A model generated the notes under the pieces. That model saw only the letters and a list, made by a program, of their open reading frames with translations. It had not been told where the DNA came from and did no database searches. From Thioalkalivibrio sp. (GTDB lineage: Bacteria; Pseudomonadota; Gammaproteobacteria; Ectothiorhodospirales; Ectothiorhodospiraceae): a stretch of 56,628 nt of DNA. Made by a program: the position numbers and the translations under genes. This document shows positions 1 to 56,628 of this stretch, piece after piece. The stretch spans positions 1-56,628 of the forward strand of contig NZ_REBW01000075.1 in NCBI RefSeq assembly GCF_007692535.1, given 5' to 3'. Positions within the stretch are counted from its first letter, which is position 1. Each line of letters opens with the position of its first letter.

Positions 1-55
1 CGCGTGACACGCGTTCCTTCAGGTCCTCAGGCAAGCGAATCGTCGTGGTGGGCAT
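1..55 (-). CDS. Ribbon-helix-helix (CopG/antitoxin-like) protein, N-terminus only
   Basis: Partial gene running off the left edge. The minus strand reads MPTTTIRLPEDLKERVSR from an ATG at 53-55. A short beta-strand (TTTIRLP) followed by a helix (EDLKERVS) is the usual N-terminus of ribbon-helix-helix DNA-binding proteins, which bind DNA as dimers and often serve as antitoxins of type II toxin-antitoxin modules. A GGAGG ribosome-binding site lies about 8 bases upstream, supporting this start. The palindrome at 85-104 lies just upstream of the start and suits autoregulation. Only 18 residues are visible, so the family is suggested rather than proven and the presence of a toxin gene to the left is inference. 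Confidence 0.6.
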   Translation of the reverse strand, partial: MPTTTIRLPEDLKERVSR

Positions 56-84
56 TGAGGGCTCCTCCAGGGTTGCGCCTCTAA

Positions 85-104
85 TGTAGCACGCTCGTGC
101 TACA
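85..104. promoter_or_regulatory. Palindromic operator candidate upstream of the RHH gene
   Basis: Perfect inverted repeat: TGTAGCAC (85-92), spacer GCTC, GTGCTACA (97-104). It sits about 30 bp upstream of the RHH start codon, where the promoter and operator of an autoregulated antitoxin are expected. Operators of this general form are known for RHH antitoxins. Function is inferred from position and symmetry. Confidence 0.45.
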
Positions 105-470
105 GCACACCGGCCGATGCCCGTCTCGGTAGACCCGAACTTCGTGATCCTGCCGTTCGCGGTGCTCTCGGCAATGGCCATCGCCGTCACCGCGTCGCTC
201 TTCAAGAACTGCTGGACATTTCGGCTGACTGTTCCCAACTAGAGAACGGGAAATGCGACCCTGAGCCTTATCACGCCGTTTTAGGTGCCAAAAAAGGGCC
301 CCTAAGGCGTTAGTCGGGTGAGAAACAGCCGCTTTCGTGAGTTAATTCAGAGGCTTCCCTTGGTCCGACCCCGGTGACCGCCGATCACGCTGCGCTGACC
401 ACACCGCGCCGGGCATGTCCCAGGCGTTTTTTGTGGGCGGCCCTACCGCTCTCTGGGATGATGGGTCCAA

Positions 471-492
471 GAAAAAGGCACCCGTAGGTGCC
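471..492 (-). terminator. Rho-independent terminator after tRNA-Ser
   Basis: On the minus strand, 18 bases beyond the tRNA 3' end, GGCACC and GGTGCC form a perfect 6-bp stem around a 4-base loop (477-492), followed by a run of T residues (472-476). This is a classical intrinsic terminator placed to end the tRNA transcript. Confidence 0.75.
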
Positions 493-509
493 TGATTCTT
501 AATGATAGT

Positions 510-599
<90 letters not shown>

Positions 600-669
600 A
601 ATGGGTCGAGGCCGGCCCAGGCGGCCGCCGGCATCGTCGGCGGCTGTGCGCGGGCGCGACAGCGGCCGA

Positions 670-699
670 ATAATAGCAGAAGCGCGGTCCCGGCAGTAA
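670..699 (-). promoter_or_regulatory. Sigma-70-type promoter candidate for tRNA-Ser
   Basis: On the minus strand TTACTG (694-699) and TATTAT (670-675) are separated by 18 bp, about 70 bp upstream of the tRNA 5' end. The GC-rich stretch just after the -10 box resembles the discriminator of stringently controlled stable-RNA promoters. Confidence 0.45.
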
Positions 700-727
700 G
701 GGTACAGTCCCCTGCCGCGCTGAAGGC

Positions 728-1372
728 TCAGGGCATCAGGCGGGTTATGGTCCAGCTACCGCCTTCGCGCGTATATTGAAAGCGGTCGTGGAGGCGGTTT
801 TCCCGTCCCTGCCAGAATTGGAACAGGCTCGGCTCCAGCCGGTAGCCGATCCAGGTCGGCGGCCTTGGCACCGCGCCATCGGGGTGACGTTCGCGGACCG
901 CTTCCAGGCGGCGCTCCAGTTCGTCCCGGCTGGCGATCGGTTGGCTTTGGTGCGAGGCGGCCGCCGCGAGCCGGCTACCGAGCGGGCGGGTCGCGAAGTA
1001 CTCATCCGCCAGTTCGGGGGGAAGGGGAGCGACGAGGCCGTCGAGGCGGACCTGCCGCTCCAGTTCGGGCCAGAAAAAGAGGATGGACGCCTTTGGGTTG
1101 AATGCGAGCTGCTGTCCCTTCAGGCTGCGGGAGTCGGTGTACCAGCAGGGTCCCTCGTCGTCCAGGTGCTTCAGCAGAACGGCGCGCAGCGAGGGTTGTC
1201 CGTCTTCCCCGACGGTCGCGAGGATCATGGCCGTGGGCTCGGGATTGTCGACGGCCTGGGCGTCGGCCAGCCAGCTGGCCAGTTGTTCCATCGGGTCCGC
1301 GGCCAGATCAGGCAGGTCCAACCTGCCCCGGCGGTAGTCCCGGCGTGTGCCTCGGTGGTCGATAGGGGCCAT
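728..1372 (-). CDS. pdxH: Pyridoxamine/pyridoxine 5'-phosphate oxidase
   Basis: A 214-aa FMN-dependent cytoplasmic oxidase that converts pyridoxine or pyridoxamine 5'-phosphate to pyridoxal 5'-phosphate, the last step of PLP synthesis and salvage. The protein shows the family N-terminus (MAPIDHRGTRRDYRRGRL), the FMN-contact region around LRAVLLKHLDDEG, the SRLAAAASHQSQ segment and the C-terminal signature WQGRENRLHDRF. Length is normal for PdxH (about 210-220 aa). The ATG at 1370-1372 has a GAGG about 10 bases upstream. It lies upstream of tRNA-Ser on the same strand with no clear terminator between. PLP is used by several enzymes encoded later in the window (BioA, PabC, the class-V aminotransferase, the KamA-like enzyme). 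Confidence 0.95.
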   Translation of the reverse strand: MAPIDHRGTRRDYRRGRLDLPDLAADPMEQLASWLADAQAVDNPEPTAMILATVGEDGQPSLRAVLLKHLDDEGPCWYTDSRSLKGQQLAFNPKASILFFWPELERQVRLDGLVAPLPPELADEYFATRPLGSRLAAAASHQSQPIASRDELERRLEAVRERHPDGAVPRPPTWIGYRLEPSLFQFWQGRENRLHDRFQYTREGGSWTITRLMP

Positions 1373-1424
1373 CAGGTCTGCCTCGTGATTTGCATCCAGG
1401 GAGAGAGTATTTCACTTTTTGCGA

Positions 1425-1529
1425 TCGCAACAGCGAATTCACACAGCAACAGTCGACAGCGTAGGAGCGCGGCTTCCAGCCGCGATCCGGCCGTCAGTCG
1501 CAACAGCGAATTCACATAGCAACAGCCGA
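1425..1529. repeat. Pair of 32-bp direct repeats flanking a REP-like hairpin
   Basis: Two near-identical 32-bp copies, 1425-1456 and 1498-1529, start TCGCAACAGCGAATTCACA and differ at only two positions. They are 73 bp apart start to start. Between them lies a REP-like palindrome (1461-1484). The arrangement looks like a small palindromic element bounded by duplicated target, or one tandem duplication event. It sits in the 174-bp gap between divergent pdxH and the CDGSH-FMN gene, so the second copy is only 17 bp before that start codon. Confidence 0.7.
1461..1484. repeat. REP-like palindromic hairpin
   Basis: GTAGGAG followed by the perfect stem CGCGGCT (1468-1474), loop TCC, AGCCGCG (1478-1484). 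A GTAGGAGC head plus GC-rich stem-loop is the form of REP elements dispersed in Pseudomonas, xanthomonads and related gammaproteobacteria, which are moved by TnpA-REP (Y1) transposases. Only one copy is visible in this window, so genome-wide repetition is inferred. Confidence 0.5.
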
Positions 1530-1546
1530 TAGGGCAAGGAGTTCAC

Positions 1547-3106
1547 ATGGCAAAGCCGATCGTCGCGGCACTCGAACCCAAGGGCGTGCAGCTCGAAAAG
1601 GGCAAGGAGTACTACTTCTGTCGTTGCGGCCGTTCGAAAAACCAGCCCTTCTGCGATGGCTCTCACGAAGGTACCGGAATCGAGCCGCTCGCCTTCACCG
1701 CGCGTGAAACGGGCGAGGCCTGGCTCTGCAGGTGCAAGCAGTCGAAGGATTTCCCGTACTGTGATGGCAGCCACGAGCAGGTGCCGGAGTCGGCGCTGGG
1801 GGAGGAATTCGACGGCAGCGGGGAAGACGCCGAAGGGGCGTCGACGGAGGCCGCACCTGACCCAAAAAACACGGATACGGAACCACATGTGGAGTTCATC
1901 CATGCCCTCGCGACCGGCGGCCTGGACAAAATCGGTGCTATGGGCCCCACCGTGGCCATGGGTGTTCCCCGGAACCGACTGCCCTCCTGGGACGAGATCC
2001 AGATGCTGACCGCCCAGTTCGCGCGGCGACCGCTGGCTTCCGATACCGAGGTCGACTGCGCGTTGGTGATCGGACCCGAGGCCCGGCGCCCGCTGCGGCT
2101 CGAAATGCCGCTCCTGGTCACCGACATGAGTTTCGGGTCGCTGTCGCGCGAGGCGAAGATCGCGCTGGCGATGGGGGCGGAACAGGCGGGGACCGGGATC
2201 TGCTCCGGCGAGGGAGGCATGCTGCCCGAAGAGCAGGCTGAGAATTCGCGTTACCTGTTCGAACTCGGGCCGGCTCGTTACGGGTATTCCGAGGACATCC
2301 TGGACAAGATACAGGCCTTTCACTTCAAGGGCGGTCAAAGCGCCAAGACCGGTGTCGGTGGGGTATTGCCCGGCGCCAAGGTCTCCGAGGAGATCGCGAA
2401 GGTGCGAGGGATCGAGGCCGGCCGTGACGCGGTGTCGCCGCCCGCGATCCCGGACCTGGAGACCCCCGAAGACTTCCGCCGTTTCGCCGATGGTGTGCGC
2501 GAGAAGACGGGCGGGATTCCGGTGGGTTTCAAACTGTCCGCAAACCACGTGGAGCAGGATCTGGCCTTTGCACTGGAGGCCGGGGCCGATTACGTGATCC
2601 TCGATGGTCGCGGCGGTGGCACCGGTGCCTCGCCCGCGCTGCTGCGTGACCATATCAGCGTTCCGACGATTCCGGCGCTGGCCCGGGCCCGACATTACCT
2701 GGACCTGCGCGGCGCCAGCGGCAGGGTAACGCTGATCGTGACCGGGGGGCTACGCACTCCGGCCGACTGCATCAAGGCACTGGCGCTAGGGGCCGACGGC
2801 ATTGCATTGGGGAACAGTGCGATCCAGGCGGTGGGCTGTGTCGGTGCACGCATCTGCCACACCAACCGCTGTCCGACCGGCGTGGCCACGCAGGATCCGG
2901 AACTGCGCAGGCGTCTGGATCCGCAAGAGGGAGGCGAGCGGTTGGCTCGGTTCCTGGATGCATCCCTGGATTTGATGAAGGTCCTGTCCCGCGCAGCGGG
3001 CCGTGCACGCCTTGCCGATCTTGGCCGGGAGGACCTGATCACCTTCAACCGGGAACTGTTGAATCTGGCGAACATCCCCTACGCGGGCGTGCACAAGCCG
3101 GGGTGA
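1547..3106 (+). CDS. CDGSH-CDGSH-FMN glutamate synthase-family fusion protein
   Basis: A 519-aa protein. Residues 1-80 hold two CDGSH-type Fe-S motifs, C25/C27/C36/H40 and C61/C63/C72/H76, each in the C-x-C-x8-C-D-G-S-H form that binds a [2Fe-2S] cluster. An acidic linker (about 85-125) leads to a domain like the FMN region of the GltB large subunit, with the TDMSFGSLS segment, a KTGVGGVLPG loop, the barrel strand DYVILDGRGGGTGASP, and a C-terminal cysteine triad CVGARICHTNRCPTG matching the [3Fe-4S] site of glutamate synthase. The glutaminase domain of GltB is absent, so it cannot use glutamine directly as GltB does; substrate and electron partner are unknown. AAGGAG sits 6 bases before the ATG. 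The product is probably cytoplasmic and redox-active. Confidence 0.85.
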   Translation: MAKPIVAALEPKGVQLEKGKEYYFCRCGRSKNQPFCDGSHEGTGIEPLAFTARETGEAWLCRCKQSKDFPYCDGSHEQVPESALGEEFDGSGEDAEGASTEAAPDPKNTDTEPHVEFIHALATGGLDKIGAMGPTVAMGVPRNRLPSWDEIQMLTAQFARRPLASDTEVDCALVIGPEARRPLRLEMPLLVTDMSFGSLSREAKIALAMGAEQAGTGICSGEGGMLPEEQAENSRYLFELGPARYGYSEDILDKIQAFHFKGGQSAKTGVGGVLPGAKVSEEIAKVRGIEAGRDAVSPPAIPDLETPEDFRRFADGVREKTGGIPVGFKLSANHVEQDLAFALEAGADYVILDGRGGGTGASPALLRDHISVPTIPALARARHYLDLRGASGRVTLIVTGGLRTPADCIKALALGADGIALGNSAIQAVGCVGARICHTNRCPTGVATQDPELRRRLDPQEGGERLARFLDASLDLMKVLSRAAGRARLADLGREDLITFNRELLNLANIPYAGVHKPG

Positions 3107-3185
3107 CGCGGGGCGGGGAGAGTGGAAAGCGGTCGGGCCTGTCTCTTTTGAGGCGGTGCCCGGGTGCTGCAGGGCGCGTGGTATT

Positions 3186-3214
3186 TTGAATCAAGACGAT
3201 AATCAACGTGTAAT
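3186..3214 (+). promoter_or_regulatory. Sigma-70-type promoter candidate for ygiQ
   Basis: TTGAAT (3186-3191) and TGTAAT (3209-3214) are 17 bp apart, in a locally AT-rich patch ending about 27 bp before the ygiQ start. It is the best promoter match in the 135-bp gap after the CDGSH-FMN gene. Confidence 0.5.
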
Positions 3215-3241
3215 GGCCTGAAGGTTCAAGAGATTCTCCGA

Positions 3242-5422
3242 ATGGATACTGCCAAGCCCCTGTTTTCGCATCGCAAGTACTGGGCGGAGCGCTTTGGCGT
3301 GGCTCCGTTCCTGCCGATGAGCCGTGCCGAGATGGATCAGCTGGGGTGGGATTCCTGTGACGTGATCCTGGTCACTGGTGACGCCTACGTCGATCATCCC
3401 AGCTTCGGCATGGCGATCATCGGGCGCCTGCTGGAGGCACAGGGATTTCGTGTCGGCATCATCAGCCAGCCCGATTGGCAGTCCACGGGACCCTTTCAGG
3501 CGCTGGGCCGGCCCAACCTGTTCTTCGGCATCACCGCAGGGAACATGGATTCGATGGTCAACCGCTACACGTCGGATCGGCGGGTACGCCGGAACGACGC
3601 CTACACGCCCAACGACGAGGGCGGGCGGCGTCCAGACCGCGCCGTGATCGTCTATTCCCAGCGGGCACGCGAGGCTTATCCGGAGGTCCCGATCGTGATC
3701 GGCGGCATCGAGGCCAGCCTGCGGCGCATCGCTCACTATGACTACTGGTCCGATAAGGTACGCCGCTCCGTCCTCCTCGACTCCCGGGCGGATCTTCTCC
3801 TGTTCGGCAACGCCGAGCGCGCCCTGGTCGAGGTCACGCACCGGGTGGCGGCTGGCGAACATCCTCGCGAGATTCGGGACGTCCGCGGCACCGTTTTCCT
3901 GCGCGATGCGGTGCCGGCGGATAGGGTGGTGATCGATTCCACGGACATCGATGCGCCAGGAGCGGTGGACCCGCAGCCGGATCCCTACGCCATGGTCAGT
4001 GCCGCGGGTTGCGCGACCAAGGGAGCCGCGGAAGAGGGGCCCAGAGAAGAGGGGCCCAGAGTGGTGCGTCTGCAGCGCGATGTCCCGCGCGGTCACCCGC
4101 GCGACCGCACCGTGATCCGCCTGCCGGCCTACGCACAGGTGCGCGCCGATCCGGTGCTCTATGCCCATGCCTCGCGGGTGCTGCACCTGGAAACCAATCC
4201 GGGCAACGCGCGGGCCCTGGTGCAGCGCCATGGCGACAAGGAGGTCTGGCTGAACCCGCCGCCGATCCCGCTGACCACAGCCGAGATGGACGCGGTGTTC
4301 GATCTCCCCTACGCACGGTCGCCGCATCCCGCCTATGGCGATGCCCGGATACCGGCCTGGGAGATGATCCGGTTTTCGGTGAACATCATGCGCGGCTGCT
4401 TTGGCGGCTGTTCGTTCTGTTCCATCACCGAGCACGAAGGCCGCATCATCCAGAGCCGTTCGGAGGACTCCATCCTGCGCGAGGTGGAGGAGATCCGGGA
4501 CCGGGTCGAGGGCTTCACCGGCGTCATCTCCGACCTGGGCGGACCGACGGCCAACATGTACCGGCTGGCCTGCAAGGACCCGGAGATCGAGTCAAGTTGC
4601 CGCCGGCTGTCCTGTGTCTACCCGGGGATCTGCAAGAATCTGAACACCGATCACTCGGCACTGATCGGCCTGTACCGCAAGGCGCGGGCGCTGCCGGGGA
4701 TCAAAAAGGTGCTGATCGCGTCCGGACTGCGCTATGACCTGGCGGTGGAATCCCCCGAATACGTGCGCGAACTGGTGACCCACCACGTGGGGGGCTACTT
4801 GAAGATTGCGCCGGAACATACGGAAGAAGGCCCACTTTCCCGGATGATGAAGCCGGGCATGGGAACCTATGACCGCTTCAAGGCGATGTTCGATCGCTTC
4901 TCGAGGGAGGCTGGAAAGGAGCAGTACCTGATTCCCTATTTCATTGCCGCACACCCGGGAACGACCGACGAGGACATGCTGAACCTGGCGCTGTGGCTGA
5001 AGCGCAACGGGTTCCGCGCAGACCAGGTCCAGGCCTTCCTGCCCGGGCCGATGGCCCTCGCCACGGCCATGTGGCATACCGGACGCAACCCCCTGCGCGG
5101 GATTCGGCGTGAGGGGGGTGACAGGGTGCACTCGGCAAAGGGAATCCGCGCGCGGCGGCTGCACAAGGCCTTCCTGCGCTACCACGATGCGGAGAACTGG
5201 CCGCTGCTGCGCGAGGCCCTGCAGAGGATGGGCCGTGCCGACCTGATCGGTAACGGCAAACGGCATCTGGTCCCGAACTACCAGCCCGCAGGAACCGGTG
5301 TTCGTGGGGGCAAGCCGGTGGGCGTGGAGGGCCGGCGAGGGCGGTTCAAGACCCAGCATACGGGGCTGAAGGCCGCGGCTGCGCCGCGTAAGGCGGTTCG
5401 GAAGAGGCGCGGGGCGAGCTGA
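3242..5422 (+). CDS. ygiQ: YgiQ-family radical SAM protein
   Basis: A 726-aa member of the YgiQ family (UPF0313), close to the usual length of about 740. The N-terminal half contains a B12-binding-like Rossmann region ([23 protein letters not shown]), followed by the radical SAM core with the cluster motif C386-x3-C390-x2-C393 ([11 protein letters not shown]). The substrate is not known for the family. The C-terminal 40 residues are basic ([28 protein letters not shown]), which suggests nucleic-acid contact, an inference. A perfect 15-bp tandem duplication at 4031-4060 encodes EEGPR twice, between the two domains. The gene converges on mnmC with 7 bp between stops. Confidence 0.93.
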
Positions 5423-5429
5423 CGGGGGA

Positions 5430-7247
5430 TCAGCGGCCGCGACGCTTTCCTGCCTCGAACCGGGCCGGCGAAAAAAGCTGAGCGAGGTTGTCCGGCAACG
5501 GCTCGGGCAGACCGCAGAGACGGTCCGCGAGCCATTGCGCCCCGAGCGCTGCGTAGAGCAGCCCGCGCGAACCGTAGCCCAGGTTCAGGAATATCCGTGG
5601 GAGGGGATCGCCACCTGTTGCCGTCTGCCCTGGCATTGCGCCGATCATCGGCAGGCGGTCAGGAAAGACCGCGCGCTGACCGTACCAGGCGCCGGTGACT
5701 TCCACTGCGGCAGGATCTTCCAGCGCCGGGTCCACCCAGCGCAAGGCATTGAGGTTTTCGGCGTTGTCTGCGTCGCGTACGCCGGCGCTCCCGGCGTCCC
5801 TTCGATAGGTCGCGCCGAGCCAGTGCTGGCCATCCTGCTCGGGCAGGCAGTATCCCTTGCCGGTCAGTGCGAAATCCCCCCACGCGGCCAGCGGAGCCCG
5901 TATGCGGGTCATCTGACCGCCCACGACGGATGGGCGTGGTGGACCCGAGACCAGGGTCATATCGCCAGCGCCGGTCGCGATCACGACAGCGTCGAAGGTC
6001 TCGGGGCCCTCACCAGCGTCTACCGTGACGCCTTCCGCCTTTGACTGGATGTTCCGGACCTGGCGATCGCGGAGTTTCAGTTCCGCGCCGAGATGCCGGC
6101 AGTACCGACCGAGATCGATACCCAGCGCATCGGGGTAATAGATGACGGGAAGGTCGGGTTCGCCGGAGCGCACGGCAAACAGGCCACCGGTGAGCCCAGG
6201 ATCGCTGGCGACGAGGTGCGCCAGGCGTCGTGCCGCGTGCCTCGTGATTCCGTGGTGCTGCACGCCACGGGCGAGTTCGATGCTGTCGGCGCTGTTCACG
6301 CCGGTGGTGCCCAGAAGGGCTTGTGTAGCCCGCATGCCGCTGAGGGCCAACGCATTTCGGAGGGTGTCCCCGGCACTGAGGTGGGGCGTAAGGAGTGCCG
6401 CCGGGTTCCCGGACGCCCGTTTGCCGGCCCCGTGAGGGTCGAACAGCGTGGGGTTGAGCCCACGCTCGCGCAGGGCGCAGGCGGTCGCAAGGCCGGCGAT
6501 TCCGGCGCCGATCACTGCCACCTGCTCCGGTCCCGCAGCAGATGGCTGCCCTTGCGAGAAAACGCCGATCAGCCGTTCGCGTTTGTCGGCGAAGCCCGGG
6601 ACCTTCTGCAAGGCAAAGCCAACCTCTGCGAGGTCGCGACGAACCTGCCCGGCCACGGTGAAGGTGCCGAGGGTCGTTCCTTGTCCGGAGAGACGCCCCA
6701 GTTGCCGAAACACCGCCAGGTTCCAGAGCGCGGGGTTCTGGCTGGGCGCGAAGCCGTCAAGGAACCATGCATCCACACGGCCCTGCACCCGTGCCAGCGC
6801 GGGCGCAGCGTCGCCATAGACGAGGGTCAGCACGACCCGATCGGCGGGAAAATGGATCCGATGCAGCCCGGACAGCGGGGGTGGGTATTGCGCGAGGAGG
6901 GTACCGATGTCGCCGTCCGCGATGCCCTGGGCACGGAGTGCGCGTGAGAGGTCTGCGGGAGCAAGTGGGTGGGCCTCTGCGCTCAGGTAGCTGAGAAAGG
7001 CGTCCGGCGGCGCATGCTCGCGCCAGGTCTCCAGGGTCAGGCAGAAGTTGAGGCCGGTACCAAAGCCCGTCTCCCCGATGGCGAAGCGGCGCGCGTTCGC
7101 GAATCGCTGTGGCAGTCGGTTCGCCTCGATGAAGACCGTGCGCACCTCGCCCCTGGGGTCCCGCGCGCTGAAGTACCGGTCCTCGTAATCCACGGCGCGC
7201 GGCTGGTCCCCGTCCCATTCCAGGTGGGCGGGAGTCAGGGGCGTCAT
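5430..7247 (-). CDS. mnmC: Bifunctional tRNA mnm5s2U biosynthesis protein MnmC
   Basis: About 605 aa. It completes 5-methylaminomethyl-2-thiouridine at tRNA wobble position 34: the C-terminal FAD oxidase removes the carboxymethyl group from cmnm5U and the N-terminal SAM-dependent methyltransferase methylates nm5U. The methyltransferase motif is GETGFGTGLNF, with DAWFLDGFAPSQNP later; the oxidase begins with the FAD-binding VAVIGAGIAGLATACALRERG-type fold. The partner thiolase MnmA is encoded at 35529-36641. Start choice: ATG at 7247 (MTPLTPAHLEWDG) fits the family N-terminus; an in-frame GTG at 7262 is an alternative. It follows the M23 peptidase gene by a short gap and may be co-transcribed. 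Confidence 0.94.
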   Translation of the reverse strand: MTPLTPAHLEWDGDQPRAVDYEDRYFSARDPRGEVRTVFIEANRLPQRFANARRFAIGETGFGTGLNFCLTLETWREHAPPDAFLSYLSAEAHPLAPADLSRALRAQGIADGDIGTLLAQYPPPLSGLHRIHFPADRVVLTLVYGDAAPALARVQGRVDAWFLDGFAPSQNPALWNLAVFRQLGRLSGQGTTLGTFTVAGQVRRDLAEVGFALQKVPGFADKRERLIGVFSQGQPSAAGPEQVAVIGAGIAGLATACALRERGLNPTLFDPHGAGKRASGNPAALLTPHLSAGDTLRNALALSGMRATQALLGTTGVNSADSIELARGVQHHGITRHAARRLAHLVASDPGLTGGLFAVRSGEPDLPVIYYPDALGIDLGRYCRHLGAELKLRDRQVRNIQSKAEGVTVDAGEGPETFDAVVIATGAGDMTLVSGPPRPSVVGGQMTRIRAPLAAWGDFALTGKGYCLPEQDGQHWLGATYRRDAGSAGVRDADNAENLNALRWVDPALEDPAAVEVTGAWYGQRAVFPDRLPMIGAMPGQTATGGDPLPRIFLNLGYGSRGLLYAALGAQWLADRLCGLPEPLPDNLAQLFSPARFEAGKRRGR

Positions 7248-7304
7248 CAATGAGGGCAGCACCGCCCTACCCGCAGGCTGGCGCGTTCTGCGCGCGGGAC
7301 CAGC

Positions 7305-8840
7305 TCAGAAGTCCTGTCCCGGGAACGGATGCATCGCGATCTCGCGTGCGGGCGTCGCGTCCTGCAATGCAGCGATCAAGGGCTGGGCGATCCGTTGAAA
7401 CCGTTCCAGCTCCGCCCCGGTCAGCGTCTCGTTCTGCGGCAGCTGCACCCGCATGGCGTCCACCGCACGCCCGTCCACATGCAGTTCGTAATGCAGATGC
7501 GCGCTGGTCGTACGGCCGCTGTTGCCGGAAAGGGCGATGCGTTGGCCGCGCTCCACGCTCTGCCCGGGACGCACGAGGGCCTTCTGCAGATGCAGGTAGC
7601 GGGTCGTGTAGCCCTGACCGTGCTCGATCACCAGGTAATGCCCTGCATGCGGATGGCTATCGACCTGCGTCACCTTGCCGTCAGCGGGCGCGATGATCGG
7701 GGTGCCCACCGGTGTCGCGAAGTCGGTGCCGAGGTGCGGCGCGACGCGGCCGGTGACCGGATGCCGGCGCCCGGAATGGTACCCGGAGGTGATGCGATAG
7801 CTGCCGGAGAATGGCTTGCGATCGAAGGGCGGCAACAGGCCCTGCCCGTCGGGCGTGTAGAAAAGGCCGTCGATATGCCGGACGGCGCTGACCGAGAATT
7901 GCTGCCCGCTGTAGCTGAAGGCCAGCAAGCGGACGTCGTAGGGCGTATCGTCTCCGACCAGGGTTTCCTGTTCGACGAGGACGGTGTATTGGTCGCCGTC
8001 ACGGACCGCTTCTGGCTCAGGGAGATACCCGTCCAGGATCGCGGGCAACGCGGCGACAGCGGGTGGGGACAGGGCGTCGTTGACCGCCGCCGAAGCCGGG
8101 ACATCGCTCCGGATCTGACCCGCGACGACCTGGTGGGTGACCTCCCGTGCGCTTTCGATCTGCCGCCGGCTGTACGCGTCGGTTCCATCCAGACGCGCCC
8201 ACTCATTGCCTTCGGCGCGGTCGCTCCAGAGCCGGAGCCGCTTCAGGATTCCATCGGAGTCCACGAGCCACTCGACCTTCTGCCCGGGAAAGACGCGGTT
8301 CAGGATGCTGGCGCTCTCGGAGTCCTCCAGCAGGCGGTAAAGCGTGCGCATCTGTAGCCCCCAGGCGTTGTTCCAAAGCGCCCCCAGGTGTTCGCCCTCG
8401 TTCAGGGTATGCCTGGACCATAGCGCCTGGTCGAGGTCGGGCAGGGTCGGTGGCACTTCCAGATTCAGGTTGTTTTCGGCGGTGGCCACTACGAAGTCAT
8501 CCAGGGGATCGGATGCCTCGCCGCGACTGATCCGTTCGCTGGCTCCGCTGCCTTCGAATTCGGCCCAGGGGAGGGAGTTGATCTGTACGAGCCTGGCGCG
8601 CGCCGCCTGGCGCAACTCTTCCATGGGACCGCCTTCGGGCCGACATTCCAGATCCTGGAGGAGGGACGCCCGCAGGCGAAGACCCGGTTGATGAGGAACC
8701 GGGCCGAGGCTCGTATTCAGAAGCTCGGCCACGCCCGCGTTGGACGCATGCCCTGCGGGAAGATAGCCCGATGCGGTCATCGCCGTGATACCCAGGCCGC
8801 CTAAGGCGAAGAGGGAGTAAAGCGTTTTTCTGACGGGCAT
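7305..8840 (-). CDS. M23-family murein endopeptidase (MepM-like)
   Basis: A 511-aa zinc peptidase expected to act in the periplasm on peptidoglycan cross-links. The N-terminus has basic residues then a hydrophobic stretch (TLYSLFALGGLGITAMTASGYL), a signal peptide or signal anchor. The middle (about 100-290) resembles the LysM/OapA-like region of MepM, with HTLNEGEHLGALWNNAWG near residue 140. The C-terminal LytM domain carries the zinc ligands in HLGTDFATP (about residue 370) and HLHYE (about 448), so it looks catalytically intact. It is preceded by a promoter candidate at 8868-8896. The gene lies between the ABC exporter genes and mnmC on the same strand. Confidence 0.92.
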   Translation of the reverse strand: MPVRKTLYSLFALGGLGITAMTASGYLPAGHASNAGVAELLNTSLGPVPHQPGLRLRASLLQDLECRPEGGPMEELRQAARARLVQINSLPWAEFEGSGASERISRGEASDPLDDFVVATAENNLNLEVPPTLPDLDQALWSRHTLNEGEHLGALWNNAWGLQMRTLYRLLEDSESASILNRVFPGQKVEWLVDSDGILKRLRLWSDRAEGNEWARLDGTDAYSRRQIESAREVTHQVVAGQIRSDVPASAAVNDALSPPAVAALPAILDGYLPEPEAVRDGDQYTVLVEQETLVGDDTPYDVRLLAFSYSGQQFSVSAVRHIDGLFYTPDGQGLLPPFDRKPFSGSYRITSGYHSGRRHPVTGRVAPHLGTDFATPVGTPIIAPADGKVTQVDSHPHAGHYLVIEHGQGYTTRYLHLQKALVRPGQSVERGQRIALSGNSGRTTSAHLHYELHVDGRAVDAMRVQLPQNETLTGAELERFQRIAQPLIAALQDATPAREIAMHPFPGQDF

Positions 8841-8867
8841 GACGACTCGTCGTCTCGAGAATGCCGG

Positions 8868-8896
8868 TTTATACCATCATTGCGTTGGGATGAAAA
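8868..8896 (-). promoter_or_regulatory. Sigma-70-type promoter candidate for the M23 peptidase
   Basis: Minus strand TTTTCA (8891-8896), 17-bp spacer, TATAAA (8868-8873), about 28 bp before the start codon. It gives the peptidase its own promoter inside the 132-bp gap after the ABC permease gene. Confidence 0.45.
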
Positions 8897-8972
8897 ATGG
8901 GTGCGACCGGCGCGGGGCAAGGATCAGGGCGTAGGAGGGCTTCCGGGAAGCTGCTCGGGCCTGCCACGGGCG

Positions 8973-9755
8973 TCAGGTTCGCACCCCCACGCCGCGGTTC
9001 AGCAGATTCAATGCGAAGACGTACAGGCCGACGATGAAAGCGATGATGATGGCGTAGGAAACCCATAGCGACAGGTCGGTTGTGCCCAGCAGCCCGTAGC
9101 GGAAGGTGTTCACCATGTACAGGATGGGATTCAGTTTCGAGACGTCCTGCCAGAACCCGGGCAGCAGGGAGACCGAGTAGAACACGCCGCCCAGATACGT
9201 AAGGGGAGTGAGAACGAAGGTGGGCATGATCGAAATGTCGTCGAAGCTGCGGGCGAAGACCCCGTTGATCAGGCCGGCAAGGGCAAACACGATCGACGTC
9301 ATCACGACGACCGACAATGTCACCGGGATACTGTGGACGCTGAGCGGGCTGAAGAACAGGGAGACCAGCGTCACGGCCACCCCGACCGTGAGACCACGGG
9401 CGACGCCGCCCCCTACGAAACCGAGGATGATCAGGCTGTTGGGTACCGGCGAGACCAGCAATTCCTCGATGTGCCGCTGGAACTTGGAACTGAAGAACGA
9501 GGACACGACGTTTGCGTAGCTGTTGGTGATCACCGCCAGCATGATCAGGCCGGGCACGATGAAGTCCATGTACCGGTAGCCGTCCATCTCGCCGATCCGG
9601 GATCCGATCAGCCCGCCGAAGATGATGAAGTACAGCGCCATGGTCACCACCGGCGGGAGGACGGTCTGCACCCAGATGCGCGCAAAGCGCAGCACTTCCT
9701 TGGTCACGATGGTGCGCAGCGCCGTCCAATGCTCGTGCAGATGCAGCGGCGTCAT
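8973..9755 (-). CDS. ABC-2 type exporter permease (YadH-like)
   Basis: A 260-aa integral membrane protein with about six hydrophobic segments, starting with VLPPVVTMALYFIIFGGLIG, and the ABC-2 signature region near LTPLTYLGGVFYSVSLLPGFW. Length and sequence fit YadH/NodJ-type permeases (about 256 aa in E. coli). The start codon overlaps the stop of the ATPase gene by 4 bases (ATGA), so the two are translationally coupled and form one exporter. Substrate is not known for this subfamily. Confidence 0.92.
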   Translation of the reverse strand: MTPLHLHEHWTALRTIVTKEVLRFARIWVQTVLPPVVTMALYFIIFGGLIGSRIGEMDGYRYMDFIVPGLIMLAVITNSYANVVSSFFSSKFQRHIEELLVSPVPNSLIILGFVGGGVARGLTVGVAVTLVSLFFSPLSVHSIPVTLSVVVMTSIVFALAGLINGVFARSFDDISIMPTFVLTPLTYLGGVFYSVSLLPGFWQDVSKLNPILYMVNTFRYGLLGTTDLSLWVSYAIIIAFIVGLYVFALNLLNRGVGVRT

Positions 9756-10702
9756 TGGGAGGTCTGCATGTCGCGGCCGCGGGTCTTCGGCGCCTGGGTC
9801 ATACGGATGAAGAGTTCCTCCAGGCGATTGGTCTTGTTGCGCATGCTCTGAACCTGAATCTTTTCCTTGTCAAGGAGATGGAACAATGTATTCAGGCTTT
9901 CTCCCCTGTGGATGTCGGCCTCGACCGTCAGTTCGTCGATGCCGCGGAGCACGATGCTGTCGTGCACCGGCAGCTGCTGCACCGGTGCGAGCAGGTCCAG
10001 CACCACGGTTTCGGTATCCAGCTTGGTCAGCAGGCTCTTCATCGTCGTGTTCTCGACGATCCGGCCGCGATCGATGATGGCGATGTTCCGGCAAAGCCGC
10101 TCGGCCTCCTCGAGATAGTGGGTGGTCAGGATGATGCTGCGGCCATCGCAGTTGATGTTGCGCAGGAAGTCCCACATCGAGCGCCTGAGTTCGATGTCGA
10201 CCCCTGCGGTGGGTTCATCCAGGATCAGCAGCCGCGGTTCGTGCACCAGCGCGCGGGCGATCATCAGCCGCCGCTTCATTCCGCCGGAGAGCGTTCGCGC
10301 CATGTCCTTGCGCTTGTCCCAGAGCCCGAGTTCGCCGAGGTAGTGTTGGGCGCGCCGCCAGGCCTCGCGGCGCGGAATACCGTAGTAACCGGCCTGGTTG
10401 ACGACGATTTCGCCCACGGGCTCGAAGGTGTTGAAGTTGAACTCCTGCGGGACCAGGCCGATGCTGCGCTTGACCTCCTGCAGGTCCCGGTCCAGGTCGT
10501 GTCCGAACACGCGCACGCTGCCCGAGGTCTTGTTGATCAGCGACGTCACGATGCCGATGGTGGTCGACTTGCCCGCGCCGTTCGGTCCCAGCAGGGCGAA
10601 GAAGCTTCCCGGTGCGACCGTCAGGTCGATGCCCTTCAGGGCCTCGAAACCGTTACGGTAGGTCTTGTGCAGGCCTCGAATCTCCAGCGCTGCGGTCATC
10701 AT
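9752..10702 (-). CDS. ABC exporter ATP-binding protein (YadG-like)
   Basis: About 316 aa. The nucleotide-binding domain has Walker A LLGPNGAGKSTT, Q-loop LVPQEFNFN, signature LSGGMKRRLMIARAL and Walker B LLILDEPTAGVD followed by the switch histidine in LTTHYLEEAE. A C-terminal tail of about 85 residues is typical of the drug/YadG-type ATPases. The start is taken at the tandem ATGs (10697-10702), which have AAGGAC-like purines upstream; the open frame continues 38 codons further without a homologous extension. It powers the permease encoded directly downstream. It diverges from the aminopeptidase gene across a 128-bp gap. Confidence 0.93.
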   Translation of the reverse strand: MMTAALEIRGLHKTYRNGFEALKGIDLTVAPGSFFALLGPNGAGKSTTIGIVTSLINKTSGSVRVFGHDLDRDLQEVKRSIGLVPQEFNFNTFEPVGEIVVNQAGYYGIPRREAWRRAQHYLGELGLWDKRKDMARTLSGGMKRRLMIARALVHEPRLLILDEPTAGVDIELRRSMWDFLRNINCDGRSIILTTHYLEEAERLCRNIAIIDRGRIVENTTMKSLLTKLDTETVVLDLLAPVQQLPVHDSIVLRGIDELTVEADIHRGESLNTLFHLLDKEKIQVQSMRNKTNRLEELFIRMTQAPKTRGRDMQTSQ

Positions 10703-10830
10703 GCCTTGGTCCTTGTCCTTTTCCTGGGCGATCCCAGTGTGGCGCATGACGGTATCATGACAGCCGTGCTTCGCGACTGGAAATGACGCACCGGCGCATT
10801 GAATCCATCCCGACACCCGGAGGAACTCCC

Positions 10831-12210
10831 GTGGAATCCGTCTTCATCACCCATGCCGAGCTTGCCGTCCCGCTGATCCCGGTGACTCGAGAACGTCTGT
10901 CCGGCGCGCTGGACGCCCGTCCCGATCACTGGCGCAAATGGACGGAACAACACGGCTTCCAGGCCAGAGCCGGCAGCCTGCTGCGCATCCCCTCGGCAGA
11001 CGGCCTGACCGAGGCGGTGCTCGTTGGGTACGATCCGGACGCGCCGATCTGGATGCTGGCGCAGGCGGCACAGGTCCTGGAGCCGGGAGCGTATCGCCTC
11101 GGGGGCGAGCCCCTCGGTGCGGAGATGCAACTGCTCGCCGCGATCGGATGGGGGCTGGGGAGCTATCGCTTCGACCGCTACCGCAAGGTGCAAAAGGCAT
11201 CGCCGCAACTGATCTGGCCCGAGGGCATCGAGCGCGGCCGGGTTGAGGCCGTGGTGGGCGCCCATGCATTGGCACGGGACCTGATCAATACTCCGGCGGC
11301 GGACATGATGCCGCTTGATCTGGCGCAGGCGGCAGAGAAGCTGGCAGCGGAGTTCAGCGCTGATATCGAGGTGATCCACGACGCAGGGGAGATTGCGGCC
11401 GGCTATCCCTGCATCCATGCGGTAGGCGGCGCGAGCGTGTGCGGGCCGCGGGTGATCGAGTTGAACTGGGGCGAACCCGGACGCCCCCACGTGGTGCTGG
11501 CGGGCAAGGGTGTCTGTTTCGATTCCGGCGGGCTGAATCTCAAACCAGGCAACAGCATGCGCCTGATGAAGAAGGACATGGGTGGCGCCGCCATTGCGCT
11601 GGGGCTCGCCCGGCTCATCATGGCGCTCTCCCTGCCGATCCGCATCACCCTCCTGTTGGGCGCGGTGGAGAACGCCGTGGGCTCGCGCGCCTTCCGGCCC
11701 GGGGACGTATTGACCGCGCGCAACGGCAAGACCATCGAGATCGACAATACCGACGCCGAGGGTCGCCTGGTTCTTGCCGATCTGCTGGTGCGAGCGGGCG
11801 AGATCGAGCCCGATCTGTTGATCGACTTCGCCACGCTTACCGGAGCCGCGAGAGTGGCGGTGGGGACCGAGATCGCGGCATTCTTCTGCACCGAGCCGGA
11901 GTTCGCAGAGGCGCTCAGCGGGCACGCGGCACGCTGGGACGACCCGGTCTGGCCCCTGCCCTTGCATCGGACCTACCGACACTTGCTGGACAGCGACATC
12001 GCCGACATGGTCAACAGCAGTGCAAGCCGATTTGCCGGCGCGATCACAGCCGCCCTGTTTCTGCAGGAGTTCGCGCCCGCGAATGTTCCCTGGCTGCATT
12101 TCGACGTGATGGCCTGGAACACCCGGGCACGGCCCGGCCGGCCCAAGGGGGGCGAGGCCATGGCGCTGCGTACGCTGCTCGGATTCCTCGAATCGCGCTA
12201 CTCCGCTTGA
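10831..12210 (+). CDS. M17 (leucyl) aminopeptidase family protein
   Basis: About 459 aa, a cytoplasmic metallo-exopeptidase that removes N-terminal residues from peptides with two divalent metals. Visible signatures are GKGVCFDSGGLNLKPGNSM, the metal-binding lysine region RLMKKDMGGAA and the family hallmark NTDAEGR at residues 306-312. Length and the short N-terminal domain are closer to the PepB/short M17 group than to PepA (about 500 aa). Start: a GTG at 10831 has GGAGG 6-10 bases upstream; the ATG at 10783 in the same frame has no ribosome-binding site. It converges on the glutamate dehydrogenase gene. Confidence 0.92.
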   Translation: MESVFITHAELAVPLIPVTRERLSGALDARPDHWRKWTEQHGFQARAGSLLRIPSADGLTEAVLVGYDPDAPIWMLAQAAQVLEPGAYRLGGEPLGAEMQLLAAIGWGLGSYRFDRYRKVQKASPQLIWPEGIERGRVEAVVGAHALARDLINTPAADMMPLDLAQAAEKLAAEFSADIEVIHDAGEIAAGYPCIHAVGGASVCGPRVIELNWGEPGRPHVVLAGKGVCFDSGGLNLKPGNSMRLMKKDMGGAAIALGLARLIMALSLPIRITLLLGAVENAVGSRAFRPGDVLTARNGKTIEIDNTDAEGRLVLADLLVRAGEIEPDLLIDFATLTGAARVAVGTEIAAFFCTEPEFAEALSGHAARWDDPVWPLPLHRTYRHLLDSDIADMVNSSASRFAGAITAALFLQEFAPANVPWLHFDVMAWNTRARPGRPKGGEAMALRTLLGFLESRYSA

Positions 12211-12241
12211 TGAAGCCTTCTGCGGGACGGTTCTGGTTGGC

Positions 12242-13669
12242 TCAGAAGGAGGACAGATCCGAGCGCGCACGCATGACCTTGCGCAGGGCGATCAGGTAGG
12301 CGGCGGTGCGGTAATCCATCGGTACGTCATTGCCTTCGATCTCGCGGGTCTCGCGTATTTCCTGGAAGGCGAGGCGCATCGAATCGTCCAGTGCGGAGCG
12401 TACCAGGTCGATTTCCTGTGTGCCGCGTGTCAATGACTCGCGCAGCCAATCCGGTACCGAGCGGTTGGTCATCATCTCGATCGCGGAGATCACGTGCTGC
12501 CCGCGCGTCGCCTCGTGCCGCCGGTGCAGCCGTCCCAGGCGGATATGGCCGATGTTGCGGATCCATTCGAAATACGAAACCACCACGCCGCCGGCGTTGA
12601 CGAACACGTCCGGCAGGATGGTAATGCCGCGCGAGACGAGGATCCGGTCCGCCTCCCAGGTGCAGGGCCCGTTGGCCGCCTCGACCACCAGGCGCGCCTG
12701 GATCCGCTCGGCATTGCCGGCGTGGATGACCCCCTCCAACGCGGCGGGAATCAGCACGTCGCAGTCGGCCTCGAGCATGCGCGCGCCATCGCGCTCGAAA
12801 CCCACACCGGGGAAGCCTTCGACGCCCCCGGTTCGCTGCATGTAGTCGTGCACGGCCGCGACATCCAGGCCGGTCTCGTCGAACAGGGCTCCGTCCCGCT
12901 CGATGATCGCGACGATGCGCGGCGCGTCCTTTTGCTGCAGCAGCGATGCGAGGTGGTAGCCGACATTGCCCAGCCCCTGGATGACGATCCGCTGATCGCC
13001 GAGCTTCCCCTCAAGCCCGGCCTCGCGCACCGCGTCGGGCTCGCTGAAGAAGGCATCCAGGGCATATTTCACGCCGCGACCGGTGGCCTCGAGCCGTCCG
13101 GGAATACCACCCAGTTCGAGCGGCTTGCCGGTGACGCAGGCGATATGGTTCAGGTCCTCGGGGTGCAGATCCTTGTAACTGTCCAGGATCCAGGCCATCT
13201 CCCGCTGCGATGTACCCATGTCGGGGGCGGGCACGTTTTCGGCCGGGCTGATGTACCCCCGCCGGATCAGTTCCCGGGCGAACCGGCGGGTGATCCGCTC
13301 GAGGCTGGCCTCGTCATATTGGCGGGGATCGATCCTGAGTCCGCCCTTGGACCCGCCGAAGGGGACGTCGAGCAGGGCACACTTGTAGGTCATCAGTGCG
13401 GCCAGGGCCTCGGCATGGTCCTGGTCCATGTCGGGAGAAAAGCGCAGCCCTCCCTTGACCGGCAGGCGATGGGCGGAGTGGACGGCACGCCAACCGGTGA
13501 AGACCTCGATGCGGTCGCCCAAACGAATCGGGAAGCTGACCTGGACCACGGAGGAACAGGCCTTCAGCGCATCGGCGGTACCCTCCGGTACGTCCAGCAG
13601 CGACATGGCGTGTTCGACCATGCTTGCCACGCTGTCGCGAAATCCTTGGTGTGGAACCGGGTCCGGCAT
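12242..13669 (-). CDS. Glu/Leu/Phe/Val dehydrogenase (glutamate dehydrogenase)
   Basis: A 475-aa cytoplasmic amino-acid dehydrogenase, most likely interconverting glutamate and 2-oxoglutarate plus ammonium. The substrate domain holds PVKGGLRFSPDM (K72), LMTYKCALLDVPFGGSKGG (K96, catalytic K108) and the PAPDMGT aspartate. The Rossmann domain has IQGLGNVGYH and an acidic IIERDG following the second strand, which hints at NAD+ rather than NADP+ preference. It is preceded by sthA on the same strand with a 42-bp gap, so electrons from GDH could be rebalanced by the transhydrogenase made from the same transcript. Exact amino-acid specificity is not certain from sequence. Confidence 0.92.
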   Translation of the reverse strand: MPDPVPHQGFRDSVASMVEHAMSLLDVPEGTADALKACSSVVQVSFPIRLGDRIEVFTGWRAVHSAHRLPVKGGLRFSPDMDQDHAEALAALMTYKCALLDVPFGGSKGGLRIDPRQYDEASLERITRRFARELIRRGYISPAENVPAPDMGTSQREMAWILDSYKDLHPEDLNHIACVTGKPLELGGIPGRLEATGRGVKYALDAFFSEPDAVREAGLEGKLGDQRIVIQGLGNVGYHLASLLQQKDAPRIVAIIERDGALFDETGLDVAAVHDYMQRTGGVEGFPGVGFERDGARMLEADCDVLIPAALEGVIHAGNAERIQARLVVEAANGPCTWEADRILVSRGITILPDVFVNAGGVVVSYFEWIRNIGHIRLGRLHRRHEATRGQHVISAIEMMTNRSVPDWLRESLTRGTQEIDLVRSALDDSMRLAFQEIRETREIEGNDVPMDYRTAAYLIALRKVMRARSDLSSF

Positions 13670-13711
13670 GGGAATCCTCCTGGATCAGTCGAAACGATGG
13701 CACCCAACGGC

Positions 13712-15112
13712 TCAGAAGAGCCGGTTGAGCCCGTTCAGCGCAGCGATGCGGTAGGCCTCTGCCATGGTCGGGTAGTTGAAGGTCGTCTCGACGAAGTACT
13801 CGATCGTATTGGCCTTTCCGGGCTGGGCCATGATCGCCTGCCCGATATGGATGATCTCGGAGGCCTGTTCGCCGAAGCAATGGATGCCGAGGATTTCCAG
13901 GGTCTCCCGGTGGAACAGCAGTTTCAGCACACCCACGGTATGCCGGGTGATTTGTGCCCGGGCGATGCTCTTGAAATTCGCCTGGCCCACTTCATAGGGT
14001 ACCTTTCGGGCCGTCAGCTCGCGTTCGGTGCGGCCGATGGAACTGATCTCGGGGCTCGTGTAGATGCCGGTGGGAATGTCATCGATGAGGCGCCAGTCGG
14101 TCTCTCCATCCGCAATCAGCGTACCCACGAAGCGGCCCTGATCGTAGCTCGCGCTGGCCAATGCGGGTGCGCCGACCACGTCCCCAGCGGCGTAGATGTG
14201 CGGTAGCGAGGTCTGAAAGCGATCGTTCACCTCGATCTGACCGCGGTGGTTGACCGCAACCCCGATTTCCTCGAATCCCATTTCCTGCGTGTTCCCGGAA
14301 CGGCCATTCGCCCACAGGAGCACATCGCTGCGGAATTTCTTCCCCGATTGGCAGTGGAGGATCACTCCGTCGTCACGCGGCTCGACGCATTCGTATTCCT
14401 CGTTGTTCCGGATCACCGTACCCTGGTGACGGAGATGGTAGCCGAGCGCATCCGTGATCTCGTCGTCGAGAAAGGAGAGCAGTCGGTCACGGGTGTTGAC
14501 CAGGTTCGTTTTGATCCCCAGATTGCAGAAGATCGAGGCATATTCGCAGCCGATGACGCCGGCTCCGTAGATGGTGATCGAGGCAGGGGAGTGCCCCAGG
14601 CGTAGCACCGAGTCGCTGTCGAGGATTCGTGGATGGCTGAAATCGACGTCGTCCGGATGATAGGGCCGGGATCCGGTGGCCACCACGAAGTGGTTGGCGG
14701 TGAAGGTTCGGGTGGCTTCCCCATGGCTCAGCGCAACCGTCTGCGGGTCGGTGAAGCGGGCGTGCCCATGGAGGATGGGCACGTGGTTGCGGGTGTAGTG
14801 GCGGTTGCGGGTGCGCACCTGCTCGCTGATGACGTCGGCCGCGGATTCGAGCATCTCCGGATAACCCACCTGCGAGACGCCGAACAGGCGGCGCAGAACA
14901 GGGTCCCGGCGGTAATCGGCCACCAGCTGAACGCTGTGGCGCAGCGCCTTGGAGGGGATCGTGCCCCAGTGGGTGCAGCCGCCCCCGACGCTCGGGTGCG
15001 ACTCGACGATCGCCACGCGTCGCCCGGACTTCACCAGTTTCATGGCAGCACCTTCACCGGCGGGGCCGCTGCCGATCACGATGGCGTCGAAATGTTCGCG
15101 GGTCATGCTCAC
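13712..15112 (-). CDS. sthA: Soluble pyridine nucleotide transhydrogenase
   Basis: A 466-aa FAD enzyme that moves hydride between NADPH and NAD+ in the cytoplasm. N-terminal FAD site [16 protein letters not shown] and central NAD site [17 protein letters not shown] are clear. The active-site segment is [19 protein letters not shown]46 is kept but T51 replaces the second cysteine of lipoamide dehydrogenase, the known hallmark that separates SthA from disulfide reductases. Start: GTG at 15112 with GGAGG 5 bases upstream; an in-frame ATG follows two codons later. It lies upstream of the glutamate dehydrogenase gene and diverges from the membrane aminopropyltransferase-like gene. Confidence 0.95.
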
Positions 15113-15351
15113 AGCAACCTCCGGGCAGGCGTTTTGGTTCCGGGGTGCGCATCGTCAGCCATGGCAGCGCCTGCGAGGGGCGCACTCGGGAGATGCATCG
15201 CACCCGCGAAGGATACCGCGCCCATCCGGAGAAGGGGGGGCGGATGTGGGTGGGCACTAAGGGAGCCCGTCGGCCGCCGCAGTCACGCGTGGTGGCGGGA
15301 TGCCGGTACCTGAGCCATGCTCAAGAGGCTTCGACTCCACTCTCGGCGGCG

Positions 15352-17793
15352 ATGATGCGCAGATTCCCCGCGCCATTCTTCTCGGTCCTGATGCTGGGAA
15401 TGGTTTCCCAGATCGCGCAGGTGGTCTTGCTGCGCGAGTTGCTGATGGTGTTCCACGGCAACGAACTGTCGATCGGCATCATTCTCTCCGCATGGATGGC
15501 CTGGGTTGGTGTCGGAAGCGCCCTTGGGGCGGCCGTCGCCGAACGGACGGGGCGGGTGCTGGCCGTCCTGATGCTGAACGCGGCGGCTCTGTTGCCCCTG
15601 CTGGTGGGTACGGTTCTGCTCATCCGTGGCCTGCGGGGATTTTTCGACGTGGTGCCGGGGGCGTACCTGTCGCTGCCGGACATCTTCGTTGCCAGTTTTG
15701 CCGTGATGGCGCCGGCCTGCATCCTGATCGGGATGCAGTTCGTGCTGTTGGCCAAGCTCTGGCGGCAAAGCGACAGGGCCGAGGACACCTCCGGCGCCGG
15801 CAAGACCTACATCGGCGAAGCCGTGGGCAACATCTTCGGGGGGATCATCTTCACGCTGGTCATGGTGCATTACCTCAACTCGTTCCAGTCGGTGGTGCTT
15901 GCCGGCATGCTGATGGGGGCGGCGGTGTTGTGGACCGGGCGCAGGGTCGCGGGATTTACCGAGCAGGTACGGGGGCGGACCAGGGCCGTACTGACGGGCC
16001 TGTTGATCGCGGGCGGAGGCTCGCTCGTGTTTCTCGGTCAGGTCGACGACTGGGCCCATGGAATCCAGTGGGGGCATCTGGCCCCGGATCATGAACTCGT
16101 CGCGACGCACCAATCGAAATACGGAAACATTGCCATCGCGCGCCGCGAGGACCAGTTCAGCTTCTTTCGCAGTGGCCACCTGATGTTTGCCGCCGCAGGA
16201 CACGACACCGCGGTTCCCCATTTCGAGGAACAGGAGGCGGCGGTCTTCGCGCACTTCGCCATGACCCAGCACGTCGACCCGAAGAGCGTCCTCCTGATTG
16301 GCGGTGGCTTGCGTGGCACCTTGGATGCCATCATCAGACACCCGGTCGACCGGGTCGACTACGTGGAACTGGATGAGGTGTTGACCAAGGCCGCCCGGGC
16401 CCATGTCTCGGAGGCCACGTTGGCGGCGTTGCGGGAACCGCGTGTACGGCTCGTTCACGCCGACGGACGCGTCTTCGTCAAGGAAGCGGATCAACACTAC
16501 GACATGGTGATCGTGGATGTTCCCGATCCCGCCACCGCGGTCTTGAACCGCTATTACACCCGGGAGTTTTTCGAACAGGTACGCAGGTTGCTCAATCCCG
16601 ACGGCGTATTCGTCATCGGCGCCGTTTCCACGGCGGGACTGCGCGGAACGGCCGTCGCCAATCGCAACGCGACCATCCAACATACGCTGGGCAGCGTCTT
16701 TGCCACGGTACTGCCGGTGGGCGAGCACTTCCTGATCTATTTCGCCTCCGATGCCGCGGATCAGATCTCCGCCGATCCTGCGTTGCTGCAACGGCGCTAT
16801 CTGGCGCGTGGCGTCGACACCGAGGCCTTTTCCCGCCACCACTTCCACCTCCTGCTGGAGGAATCGCAGTTGCGCCGGGTGAACTGGATTCTTCGCAACC
16901 ACGGGCGCACCGCAGACGCGCACCTCGCGGCACCTCCGTCAGCCCCGTTCCGGGTCGCTTCCGTTGCCCAGCAACAGGCGGGCGAGGGGGACCTGCCGCC
17001 GGTCAACGCCCGGTTTTTCATCAATTCCGATTTCAAGCCCATCGGGTACTTCTACACGCTGATGTTCTGGGGCGACCTGACTCGGGCGGGTCACGCCGAG
17101 ACCCTGAAGCGGTTGTTGCACGTCGAGCGATGGTGGATTCTTCCGGCAGTCGCCCTTGTCATCGCCCTGTCGCTTTTCCTTCGGATTCTGGGAGGCATCC
17201 GGCGCACGCGCCCGGACCGGCATTTTGCAGTGGTTTTTGCCGTTTTCACCACCGGTCTTTCCACCATGGCGCTGCAGATTGCGCTCCTGTTCTCGTTTCA
17301 GAGCATTTACGGCTTCATCTACGAAATGGTGGGCCTGATCGTTGCCATCTTCATGGCCGGCCTGGCGCTGGGTACGGCGCTGACCAACCGGTTCGTGAAG
17401 GACAAGGCCAACACGGACATCCTCGCCGGGGTCCAACTTTCGATTGCCATTCTTGCCGGCTTGATCGCCGTCGTGCTTCCCCACTCGGCGGCCATGGATT
17501 CGGCGACGATGGTGTTCCTGCTGTTTTCGCTGCTGACCTTTGTTTCAGGCTTGCTGAACGGCCTGGATTTTCCATTGGCGGCCGAGGCGTTCAGATCCAT
17601 GAATCGTCGCGCGGAGAAATCGGCGGGCATGGTGTACGGCGTGGAGTTGCTCGGGGCCTGTGTTGGGGCCGCCTTGGCAAGTGCCATTGTCGCGCCTATC
17701 ATTGGAATTGTGGCCTGTTGCCTTCTGGCGGCAACGGTCAACGCGACGGCGTTTGCAGTACTGATGGTATCCAGGAGGCCCCATGTACAGTAA
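15352..17793 (+). CDS. Polytopic membrane protein with embedded spermidine synthase-like domain
   Basis: About 813 aa. Around seven hydrophobic helices (residues 8-228), a soluble domain (about 230-590), then about seven more helices. The two membrane halves share a motif pattern (SQIAQVVLLRELLMVFHGNE versus TMALQIALLFSFQSIYGFIYE), typical of fused MFS-like/spermidine synthase proteins. The soluble domain has the Rossmann strand VLLIGGGLRGTLDAI near residue 312, an acidic YVELDE and VDVPDP with D389 and D392. True aminopropyltransferases have GGGDGG and a YHE-type substrate motif; here these are GGGLRG and FEEQEAAVF, so spermidine synthesis is doubtful. No clear ribosome-binding site defines the start; ATGs at 15352 and 15355 precede the first helix. 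The 3' end overlaps the next radical SAM gene by 11 bp, so the two products are probably made together. Confidence 0.85.
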   Translation: MMRRFPAPFFSVLMLGMVSQIAQVVLLRELLMVFHGNELSIGIILSAWMAWVGVGSALGAAVAERTGRVLAVLMLNAAALLPLLVGTVLLIRGLRGFFDVVPGAYLSLPDIFVASFAVMAPACILIGMQFVLLAKLWRQSDRAEDTSGAGKTYIGEAVGNIFGGIIFTLVMVHYLNSFQSVVLAGMLMGAAVLWTGRRVAGFTEQVRGRTRAVLTGLLIAGGGSLVFLGQVDDWAHGIQWGHLAPDHELVATHQSKYGNIAIARREDQFSFFRSGHLMFAAAGHDTAVPHFEEQEAAVFAHFAMTQHVDPKSVLLIGGGLRGTLDAIIRHPVDRVDYVELDEVLTKAARAHVSEATLAALREPRVRLVHADGRVFVKEADQHYDMVIVDVPDPATAVLNRYYTREFFEQVRRLLNPDGVFVIGAVSTAGLRGTAVANRNATIQHTLGSVFATVLPVGEHFLIYFASDAADQISADPALLQRRYLARGVDTEAFSRHHFHLLLEESQLRRVNWILRNHGRTADAHLAAPPSAPFRVASVAQQQAGEGDLPPVNARFFINSDFKPIGYFYTLMFWGDLTRAGHAETLKRLLHVERWWILPAVALVIALSLFLRILGGIRRTRPDRHFAVVFAVFTTGLSTMALQIALLFSFQSIYGFIYEMVGLIVAIFMAGLALGTALTNRFVKDKANTDILAGVQLSIAILAGLIAVVLPHSAAMDSATMVFLLFSLLTFVSGLLNGLDFPLAAEAFRSMNRRAEKSAGMVYGVELLGACVGAALASAIVAPIIGIVACCLLAATVNATAFAVLMVSRRPHVQ

Positions 17794-18940
17794 CGATGGT
17801 ACTGGACGGGATCTGGCCAAGAGGAAACTGTTGAAAGCCGGTTTCGGCGGGTTGTGTGCATTGTGCCTTGCCGGGGTCGGGGGCCGGGCGATACGCACTC
17901 AGGCGAGCCCTGCCCCAAGGGGCCTGGTTCGGCCCAGACCCGGTAGATGGTTCAGGGAAGGGGCCGGGGGCCTGGTCCACTGTGAGCTGTGTCCCTGGGA
18001 GTGTGTGCTGGAGTCCGGCGAAACAGCGCGTTGCCGTGTGCGGAGCAACCAGGGTGGAATCGGGCATACGCTCGCGTACGGCAATCCTGTTCTGGTCCAG
18101 GAGGATCCGGTCGAACGCCTGCCGTTCTTTCACGTCTTGCCCTCCAGCAGAACGCTTTCCGTCTCGACCGCCGGGTGCAACCTCGCCTGCAAGTTCTGCG
18201 AGGTATGGGATATGGCATTGGTCGATCCGCACGAGGTGCATGCCTATGACATGCCGCCTGCCACCGTCATCGACCACGCCACGGCGGCCCATCTGAAGTC
18301 GGTCAGCTATGCCTTCGGCGAGCCGGTCGTGTTCTATGAATACATGTTCGAAACGGCGGAATTGGCCCGGGACGCGGGCCTCCTCAACCTGTTGCATACA
18401 GCCGGCTACATCCAGCCCGCTCCGCTGAAGGAACTGGCCGCCAGGATCGATGCGGCGAATGTCGACCTGAAGGGATTCGACGCCGCGTTCTACAGGGATA
18501 TCTGTGGCGGAGAGCTGGCCCCGGTGCTGGAGTCCCTGGTGTCGCTGAAACGGGCCGGGGTGCACCTGGAGATCACCAACATCCTGATACCCACGCTGAA
18601 TGATGATATCGGCAGCATCCGGCGCATGTGCGCCTGGATAAGGGACGAGCTCGGAGCGGATGTCCCGCTGCATTTTGCCCGGTTCTATCCACTGTACCGG
18701 CTTGCGAACCTGCCGCAGACGCCCGTCTCATCGCTCGACAGGGCGAGGGAGACGGCGCTGGAGGAAGGGCTGAGATATGTCTACGTCTCCAGGGTCACGG
18801 GTCATGCCGGCGAGAACACCTACTGCCCGAATTGCGCGGAGATCGTGATCGGGCGCGTAGGGTTCATTATCGACGAGGTGAATCTTAGCGGCGGCCGATG
18901 TTCGCATTGCGGGGAAGCCATTCCCGGCCGTTGGGCTTGA
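17783..18940 (+). CDS. AmrS-type (AmmeMemoRadiSam) radical SAM protein with N-terminal signal-like segment
   Basis: A 385-aa radical SAM protein. Order of parts: an N-terminal basic stretch and hydrophobic segment (KRKLLKAGFGGLCALCLAG, residues 13-31), a cysteine cluster C67-x2-C70-x3-C74 with C84, the cluster motif C132-x3-C136-x2-C139, and a C-terminal CxxC...CxxC with the ending CSHCGEAIPGRW characteristic of the AmrS family. AmrS enzymes are usually cytoplasmic and encoded with Memo and AMMECR1 genes, neither of which is in this window. KRKLLK is a weak Tat-like variant of RRxFLK; a membrane anchor is the other reading. GGAGG sits 4 bases before the ATG. The gene overlaps the membrane synthase gene and its stop is 1 bp from the stop of the converging PflX-like gene. 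Confidence 0.88.
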   Translation: MYSNDGTGRDLAKRKLLKAGFGGLCALCLAGVGGRAIRTQASPAPRGLVRPRPGRWFREGAGGLVHCELCPWECVLESGETARCRVRSNQGGIGHTLAYGNPVLVQEDPVERLPFFHVLPSSRTLSVSTAGCNLACKFCEVWDMALVDPHEVHAYDMPPATVIDHATAAHLKSVSYAFGEPVVFYEYMFETAELARDAGLLNLLHTAGYIQPAPLKELAARIDAANVDLKGFDAAFYRDICGGELAPVLESLVSLKRAGVHLEITNILIPTLNDDIGSIRRMCAWIRDELGADVPLHFARFYPLYRLANLPQTPVSSLDRARETALEEGLRYVYVSRVTGHAGENTYCPNCAEIVIGRVGFIIDEVNLSGGRCSHCGEAIPGRWA

Positions 18941-18941
18941 A

Positions 18942-20000
18942 TCACATCAGCCGGCGACGGTGTACCTCGGCCTGGGAAAGCGAACGCTCGTCGAGATTGC
19001 TCAAGCCAGCATCGTGGGCCCGTTCCATGGCCTCCAGGAATTCCTGCGAGGTGATCGCGCGGGCGATCGGTTCGTATTCGAAGGCGCGGTGTTCCACGCG
19101 ATACTGCGCCATGATGTTCACATAGGTGTCCTTGGGCAGGTTCGTCGCGATCCAGTCGACGAATTCCCGGGAACCGGCGACCCGGTTGGGCATCACGAGA
19201 TGACGAACCATCAGCCCGCGCAGGGCCACGCCGCGATCGTCGGTGACGACCCGGCCGACCTGCCGATGCATTTCCAGGATCGCCTGCTGGGCCATCTCCG
19301 GATAATCGCGTGCACCGGCGGTTGCGTAGAGCGCCGATTCGGCGCCGTCCATGAATTTGAGATCGGGGAGGTAGATATCCACGATGCCGTCGAGGAGCCT
19401 GATGTTCTCGACCAGCTCGTAACCGCCCGTGTTGTAGCAGATGGGCAACCTGAGCCCCTTTTCCGCGGCGATGAGAACGGCGTTGACGATGTTCGGCATC
19501 ACGTGAGTGGGTGTGACGACGTTGATGTTATGGCAGCCGCGTTCCTGCAGGTTCAGCATCATGTCGGCGAGATCGGCGTCACTGACCTCGCGGCCGAGTC
19601 CCGAATGAGCGATCGGCCAGTTCTGGCAGAACACGCAGCGCAGGTTGCAGTTGGAGAAGAAGATCGTGCCTGAGCCGCGTCGCCCGACCAGGGGCAGTTC
19701 CTCGCCGAAATGCGGCTGGTGGCTGTGGACCTTGACCCGGTCCGTGGCGTTGCAGAAACCCAGCTGACCGGCTCTGCGGTTGACCCCGCATCGGCGCGGG
19801 CATAGCTCGCAGTGCTCGAACCGACGGTACGCCTCCTCGGCCCGTTCAGCGAGTCTGCCCTCGGCGTGCAAGCCCGCGTACGCGGGCTGCCAGGAGCCCG
19901 GTGGGTGCTCGGCAGTGGTTGTCCGCGAACACGCACCGAGATACGCGGCACTTCCGGCCAGGGCCATCTGTTTGAGAAAGGTTCTGCGCGTCAGTGACAT
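18942..20000 (-). CDS. PflX-like (COG1313) radical SAM protein with Tat lipoprotein signal
   Basis: A 352-aa radical SAM protein. The N-terminus MSLTRRTFLKQMALAGSAAY carries a textbook twin-arginine motif (TRRTFLK), a hydrophobic segment and the lipobox LGAC with C24, predicting folded export and lipid anchoring. The core has C64-x2-C67-x3-C71 plus C83 and the radical SAM motif C118-x3-C122-x2-C125 (NCNLRCVFCQNW). The family is related to pyruvate formate-lyase activating enzymes, but the substrate is unknown. Export would be striking because SAM and flavodoxin-type reductants are cytoplasmic. GGGAG precedes the ATG and a promoter candidate lies at 60-87 bp upstream. It faces the AmrS-type gene tail to tail. 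Confidence 0.88.
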   Translation of the reverse strand: MSLTRRTFLKQMALAGSAAYLGACSRTTTAEHPPGSWQPAYAGLHAEGRLAERAEEAYRRFEHCELCPRRCGVNRRAGQLGFCNATDRVKVHSHQPHFGEELPLVGRRGSGTIFFSNCNLRCVFCQNWPIAHSGLGREVSDADLADMMLNLQERGCHNINVVTPTHVMPNIVNAVLIAAEKGLRLPICYNTGGYELVENIRLLDGIVDIYLPDLKFMDGAESALYATAGARDYPEMAQQAILEMHRQVGRVVTDDRGVALRGLMVRHLVMPNRVAGSREFVDWIATNLPKDTYVNIMAQYRVEHRAFEYEPIARAITSQEFLEAMERAHDAGLSNLDERSLSQAEVHRRRLM

Positions 20001-20059
20001 GGTGGAAACTCCCGGGAACAACTGGCTGCTACCGGAAAAGTTCTTGATGCTTATCTCTA

Positions 20060-20087
20060 AGTGTAGTAAAAAGCACCGGAAAATCAA
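20060..20087 (-). promoter_or_regulatory. Sigma-70-type promoter candidate for the Tat radical SAM gene
   Basis: Minus strand TTGATT (20082-20087), 16-bp spacer, TACACT (20060-20065), in an AT-rich island (about 20035-20095) that contrasts with its GC-rich surroundings. It would start transcription about 50 bp before the start codon. Confidence 0.5.
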
Positions 20088-20349
20088 TCTAATGGAGGCT
20101 GTCTCCCGCAAGCTCCGCGCGCGCTCGCACGGGCGGGTGGCGGATGTGGCAGACTCCCGCTGGGCACAGCCGGCGTTCCTGTTGATCCCGGGCGCTTCCG
20201 GGCAGCTTCCGGCTACCGTCAACGGGCAGACTCTCCTGCTCCGGGTCCGCCTGCGACCAGCGCAGCAAAAGGCGCTCCCGCAGGTATCACGACTCGGCAC
20301 CCGGGAGCCAAGACGCTGCCGAACCACGAAAGAAGGTTGAACCAGCAGA
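20088..20349. other. Gene-free region between divergent radical SAM gene and dusA
   Basis: About 260 bp of GC-rich sequence with no credible gene. Open frames on both strands cross it but show no family resemblance and unusual residue composition. It must hold the dusA leader; an AAGG near 20333 lies about 15 bases before the first dusA ATG. I looked for riboswitch consensus boxes, including cobalamin, and did not find a convincing match. Confidence 0.5.
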
Positions 20350-21378
20350 ATGCGTGTAGCTTCAGGTCACGACGGCATGAGACAGCTTCCCTCCACCCGG
20401 ACGGACGCGATCAGTCGCCGCTTCTGCGTCGCGCCGATGATGGACTGGACCGACCGCTGGTGCCGTCGTTTCCATCGCCTTCTGACCCGGGAGGCATTGC
20501 TGTACACGGAGATGCTGCACGCGAACGCGGTGGTCCGCGGCGACCGGCGGCATCTTCTCGGTCACGACGCCCACGAACACCCGGTTGCCGCTCAGCTTGG
20601 TGGCTCCGAGCCGCCGCTGCTTGCGGAGGCGGCGCGGATCTGTGCGGGCTTCGGTTATGACGAGATCAACCTGAACGTGGGTTGCCCCTCGGAGCGCGTC
20701 CAGTCCGGTGCCTTCGGAGCCTGCCTGATGGCCACACCGGATACGGTGGCGGAATGCGTGGAGGCGATGACCGCGGCCGTCTCGGTCCCGGTGACCGTGA
20801 AGCATCGGATCGGGATCGATGACCAGGATTCGCAGGCGGACCTGCATCGCTTCGTCAAGCGTGTGGCCGAGGCCGGCTGCCGGACCTTCATCGTCCATGC
20901 CAGGAAGGCCTGGCTGAAGGGGCTCAGCCCGGCCGCGAACCGGGATGTGCCGCCGTTGGACTATGAACGCGTCTATCGGCTGAAACAGGAATTTCCGGAG
21001 CTCGAGATCATCGTGAACGGTGGAATCCAGAGCGCCGAGGAAGGGCTCGGGCACCTGCCCGCCGTCGATGGGGTCATGCTGGGTCGGACGGCCTATTATC
21101 GTCCCCTCGAACTCGCGCAGGTGGACCGTATCTATTACGGCGCGCAACGGGATCCGAGTCGCGCGGAGGTGGTCGACGGGCTGGTCGCACTGGCGGAAGA
21201 GATGTGCTCGCGGGACATCCCGATGGTGCGCCTGACCCGGCATATCCTGGGACTGTTCCATGGTACGCCGGGGGCACGGCACTGGCGCCGCGTACTCACC
21301 GAGGAAGTGCGCCGCGGGGGTTGCGGGCCGGAGCTGATCGAGTGGGCGGTGGGTTCCTGTCTGCAGAAATCCGCCTGA
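20350..21378 (+). CDS. dusA: tRNA-dihydrouridine(20/20a) synthase
   Basis: A 342-aa FMN enzyme that reduces uridines 20 and 20a in the tRNA D-loop. The start of the barrel RRFCVAPMMDWTDR and the active-site loop NVGCPSERVQSGAFGACLM, including the catalytic cysteine of NVGCPS, are typical. The segment RKAWLKGLSPAANRDVPPL is a marker of the DusA subgroup rather than DusB or DusC. E. coli DusA is about 330 aa; the second in-frame ATG (20377) would shorten this one by nine residues and is a plausible start. It converges on gltD. Confidence 0.94.
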   Translation: MRVASGHDGMRQLPSTRTDAISRRFCVAPMMDWTDRWCRRFHRLLTREALLYTEMLHANAVVRGDRRHLLGHDAHEHPVAAQLGGSEPPLLAEAARICAGFGYDEINLNVGCPSERVQSGAFGACLMATPDTVAECVEAMTAAVSVPVTVKHRIGIDDQDSQADLHRFVKRVAEAGCRTFIVHARKAWLKGLSPAANRDVPPLDYERVYRLKQEFPELEIIVNGGIQSAEEGLGHLPAVDGVMLGRTAYYRPLELAQVDRIYYGAQRDPSRAEVVDGLVALAEEMCSRDIPMVRLTRHILGLFHGTPGARHWRRVLTEEVRRGGCGPELIEWAVGSCLQKSA

Positions 21379-21410
21379 GCGACGGTTGAGTCACCGCAGG
21401 GGCGTTGAGG

Positions 21411-21446
21411 GGGAGGGGGCCGAGGCGCGCAGCCACCCCCCCTCCC
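21411..21446. terminator. Purine-rich stem-loop between converging dusA and gltD
   Basis: GGGAGGGGG (21411-21419) can pair with CCCCCTCCC (21438-21446) across an 18-base loop, in the 71-bp gap between the two stop codons. There is no T tract, so it is not a standard intrinsic terminator; it could still separate the converging units. The G-tract arm could alternatively form a G-quadruplex. Confidence 0.3.
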
Positions 21447-21449
21447 GGG

Positions 21450-22908
21450 TCAGCGCGGCAGGTCCGAGGCGCCCATCAGCCACTCGTCGACGGCGCGGGC
21501 GCACTGCCGGCCCTCGCGGATGGCCCAGACGACGAGGGACTGCCCGCGCCGCATGTCGCCCGCGGCGAACAGGCCGTCGACATTCGTGTAGTAGGCCTTC
21601 GCGCCTTCGGTGCTGCCCTTGATGTTGCCGCGCGGATCGAGCTCCAGGTTGGCCTTCCCCTGCAGTTCGGCGATCATGCCTTCGTGCACCGGATGCACGA
21701 ACCCCATGGCCAGCAGCACCAGGTCGGCTTTCATCTCTCCCTCGCTGCCGGGTACCTCGGACATCTTCCAGCGGCCCTGCTCGTCGCGGTCCCAGCGCAC
21801 GAGCGCGTAGCGCAGTGCGCGCACGTTGCCGCGACCGTCGTCCACGAAGCCCTTGGTCGCGACGTTCCACATCCGCTCGCAGCCTTCTTCCTGGGAGCTC
21901 GAGGTGCGCAGTCGGTTCGGCCACTCGGGCCAGGTCAGGCCCTTGTCTTCCTTTGCCGGGGGCTTGTCCAGGATCTCGATCTGGGTGACCGACCGTGCGC
22001 CGTGGCGGTTCGACGTGCCGATGCAGTCCGAGCCCGTATCACCACCGCCGATGACGACCACGTGCTTGTCGCCGGCGCTGATGAACTCATCCTCGGGCAC
22101 GAACAATCCCTGGACCCGCTTGCTGTTGCGGGTCAGGAAGTCCATCGCGAAATGAACGCCGTTGAGGTCCCGGCCGGGCAACGGCAGGTCGCGCGGCGCC
22201 TCGGAGCCCCCGGCAAGGATCACGGCGTCGTATTCTTCCTGCAATCGGGACACGGGGATGTCCGTACCGATGTGGGAATTGGTGTGAAACTCCACCCCTT
22301 CGGTGCGCATCTGCGCCATGCGCCGGTCGATGAGGTGCTTGCTCAGCTTGAAGTCGGGGATGCCGTAGCGGAGGAGGCCGCCGATGCGATTGGCCTTTTC
22401 GAAGATGGCCACCTGATGGCCGACACGGGCGAGTTGCTGCGCGCAGGCGAGTCCTGCTGGGCCCGAGCCGACGATGGCGATCTTCTTGCCCGTGCGCCGC
22501 TGCGCAACCTGGGGCTTGATCCAGTTCTCCTCCCAGGCCTTGTCGACGATCGCACACTCGATGGTCTTGATCGTGACCGGCACGTCATCGAGATTGAGAG
22601 TGCAGGCAGCCTCGCAGGGTGCCGGGCAGATCCGCCCGGTGAACTCGGGGAAGTTGTTCGTCGAGTGCAGCGTCTCGATGGCCTGCAGCCAGTCGCCCTG
22701 ATAGACCAGATCGTTCCAGTCGGGGATCAGGTTGTCGACCGGGCAGCCCTGGTGACAATAGGGGATACCGCAATCCATGCAACGCGCACCCTGTTCCCGG
22801 ACTTCCCCCTCCGGCATCGGGATGACGAACTCCTCGTAGTGAACGATCCGGTCGGATGCGGGCTCGTAACGCCGGTCGCGGCGCTCGTATTCGATGAATC
22901 CAGTTGGC

Positions 22909-22916
<8 letters not shown>
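21450..22916 (-). CDS. gltD: Glutamate synthase small subunit
   Basis: A 488-aa Fe-S flavoprotein that takes electrons from NAD(P)H and passes them to GltB. The N-terminal cysteine-rich region ([16 protein letters not shown] and [14 protein letters not shown]) binds two [4Fe-4S] clusters. An FAD site ([17 protein letters not shown]) and an NAD(P)H site ([15 protein letters not shown]) follow, as in the usual 470-490-aa subunit. The start codon overlaps the gltB stop by 8 bases (ATGGGTAA), so translation is coupled and subunits are made in proportion. Confidence 0.96.
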
Positions 22917-27582
<4,666 letters not shown>

Positions 27583-28031
27583 CAGTTGGACCTCGTTTGG
27601 TACCTGGTTGATACGGGACGCCTGCGGATTCGCGGGCTGATCGTGCCTCTTTCGGCACGAACGCCGGCGGACCCTGCGGGATCCGACGTTCCAGCCGGAT
27701 TCCTGCGTGCGCGCAAGCTTATTCAAGAGGCAGCAATCGTGCCATTTCTTGGACGCGTCATGGGGCGAAAGCACGCCTCGCGCCGGCCCGTTACGCGTCA
27801 AGATGGGGCATGTCGAAGGCCGCATGCACCACGATCGACCCCGCAGCCCGACGCCGCCCCGTCGGAAGGAAGCAAGAACAGGACGATGCTCGCCCTGCCC
27901 AGCCAGAAAAACTACCCCGCAAACGGTCACAGGGTCAAGAACGATAGCCCAGAACGACGGGCCCGGCCATTCTCCGCCGCGCCGAACCCGTTCCCCCGCG
28001 CCTTCCGACCACTGACGTCTGACCCCGTGGC
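27583..28031. other. Intergenic region upstream of gltB
   Basis: About 450 bp without a credible gene, between the stop of roxA and the start of gltB, both on the minus strand. It contains the sigma-54-like promoter at 27729-27744 and, about 90 bp further upstream, a single TGCACCA (27825-27831) that matches half of an NtrC-type site; no full dyad was found. I see no RNA gene or repeat in the rest. Confidence 0.5.
27729..27744 (-). promoter_or_regulatory. Sigma-54 (RpoN)-type promoter candidate for gltB
   Basis: The minus strand reads TGGCACGATTGCTGCC, with the invariant GG and GC exactly 10 bases apart and 5 more positions matching the TGGCACG-N4-TTGC consensus. It would start transcription about 137 bases before the gltB ATG. 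Sigma-54 control is common for nitrogen-assimilation genes, which supports the call. Confidence 0.5.
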
Positions 28032-29186
28032 TTACAACGTCTGTTCGCCATCGGCCTCGATCCAGCCGCGCGTCAACAGGTCCTGAAGCGTCGAAGCCAG
28101 TTGCGGCAGCCGGTCTATCCACACCCGCGGCGTGACCGTCGGCAGTGCGCAGAATTCGTCCGCGTCCGGAATCGTCAGCGCCGCGGCAGGGACGGCGTGT
28201 CCCCCGAGAAACAGCGTTCGGTCACCCGCGTTCCCGCTCCAGAAGCGCCGGAGGGCGGGATCGAAGCGGTAGCGCTGGGTGGGGTCCAGCGTCGCGGGGG
28301 CTTCTTCCGCGTCCGGCTCCCGGTCCGGCGGTCGTGTCAGGAACTCGCCCAGAAACCGATCCAGGTCTTTCGTGTTCGCGCCGAGGTGGGTGAGCAGCCC
28401 TGCGCGCAGGGCAGCGAGGTCCTCGGCGCCGATTTCACGGGCGCGCTCGACCGGGCTGCGACCCGGGTCTTCAAACAGTTCGGGTCCGGTCACGGCGAGC
28501 CGATCCTCCAACAGCGCCGCAAGAAGGTCGCGCCAGGCCGGTGCACGGAAGCCGATGGACCAGGTCATGCAGTCATCATCCAGGGACAGGCCGAGATGCG
28601 GAACACCCGGCGGGAGATAGAGCATGTCACCCGGCTCGAGGACCCATTCGCGGCTGGCGTCGAAGCTGCGGAGGATGGCCAACGGCAGGGCAGGCAGGCA
28701 GATCGGGGACTTCGGCGGCGGTTCCTGGATCTGCCAGCGCCGCCGTCCCTGGGCCTGAAACAGGAAGACGTCATAGGCGTCGATGTGAGGCCCGACGGAT
28801 CCTTCCCGAGCTGCATAGGACACCATCAGGTCGTCACGGCGCCAGTGCGGGATGAAATCGAATCGGCGCAGCCAGTCCGGGCCGTTGTCCCAGTATTGCT
28901 CCATTTCGGAGACGAGCAGGGTCCAGGCGGTTGCGGGCAGGTCGGCGAAGCGCTTCGGGTCGAAGGGGCCGTATTCGACGCGCCAATCCCTCTGCTCGGG
29001 ATGGCCGAGCACCAGACGCGAGCGGACACCCGGTTCGCAGGCGAGGCCGGCCAGTTCGTCGGCCGGGATGGGATTGACGAAATCCGGCACTGCCGCACGG
29101 ACGAGCAGCGGCCGTTGCTGCCAATAGTCGCGCAGAAACTCCGCAGGGGTCAGCCCTCCGAGCAGTGGGTCCGGTTGGCGCGGCAC
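28032..29186 (-). CDS. roxA: Ribosomal protein uL16 3-hydroxylase (JmjC-type)
   Basis: A 384-aa 2-oxoglutarate/Fe(II) oxygenase of the YcfD/RoxA family, which hydroxylates an arginine of ribosomal protein L16. The iron ligands H134-x-D136 (GPHIDAYD) and H197 ([10 protein letters not shown]) are visible in the cupin barrel; the C-terminal part forms the dimerisation/winged-helix region. Length matches E. coli YcfD (373 aa). It follows purB by 9 bp on the same strand; in E. coli the gene is also in the purB neighbourhood (purB-phoPQ-roxA), so both sequence and context support the name. Confidence 0.92.
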
Positions 29187-29195
29187 CGGCTCGGC

Positions 29196-32022
<2,827 letters not shown>

Positions 32023-32037
32023 AGGTCTGACGCCCAT

Positions 32038-32068
32038 CCCCACTCTCCCGATGAAGGGAGAGATGGGG
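32038..32068. terminator. Stem-loop between converging fumC and acnA
   Basis: CCCCA-CTCTCCC (32038-32049) pairs with GGGAGAG-A-TGGGG (32056-32068): 12 bp with one bulged A and a 6-base loop, halfway between the two stops. There is no clear T tract on either strand, so termination is inferred from position. Elements of this CTCTCCC/GGGAGAG form are often dispersed between genes. Confidence 0.45.
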
Positions 32069-32088
32069 CGGTCCGTCAGCCGGGTTGG

Positions 32089-34839
<2,751 letters not shown>

Positions 34840-34856
34840 GGGGTCGGCTCCAGGTT

Positions 34857-35486
34857 TCAGTTGTTGAGTCGATGCAGCAGATCGCGGGCCTCATGGATCA
34901 GGCGGTTGCGTCCGAGGAGCAGCTTCCAGCGAGAGCCCCCGGCCTGGCGCCAGAGTACCGCGGCACGAATGCCGGCGAGCAGTGTCGCCCGGATGCGTGC
35001 GGCCACGTTGGGATTGGAGAGGTGGGTCTGTTCGCCCTGTACGATGATGCGAGGCCCGAGCTTGGAGATCGACTCCTGGTAGACGTCGGCCAGGCGGGCG
35101 ATGACACTCTCATGGGTCATGTTGAAGTATTCGACCTGACGCTCGGCTGCCTTCAGCCCGTCACCCAGGGCCTCTAGCATGTCGGGACGTGCCTGCAGCT
35201 TGCGTTCAAGGAAAATCAGGCCGATCGCGTACCGGGTGATCTCCATGTCCGGGGGCTTTCCGCCGGACTTGAGTTGCACCTCGATCCGTTCCAGGCCGGT
35301 GCGCAGGTTGGCCTCTCCGCGGAAGATGTCCTGGGGCGCCTCCACGTCGAACGCGAACAGGCTGCCGATGAGGATCTCGAACTCGTGTTCGTCGCAGTGC
35401 CCCCGCCAGGCGAGATCCTTCACAATGGACGCGGCCTGGAAGATCGCGGCCAGGGCCAGGGTTCGGTTGTAGTCGGTGCGCTCCAA
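34857..35486 (-). CDS. hflD: HflD (YcfC), high-frequency lysogenisation protein homolog
   Basis: A 209-aa mostly helical protein of the HflD family, associated with the inner membrane in E. coli where it influences lambda CII stability. It shows the family start ([25 protein letters not shown]) and the [22 protein letters not shown] region near the C-terminus. Its cellular role outside phage biology is unclear. It sits directly after mnmA (42-bp gap), as in E. coli and many gammaproteobacteria, and before acnA. Confidence 0.93.
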
Positions 35487-35528
35487 GAGTGGCGATTCTC
35501 GCGTCTGGGCCAGGGGATCGGGAGGCTA

Positions 35529-36641
35529 CTATACCGGAAGAACGGCCCCGGGCCCCGTATCCCCGGCGGCGATGACGGCTCCGCCCAAGCACTCGCGGTC
35601 GCGGTAAAAGACGATGGACTGCCCTGGGGTGACGGCCCGTTGCGGGGTGGCGAAGTGCACCGAGAGGGAATCAGGGCCGGATGCCGCGATGCGGACCGGC
35701 TGCAGGGGCTGACGATGCCGGATGCGCGCCTGCAGGGGTTCTCCGGCTGCAGGCGGGTGCAGGATCCAGTGCGGTGCCTCGGTCACCAGGCTGCCGCTGA
35801 GCAGCAGCGGATGGTCGCTTTTCTGCGCGGCGATCAGCCGGTTGCGGTCCGTGTCCTTGGCCACCACGTACCAGGGCGACTCCCCGGCCCCCGCGACGCC
35901 GCCGATGCCGAGGCCCTGGCGTTGGCCCAGGGTATAGAACATCAGTCCCCGATGCCGGCCGATGACGCTACCTTCGGGGGTGCAGATGTCGCCTTCGGGC
36001 GCGCGCAGGTAGCGCGCGAGGAAATCCCGGAAACGCCGCTCGCCGATGAAGCAGATGCCGGTGCTGTCCCTGCGCGCGTGGTTGGGGAGCCCCATTTCGA
36101 GGGCCAGGCGGCGGACCTCCGTCTTCTGCAGCGGACCCAGGGGAAACAGCGCCGGTCGCAGCTGTTCCTGGGTCAGGCGGCAGAGGAAGTAGGTCTGATC
36201 CTTGTTTTCGTCGGCCGCGCGGAGCAGGCGTGAGCCATCGGTTTGATGCAGCGTGTCCGCGTAGTGCCCGCTGGCGACGTGGCTGGCACCCAGCCTCCGG
36301 GCGTGATCAAGCAGAGCGGGGAACTTGACCTCGCGATTACAGAGAATGTCCGGGTTCGGTGTTCGTCCCGCCCGGTATTCGGAGAGGAAGTGGGTGAAGA
36401 CCCGATCCCAGTAATCGGCCGAATAATTGGCCTTGTGCAGCGGGATGCCGAGCACCGTGGCCACCTCGCGCGCCATGGCCAGATCGGCTTCGGCAGCGCA
36501 GTAGCCGGGTTCGTCGTCCTCCTCCCAGTTCTTCATGAACAGGCCCTCGACCCGGTAGCCCGCCGCGAGGAGGCGGGCGCCCGCCACCGCAGAGTCCACC
36601 CCGCCGGACAGACCCAGAATGACTCTGGCGGTGTCCGTCAT
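35529..36641 (-). CDS. mnmA: tRNA 2-thiouridylase MnmA
   Basis: A 370-aa PP-loop ATPase that adenylates U34 of tRNA-Lys, -Glu and -Gln and transfers sulfur to C2. The PP-loop SGGVDS is at residues 12-17; the catalytic cysteines are C101 (NPDILCNREVKF) and C197 (TGICFIGER), the pair used for persulfide relay. Length matches E. coli (368). Its start overlaps the nudJ stop by 4 bases. MnmC, which acts on the same nucleoside, is encoded at 5430-7247. Confidence 0.97.
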   Translation of the reverse strand: MTDTARVILGLSGGVDSAVAGARLLAAGYRVEGLFMKNWEEDDEPGYCAAEADLAMAREVATVLGIPLHKANYSADYWDRVFTHFLSEYRAGRTPNPDILCNREVKFPALLDHARRLGASHVASGHYADTLHQTDGSRLLRAADENKDQTYFLCRLTQEQLRPALFPLGPLQKTEVRRLALEMGLPNHARRDSTGICFIGERRFRDFLARYLRAPEGDICTPEGSVIGRHRGLMFYTLGQRQGLGIGGVAGAGESPWYVVAKDTDRNRLIAAQKSDHPLLLSGSLVTEAPHWILHPPAAGEPLQARIRHRQPLQPVRIAASGPDSLSVHFATPQRAVTPGQSIVFYRDRECLGGAVIAAGDTGPGAVLPV

Positions 36642-37096
36642 GACGGGTTGGGGACCAGCGTGCCCACGCTTTCCAGCGGAAGCCGTATCCCGTTCTCGAA
36701 ACGGAGTATGGAACGTTCCACCAGCGGGCTGCGCAGCCGCCAGTGCGTGGCGGCCTCCCCGGGAGTGAGCCAGTGGGTCGCCAGGATGGCTGGATCCTGC
36801 TCCCAGGGCGGAGGGAGTGGTCGGGTATCGCCGGTAAACGCGACCCGCAGGGTGACGGCGCCGTTCGGCAGCGGCAGGAGGTCGCAGCCCAGCCAGGCCG
36901 TGGGCAGGAAGTCGAGGCCGGTCTCCTCGCGCACCTCGCGGACCACCGCCTCCAGGAGATTCTCACCGGCCTCGAGGTGACCTGCGGGTTGATTCAGCAC
37001 CCGGTGCCCGTCGATCCGTTCCTCGACGAAGAGATGACGGCCGCGCTCGGTGATCACGGCGGCGACGGTTACGTGGCAGCGCAGGCGGCCGGGCAT
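36638..37096 (-). CDS. nudJ: NUDIX phosphatase NudJ
   Basis: About 152 aa (E. coli NudJ 153). The NUDIX box runs from [20 protein letters not shown] to TG, with the metal-binding glutamates of REVREE. NudJ hydrolyses nucleotide phosphates including thiamine-pyrimidine and isoprenoid pyrophosphates in E. coli. The start at 37096 ([15 protein letters not shown]) fits the family; the open frame upstream overlaps the icd promoter and lacks resemblance. Order nudJ-mnmA-hflD, with icd divergent, matches E. coli. Confidence 0.92.
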
Positions 37097-37185
37097 GCAG
37101 GGTCCGTTTGGGTTTGGAGGAAAGCCATGGTCACGATGATAACGCGGGTCGAAATCGGCTGCCGTGTAGCCCGCGGCCGTTCTTG

Positions 37186-37191
37186 TATAAT
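37186..37191 (+). promoter_or_regulatory. -10 element candidate for icd
   Basis: Perfect TATAAT at 37186-37191, preceded directly by TG, about 40 bp before the icd start codon. No convincing -35 box is seen at 16-18 bp, so an extended -10-like or activator-dependent promoter is possible. Confidence 0.4.
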
Positions 37192-37231
37192 CCGGACGTC
37201 CGTCACCCCCTTCGCGACCACTGGAGCTCCC

Positions 37232-38503
37232 ATGGCCTACGACCACATCAAGATTCCTTCCGGCGCCGAAACGATTGCTGTCGATTCCGAGGGTGTACTG
37301 CAGGTTCCGGATCGCCCGATCATTCCATTCATCGAAGGCGACGGTATCGGGGTCGATATCACGCCGGTGATGCGGAAGGTGGTCGACGCCGCTGTCGCCA
37401 AAGCCTACGGCGGCAAGCGTGAACTTGCCTGGATGGAGGTCTATGCGGGCGAGAAGGCAAACACCGTCTATGGCGCCAATACCTGGCTGCCGGAGGAGAC
37501 GCTCGACGCGGTGAAGCATTTTGTCGTCTCGATCAAGGGTCCCCTCACCACCCCGGTCGGCGGCGGCATCCGGTCGCTGAACGTCGCGTTGCGGCAGCAG
37601 CTCGATCTCTTCGTCTGCCTGCGCCCGATCCGCTACTACGCTGGGACCCCAAGCCCCCTCAAGGAACCGGAAAAGACCGACATGGTGATCTTCCGCGAGA
37701 ACTCGGAGGACATCTATGCCGGGATCGAGTACGAGGCCGGCAGCGACGAGGTGCGCAAGGTCATCGAATTCCTACAAAAGGAAATGGGCGTGACCAAGAT
37801 CCGGTTCCCGGATACCGCCGGCATCGGGATCAAGCCGGTTTCCAGCGAGGGCACCAAGCGGTTGGTCCGCAAGGCGATCCAGTACGCGATCGACAATGAC
37901 CGCGCCTCGGTGACGCTGGTGCACAAGGGCAATATCATGAAATTCACCGAAGGGGCCTTCAAGAACTGGGGCTACGAACTGGCGCAGGAGGAGTTCGGCG
38001 CCGAGGAGATCGACGGCGGTCCCTGGTGCAGCTTCGACAATCCCCGCACAGGCAGGGAGATCGTGATCAAGGACGTGATTGCCGACGCCTTCCTGCAGCA
38101 GATCCTGCTGCGACCCGATGAGTATGATGTGATCGCGACGCTGAACCTGAACGGCGACTACATCTCCGATGCGCTGGCGGCGCAGGTGGGCGGCATCGGG
38201 ATCGCCCCGGGTGCCAATCTGTCGGACACCGTGGCGATGTTCGAGGCCACGCACGGTACCGCGCCGCGCTACGCCGGGCAGGACAAGGTGAACCCTGGCT
38301 CGCTGATTCTGTCTGCGGAAATGATGCTGCGGCATATGGGCTGGGTCGAGGCCGCGGATCTGATCGTCAAGGGAATGGCCGGGGCCATCAGCGCGCGGAC
38401 GGTGACGTACGACTTCGCGCGACTAATGCCGGACGTCGAGCCGGTCTCATGCTCCGGCTTCGGCGCGGCCCTGATCGAGCACATGAACAACGAAGGGGGA
38501 TAG
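37232..38503 (+). CDS. icd: NADP-dependent isocitrate dehydrogenase
   Basis: A 423-aa enzyme oxidising isocitrate to 2-oxoglutarate and making NADPH. It starts [15 protein letters not shown]; the [15 protein letters not shown] substrate site and the phosphorylation-loop region ([20 protein letters not shown], with the serine that IDH kinase modifies in enteric bacteria) are present, and the C-terminal half holds the NLNGDYISD and [15 protein letters not shown] motifs. Length is close to E. coli Icd (416). The NADPH made here can feed biosynthesis or be converted by SthA. Divergent from nudJ; a -10 candidate lies at 37186-37191. Confidence 0.97.
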
Positions 38504-38588
38504 GAATTGCGGTCTCTTTGTCTATGCAGAGGAACTCGTGACACTGTCGAGACGGTCAGGTGGACCTGGCCGGTGAACCGAGCGACCC

Positions 38589-38912
38589 ATGAGTGATACG
38601 AAGCACAAGACAGGACAGGATGAATCCGTCGCTGTGGACGAGTCCCGTCCGGAACTCAAGCCGCCGCGAAGGTTCAAGGTGGTATTGATGAACGACGATT
38701 ACACCCCGATGGAATTCGTGGTGGAGGTCCTGGAAACCTTCTTCTCGATGGACCGGGAGAAGGCCACACGGGTGATGCTGCATGTGCACACCCGGGGCAA
38801 GGGCGTCTGTGGCATCTTCAGCCGCGACGTTGCCGAGACCAAAGTGGCCCAGGTCAACGATTACGCTCGTCACCGCCAGCATCCGCTGCTATGTTCGATG
38901 GAGGAGGCCTGA
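38589..38912 (+). CDS. clpS: ATP-dependent Clp protease adaptor ClpS
   Basis: A 107-aa adaptor that binds N-end-rule substrates and docks on the ClpA N-domain. After a charged flexible N-terminal tail, the core motif [19 protein letters not shown] and [15 protein letters not shown], which form the degron pocket, are intact. The stop lies 5 bp before the clpA start, and the clpA ribosome-binding site is inside the end of clpS, so the two are coupled. Confidence 0.96.
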
Positions 38913-38917
38913 CCGCC

Positions 38918-41200
38918 ATGCTTGACCGCGAACTCGAATTCAGTCTCAACCTGGTGTTCAAGGACGCCCGGGAAAAACGGCACGAATTCGTGACCGTCGA
39001 ACACCTTCTGGTGGCCTTGATCTCCAACCCCAGCGCGGCGATGGTCCTGCGTGCCTGTGGCGCCGACCTGGATCGAATCCGGGCGGAACTGGATGCCTGG
39101 CTGGATGCGAATACGCCGCGCATCCCGCCGCGCGACGGCCGCGAGACGCAGCCGACGCTCGGATTCCAGCGTGTGCTGCAGCGGGCGGTCTTTCACGTCC
39201 AATCCAGCGGCCGCAAGGAGGTCAGCGGGGCCAATGTGCTGGTTGCGCTCTTCGGCGAGCAGGACAGCCATGCGCTGCACCTGTTGTCCCAGCAGGACAT
39301 CCAGCGGCTCGACGTGGTTAATTTCCTGTCTCACGGGATCTCCAAGGTCGCGGACGAGGATCCCGGTCAGGTCCAGCCGGGTCCCGCCGATCCCGGGGGT
39401 AGCCAGGCGGGTGCGGGCGGCGAGGAAGGCGAGGGCAAGCAGAACGCTCTGACCTTGTATGCAACGAATCTGAACGCCCGGGCCGCCCGCGACGAGATCG
39501 ACCCCCTGATCGGGCGCGAGCACGAGATCGAGCGCACCATCCAGATCCTGTGCAGGCGGCGCAAGAACAACCCGCTGCTGGTCGGCGAGGCCGGAGTGGG
39601 GAAGACCGCGATCGCCGAGGGTCTCGCCAAGCGGATCGTCGATCACGAGGTCCCCGAGGCCATCGAGAAGGCGACGGTGTTCGCCCTGGACCTCGGTGCC
39701 CTGGTGGCCGGAACCAAGTACCGCGGCGATTTCGAGAAGCGGCTGAAGGGCGTGCTGGCGCAGCTGAAGCGGCAGCCCGGCGCGGTGCTCTTCATCGACG
39801 AGATCCATACCATCATCGGTGCGGGGGCGGCATCGGGTGGGGTGATGGACGCGTCCAACCTGATCAAGCCGATGCTGGCCAGCGGCGAGTTGAAGTGCAT
39901 CGGTTCCACCACCTACCAGGAATACCGCGGCATCTTCGAAAAGGACCGCGCGCTGGCCCGGCGCTTTCAGAAGATCGACGTCCCCGAACCCTCGGTGGAC
40001 GAGACGTTCCAGATCCTTGCCGGCCTGAAGTCGCGCTTCGAGGCGCACCACAACGTGCGCTTCACCCGGCCGGCGCTGCGGGCGGCCGCCGAACTGGCAG
40101 ATCGCTACATCACCGACCGTTTCCTGCCGGACAAGGCGATCGACCTGATCGACGAGGCCGGTGCACACCGGCAGCTGCAGCCGTCGGCCCAGCGGAAGAA
40201 GACCATCAGCGTGCAGGATATCGAGGCCATCGTAGCCAAGATCGCGCGCATTCCGCCGAAGTCGGTTTCCACCAGCGATGTCGAAATCCTGCGCAACCTC
40301 GAGCGCGACCTGAAGATGGTCGTGTTCGGCCAGGATCCGGCCATCGAGAGCCTCGGTACCGCGATCAAGATGGCGCGCTCAGGTCTGGCGGACCAGGGAA
40401 AGCCGATCGGCTCGTTCCTGTTCACCGGCCCGACGGGCGTCGGCAAGACCGAGGTGACCAAGCAGCTGGCGCGTGTCCTGGGGATCGAATTGGTGCGCTT
40501 CGACATGTCGGAGTACATGGAACGGCACACGGTCTCACGGCTGATCGGCGCGCCTCCGGGCTACGTCGGTTATGACGAGGGCGGCTTGCTGACCGACTCC
40601 ATCCTGAAGCATCCCCACGCCGTTCTGCTGCTCGATGAGGTCGAGAAGGCCCATCCCGATGTGTTCAACCTGCTGCTGCAGGTGATGGACCACGGGACGT
40701 TGACCGACACCAACGGCCGCAAGGTCGACTTCCGTAACGTCATCGTGGTGATGACCAGCAACGTCGGTGCGGAAATGGCCAGCCGTCCTTCGATGGGGTT
40801 CACCCAGCAGGACCATTCGACCGACGCAATGGAGGTCCTGAAACGCACCTTCAGTCCCGAGTTCCGCAACCGCCTGGACGGGATCATCCAGTTTGCAGCG
40901 CTGGACGAGGCCACCATCCTCGGTGTCGTGGACAAGTTCCTGGTGCAGCTGCAGGCCCAGTTGGACGAGAAGAAAGTGGTGCTCACGGTGACGCCGGAAG
41001 GCCGCGCCTGGCTGGCGGAGCACGGGTACGATGCCAAGATGGGCGCGCGTCCCATGGCGCGGACCCTGCAGGAATACATCAAGAAGCCGCTGGCCGAGGA
41101 GATCCTGTTCGGGCGGCTGATGAAGGGCGGCGGAGAAGTGGTCGTCCGGCTGGGCGAGGACGGGCTGGTGCTGGACATCCGGGAGCCGGCCGTCTCCTGA
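38918..41200 (+). CDS. clpA: ATP-dependent Clp protease ATPase subunit ClpA
   Basis: About 760 aa (E. coli 758). The N-domain (1-140) binds ClpS; two AAA+ modules follow with Walker A GEAGVGKTAIAEGLA and GPTGVGKTEVTKQLA. The unfoldase feeds ClpP. The ClpP-docking loop, IGL in E. coli ClpA, reads MGF here (SRPSMGFTQQD), still hydrophobic-Gly-hydrophobic. Start: ATG at 38918 with GGAGGAGG 10 bases upstream inside clpS; an in-frame ATG at 38891 lacks a site and would overlap clpS. A strong stem-loop follows at 41207-41234. Confidence 0.97.
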   Translation: MLDRELEFSLNLVFKDAREKRHEFVTVEHLLVALISNPSAAMVLRACGADLDRIRAELDAWLDANTPRIPPRDGRETQPTLGFQRVLQRAVFHVQSSGRKEVSGANVLVALFGEQDSHALHLLSQQDIQRLDVVNFLSHGISKVADEDPGQVQPGPADPGGSQAGAGGEEGEGKQNALTLYATNLNARAARDEIDPLIGREHEIERTIQILCRRRKNNPLLVGEAGVGKTAIAEGLAKRIVDHEVPEAIEKATVFALDLGALVAGTKYRGDFEKRLKGVLAQLKRQPGAVLFIDEIHTIIGAGAASGGVMDASNLIKPMLASGELKCIGSTTYQEYRGIFEKDRALARRFQKIDVPEPSVDETFQILAGLKSRFEAHHNVRFTRPALRAAAELADRYITDRFLPDKAIDLIDEAGAHRQLQPSAQRKKTISVQDIEAIVAKIARIPPKSVSTSDVEILRNLERDLKMVVFGQDPAIESLGTAIKMARSGLADQGKPIGSFLFTGPTGVGKTEVTKQLARVLGIELVRFDMSEYMERHTVSRLIGAPPGYVGYDEGGLLTDSILKHPHAVLLLDEVEKAHPDVFNLLLQVMDHGTLTDTNGRKVDFRNVIVVMTSNVGAEMASRPSMGFTQQDHSTDAMEVLKRTFSPEFRNRLDGIIQFAALDEATILGVVDKFLVQLQAQLDEKKVVLTVTPEGRAWLAEHGYDAKMGARPMARTLQEYIKKPLAEEILFGRLMKGGGEVVVRLGEDGLVLDIREPAVS

Positions 41201-41206
41201 TGCGGA

Positions 41207-41234
41207 AGCGGGTCCGGGGAACCGGATCCGCTTT
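41207..41234 (+). terminator. Intrinsic terminator after clpA
   Basis: AGCGGGTCCGG (41207-41217), loop GGAA, CCGGATCCGCT (41222-41232): an 11-bp stem with one mismatch, followed by TTT. It reaches the last codon of converging infA, so it may stop transcription in both directions. Confidence 0.6.
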
Positions 41235-41451
41235 ACTTGTTGCGGTAGACGATGCGTCCCTTGCTGAGATCGTAGGGGGTCATCTGCACAATCACCTTGT
41301 CGCCCCGAAGGATACGGATGTAGTGCTTGCGCATCTTTCCCGAGATGTGCGCGGTGATCACGTGACCGTTTTCCAGTTCGACGCGAAACATCGTGTTGGG
41401 CAGCGTCTCGACAATGGTCCCTTCGAGTTCGATCTCGTCTTCCTTCGCCAT
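41233..41451 (-). CDS. infA: Translation initiation factor IF-1
   Basis: A 72-aa single OB-fold protein that binds the ribosomal A site during initiation. The sequence [20 protein letters not shown] and the ending GRIVYRNK match the family along the whole length. AGAGGA precedes the ATG, and a promoter candidate lies at 41485-41512. It converges on clpA, an arrangement common in gammaproteobacteria. Confidence 0.98.
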
Positions 41452-41484
41452 GCAGTTCCTCTTAGATGTGACACAGGAGGCGAC

Positions 41485-41512
41485 ATTATGCGGATGCGTG
41501 GCGGGAACTCAA
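41485..41512 (-). promoter_or_regulatory. Sigma-70-type promoter candidate for infA
   Basis: Minus strand TTGAGT (41507-41512), 16-bp spacer, CATAAT (41485-41490), about 34 bp upstream of the infA start. Confidence 0.5.
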
Positions 41513-41626
41513 GCGCGACGCCCCTGTAGCGCGGTATTTGCGGGGATTCGCACCCGTCGCGGCAGTGCCGCGGACGCGTTGCGTCTTCCCTTCGGGCGCA
41601 TCAGCCGTCGAGCGAATGACCGGTGT

Positions 41627-41656
41627 TTGCCGCTCGGGAATTGATCGGCATACACT
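41627..41656 (+). promoter_or_regulatory. Sigma-70-type promoter candidate for the fab operon
   Basis: TTGCCG (41627-41632), 18-bp spacer, TACACT (41651-41656), 30 bp before fabD. It would give the fabD-led operon its own promoter, needed because fabH is not upstream here. Confidence 0.4.
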
Positions 41657-41685
41657 ACGCCAGTCTTGGATGGATCAGGTCAGCC

Positions 41686-42627
41686 ATGGAATCACAGTGG
41701 GCAGTCATGTTCCCGGGTCAGGGATCGCAGTCGGTGGGCATGCTGGGCGAACTGGGCTCGAAGCATTCCATCGTTCGCGAGACGTTCGCGGAGGCCTCCG
41801 AGGTCCTCGGCATGGATCTCTGGGATCTGTGCCAGAACGGACCCGTGGAAACCCTCAACCGCACGGAATACACCCAGCCCGCGATGCTTGCGGCCGGAGT
41901 CGCTGCCTGGCGCGTGCTGACTGGGGCAACGCAGGCCCGTCCCGGCATGCTGGCGGGTCACAGCCTCGGCGAGTACAGCGCCCTGGTGGCGGCGGACGCG
42001 CTGGATTTCTCCGCTGCCGTGGGCCTTGTCGCCGAGCGCGCTGCGGCGATGCAGGGAGCCGTACCCGAGGGCCACGGCGCGATGGCGGCCATCCTGGGCA
42101 TGGATGATGCCGCCGTGCTGGCCCTGTGCGCCTCTGAATCGGGACCCGACGTCCTCGAGGCAGTGAACTTCAATTCGCCGGGACAGGTGGTCATCGCCGG
42201 TTCGGCCGCCGCGGTCGAGCGTGCCATTGCCGCCGCACCGGGCGCCGGCGCCAAGCGGGCCCTGCGTCTCCCGGTCTCGGTGCCCTCGCACTGCGCATTG
42301 ATGCGGCCCGCTGCAGAGCGGCTGATGGCCAAGCTCGAAGCGACAGAACTGCGCCTGCCGAGGATTCCGGTGCTGCACAATGTCAGCGCCGGGCCGGTCG
42401 ATTCCACCACCGAACTGCGCGCGATCCTGGCCGAGCAGCTGTTCCGTCCGGTGCGCTGGGTCGAAACGATCCAGGCGATGCGCGCGGGTGCGGTTGAGGT
42501 GCTGGTGGAGGCCGGGCCGGGACGCGTGCTGACGGGGCTGGCCAAGCGCATCGACCGGGACCTGCTGTTGCTCGAGGTCAGTGACGAAGCCAGCCTGGCG
42601 AAGACCCTTGATGTGCTGAACACCTGA
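41686..42627 (+). CDS. fabD: Malonyl-CoA:ACP transacylase
   Basis: About 313 aa. It loads malonyl groups onto acyl carrier protein. The N-terminal FPGQGSQSVGM loop and the nucleophile GHSLGE with S93 are present, with the VPSHCALM histidine later. Length fits E. coli FabD (309). ATG at 41686 gives MESQWAVMFPGQGSQ; the open frame upstream runs through the promoter. It heads the run fabD-fabG-acpP-fabF, but the fabH, plsX and rpmF genes that usually precede it are absent and infA is upstream instead. Confidence 0.96.
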   Translation: MESQWAVMFPGQGSQSVGMLGELGSKHSIVRETFAEASEVLGMDLWDLCQNGPVETLNRTEYTQPAMLAAGVAAWRVLTGATQARPGMLAGHSLGEYSALVAADALDFSAAVGLVAERAAAMQGAVPEGHGAMAAILGMDDAAVLALCASESGPDVLEAVNFNSPGQVVIAGSAAAVERAIAAAPGAGAKRALRLPVSVPSHCALMRPAAERLMAKLEATELRLPRIPVLHNVSAGPVDSTTELRAILAEQLFRPVRWVETIQAMRAGAVEVLVEAGPGRVLTGLAKRIDRDLLLLEVSDEASLAKTLDVLNT

Positions 42628-42684
42628 TGGGCGCCGGCGTGCCAAAGATCAACCGACGACGCAAAGCGAGAAGGAAGGCGACAG

Positions 42685-43422
42685 ATGTCTGAAACGAGAG
42701 GTGCAGCCCTGGTCACCGGCGCGAGCCGCGGCATCGGTGCCGCCATTGCCCGACGCCTGGCCGACGACGGCTGGAAGGTCGTCGGAACCGCCACGTCGGC
42801 CAAGGGCGCTGAGATCATCTCGTCCGCACTGGGCGATGTCGGCGGTCGTGGAATCGTTCTGAACGTGACCGATTCCGACTCGGTGCAGCGGGCCCTGGAG
42901 GACATCCAGGGGCACGAAGGCGCGATCGAGGTGCTGGTCAACAACGCGGGCATTACCCGCGACAACCTGTTGATGCGGATGAAGGACGATGAGTGGGACA
43001 GCGTCATCGAAACCAATCTCTCCGCAGCGGCACGGCTCACCCAGCGCCTCCTCAAGGGCATGATGAAGGCCCGGCGGGGACGCATCATTCTGATCGGCTC
43101 GGTGGTCGGTTCCAGCGGCAATGCCGGCCAGGCCAACTATGCGGCCGCCAAGGCGGGTCTGGCCGGGTTCGCGCGCGCCCTTGCGCGTGAGGTGGGCAGC
43201 CGCAACATCACCGTGAACACCGTGGCACCGGGATTCATCGATACCGACATGACGAAGGAGTTGGCCGAGGCAACGCGGGCCAAACTGCTGGAGGGCATTC
43301 CGCTGGGACGCCTGGGACAGCCCGGGGAGATTGCGGCGGCCGTGTCGTTTCTTGCCTCTCCTGAAGCCGGTTACATCACGGGCGAGACCCTGCACGTCAA
43401 CGGGGGCATGTTCATGCATTGA
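42685..43422 (+). CDS. fabG: 3-oxoacyl-ACP reductase
   Basis: A 245-aa short-chain dehydrogenase that reduces beta-ketoacyl-ACP with NADPH. Glycine motif TGASRGIG (11-18), NNAG at 86-89 and the catalytic N111, S139, Y152 and K156 are intact. It lies 57 bp after fabD with an AGAAGGAAG-type ribosome-binding site, and 158 bp before acpP. Confidence 0.97.
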   Translation: MSETRGAALVTGASRGIGAAIARRLADDGWKVVGTATSAKGAEIISSALGDVGGRGIVLNVTDSDSVQRALEDIQGHEGAIEVLVNNAGITRDNLLMRMKDDEWDSVIETNLSAAARLTQRLLKGMMKARRGRIILIGSVVGSSGNAGQANYAAAKAGLAGFARALAREVGSRNITVNTVAPGFIDTDMTKELAEATRAKLLEGIPLGRLGQPGEIAAAVSFLASPEAGYITGETLHVNGGMFMH

Positions 43423-43580
43423 TGGCCGTCCGGGGGATTTTCGGGCCGGTTTGGCACCGGAATCGACCGTCGCCCGGGTGGGTTGCGGGCCGGTCCTGGG
43501 CCGCACTGGATCGAACCGGTTCTTTTCACTAGAATGGCGCTCGCAAATTGACCGCCACACACCCAAAGGGGATGTCGTAC

Positions 43581-43820
43581 ATGAGTAGCATTGAAGAACG
43601 CGTCAAGAAGATCGTCGTTGAACAGTTGGGTGCCAAGGAAGAGGACGTCACCAACACGGCCTCTTTCGTCGATGACCTCGGCGCCGATTCGCTGGACACC
43701 GTCGAGCTGGTCATGGCCCTCGAGGAGGAATTCGAAACCGAAATACCGGACGAACAGGCGGAAAAGATCACCACCGTCCAGCAGGCCATCGATTACATCC
43801 AGGCGAACATGAAGGACTGA
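43581..43820 (+). CDS. acpP: Acyl carrier protein
   Basis: A 79-aa acidic helical protein. S37 in GADSLDTVE is the phosphopantetheine site. AAAGGGG lies about 9 bases before the ATG. A TAGAAT (43530-43535) in the 158-bp leader could be a -10 element of a separate acpP promoter, consistent with the high acpP expression known in other bacteria, but no good -35 box is seen. A hairpin at 43862-43890 lies between acpP and fabF. Confidence 0.98.
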
Positions 43821-43861
43821 GGAACGCCGGCCCCCGGCCGTTCCAGTGGGCTGAAAGGCCA

Positions 43862-43890
43862 GGGCCGCTCGCGTCCGACCGCGGTGGCCC
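43862..43890 (+). terminator. Possible attenuator hairpin between acpP and fabF
   Basis: GGGCC (43862-43866) pairs with GGCCC (43886-43890), extended by one G-U and one C-G pair, followed by TTGCTTTGTT. It could end part of the acpP transcripts and so lower fabF expression relative to acpP. The T tract is interrupted, so strength is uncertain. Confidence 0.35.
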
Positions 43891-43921
43891 TTGCTTTGTT
43901 GCGTTTTGAGGGAGAATTCAA

Positions 43922-45160
43922 TTGTCTAAGCGTCGTGTGGTGGTTACAGGGCTGGGTATCGTTTCCCCGGTGGGCTCCACGGTGAAGACGGCCTGGGAGA
44001 ATATTGTCGCCGGCAAGAGCGGCATCACGCCGATCGATGTCTTCGATGCCTCGGCCATGCCGGTCCGCATTTCCGGCGCGGTGCGGGACTTCAATGCCGA
44101 CGATTACGTCCCCACGAAAGAGCAGAAGAAGATGGACACCTTCGTGCTCTACGGCCTGGGGGCGGGTATCCAGGCACTGGACGACTCCGGGTTGGAGGTC
44201 ACGGAGGCCAATGCCGAGCGCATCGGGGTGGCGCTGGGCTCCGGTATCGGCGGCCTGCCTTACATCGAACGTTCCTACGCGGCCTACCTGAAGGGGGGGC
44301 CGCGCAAGATCTCTCCGTTCTTTGTGCCCAGTGCCATCATCAACATGGTGGCAGGCAATCTGTCCATCATGCGCGGGCTCAAGGGTCCGAACATCTCGAT
44401 CGTTTCGGCCTGCGCCACGGGGACCCACAATATCGGGGACGCCGCGCGCATGATCGCCTACGGCGACGTGGACGCGATGCTCGCCGGCGGTGCCGAGATG
44501 GCAACGACCCCCCTGGGGATCGGCGGCTTTGCCGCGGCCCGCGCGCTGTCGACCCGCAATGACGATCCCGAACGTGCCTCGCGTCCCTGGGATCGCGATC
44601 GGGACGGATTCGTGCTCAGCGACGGTGCCGGGGTGATGATGCTGGAGGAGTACGAACACGCCAAGGCCCGCGGTGCACGGATTTACGCGGAGCTTGCGGG
44701 TTTCGCCTGGAACTCGGATGCCTATCACATGACTTCGCCGTCGCAGAACGGCGAGGGTGCGGCGGCCTGCATGGTGAAGGCCATGAAGGACGCCGGGGTG
44801 GATCCAACCGAGGTCGGTTACATCAATGCCCACGGGACCTCCACGCCAGCCGGGGACCTCGCGGAGACCCACGCAACGAAACTGGCAATGGGTGACCACG
44901 CGAAGAAGGTCTTCGTGAATTCCACCAAGTCGATGACCGGTCACCTGCTTGGGGCTGCGGGCGGGATCGAGGGGCTGTTTTCGGTGCTGGCCCTTTATCA
45001 CAAGATTTCGCCTCCCACGATCAATCTCGACAATCCAGGCGAGGGTTGTGATCTGGACTACGTTGCGCACGAGGCGCGCGACATGGATACCAGGGTGGCG
45101 CTGTCCAACTCCTTCGGGTTCGGGGGTACCAACGGGACCCTGCTGTTCCGCTCGCTGTAA
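43922..45160 (+). CDS. fabF: 3-oxoacyl-ACP synthase II
   Basis: A 412-aa condensing enzyme that elongates acyl-ACP, including the 16:1 to 18:1 step. C164 in SACATGTHN, the histidine in [11 protein letters not shown] and the one in [11 protein letters not shown] form the active site. The start codon is TTG (43922), giving [12 protein letters not shown] exactly as in the family, with GGGAG 7 bases upstream; no ATG or GTG can replace it without truncating the first strand. pabB follows 8 bp after the stop. Confidence 0.97.
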
Positions 45161-45168
45161 GGGCAACC

Positions 45169-46485
45169 ATGTCCGTCCGGCCCCTCGCGGCGGGCGTGGA
45201 TCTCCTTGCCCTGGCCCGGGCCTATCCGGAGCGTTATCCGCACTTCCTGGATACTGCGCTGATCGGCCAGGCGCCGGCGCGATTCTCCATCCTGTTTGCG
45301 TTCCCAGGCTCGACCATCGTCGGCAGCGGGGCGACCGTTCTGGACCACCTGCAACAACTCGGTCCGTTCGACGTGATGCAGGCGGAGACGGGGCACCTGG
45401 AATTACCGTTTCTGGGTGGATGGTTCATCTACCTGGGGTACGAACTGGCGTGGGACATCGAACCCACGTTGGGGCAGTGCACGCAGGATCCCTGGCTTCC
45501 GACGGCCCTGGCAACATATTTTCCGGCCGCGGTAATCGAGGACCACAGGGAACATCGCAGCTTCTTCGTTGACGATGGTTCTGCACCCGGACGCTGGGAG
45601 CATCTCCATCAGGATCTGGCCGCTCTGAGCGAACCCCTGGAACCGGGGCCTCAGCCCGGGCTGAGCGTGACGGAGGAGGATCCGGAGCGCTATCTCGCTG
45701 CAGTACGGCGTGCCCTGCGGTACATCCGCGACGGTGATTGTTTCCAGGCCAATCTGTCGCGCGAGTGGCGCATCCACGCAGTTGACAGCATCGATACGCC
45801 GGACCTCTATCAGCGGCTCCGGCGCGCCAATCCGGCGCCATTCGCAGCCTGGCTGCGCCTGCCCGGGGCGGAGATCATGAGTTCGTCGCCCGAGCGGCTG
45901 GTCAGTGTTCGAGGGGGCGTCGCCGAGACGCGACCGATCGCGGGCACGCGGCGCAGAGACCGGGAAGTGATCAAGGATCAGGAATTGGTGAACGACCTCA
46001 GAATCAATGCGAAGGAAAAGGCCGAGCACGTGATGCTGGTCGATCTGGAGCGGAATGACCTCGGCCGGGTCTGTCAGCCCGGGACGGTCAGCGTCCCCGA
46101 GTTCATGACGATCGAGAGCTATCGGCGGGTCCATCACATCGTGTCCGCGGTCCGTGGGCGTCTGCGCGCCGGGGCCACGCCGGCGGATCTGATCCGTGCC
46201 ACCTTTCCCGGCGGCACCATCACCGGCTGTCCGAAGATCCGCAGCATGCAGATCATCCATGAGTTGGAGGGCGGCGCGGCACGGGGCGCCTACACCGGTT
46301 CCTGCGGCTACATCAGCCGGCACGGGGCGATGGACACCAATATCCTGATCCGCACTCTGGTCGTCCGCGATGGAGAGATCCGCTTCCGCACCGGGGCGGG
46401 TATCGTCGCCGACTCGGACCCCGAGGCAGAACTCCAGGAGACCCGACACAAGGCGCACGGACTCCTGGATGCACTGCGGCGATGA
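45169..46485 (+). CDS. pabB: Aminodeoxychorismate synthase component I
   Basis: A 438-aa chorismate-utilising enzyme that adds ammonia to chorismate to give 4-amino-4-deoxychorismate for p-aminobenzoate and folate. The C-terminal catalytic half has the RDGDCFQANLSR, TRPIAGTRRRD and GTITGCPKIRSMQ motifs; PIAGT with its conserved neighbourhood marks PabB rather than anthranilate synthase (PIAGTR is shared, but context with pabC decides). It is fitted between fabF and pabC: 8 bp after fabF and overlapping pabC by 4 bases. The PabA glutaminase subunit is not in the window. Confidence 0.92.
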   Translation: MSVRPLAAGVDLLALARAYPERYPHFLDTALIGQAPARFSILFAFPGSTIVGSGATVLDHLQQLGPFDVMQAETGHLELPFLGGWFIYLGYELAWDIEPTLGQCTQDPWLPTALATYFPAAVIEDHREHRSFFVDDGSAPGRWEHLHQDLAALSEPLEPGPQPGLSVTEEDPERYLAAVRRALRYIRDGDCFQANLSREWRIHAVDSIDTPDLYQRLRRANPAPFAAWLRLPGAEIMSSSPERLVSVRGGVAETRPIAGTRRRDREVIKDQELVNDLRINAKEKAEHVMLVDLERNDLGRVCQPGTVSVPEFMTIESYRRVHHIVSAVRGRLRAGATPADLIRATFPGGTITGCPKIRSMQIIHELEGGAARGAYTGSCGYISRHGAMDTNILIRTLVVRDGEIRFRTGAGIVADSDPEAELQETRHKAHGLLDALRR

Positions 46486-47303
46486 CGATCCTGGTCAACG
46501 GCGAGCGTGGCAATCGGATCGATCCGAGTGATCGTGGCCTCCAGTTCGGGGACGGGGTGTTCGAGACGCTGCGCCTCGAGGCCGGCCGCCCCGTGCTGTG
46601 GGAGCGTCACTGGGCGAGGCTGTGCCGGGGCCTCGAGGGCCTGGGGATCCCGCGGCCGCGCGAGCAGGACTGCCTCGATGACCTTCGGGCGGTGGCCGGA
46701 TCGCCCAGGGCCCTGGCAAAGCTCATCGTTACGCGTGGGCCCGGTCCGCGCGGCTATGCGATACCGGAGCGGGTCCAGCCCACGCGGATCGCGATGGGGG
46801 GAGCCCCGTTGGCGGTTCCCGACGAGGGGCACATACTGCGCCTTGGGGTTTGCAGCACACGAACGGGTCGCAGTCCCCTTCCGGGCTGCAAGCATCTGAA
46901 TCGTCTGGAGAATGTGCTGGCGCGGCGCGAGTGGGGTGCGGACTGGGATGAAGGTCTGATGCTGGACGGGGGCGGCAACGCTAGCTGTGCCACCCAGAGC
47001 AATGTCTTCATCCTGGAGGGCGGTTGCCTGCTGACCCCGCGCGTGGACGAGTTTGGTGTCGCGGGAACGCGGCGGGGCTGGTTGCTGGAACACGCGTCGC
47101 GCGCCGGGCTGGTGGTCCAGGAGGCAAGACTGTCCCTGGAACGGGTGCAGGCTGCGGAGGGCATCTTCCTCAGCAACAGCCGGATCGGGCTGAGACGGGC
47201 CCTCCTGGTCGGGCAGCGTGATAGGGTGGCCGGCGGCGGGCAGGCGTCGCCTGCCCTGGCCATGGTTTCTGCGCTCGGAGCGGAATTGAATGCGTTGGCT
47301 TAG
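46482..47303 (+). CDS. pabC: Aminodeoxychorismate lyase
   Basis: A 273-aa fold-type IV PLP enzyme that releases pyruvate from aminodeoxychorismate, giving p-aminobenzoate. The N-terminus (VNGERGNRIDPSDRGLQFGDGVFET) is family-typical and the PLP lysine lies in GCKHLNRLENVLAR. The start overlaps the pabB stop (ATGA) and the stop overlaps mltG by 14 bases, so the block pabB-pabC-mltG is tightly coupled. Length is near E. coli PabC (269). Confidence 0.95.
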   Translation: MTILVNGERGNRIDPSDRGLQFGDGVFETLRLEAGRPVLWERHWARLCRGLEGLGIPRPREQDCLDDLRAVAGSPRALAKLIVTRGPGPRGYAIPERVQPTRIAMGGAPLAVPDEGHILRLGVCSTRTGRSPLPGCKHLNRLENVLARREWGADWDEGLMLDGGGNASCATQSNVFILEGGCLLTPRVDEFGVAGTRRGWLLEHASRAGLVVQEARLSLERVQAAEGIFLSNSRIGLRRALLVGQRDRVAGGGQASPALAMVSALGAELNALA

Positions 47304-48315
47304 TCTTATCTTCCTTGTTCTGCTGATCATCGCCACGCTCGCGGGCGCCCACCTGGCGAACACCTATCAGAAACAGGTGTTTCAGCCCCTGGAACTCGAG
47401 CGCGATGAGATCCTGGTGGTGCGCCCGGGGCAGGGCTTCCGCCAGATCAACCGGGAACTCGTCGACCGGGGTTGGGTAAGGCACCCATGGATGCTCGAGA
47501 TCCACGCCCGCTACCACGGGATCGCGGGTCGCCTGCAGGCCGGCGAGTACGAAGTGCCTGCCGACATGACGCTGGCGACGCTTCTCGACAACATGGCGCG
47601 TGGTGTTGTCGTGCGGCACAGGCTGACGGCCCCCGAGGGGTGGACGGCCCGTCAGTTCCTGGAGGCGGTTCAGGCACATCCGGCCCTGCGACCCATGCCC
47701 GAGCCCGCGGATCTCGAGACGGTGATGGCGGAGCTGGGCAAGCCGGACATGCATCCGGAGGGTTGGTTCCTTCCCGATACCTACGTCTTCGGTCGCGACA
47801 CACCGGCCATTCAGGTGCTGAAGATGGCTCATGAGGCCTTGAACCGCCAGCTTGAACAGGCCTGGACCGCGCGTGTCGAGGATCACCCGCTCGAGACTCC
47901 GTACGAGCTGCTCATCCTCGCGTCGATCATCGAGAAGGAGACGGGCCAGGCGGAGGAACGCGGCCTGGTCGCCGGTGTCTTCGTCAACCGGGTGCGCCGG
48001 GGGATGCGCCTGCAGACAGATCCGACCCTGTTGTATGCGCTGGAGCCGGGGGCTACCCGCCTCACCCGCGCGGAGCTGCGTCGTGACCATCCCTACAACA
48101 CCTATACCCGGGATGGTCTGCCGCCGACACCGATCGCGCTGCCGGGCCTCGCGTCGATCCGGGCTGCCGCCAATCCGGCGGAGACTGAGGCGCTCTTCTT
48201 CGTTTCCCGCAAGGACGGTACGCACGCGTTCTCGAAGACCTACGCGGAACATCGCGCCGCCGTGATCAAATATCAGCTGGGTGGCGACGCGAGCCGCTAC
48301 GGGGCGCGGCGGTGA
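47290..48315 (+). CDS. mltG: Endolytic murein transglycosylase MltG
   Basis: A 341-aa inner-membrane protein that cuts nascent glycan strands and so sets their length. One N-terminal membrane helix ([20 protein letters not shown], residues 3-22), a LysM-like region ([15 protein letters not shown]) and the YceG domain, with the catalytic glutamate E215 in ASIIEKET and the [12 protein letters not shown] segment. Length matches E. coli (340). The gene order pabC-mltG-tmk-holB is conserved in gammaproteobacteria. Confidence 0.96.
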
Positions 48316-48956
48316 AGCCGTCGGTGCGCGGCCGCTTCATCACCTTCGAGGGCATCGAGGGCGCCGGAAAATCCACGCAGCTTGAACGCCTGCATCGCCG
48401 GCTGCGGGACGAGGATACGCGGGTGGTGCTGACCCGCGAACCCGGGGGGACAGCGCTCGGCGAACGGCTGCGCGGGCTGCTGCTCGATCCCGAGGTCGGT
48501 GCGATGGCGGCGGAGACCGAACTGCTGCTGATCTTCGCCGCGCGCGCCCAACACCTGCGCGAGGTCATCGAGCCGGCGTTGGCGCAGGGCGCCTGGGTCC
48601 TCTGTGACCGCTTCACCGACGCCAGTTTTGCCTACCAGGGCGCGGGACGGGGCCTGGGAGCCGAACGGGTCGCCGTGCTGGAGACCTGGCTGCAGGGCGA
48701 TTTTCGTCCCGACCTGGTGCTGCTGTTCGACGTGTCTCCGCAGGTCGGGCTGGAGCGGGCTCTGACCCGCGGCAAACGGGATCGCATCGAAAGTGAGGAT
48801 ATGGCGTTCTTCGAACGTGCCCGTAGCGCCTATCTGCAGCGGGCCCGGGCGGACGCGGGACGTTACCGGGTCATCGACGGTGCCGCTGAACTGGAAACGG
48901 TGGGTGCCCAGGTCGACCGGGTTTGGGACACCTGGCGGCGGGGAATGGACGGATAA
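48312..48956 (+). CDS. tmk: Thymidylate kinase
   Basis: A 214-aa kinase making dTDP from dTMP. P-loop [11 protein letters not shown] near residues 12-22, the DR motif in [20 protein letters not shown] and the lid region with [12 protein letters not shown] are visible. The start is GTG at 48312, overlapping the mltG stop by 4 bases. Length fits E. coli Tmk (213). Confidence 0.96.
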
Positions 48957-48966
48957 GAGCCTAACC

Positions 48967-49971
48967 ATGAACAACCTCTCATCCGACGGCGGACCGCTTG
49001 CTTTCCCACCCTGGCTACGCGCGCCGCTGGCTGGCCTGGTCGCGCTGGTGCAGACGCGACAGCCGCCCCCGGGGCTGCTCGTGGCGGGCCCCGACGGCGT
49101 GGGCAAGGGCCTGCTGGTCCGGACCTTCCTGCAACGAGTCGCCTGCAAGAAGGCGTCCGAAGACGTCTTCCCCTGCGGAAGCTGCAATGGCTGTCGCAGT
49201 TTTCTAAGCGGCAGCCACGCTGAAATCCTGGAAGTCACTCCGGAGGAGCCCGGCAAGGAAATCCTCGTCGACCGGGTCCGCAGCGTGATCGATTTCCTCT
49301 CGCTCAGTCGCAGCGGCCCGGCGCGTTTGGTGTTCATCGAGCCGGCCGAGTCGATGAACGTGAACGCCGCCAATGCCTTGCTGAAGACCCTGGAGGAACC
49401 GCCGGAAGGAGCGATGGTTGTGCTGGCCGCGGCGCGTCCGGCGCGGCTTGCGCCAACGATACGCAGCCGCTGCCAGCGCCTGCGTATTCCATCGCCGGAT
49501 CCCGCACTGGTGCGCCAGTGGCTCGCGCCGATGGCGGGGCAGGGACTCACGGTGGACGAGGCGCTGGCGGCCAGCCTGAATCGGCCGATGGCGGCGCGGG
49601 CGCTGCTCGATGATCCGGTCGCAATCGACATCTGGCGCCAGGATCGCGAGGCACTCGGGATGCTGCTGGAGAGTGCATCGCCGTTTCCCGTGGCCACGCG
49701 TTTCCAGGCCTGTGATCTCGGCTCGCTACTGCCCCGTTTGCAGCGGCTTCTGGTTTCCGCTCAGGCGTACCTGTTGACCGAACAGCCGGATGCGTTCGGG
49801 CGGCTGTTCGAACGGGGGGCGCTGGAGCGCTTCGCGCGCAATCGCGGCCTGCAGGAACTGTCCCGCCTGTTCCAGGACTCGCTGCAGTGGCACCGTGATC
49901 TGCCGACCGCGTTGAACCCGCAGTTGCGCTGTGAGCACATGGTGCTGCGCCTCTGGCGGCGGGGCTCCTGA
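48967..49971 (+). CDS. holB: DNA polymerase III subunit delta-prime
   Basis: About 334 aa, a clamp-loader subunit. ATG at 48967, 10 bp after tmk; the longer open frame overlapping tmk has no support. The P-loop reads GPDGVGKG, lacking the S/T after lysine, in line with delta-prime not hydrolysing ATP. Zinc-binding cysteines occur in ACKKASEDVFPC and CGSCNGC, and the clamp-loader SRC motif is in TIRSRCQRL. Context (tmk upstream, pilZ downstream) matches Pseudomonas and relatives. Confidence 0.94.
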   Translation: MNNLSSDGGPLAFPPWLRAPLAGLVALVQTRQPPPGLLVAGPDGVGKGLLVRTFLQRVACKKASEDVFPCGSCNGCRSFLSGSHAEILEVTPEEPGKEILVDRVRSVIDFLSLSRSGPARLVFIEPAESMNVNAANALLKTLEEPPEGAMVVLAAARPARLAPTIRSRCQRLRIPSPDPALVRQWLAPMAGQGLTVDEALAASLNRPMAARALLDDPVAIDIWRQDREALGMLLESASPFPVATRFQACDLGSLLPRLQRLLVSAQAYLLTEQPDAFGRLFERGALERFARNRGLQELSRLFQDSLQWHRDLPTALNPQLRCEHMVLRLWRRGS

Positions 49972-50120
49972 TGGCATTTTCGCATTGCCGTCGATGGGAC
50001 TGGCACTGCGGGAAGCAAAACGGCCATAATTATAAATTGGGGCTAGTTCAGGTGTATCGCAACCGAGCGGTCCCGGCGCAATCTGGTGACCGTAATGTAC
50101 AGTGATGTGGTGGAGACGAG

Positions 50121-50468
50121 ATGACGGCACCCACACGAGGCCGCATTCTGACCCTGGCGATCCGGGAAAAATCGGCGCTGTTCGCGGCCTACATGCCCTT
50201 TGTGGCCAATGGTGGGCTGTTTATTCCCACTGAAAAACCCTTCAGACTTGGCGACGAGGTGTTCGTGCTGCTGTCCCTGCTCGATGAGTCCGAGCGGATT
50301 CCGGTGCCTTGTCAGGTCGTCTGGATCACCCCCGCCCGTGCCCAGGGCAACCGTTCCCGCGGGATCGGTGTTCAGTTCAGCCCGAGCGACAAGGGTGCGA
50401 CGCGGCGCCTGATCGAGACCCATCTGGGCGGCATGCTGAAGTCCACCGGGCGTACCCACACGCTCTGA
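50121..50468 (+). CDS. pilZ: PilZ-domain protein (type IV pilus assembly PilZ)
   Basis: A 115-aa PilZ-fold protein. It lacks the RxxxR and (D/N)xSxxG motifs required for cyclic-di-GMP binding, as does the founding PilZ of Pseudomonas, which acts through PilB/FimX in type IV pilus assembly. The region GGLFIPTEKPFRLGDEVFVLLSL and RGIGVQFSP are typical of that group. It follows holB after 149 bp, the conserved position; a CATAAT at 50025-50030 could be a -10 box of its own promoter. Pilus genes are not in the window, so the pilus role is by family and context. Confidence 0.88.
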   Translation: MTAPTRGRILTLAIREKSALFAAYMPFVANGGLFIPTEKPFRLGDEVFVLLSLLDESERIPVPCQVVWITPARAQGNRSRGIGVQFSPSDKGATRRLIETHLGGMLKSTGRTHTL

Positions 50469-50500
50469 ATGAACAGGCCTGCCAAGGCGCGCGTGCCTTC

Positions 50501-51619
50501 CTACTTGGACCCCGCACCCTCCGCCACCAGCGCCAGTGCCTCGTCCAGGGCATCCAATGGCAGATAGAAGTGCGGCGAGAAGCGTATGCCGCCGCCCCGC
50601 TGTGCGCACAGGACACCGGCGTCCTGGAGTCGCCGGAACACGGCTTCCGTTTCTCCGCGAGTCGGGCGGAAGGTGAGGATGCCCGCGTGCCTGGCCGGGG
50701 GAGTCAGGATCTCGCAGCCCAGTGACCGGAGCCCGTCGTGCAGGTGCTGCCAGCGGTCATCGATCGCCGCCGCGATCGGTTCCGGCCCCACCTCGAGTAG
50801 CAGTGACAGGCTGGCATGCAGGGCATGGATGCCGAGCAGGTTGGGGCTCCCCGGTTCGAACCGGCGCGCATCTTCGGCCACGATGAGCGCTTCACTGCTG
50901 TAGTCGCCCGAATCGGCCAGCATGTGCCAGCCGAATTCCTGCAGGATGAGGCGGTCCCGCAGCTCGGGACGGACATAGAACAGCGCGATACCCTCGGGTG
51001 CGAGCAGCCACTTGTGTGCATCCGCCATCACGAAATCGGCCTGCACCGCCCGGGCGTCGAAGGGCAGGGCGCCCAGATGCTGAATGGCGTCCACGCAGAA
51101 CAGGATGCCCCGGCCGCGCAGGGACGTGCCCAGGCGCTGGAGGTCCATGCGCAGCCCGCTGGCGAACTGCACCGCGCTGCAGGAGAGCAGGGTGGTCCGG
51201 TGGTCGCAGGCGGCGAGCAGCGCGTCTTCCGGAGCATCAAAGGGGAGTTCCACCTCGCGCACCTCCAGTCCGAAACGCTCCGCCGCCATCAGCCAGACGA
51301 CACGGTTGGAGGGGAACTCGCCACGCGGGATGACGATGTTCCGGCCTGCTAACCAGGGCAGTCCGAAGGCGACGATCGACAGGGCCTCCGAGGTGTTCTT
51401 CACGAAGGCGATGTCGGCTGCATCGTCGGCGCCGATCAGGGCTTGCGCGAGCCCGCGTGTCGCTGCCTCGACCTTGAGCCACTGCGCATAGTGGCGTGAA
51501 CCGGAGATCGCGTTTTCCCGTGCAAAGGCCGTCACCGCCTCAGCAGTGCGCAACGGCCAAGGACCCACTGCGGCGTGGTTCAGGTGGATGATGTCCTGAT
51601 GCGGAAATTCCGGATGCAT
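50501..51619 (-). CDS. Class V aminotransferase-fold PLP enzyme
   Basis: About 372 aa. A fold-type I PLP enzyme related to cysteine desulfurases and isopenicillin N epimerase-like proteins. The PLP lysine lies in ADAHKWLLAPEG, the PLP-phosphate region in FVKNTSEALSIVAFG, and the ring aspartate in FCVDAIQHLG. It lacks the mobile cysteine loop of cysteine desulfurases, so a desulfurase role is unlikely; the reaction cannot be assigned. ATG at 51619 has GGAGG 5 bases upstream. It is divergent from the KamA-like gene, with a 298-bp shared control region. Confidence 0.82.
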   Translation of the reverse strand: MHPEFPHQDIIHLNHAAVGPWPLRTAEAVTAFARENAISGSRHYAQWLKVEAATRGLAQALIGADDAADIAFVKNTSEALSIVAFGLPWLAGRNIVIPRGEFPSNRVVWLMAAERFGLEVREVELPFDAPEDALLAACDHRTTLLSCSAVQFASGLRMDLQRLGTSLRGRGILFCVDAIQHLGALPFDARAVQADFVMADAHKWLLAPEGIALFYVRPELRDRLILQEFGWHMLADSGDYSSEALIVAEDARRFEPGSPNLLGIHALHASLSLLLEVGPEPIAAAIDDRWQHLHDGLRSLGCEILTPPARHAGILTFRPTRGETEAVFRRLQDAGVLCAQRGGGIRFSPHFYLPLDALDEALALVAEGAGSK

Positions 51620-51799
51620 GACGGCCTCCAGTGGATTTCCAGACAGCCTGTCATATCCGGGCCGCAGGTCAAGCCGGAACCCGGCCGGGGGACTATTTCG
51701 GGCGGGCCACGGCATGCCGGCCTGAAACCATCCGGAACGGTTCATGTTCTGAAGGGTTGCCCAGCCGGGTTCCGCTTGCTACCGTGCCCTGTCGTTTTT

Positions 51800-51818
51800 T
51801 CGCAAAACTATTTTGCGA
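51800..51818. promoter_or_regulatory. 19-bp perfect palindrome, operator candidate
   Basis: TCGCAAAA (51800-51807), CTA, TTTTGCGA (51811-51818), preceded by a run of six T. It lies 100 bp upstream of the KamA-like start and 181 bp upstream of the class-V aminotransferase start, in the 298-bp divergent gap (51620-51917) that otherwise shows nothing I can name. AT-rich arms with a short symmetrical centre suit a dimeric regulator. Confidence 0.45.
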
Positions 51819-51917
51819 CCACGTTGTTCCGGCACCGGTCCGCGACCGGCTTCAGGCATTGGGCCTGACCGCGCCCCTGTGCGCCGCGCACCTTTTTTTC
51901 CATGCAGGAGGAACTGG

Positions 51918-53282
51918 ATGAATTCAGTTCTGAGATTCTTTCGTGATCCCGATCTGGGGACGATCGAAGCCCGTAGTTTCAAGGTCTTCAACGAACGTAC
52001 TCTGGATCGCATCGACGCGCTCGCCGGCATCTCCGAGGAGATGCGATTCGAGATGCAGGTCGTATCCAGCGTGCTCCCGTTTCGCGTGAACCAGTACGTC
52101 ATCGAAGAGCTCATCGACTGGTCCAATGTGCCCGATGATCCGATTTTCCAACTCACGTTCCCGCAGCGCGGCATGCTGGAACCCGAGGCCTTCGCGCGCA
52201 TGGCTGCGCTGCATGAGAGCGGGGCAGAGCGTGGGGCGATCGTGGCGTTGGCCCGGCAGCTGCGAGAGGGTCTCAACCCACACCCCGCGGGGCAGCTGGC
52301 AATGAACCGGCCGCGGGATTTCGCCGGCAACATCGTCGACGGCCTGCAGCACAAGTACCGCGAAACGGTGCTGTTCTTCCCCAGCCAGGGACAGACCTGC
52401 CACAGCTATTGCACCTTCTGCTTCCGCTGGGCGCAGTTCGTGGGCGACAAGGAACTCCGTATCGCCTCCAGCGAGACAGAAACCATGCTGGGCTACCTCA
52501 GGGCGCACCGCGACGTTTCGGATCTCCTGATCACGGGCGGGGACCCGTTGGTGATGAAGACCCGGAACCTCGCCCAATACCTGGAACCGCTGCTGGCCCC
52601 GGCGTATGACCACATCCAGACCGTGCGCATCGGTACCAAGGCCCTGAGCTTCTGGCCCTACCGGTTCGTGACCGACAACGACGCCGATGATCTCCTGAGG
52701 CTGCTGGAACGCATGGTCGATGCCGGCAAGAATGTCGCCGTGATGGCCCATTACAATCACTGGTGGGAGATGGATACACCCATCGCACGGGCAGCGATCC
52801 GTCGCCTCCGGGAGACCGGCGTGACCATCCGGTCCCAGGGTCCGTTGCTGGCCCACATCAACGATCGGGCCGAGGACTGGGCGCGGCTCTGGCGCGAACA
52901 GGTGCGTGTCGGCATCCATCCCTATTATCTGTTCGTGGAACGCGACACCGGGGCGAGAAGGTATTTCGAGGTGCCGCTGGCGCGGGCCTGGGAAATCTAC
53001 CGCGACGCCATGCAGTCCGTCTCCGGTTTGTCGCGCACGGCGCGGGGGCCGTCGATGAGCGCGGGGCCGGGCAAGGTCGAGGTGCAGGGCGTGACGGAAA
53101 TCCAGGGCGAGAAGGTCTTCGCCCTGCGCTTCCTCCAAGGGCGCAACCCGGACTGGGTGCAGCGGCCGTTCTTTGCCCGCTTCGATCCCGAGGCGACCTG
53201 GCTGGACCAGCTGCGGCCCGCCTTCGGCGAAGAACGGTTCTTCTTCGAGGACGAATACGCATCGATGCTCCCCGCGGCCTGA
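51918..53282 (+). CDS. KamA-family (lysine 2,3-aminomutase-like) radical SAM/PLP protein
   Basis: A 454-aa radical SAM protein related to lysine 2,3-aminomutase. The cluster motif is C161-x3-C165-x2-C168 (CHSYCTFCFRW), followed by LLITGGDPLVMK. The PLP lysine is probably K386 in SAGPGKVEV, where KamA has DAPGGGGK; the aspartate that binds the lysine side chain there is replaced by serine, and the YYIYQCD region is YYLFVERD. So it is unlikely to be an ordinary lysine mutase; a related amino acid or another acyl substrate is possible. ATG at 51918 has GGAGGA 7 bases before it. The downstream gene bioA starts 23 bp after the stop; the PLP aminotransferase is divergent. Confidence 0.85.
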   Translation: MNSVLRFFRDPDLGTIEARSFKVFNERTLDRIDALAGISEEMRFEMQVVSSVLPFRVNQYVIEELIDWSNVPDDPIFQLTFPQRGMLEPEAFARMAALHESGAERGAIVALARQLREGLNPHPAGQLAMNRPRDFAGNIVDGLQHKYRETVLFFPSQGQTCHSYCTFCFRWAQFVGDKELRIASSETETMLGYLRAHRDVSDLLITGGDPLVMKTRNLAQYLEPLLAPAYDHIQTVRIGTKALSFWPYRFVTDNDADDLLRLLERMVDAGKNVAVMAHYNHWWEMDTPIARAAIRRLRETGVTIRSQGPLLAHINDRAEDWARLWREQVRVGIHPYYLFVERDTGARRYFEVPLARAWEIYRDAMQSVSGLSRTARGPSMSAGPGKVEVQGVTEIQGEKVFALRFLQGRNPDWVQRPFFARFDPEATWLDQLRPAFGEERFFFEDEYASMLPAA

Positions 53283-53292
53283 GCGGGGGCGT

Positions 53293-53298
53293 TACAAT
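53293..53298 (+). promoter_or_regulatory. -10 element candidate placing bioA transcription at its ATG
   Basis: TACAAT ends 6 bases before the bioA ATG, so transcription from it would begin at or next to the A of the start codon, giving a leaderless mRNA. No Shine-Dalgarno sequence lies near the ATG. No strong -35 box is visible. Confidence 0.35.
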
Positions 53299-53304
53299 CC
53301 GCGC

Positions 53305-54663
53305 ATGGATGCGCTCACGCTGAAACGCCGCGATCTCGCCGCCCTCTGGCACCCCTGTACCCAGATGAAGGACTACGGGGAGGAGGGCACCCTGCCGATG
53401 CTGGCCATCCGCCGGGGTGCGGGGGTCTGGCTGGAGGACTTCGACGGAAACCGGTACCTGGATGCGATCAGCTCCTGGTGGGTGAACCTGTTCGGGCACG
53501 CGAACCCCACGATCAATGCCGCGATCCGCGACCAGCTCGACCAGCTGGAACACGTGATCCTTGCCGGCTGCACCCACGAGCCGGTGGTGCAGCTCTCCGA
53601 ACGCCTGATCGCACTGACCCCCGAGCCCCTGAAACGCTGCTTCTTCGCCGACAACGGCAGCGCCGCCGTCGAGGTGGCATTGAAGATGAGCTTCCACTTC
53701 TGGAAAAACCGCGGGCACCCGGAGAAGCAGCGCTTCATCTGCCTGAGCAACAGCTACCACGGCGAGACGCTGGGTGCGCTCGCGGTGGGCGACGTCGAGT
53801 TGTATCGCAAGACCTACGCACCGCTGATGATGCCGGTGATCACGGTACCGGGACCGGACTGCTTCGAGCGCGAGCAGGGCGAGACCTGCGCTGACGTGGC
53901 CAGGCGCCGGTTCGCGCTGATGGAGGCCACGCTGGCCGAGCACGCGCACGAGACCTGCGCAGTGATCGTCGAACCGCTGGTGCAGTGCGCAGGCGGGATG
54001 CGCATGTACGACCCCGAGTATCTGCGCCTGCTGCGTGCGGCCTGCAACCGTTATGGCGTGCACCTGATTGCCGACGAGATCGCGGTCGGCTTCGGGCGTA
54101 CCGGAACGATGTTCGCCTGCGAGCAGGGTCCGATCAGCCCGGACTTCCTGTGCCTGTCGAAGGGCCTGACCGGGGGCTACCTGCCTTTGGCCGTGGTACT
54201 GACCACCGATGACGTCTACGACGCGTTCTACGACGATTACGAAAAGCTGAACGCGTTTCTGCACTCGCATTCCTACACCGGCAACCCGCTGGCCTGCCGC
54301 GCGGCACTGGCGACGCTGGACATCTTCGAAGACGAGCCGGTGCTCGAGCGCAACCGGGAACTCGCGCGGCACATGGGGCGAGCACTGGCGCCGCTGCAGG
54401 AGCACCCGCACGTCGCCGAGGTACGGCAAACCGGGATGATCGCTGCGGTCGAACTGGTGCAGGACAAGGCCACGCGCACACCTTTCCCCTGGCAGGAACG
54501 CCGCGGACTGGCGATCTACCGCCACGGTCTTGAACGCGGCGCATTGCTGCGGCCACTGGGAAATGTCAGCTACCTGATGCCGCCGTATGTGATCACAGAG
54601 GACCAGATCGACTTTCTAGTGGAGGTGATGCGCGAGGGGATCGAACGTGCGGTGTCCCGGTGA
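53305..54663 (+). CDS. bioA: Adenosylmethionine-8-amino-7-oxononanoate aminotransferase
   Basis: About 452 aa, a class III PLP aminotransferase that converts KAPA to DAPA with SAM as amino donor, in biotin synthesis. The N-terminus (LWHPCTQMKDY) is a BioA hallmark; FFADNGSAAVEVALKM, SNSYHGETLGA, ADEIAVGFGRTG and the PLP lysine in LCLSKGLTGGYLPL follow in order. It is not in a bioBFHCD cluster here. The ATG at 53305 fits the family; the open frame upstream overlaps the KamA-like gene and is not supported. The stop is followed by a 6-bp stem-loop (54668-54683) without T tract. Confidence 0.95.
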   Translation: MDALTLKRRDLAALWHPCTQMKDYGEEGTLPMLAIRRGAGVWLEDFDGNRYLDAISSWWVNLFGHANPTINAAIRDQLDQLEHVILAGCTHEPVVQLSERLIALTPEPLKRCFFADNGSAAVEVALKMSFHFWKNRGHPEKQRFICLSNSYHGETLGALAVGDVELYRKTYAPLMMPVITVPGPDCFEREQGETCADVARRRFALMEATLAEHAHETCAVIVEPLVQCAGGMRMYDPEYLRLLRAACNRYGVHLIADEIAVGFGRTGTMFACEQGPISPDFLCLSKGLTGGYLPLAVVLTTDDVYDAFYDDYEKLNAFLHSHSYTGNPLACRAALATLDIFEDEPVLERNRELARHMGRALAPLQEHPHVAEVRQTGMIAAVELVQDKATRTPFPWQERRGLAIYRHGLERGALLRPLGNVSYLMPPYVITEDQIDFLVEVMREGIERAVSR

Positions 54664-54777
54664 GCCATCCCGTGCCAACGGGACCCGGAGGGAAAGGAGA
54701 GCGGCAGACCCGTATCGAAGGCACGGCGCTTGCCTGCAGCCCGTCGCGCTGTGTCATGAACCGACTTCCGTGTGTTC

Positions 54778-55875
54778 ATGCCAATGAACCCTAAGGGCTC
54801 CCGCGCACAAACGTGGTTCAGGCTTGCCGCTTCGCTCGTGTTTCTATCCGTTCTGCTCGCCGTGTCCTGGACCTGGTGGGCGGAGAGCGACCCCCAGGGG
54901 GAACGGGAACTGCGCGTACTGGTACAGGACCAGCTGCACGAATGGTTCCCGGAAGAGATGGGCCCGGCTTCCGGTGTGTACGGGCTTTTTCTGCGATCCG
55001 CGAAGGCGTCTGATGGCGCGGCTCCCCGGGCCGTCCTGGTACACGGCCTGGATGAACCGGGGAATATCTGGGACGACCTCGTTCCCGCCCTGGGAGAAGC
55101 GGGTTTCGAAGTCTGGGAATTCCGCTACCCGAATGATCAGGGCATCGACCGGAGTGCCGATCTGCTGGCCGAGCATTGGCCGCAACTGGAAACCGACCAT
55201 CCGGTGATGCTGATCGGGCACAGCATGGGAGGCCTGGTCGTGCGGGACTTCGTGTCACGCCTGCGCCACCCGGAAGGCGCAGCCCCAGCTGTCCATGGTC
55301 CGGCCGTTGCTGGGGTGATTCTCGTCGGCACACCCAACCAGGGCTCGGAATGGGCCCGGCTGCGAGTCTGGCTCGAGCTCCGGGAACAACTGGCCCCGGG
55401 CGCGGACGGGCGTTTCTCGTTGTTTGCGGGCCTGAGAGACGGAACCGGCGCAGCCAAGATCGATCTGCGGCCCGGCAGCGCTTTCCTGCGGGAGTTGGGC
55501 GAGCGGCAGTGGCCGACCCGGGTTCCCGTGCATATCATCGGGGGTGTTTTGCTGGAACCTCCGCCCGCAATGACCGCCGGACTGGAATCGATCGGTGACG
55601 ATCTGGTCTCCCCCGAACTGGATACCGCCTTGCGCAGCTGGTGGGCGGATATCGGTGACGGGCTGGGCGATGGGGTGGTTCCAGTCGCATCGTTGACGCT
55701 TCAGGACGTACCACCACCGATCCTCGTTCCGGCGTCGCACCGTGGAATGCTCGCGCGCTTCTTTGCGGGCGATCCCGACCCCCCGGCGATTTCGCATATC
55801 ATCGACATTGCCTTAGGCTGGGCCGCGTCAGAGTCTGCATCTCCGACTGAAGGTATCGACCTGGATCAGCGTTAG
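54778..55875 (+). CDS. Membrane-anchored alpha/beta hydrolase
   Basis: About 365 aa. The N-terminus is a signal anchor or signal peptide (WFRLAASLVFLSVLLAVSWTWW). The hydrolase core has the oxyanion-side VLVHGLDEPGNIW, the nucleophile elbow GHSMGG with S149, and a likely acid/histidine pair in DGVVPVASL and PASHRGML near the C-terminus, so it looks catalytically complete. It resembles lipase/triacylglycerol-hydrolase-like serine esterases. Start codon is uncertain: GTG at 54772, ATG at 54778 and ATG at 54784 are in frame and none has a clear ribosome-binding site. Substrate unknown. Confidence 0.78.
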   Translation: MPMNPKGSRAQTWFRLAASLVFLSVLLAVSWTWWAESDPQGERELRVLVQDQLHEWFPEEMGPASGVYGLFLRSAKASDGAAPRAVLVHGLDEPGNIWDDLVPALGEAGFEVWEFRYPNDQGIDRSADLLAEHWPQLETDHPVMLIGHSMGGLVVRDFVSRLRHPEGAAPAVHGPAVAGVILVGTPNQGSEWARLRVWLELREQLAPGADGRFSLFAGLRDGTGAAKIDLRPGSAFLRELGERQWPTRVPVHIIGGVLLEPPPAMTAGLESIGDDLVSPELDTALRSWWADIGDGLGDGVVPVASLTLQDVPPPILVPASHRGMLARFFAGDPDPPAISHIIDIALGWAASESASPTEGIDLDQR

Positions 55876-55935
55876 CTTGAGCTGTTTCAAGTAGCACGAA
55901 CCTGGCGTGCCACTAGCCGGGACGGAAGGCGAGAA

Positions 55936-56271
55936 TCAACTCCTCAGCCTCGGCCTGTCATCTGCCCGACTCGATCGCGGTCGTTCCCCGGCCACGACCG
56001 TTCCATACCCCATCCAGAAGCCTTCGTGCGCGATGTGCAGCAGGGGGTTGTCCCCGGCGCCGAACCGCGAGTAGAAGTCGACCGTTCCGTCGGCGACGCC
56101 GCAAAAATCCGCGTGATCATCGGTGGCCTGATAGATCGTCTGCCCGGCGGGGTGCACTCTCCATTCGCAGCGCGAGAGGATGGCGTCCTGGAACTCCTTC
56201 GGGGCACGCCCGAACCATCCCTCGTTGCGGGTCAGCACCGCAATGCGTTCAGCCATCGGGATCTTGGGCAT
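55936..56271 (-). pseudogene. Truncated Crp/Fnr-like cyclic nucleotide-binding domain protein
   Basis: A 111-aa frame. Residues 1-95 resemble the N-terminal cNMP-binding beta-roll of Crp/Fnr regulators (WFGRAPKEFQDAILSRCEW, ADGTVDFYSRFGAGDNPLLHIAHEGFWMGYG). The domain stops before the dimerisation helix, and no helix-turn-helix follows; the last 15 residues (RPRSSRADDRPRLRS) look like read-through into unrelated sequence. Family members are about 220-240 aa, so this is most likely a remnant. No matching C-terminal half is seen to the left in other frames. A small intact single-domain protein is the less likely alternative. Confidence 0.55.
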
Positions 56272-56385
56272 GCGCGAACTTTCTCACGATATTGTGCGGA
56301 GTCGAACAATCTTCGGGGCGCGGAGCATTAAACTCAACGGGTCTGAGGCCCGGGCGGTCCAGACAGTCCATTAATCGACAGCGCG

Positions 56386-56406
56386 CCCGGATGACACGCA
56401 TCCGGG
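56386..56406. repeat. Inverted repeat in the divergent gap near the right edge
   Basis: CCCGGATG (56386-56393), 5-base loop, CATCCGGG (56399-56406), a perfect 8-bp stem in the 208-bp gap between the Crp-like remnant and the last gene. No T tract follows; it may be an operator or a remnant of a mobile or REP-type hairpin. Confidence 0.35.
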
Positions 56407-56479
56407 TAACCTGCGGATGACGTTGTGCGTTGCCGCCGGGAAAGTTCCGATAATACTTAGGTCAAACTTGATCACAAAC

Positions 56480-56628
56480 ATGCCGATGCGGTCTGCAAAT
56501 ACTGCGACATCACCGAGCAGCTGGGAGTTCGAAGTCACGCCCTATCTCTTCGCCTCGGGGCTGAACGGGACCGTTGGTGCCCGCGGGATCGAGGCCGATG
56601 TCGATGCCTCCTTCAGCGATATCTGGGA
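56480..56628 (+). CDS. Outer-membrane beta-barrel-like protein, N-terminus only
   Basis: Partial gene leaving the right edge. The 49 visible residues contain WEFEVTPYLFASGLNGTVG and ADVDASFSDIW, a pattern of a common family of putative outer-membrane proteins that begin their barrel with TPYLW-x2-GLNG. The start at 56480 gives MPMRSANTATSPSSWEF without a hydrophobic signal peptide, and the in-frame sequence upstream also lacks one. A GATAAT (56449-56454) could be its -10 box. Either the start is elsewhere or the signal has been lost. Confidence 0.5.
   Translation, partial: MPMRSANTATSPSSWEFEVTPYLFASGLNGTVGARGIEADVDASFSDIW

Follow-up and report, generated by a model that had tools for sequence, protein, structure and literature searches.

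A recurrent cassette of two signal-bearing radical-SAM proteins and an MFS-like membrane protein as a putative extracytoplasmic modification system

Radical-SAM enzymes are treated as cytoplasmic, since SAM and strong reductants are found there. A locus in which two radical-SAM genes with export-type N-termini adjoin a gene for a polytopic protein with a spermidine-synthase-like domain raises the question of what these proteins do together, and on which side of the membrane. The locus lies in a 56,628-nt stretch of DNA, which was analysed whole and is referred to as the window. The original prediction described three compactly arranged genes, and all of its coordinates check: 15352-17793 (+) for P1, 17783-18940 (+) for P2 and 20000-18942 (-) for P3, with an 11-bp overlap between P1 and P2 and one base between the stop codons of P2 and P3. 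A longer open reading frame for P3, starting at 20327, is not required. The features are as follows.

15352..17793, +: P1, 813 aa, start ATG at 15352 (ORF and translation); polytopic, MFS-like, with 6+1 helices, domain, 1+6 helices
15376..15948, +: P1 helices 1-6, residues 9-199 (AF2 helices; loop charges)
15964..16023, +: P1 extra helix 7, residues 205-224, which would flip the domain outside (AF2 helix; loop charges)
16093..17121, +: P1 soluble synthase-like domain, residues 248-590, predicted extracytoplasmic (PF01564, E 1.7e-25; 3anx match)
16300..16317, +: altered motif GGGLRG, residues 317-322, where spermidine synthases have GGG[D/E]G
16516..16530, +: retained DxxDP motif, residues 389-393 (D389 in 58/58 and D392 in 57/58 of the cassette clade)
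17128..17202, +: P1 extra helix 8, residues 593-617 (AF2 helix; loop charges)
17212..17769, +: P1 helices 9-14, residues 621-806 (AF2 helices)
17783..17793, +: 11-bp coding overlap of P1 and P2 (reading frames)
17783..18940, +: P2, 385 aa, AmrS-type radical SAM protein with signal (TIGR04337, 324.8 bits)
17783..17908, +: P2 N-terminal Tat-like segment, KRKLLKA and hydrophobic stretch (signal pattern)
18176..18199, +: P2 CxxxCxxC, residues 132-139 (C132, C136 and C139 in 55/55 cassette rows)
18942..20000, -: P3, 352 aa, start ATG at 20000, radical SAM protein called PflX-type in the original prediction, predicted Tat lipoprotein
19626..19649, -: P3 CxxxCxxC, residues 118-125 (C118, C122 and C125 invariant in 42 rows)
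19929..20000, -: P3 signal with RRTFLK, hydrophobic stretch and LGAC lipobox (signal pattern; TIGR01409)

The three-gene linkage, whose absence elsewhere would have refuted the original prediction, is conserved in other genomes: of the related loci with enough space, 55 of 57 have P2 immediately behind P1 and 45 of 49 have P3. The coding regions of P1 and P2 share bases in 41 of 54 related loci, with starts as chosen. The 79 P1 loci carry the labels of 11 phyla and the P2-bearing rows of the tree those of 10; because the gene order recurs across phyla, the arrangement is far beyond chance. Pairwise distances of P1, P2 and P3 correlate at 0.68-0.76, against a permutation maximum of 0.235. Two loci have no P2 despite room (L084, L107) and four have no P3 (L064, L084, L098, L107). 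A search for a substitute partner gave no clue at L107, where a shortened P1 stands beside methyltransferase/PQQ-repeat and PEP-CTERM genes, at L084, with an AAA/DUF4143 gene as neighbour, or at L064, with a TilS gene. Among the clusters listed, with overlapping-frame ORFs set aside, no candidate for a further constant partner exceeds 10 of 78 loci; a gene of the glutamate-dehydrogenase family comes next (10 loci, Pfam on two), then an aldo/keto reductase (7 loci, Pfam on one). None of the 48 plasmid records matching P1 covers more than 80% of it, and all stay below 60% identity.

Soda lakes dominate this distribution, with 64 of the 79 P1 loci coming from Kulunda soda-lake assemblies; the contig scan used two exact peptide patterns built from five close sequences, so the enrichment is valid for no group beyond the cassette clade. 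The background frequency was set at 1903 MAGs, taken from two papers, over 84,980 species, which is an upper guess; kinship is ignored both in the binomial test of enrichment and in the Fisher test of co-occurrence. In a sample of 297 genomes from one phylum, where P2 and P3 match counts are to be read as "at least", 103 of the 297 have a P1 relative; among the matches listed, such a relative accompanies a P2 matched over its signal region in 74 of 79 genomes, and the strongest P3 matches in all 15. This set of 15 is delimited by an E-value gap from 8.9e-173 to 2.0e-140; seven weaker P3 matches (G116, G154, G287, G269, G328, G098 and G383) also begin in the first four model positions, and six of these genomes have P1, G269 being the exception. 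Outside the clade the order varies while the linkage stays: P2 is on the same contig in 11 of the 15 strongest-P3 genomes, at gaps of 18-371 bp, with five convergent pairs, five divergent and one tandem. Of the 20 best-scoring distant P1 relatives in the sample, 12 have AmrS-like genes nearby, and no other gene cluster recurs at more than 5.

P2 resembles the radical-SAM component of AmmeMemoRadiSam (AmrS, TIGR04337; Memo, PF01875; AMMECR1, PF01871), passing the AmmeMemoSam_rS cut-off of 220 and keeping the family cysteines; 11 cysteines are retained, none of them missing from more than one of the 55 rows. It also matches Radical_SAM PF04055 at 56.7 bits, and its activase score (PFLA) is 46.0 of 231.75. 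Unlike the AmmeMemoRadiSam component, P2 belongs to a signal-bearing clade that the tree separates from Memo-linked AmrS, with four sites differing between the groups, and its neighbours are P1 and P3. The original prediction correctly placed Memo and AMMECR1 away from the cassette. It missed, however, a separate Memo/AMMECR1/AmrS set in the same genome, on another contig: Memo at C246:26715-27479 and AMMECR1 at C246:27589-28053, adjoined by a second AmrS (L041) that scores 637.6 bits. P2 could be a spare AmrS working with these distant partners, an explanation for which its score above the TIGR04337 cut-off would speak, as would the presence of Memo and AMMECR1 on the other contig and in each of the six genus members that carry P1. 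We consider it barely probable, given that the Memo/AMMECR1 locus has its own and much better scoring AmrS, that P2 stands in a separate clade, and that the search for Memo was negative in 12 of the 35 other genomes (12 of 41 in all), that for AMMECR1 in 11 of 41 and both in 8, some of which MAG incompleteness may explain. These genome-wide tests, like those for TatC and AdoMet decarboxylase, covered the six genus members and 35 genomes picked from those behind the 79 loci, including the two loci with no P2 nearby (L084, L107) and two with no P3 nearby (L064, L098). Open-access titles or abstracts on AmmeMemoRadiSam, or on Memo with AMMECR1, describe no such cassette.

For P3, Radical_SAM PF04055 gives 48.8 bits, and the AF2 model (pLDDT 82.6) has PFL activase 3c8f as its closest fold and best PDB match (E 1.3e-6). 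Unlike PflX-type proteins or PFL activase, it carries a Tat-like lipoprotein signal, scoring 16.6 bits with TIGR01409, narrowly below the cut-off of 16.7. It reaches no curated NCBIfam equivalog, its PFLA score is 15.2 of 231.75, and no PflX family model is among its matches in the profile libraries used.

The membrane part of P1 has an MFS fold. Its AF2 model (pLDDT 87.8, pTM 0.88) contains 14 long helices outside the soluble domain, that is, 6+6 helices besides two extra, and residues 1..812 match SLC45A4 (9ghz, VIA match; Z 18.3, rmsd 4.6, 371 aligned). P1 also scores 48.0 bits against the fused MFS/spermidine synthase subfamily NF037959 (cut-off 40), with which it shares MFS-like helices and a synthase-fold domain. 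The SLC45A4 match indicates the MFS arrangement of P1, not its substrate; as the fold comparison returned almost exclusively synthases, the absence of other MFS chains means nothing. Passages of PMC12507699 describe SLC45A4 as a human MFS polyamine transporter with an insert between TM6 and TM7. P1 likewise has an insert between its helix halves; that of SLC45A4 is cytoplasmic and has a plug, whereas the extra helices of P1 would place a folded, enzyme-like domain outside.

Loop charges point to this outward placement. Across 58 rows, mean K+R is 1.33-4.33 in loops predicted inside and 0-2.0 in those predicted outside, the 2.0 belonging to one outside loop (92-107), and the pattern is similar in 20 distant P1 relatives, the members with which NF037959-type topology was compared. 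Loop 6-7, ahead of helix 7, is K/R-rich (mean 3.33, 58 rows), and 0.5 follows the helix. Helix 8 shows a smaller contrast, with K+R of 2.05 before it and 3.57 after it (3.1 and 3.45 in the 20 distant relatives); the K/R-rich loop that follows it has a mean of 4.33. On the basis of these charges, the outer face is the predicted site of the spermidine-synthase-like domain, which would leave all three catalytic-type domains outside. The original idea of a membrane-associated modification system at or across the inner membrane fits the predicted topology and is sharpened by it, the synthase-like domain now being assigned to the outer face. Within the helices, E38, E156, E658 and E765 are invariant (58/58) and would suit a cationic cargo; in the distant family, only 3 of 20 members keep Glu at position 658.

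The soluble domain has the fold of spermidine synthase (3anx; Z 27.6, rmsd 2.7, 280 aligned), with the Spermine_synth PF01564 match spanning residues 298-424. In aminopropyltransferases, the acid of GGG[D/E] holds decarboxylated SAM. P1 has GGG-L-R where aligned spermidine synthases have GGG-E-G, and all 58 relatives have lost the acid, with L, M, W, I or V there, which bears out the description of the domain as motif-altered. Because of this loss, and because a search for AdoMet decarboxylase of the PF02675 class found it in 21 of 41 P1-bearing genomes, the window's included, and not in the other 20 (TatC was found in 39), the activity implied by the term aminopropyltransferase is unsupported, and the domain is probably no aminopropyltransferase. 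P1 could still be imagined as a polyamine synthase-exporter that transfers a group from decarboxylated SAM, with the radical-SAM genes as accessories: the synthase fold, the retained D389, D392, E339, D341 and D371, the likeness of its membrane part to a polyamine transporter (as SLC45A4 is described in passages of PMC12507699) and the AdoMet decarboxylase of the window's own genome would all agree with it. This nevertheless appears highly improbable when set against the lost acid, the 20 genomes in which PF02675 was not found, scores below every NCBIfam aminopropyltransferase equivalog cut-off (184.2 of 472, 110.4 of 260 and 93.4 of 249.55), the replacement of D389 by Asn in 14 of 20 distant relatives, and a separate synthase-like gene (C181) in the window's own genome. 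P1 resembles SpeE (3anx, 7xif) in fold, nucleoside-binding acids and the DxxDP motif of the cassette clade, but differs in lacking the GGG[D/E] acid, in lodging the domain in a 14-helix protein and in that PF02675 was not found in about half of the genomes. It is set apart from NF037959 by the domain predicted outside via two extra helices, the lost acid and the tie to signal-bearing radical-SAM genes. Pseudomonas aeruginosa PA4774, considered as a membrane relative, is a 349-aa thermospermine synthase according to PMC11107197, and was for that reason dropped.

The N-terminal segments noted on both radical-SAM proteins, whose absence from homologs would likewise have refuted the original prediction, are conserved in relatives. 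In whole open frames with any start codon, a Tat-like motif (RR, KR or RK) followed by a hydrophobic stretch is present in 51 of 55 P2 and 41 of 44 P3 at thresholds of 1.0 and 0.8, and in 51 and 35 at 1.4, the threshold having been lowered after a stricter pattern missed the window's own P3. Earlier counts of 53/55 and 42/44 lean upward, since starts had been picked with a preference for the motif. The same pattern is found in none of the 16 other Radical_SAM genes of the window's genome; at 1.4, P2 alone matches among all 18. The RR form alone occurs in 37 of 55 P2 and 33 of 44 P3 (threshold 1.0), and the window's P2 has KR and no clear cleavage site. By pattern, a lipobox or AxA is present in 45 of 55 P2 and 35 of 44 P3 (neither in 10 and 9), and TatC is encoded in 39 of the 41 genomes tested, including the window's; two gave none. 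From these sequence features, Tat export of P2 and P3 may be proposed.

Both proteins could instead stay on the cytoplasmic side, with N-termini that only anchor them to P1 or the membrane. They would then modify an inner-face substrate, drawing on the ordinary SAM and the flavodoxin or ferredoxin of the cytoplasm. The cytoplasmic location of SAM and low-potential reductants is established knowledge that favours this arrangement, as does the missing RR form in 18 of 55 P2, the window's among them, and 11 of 44 P3. In addition, we know of no source of SAM or low-potential electrons outside the membrane, which counts against an extracytoplasmic site. By the positive-inside rule, however, positive residues ahead of the hydrophobic stretch give an N-in, C-out orientation; together with the lipobox or AxA sites, the near-universal TatC and the predicted outer location of the P1 domain, this makes the cytoplasmic arrangement unlikely in our judgement.

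Linkage, N-terminal signals, topology and motif states are supported by computation, and the reading that we prefer, with a probability of roughly 0.57, is that P1, P2 and P3 form one extracytoplasmic radical-SAM modification system in which P1 supplies or handles a SAM-type nucleoside outside. P2 and P3, with their iron-sulfur clusters, would fold in the cytoplasm, leave it by the Tat pathway and remain on the outer face of the membrane that bounds it, where P3 would often be a lipoprotein. The 14-helix, MFS-like P1 would hold its altered nucleoside-binding domain on the same face and, most likely, supply or handle a cationic SAM-type nucleoside for P2 and P3 through transport, binding or both, so that the two enzymes could modify an outer-face substrate by radical chemistry. 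The steps that we infer here are functional export, the formation of a complex, the delivery of SAM and the use of SAM-derived groups. More tentatively, and with doubts that outweigh our confidence, a full SAM-dependent radical pathway might operate outside, with P1 as an MFS-type carrier of SAM or a close analogue and a docking site for the two Tat-exported enzymes. Radical-SAM chemistry would then have a new compartment and bacteria a new route for exporting SAM, spread between phyla in alkaline anoxic habitats.

Open-access titles and abstracts describe no periplasmic, exported, secreted or extracytoplasmic radical-SAM system like this one, and an extracytoplasmic site would be an unrecorded place for such chemistry. 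Two radical-SAM enzymes with Tat signals and a membrane partner whose SAM-type domain is predicted to point outward, linked across many phyla, make the cytoplasm-only assumption testable with simple reporters. For annotation, there is a warning here: at least one group that automatically receives the name "AmmeMemoRadiSam system radical SAM enzyme" has other partners and probably works in another compartment, and the label "fused MFS/spermidine synthase" need not mean polyamine production. Finally, that the cassette clade is enriched in soda-lake genomes points to a need specific to life under alkaline, anoxic conditions.

The three genes lie where the original prediction placed them, and their coordinates check out in the sequence:

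15352-17793, + strand: P1, a 14-helix MFS-like membrane protein with an embedded spermidine-synthase-like domain
17783-18940, + strand: P2, an AmrS-type radical-SAM protein with a Tat-like N-terminus
20000-18942, - strand: P3, a PflX-type radical-SAM protein with a Tat-like N-terminus

P1 has 813 aa (Pfam Spermine_synth domain at residues 298-424), and its coding sequence overlaps by 11 bp that of P2, whose TIGR04337 score is 324.8 bits (cut-off 220). P3 lies on the opposite strand and converges on P2, their stop codons a single base apart. The window is contig C102 of a 3.1-Mb genome; MAGs labelled Thioalkalivibrio hold P1 copies with 95% identity to this one. The same contig encodes a different kind of radical-SAM protein, of 726 aa (3242-5422; Pfam Radical_SAM_N and DUF3362) without a Tat-like N-terminus.

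Of 30 genomes sampled from the genus, six carry P1, either whole or truncated by a contig end. P2 adjoins it in all six, in G019 on the contig with P1's C-terminal part, and P3 comes next in five, the contig of the sixth (G017) ending there. A scan of the genome collection, queried with five aligned P1 sequences, found 79 loci, including four genus-sample contigs (L043 = G014, L044 = G027, L046 = G017, L104 = G019). Profile searches found P2 in 55 of the 57 loci with at least 600 bases after P1, not in L084 and L107 despite room, and P3 in 45 of the 49 with room for it, not in L064, L084, L098 and L107. In the tblastn map P2 is invariably downstream of P1 in the same orientation, with P3 invariably facing the opposite way; P3 is set off by 783 bp in L090 and 2516 bp in L083. 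With the start codons picked, the P1 and P2 coding sequences overlap at 41 of the 54 loci, the gap ranging from -55 to 169 bp, and the stops of P2 and P3 are a median of 21 bp apart (43 loci). Pairwise protein distances correlate at 0.761 (P1-P2), 0.677 (P1-P3) and 0.755 (P2-P3) across 41 loci (L043, L044 and L068 left out; none of 2000 permutations reached these values), as would be expected for genes inherited or moved together.

Some neighbourhoods have features of their own. One Syntrophomonadaceae MAG, T1Sed10_93, carries two P1 loci (L054 and L109). On the Phycisphaerales chromosome of L107 (7980-9611), P1 has just 543 aa, the 17.5 kb examined hold no P2 or P3, and a PEP-CTERM gene and one for a methyltransferase/PQQ-repeat protein lie nearby. 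In the window (12242-13669), its close copies L043 and L044, and seven Syntrophomonadaceae loci (L053, L054, L079, L085, L095, L108, L109), the cassette has a gene of the Glu/Leu/Phe/Val dehydrogenase family in its vicinity (Pfam identity checked for the window and L053 members), which may reflect either shared origin or chance. One further gene cluster is represented in seven loci (L111, L057, L058, L072, L098, L100, L105), its L111 member (9459-10439) being an aldo/keto reductase with Pfam TAT_signal.

By isolate names, 64 of the 79 P1 loci derive from Kulunda soda-lake assemblies, whose MAGs would make up at most about 2.2% of the genome collection; six more (PLM2, LCM1, DLM2) come from what we take to be Canadian soda-lake mats and two (CROMO) presumably from a serpentinite site, leaving seven loci without an assigned site. 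This soda-lake enrichment applies to the clade closest to the query P1 only. Sample codes B1Sed10, T1Sed, CSSed10, CSSed11 and T3Sed10 appear in PMC6146748, a paper with 871 MAGs, and CSSed16 and CSBr16 in PMC6704655, with 1032 MAGs from Cock Soda Lake.

The phylum to which G065 belongs (the Syntrophobacteraceae genome behind L061) was sampled evenly with 297 genomes, G065 among them; P1 relatives are common there, 103 genomes carrying one at E <= 1e-40. Co-occurrence of the families with N-terminal signals, which the original prediction named as a check, was found here: among the matches listed, P2 with its signal region matched (match beginning within the first 12 model positions) occurs in at least 79 genomes, 74 of these 79 with P1 (Fisher p 2.8e-39 over 297 genomes, kinship ignored) and five without (G133, G284, G300, G303, G339). 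P2 lies within 8 kb of P1 on the same contig at a minimum of 45 of 106 P1 places, at least 32 with the signal region matched, again among the matches listed. P1 is present in every one of the 15 genomes whose P3 matches are strongest (starting at model position 1 or 3), and at least 11 of them, among the matches listed, have P2 on P3's contig, 18-371 bp away, in convergent (five), divergent (five) or tandem (one) arrangement. Six genomes of the sample carry two tandem P2-like genes (G214:C6, G185:C42, G232:C91, G307:C13, G137:C12, G099:C31). Among the 20 best-scoring distant P1 loci, examined in detail, 12 have an AmrS-like gene nearby, eight of these with signal-like N-termini, including L155, where a signal-bearing P3 is also present; those of L153, L156 and L160 have no signal, and L154, whose start is unsure, groups with them. 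No AmrS-like gene was found within the stretch examined at the other eight.

The original prediction had the AmrS partners Memo and AMMECR1 absent from the cassette's surroundings, and indeed both sit side by side on contig C246 of the same genome, with another AmrS (637.6 bits). Memo is present in all six P1-bearing genus members, but a search of 35 genomes from other lineages failed to find it in 12; among 41 genomes, 11 gave no AMMECR1 match and eight gave neither protein, and MAG incompleteness may explain some of these cases. In the P2 tree (a quick search with long-branch warnings and a midpoint root), all 55 cassette rows lie together on the same side of a branch with full support, and the eight signal-bearing distant rows group with them, apart from six other AmrS. 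Eleven cysteines of P2, none missing from more than one of the 55 rows, are shared with the other AmrS, while positions 205, 214, 261 and 300 differ between the signal-bearing group and those six. P1 loci carry labels of 11 phyla (77 of 79 labelled) and the P2 tree shows 10, the sole Lentisphaerota locus, L084, being without P2. Phyla are mixed in places, with Planctomycetota inside a ten-row group of Thioalkalivibrio and other Gammaproteobacteria and Trueperaceae within Spirochaetota, which suggests that the cassette was transferred between phyla, provided the MAG labels are correct.

Export signals were sought in whole open frames, independently of start codons, as RR, KR or RK followed by a hydrophobic stretch before the radical-SAM motif. 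At threshold 1.0 the pattern occurs in 51 of 55 P2 rows (the window, one genus locus and 53 of the 79 loci), not in L038, L046, L059 and L060 (frame cut), and in 41 of 44 P3 rows, not in L054, L058 and L085. The RR form alone accounts for 37 and 33, and a lipobox or AxA is present in 45 and 35, respectively. With chosen starts, a choice that favoured signal-like ones, the counts were 53/55 and 42/44; the stricter count moved one hundredth of the probability from an extracytoplasmic radical-SAM modification system, our main reading, to the rival in which P2 and P3 stay on the cytoplasmic side. The window's P2 has a KR motif without a clear cleavage site, and its P3 has RRTFLK and a lipobox. Among 18 Radical_SAM matches in this genome, just P2 and P3 have a Tat-like N-terminus at thresholds 1.0 and 0.8; at 1.4 P3 too drops out. 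The Memo-linked AmrS (L041) shows no Tat-like motif. TatC was found in 39 of the 41 genomes searched, not in G066 and G083.

AF2 modelling on 58 P1 sequences (pLDDT 87.8, pTM 0.88) sets the domain in the middle of 14 helices: six and then a seventh precede it, and an eighth and a further six follow. With the N-terminus inside, mean K+R is 1.33, 2.31, 3.72, 3.33, 4.33, 3.33, 2.45 and 1.78 in loops predicted inside and 1.0, 2.0, 0.1, 0.0, 0.34 and 0.0 in those predicted outside, the domain itself not counted; AF2 helix ends leave this picture unchanged, as do the 20 distant relatives. Next to the domain, mean K+R drops clearly across helix 7 (from 2.91 to 0.5) and rises modestly across helix 8 (from 2.05 to 3.57; in distant relatives from 3.1 to 3.45). 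This charge pattern predicts an outside location for the domain, which sits between helices 7 and 8. Its fold matches those of spermidine synthases, 3anx at Z 27.6 and rmsd 2.7 over 280 aligned residues. The sole transporter among the 50 fold matches listed is SLC45A4 (9ghz: Z 18.3, rmsd 4.6, 371 aligned, P1 residues 1..812), described in PMC12507699 as an MFS polyamine transporter whose insert between TM6 and TM7 is cytoplasmic, whereas the P1 domain is predicted outside. E38, E156, E658 and E765 are invariant in P1 (58/58); in the distant family, Glu occupies 38 and 156 in 20/20 and 658 in just 3/20, and 765 is Asp in 20/20.

P1 is probably not an aminopropyltransferase, because the GGG[D/E] acid is a non-acidic residue in 58 of 58 sequences, which bears out the predicted motif alteration, none of the NCBIfam aminopropyltransferase cut-offs is reached, and AdoMet decarboxylase (PF02675, the one class searched) was found in just 21 of 41 genomes, the window's included, compared with 39 for TatC. 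Aligned to solved synthases, P1 retains E339, D341, D371 and D389 in 58/58 and D392 in 57/58; the roles of these residues and of the GGG[D/E] acid are those given in the spermidine-synthase literature. In the distant relatives (L142-L161), the predicted outward topology is kept and the catalytic Asp mostly lost. Since D389 is Asn in 14 of these 20, binding may weigh more than transfer there, with the domain perhaps serving binding rather than catalysis.

Beyond the computed linkage, signals, fold, predicted topology and motif states of the cassette, we propose that the Tat pathway would export P2 and P3, that the three proteins would form a complex at the outer face, and that P1 would deliver a SAM-type nucleoside to the outside. 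Given the invariant acidic residues in the P1 helices and a nucleoside-type domain outside, a cationic nucleoside such as SAM would be the most economical cargo; transport is a guess, with the odds rather against it. Searches of titles and abstracts in the open-access literature turned up neither an exported radical-SAM enzyme nor a P1-P2-P3 cassette; the single families are already known, and the combination, signals and outward domain are not described in the literature searched. If export and chemistry on the outside hold true, the cassette would be categorically new.
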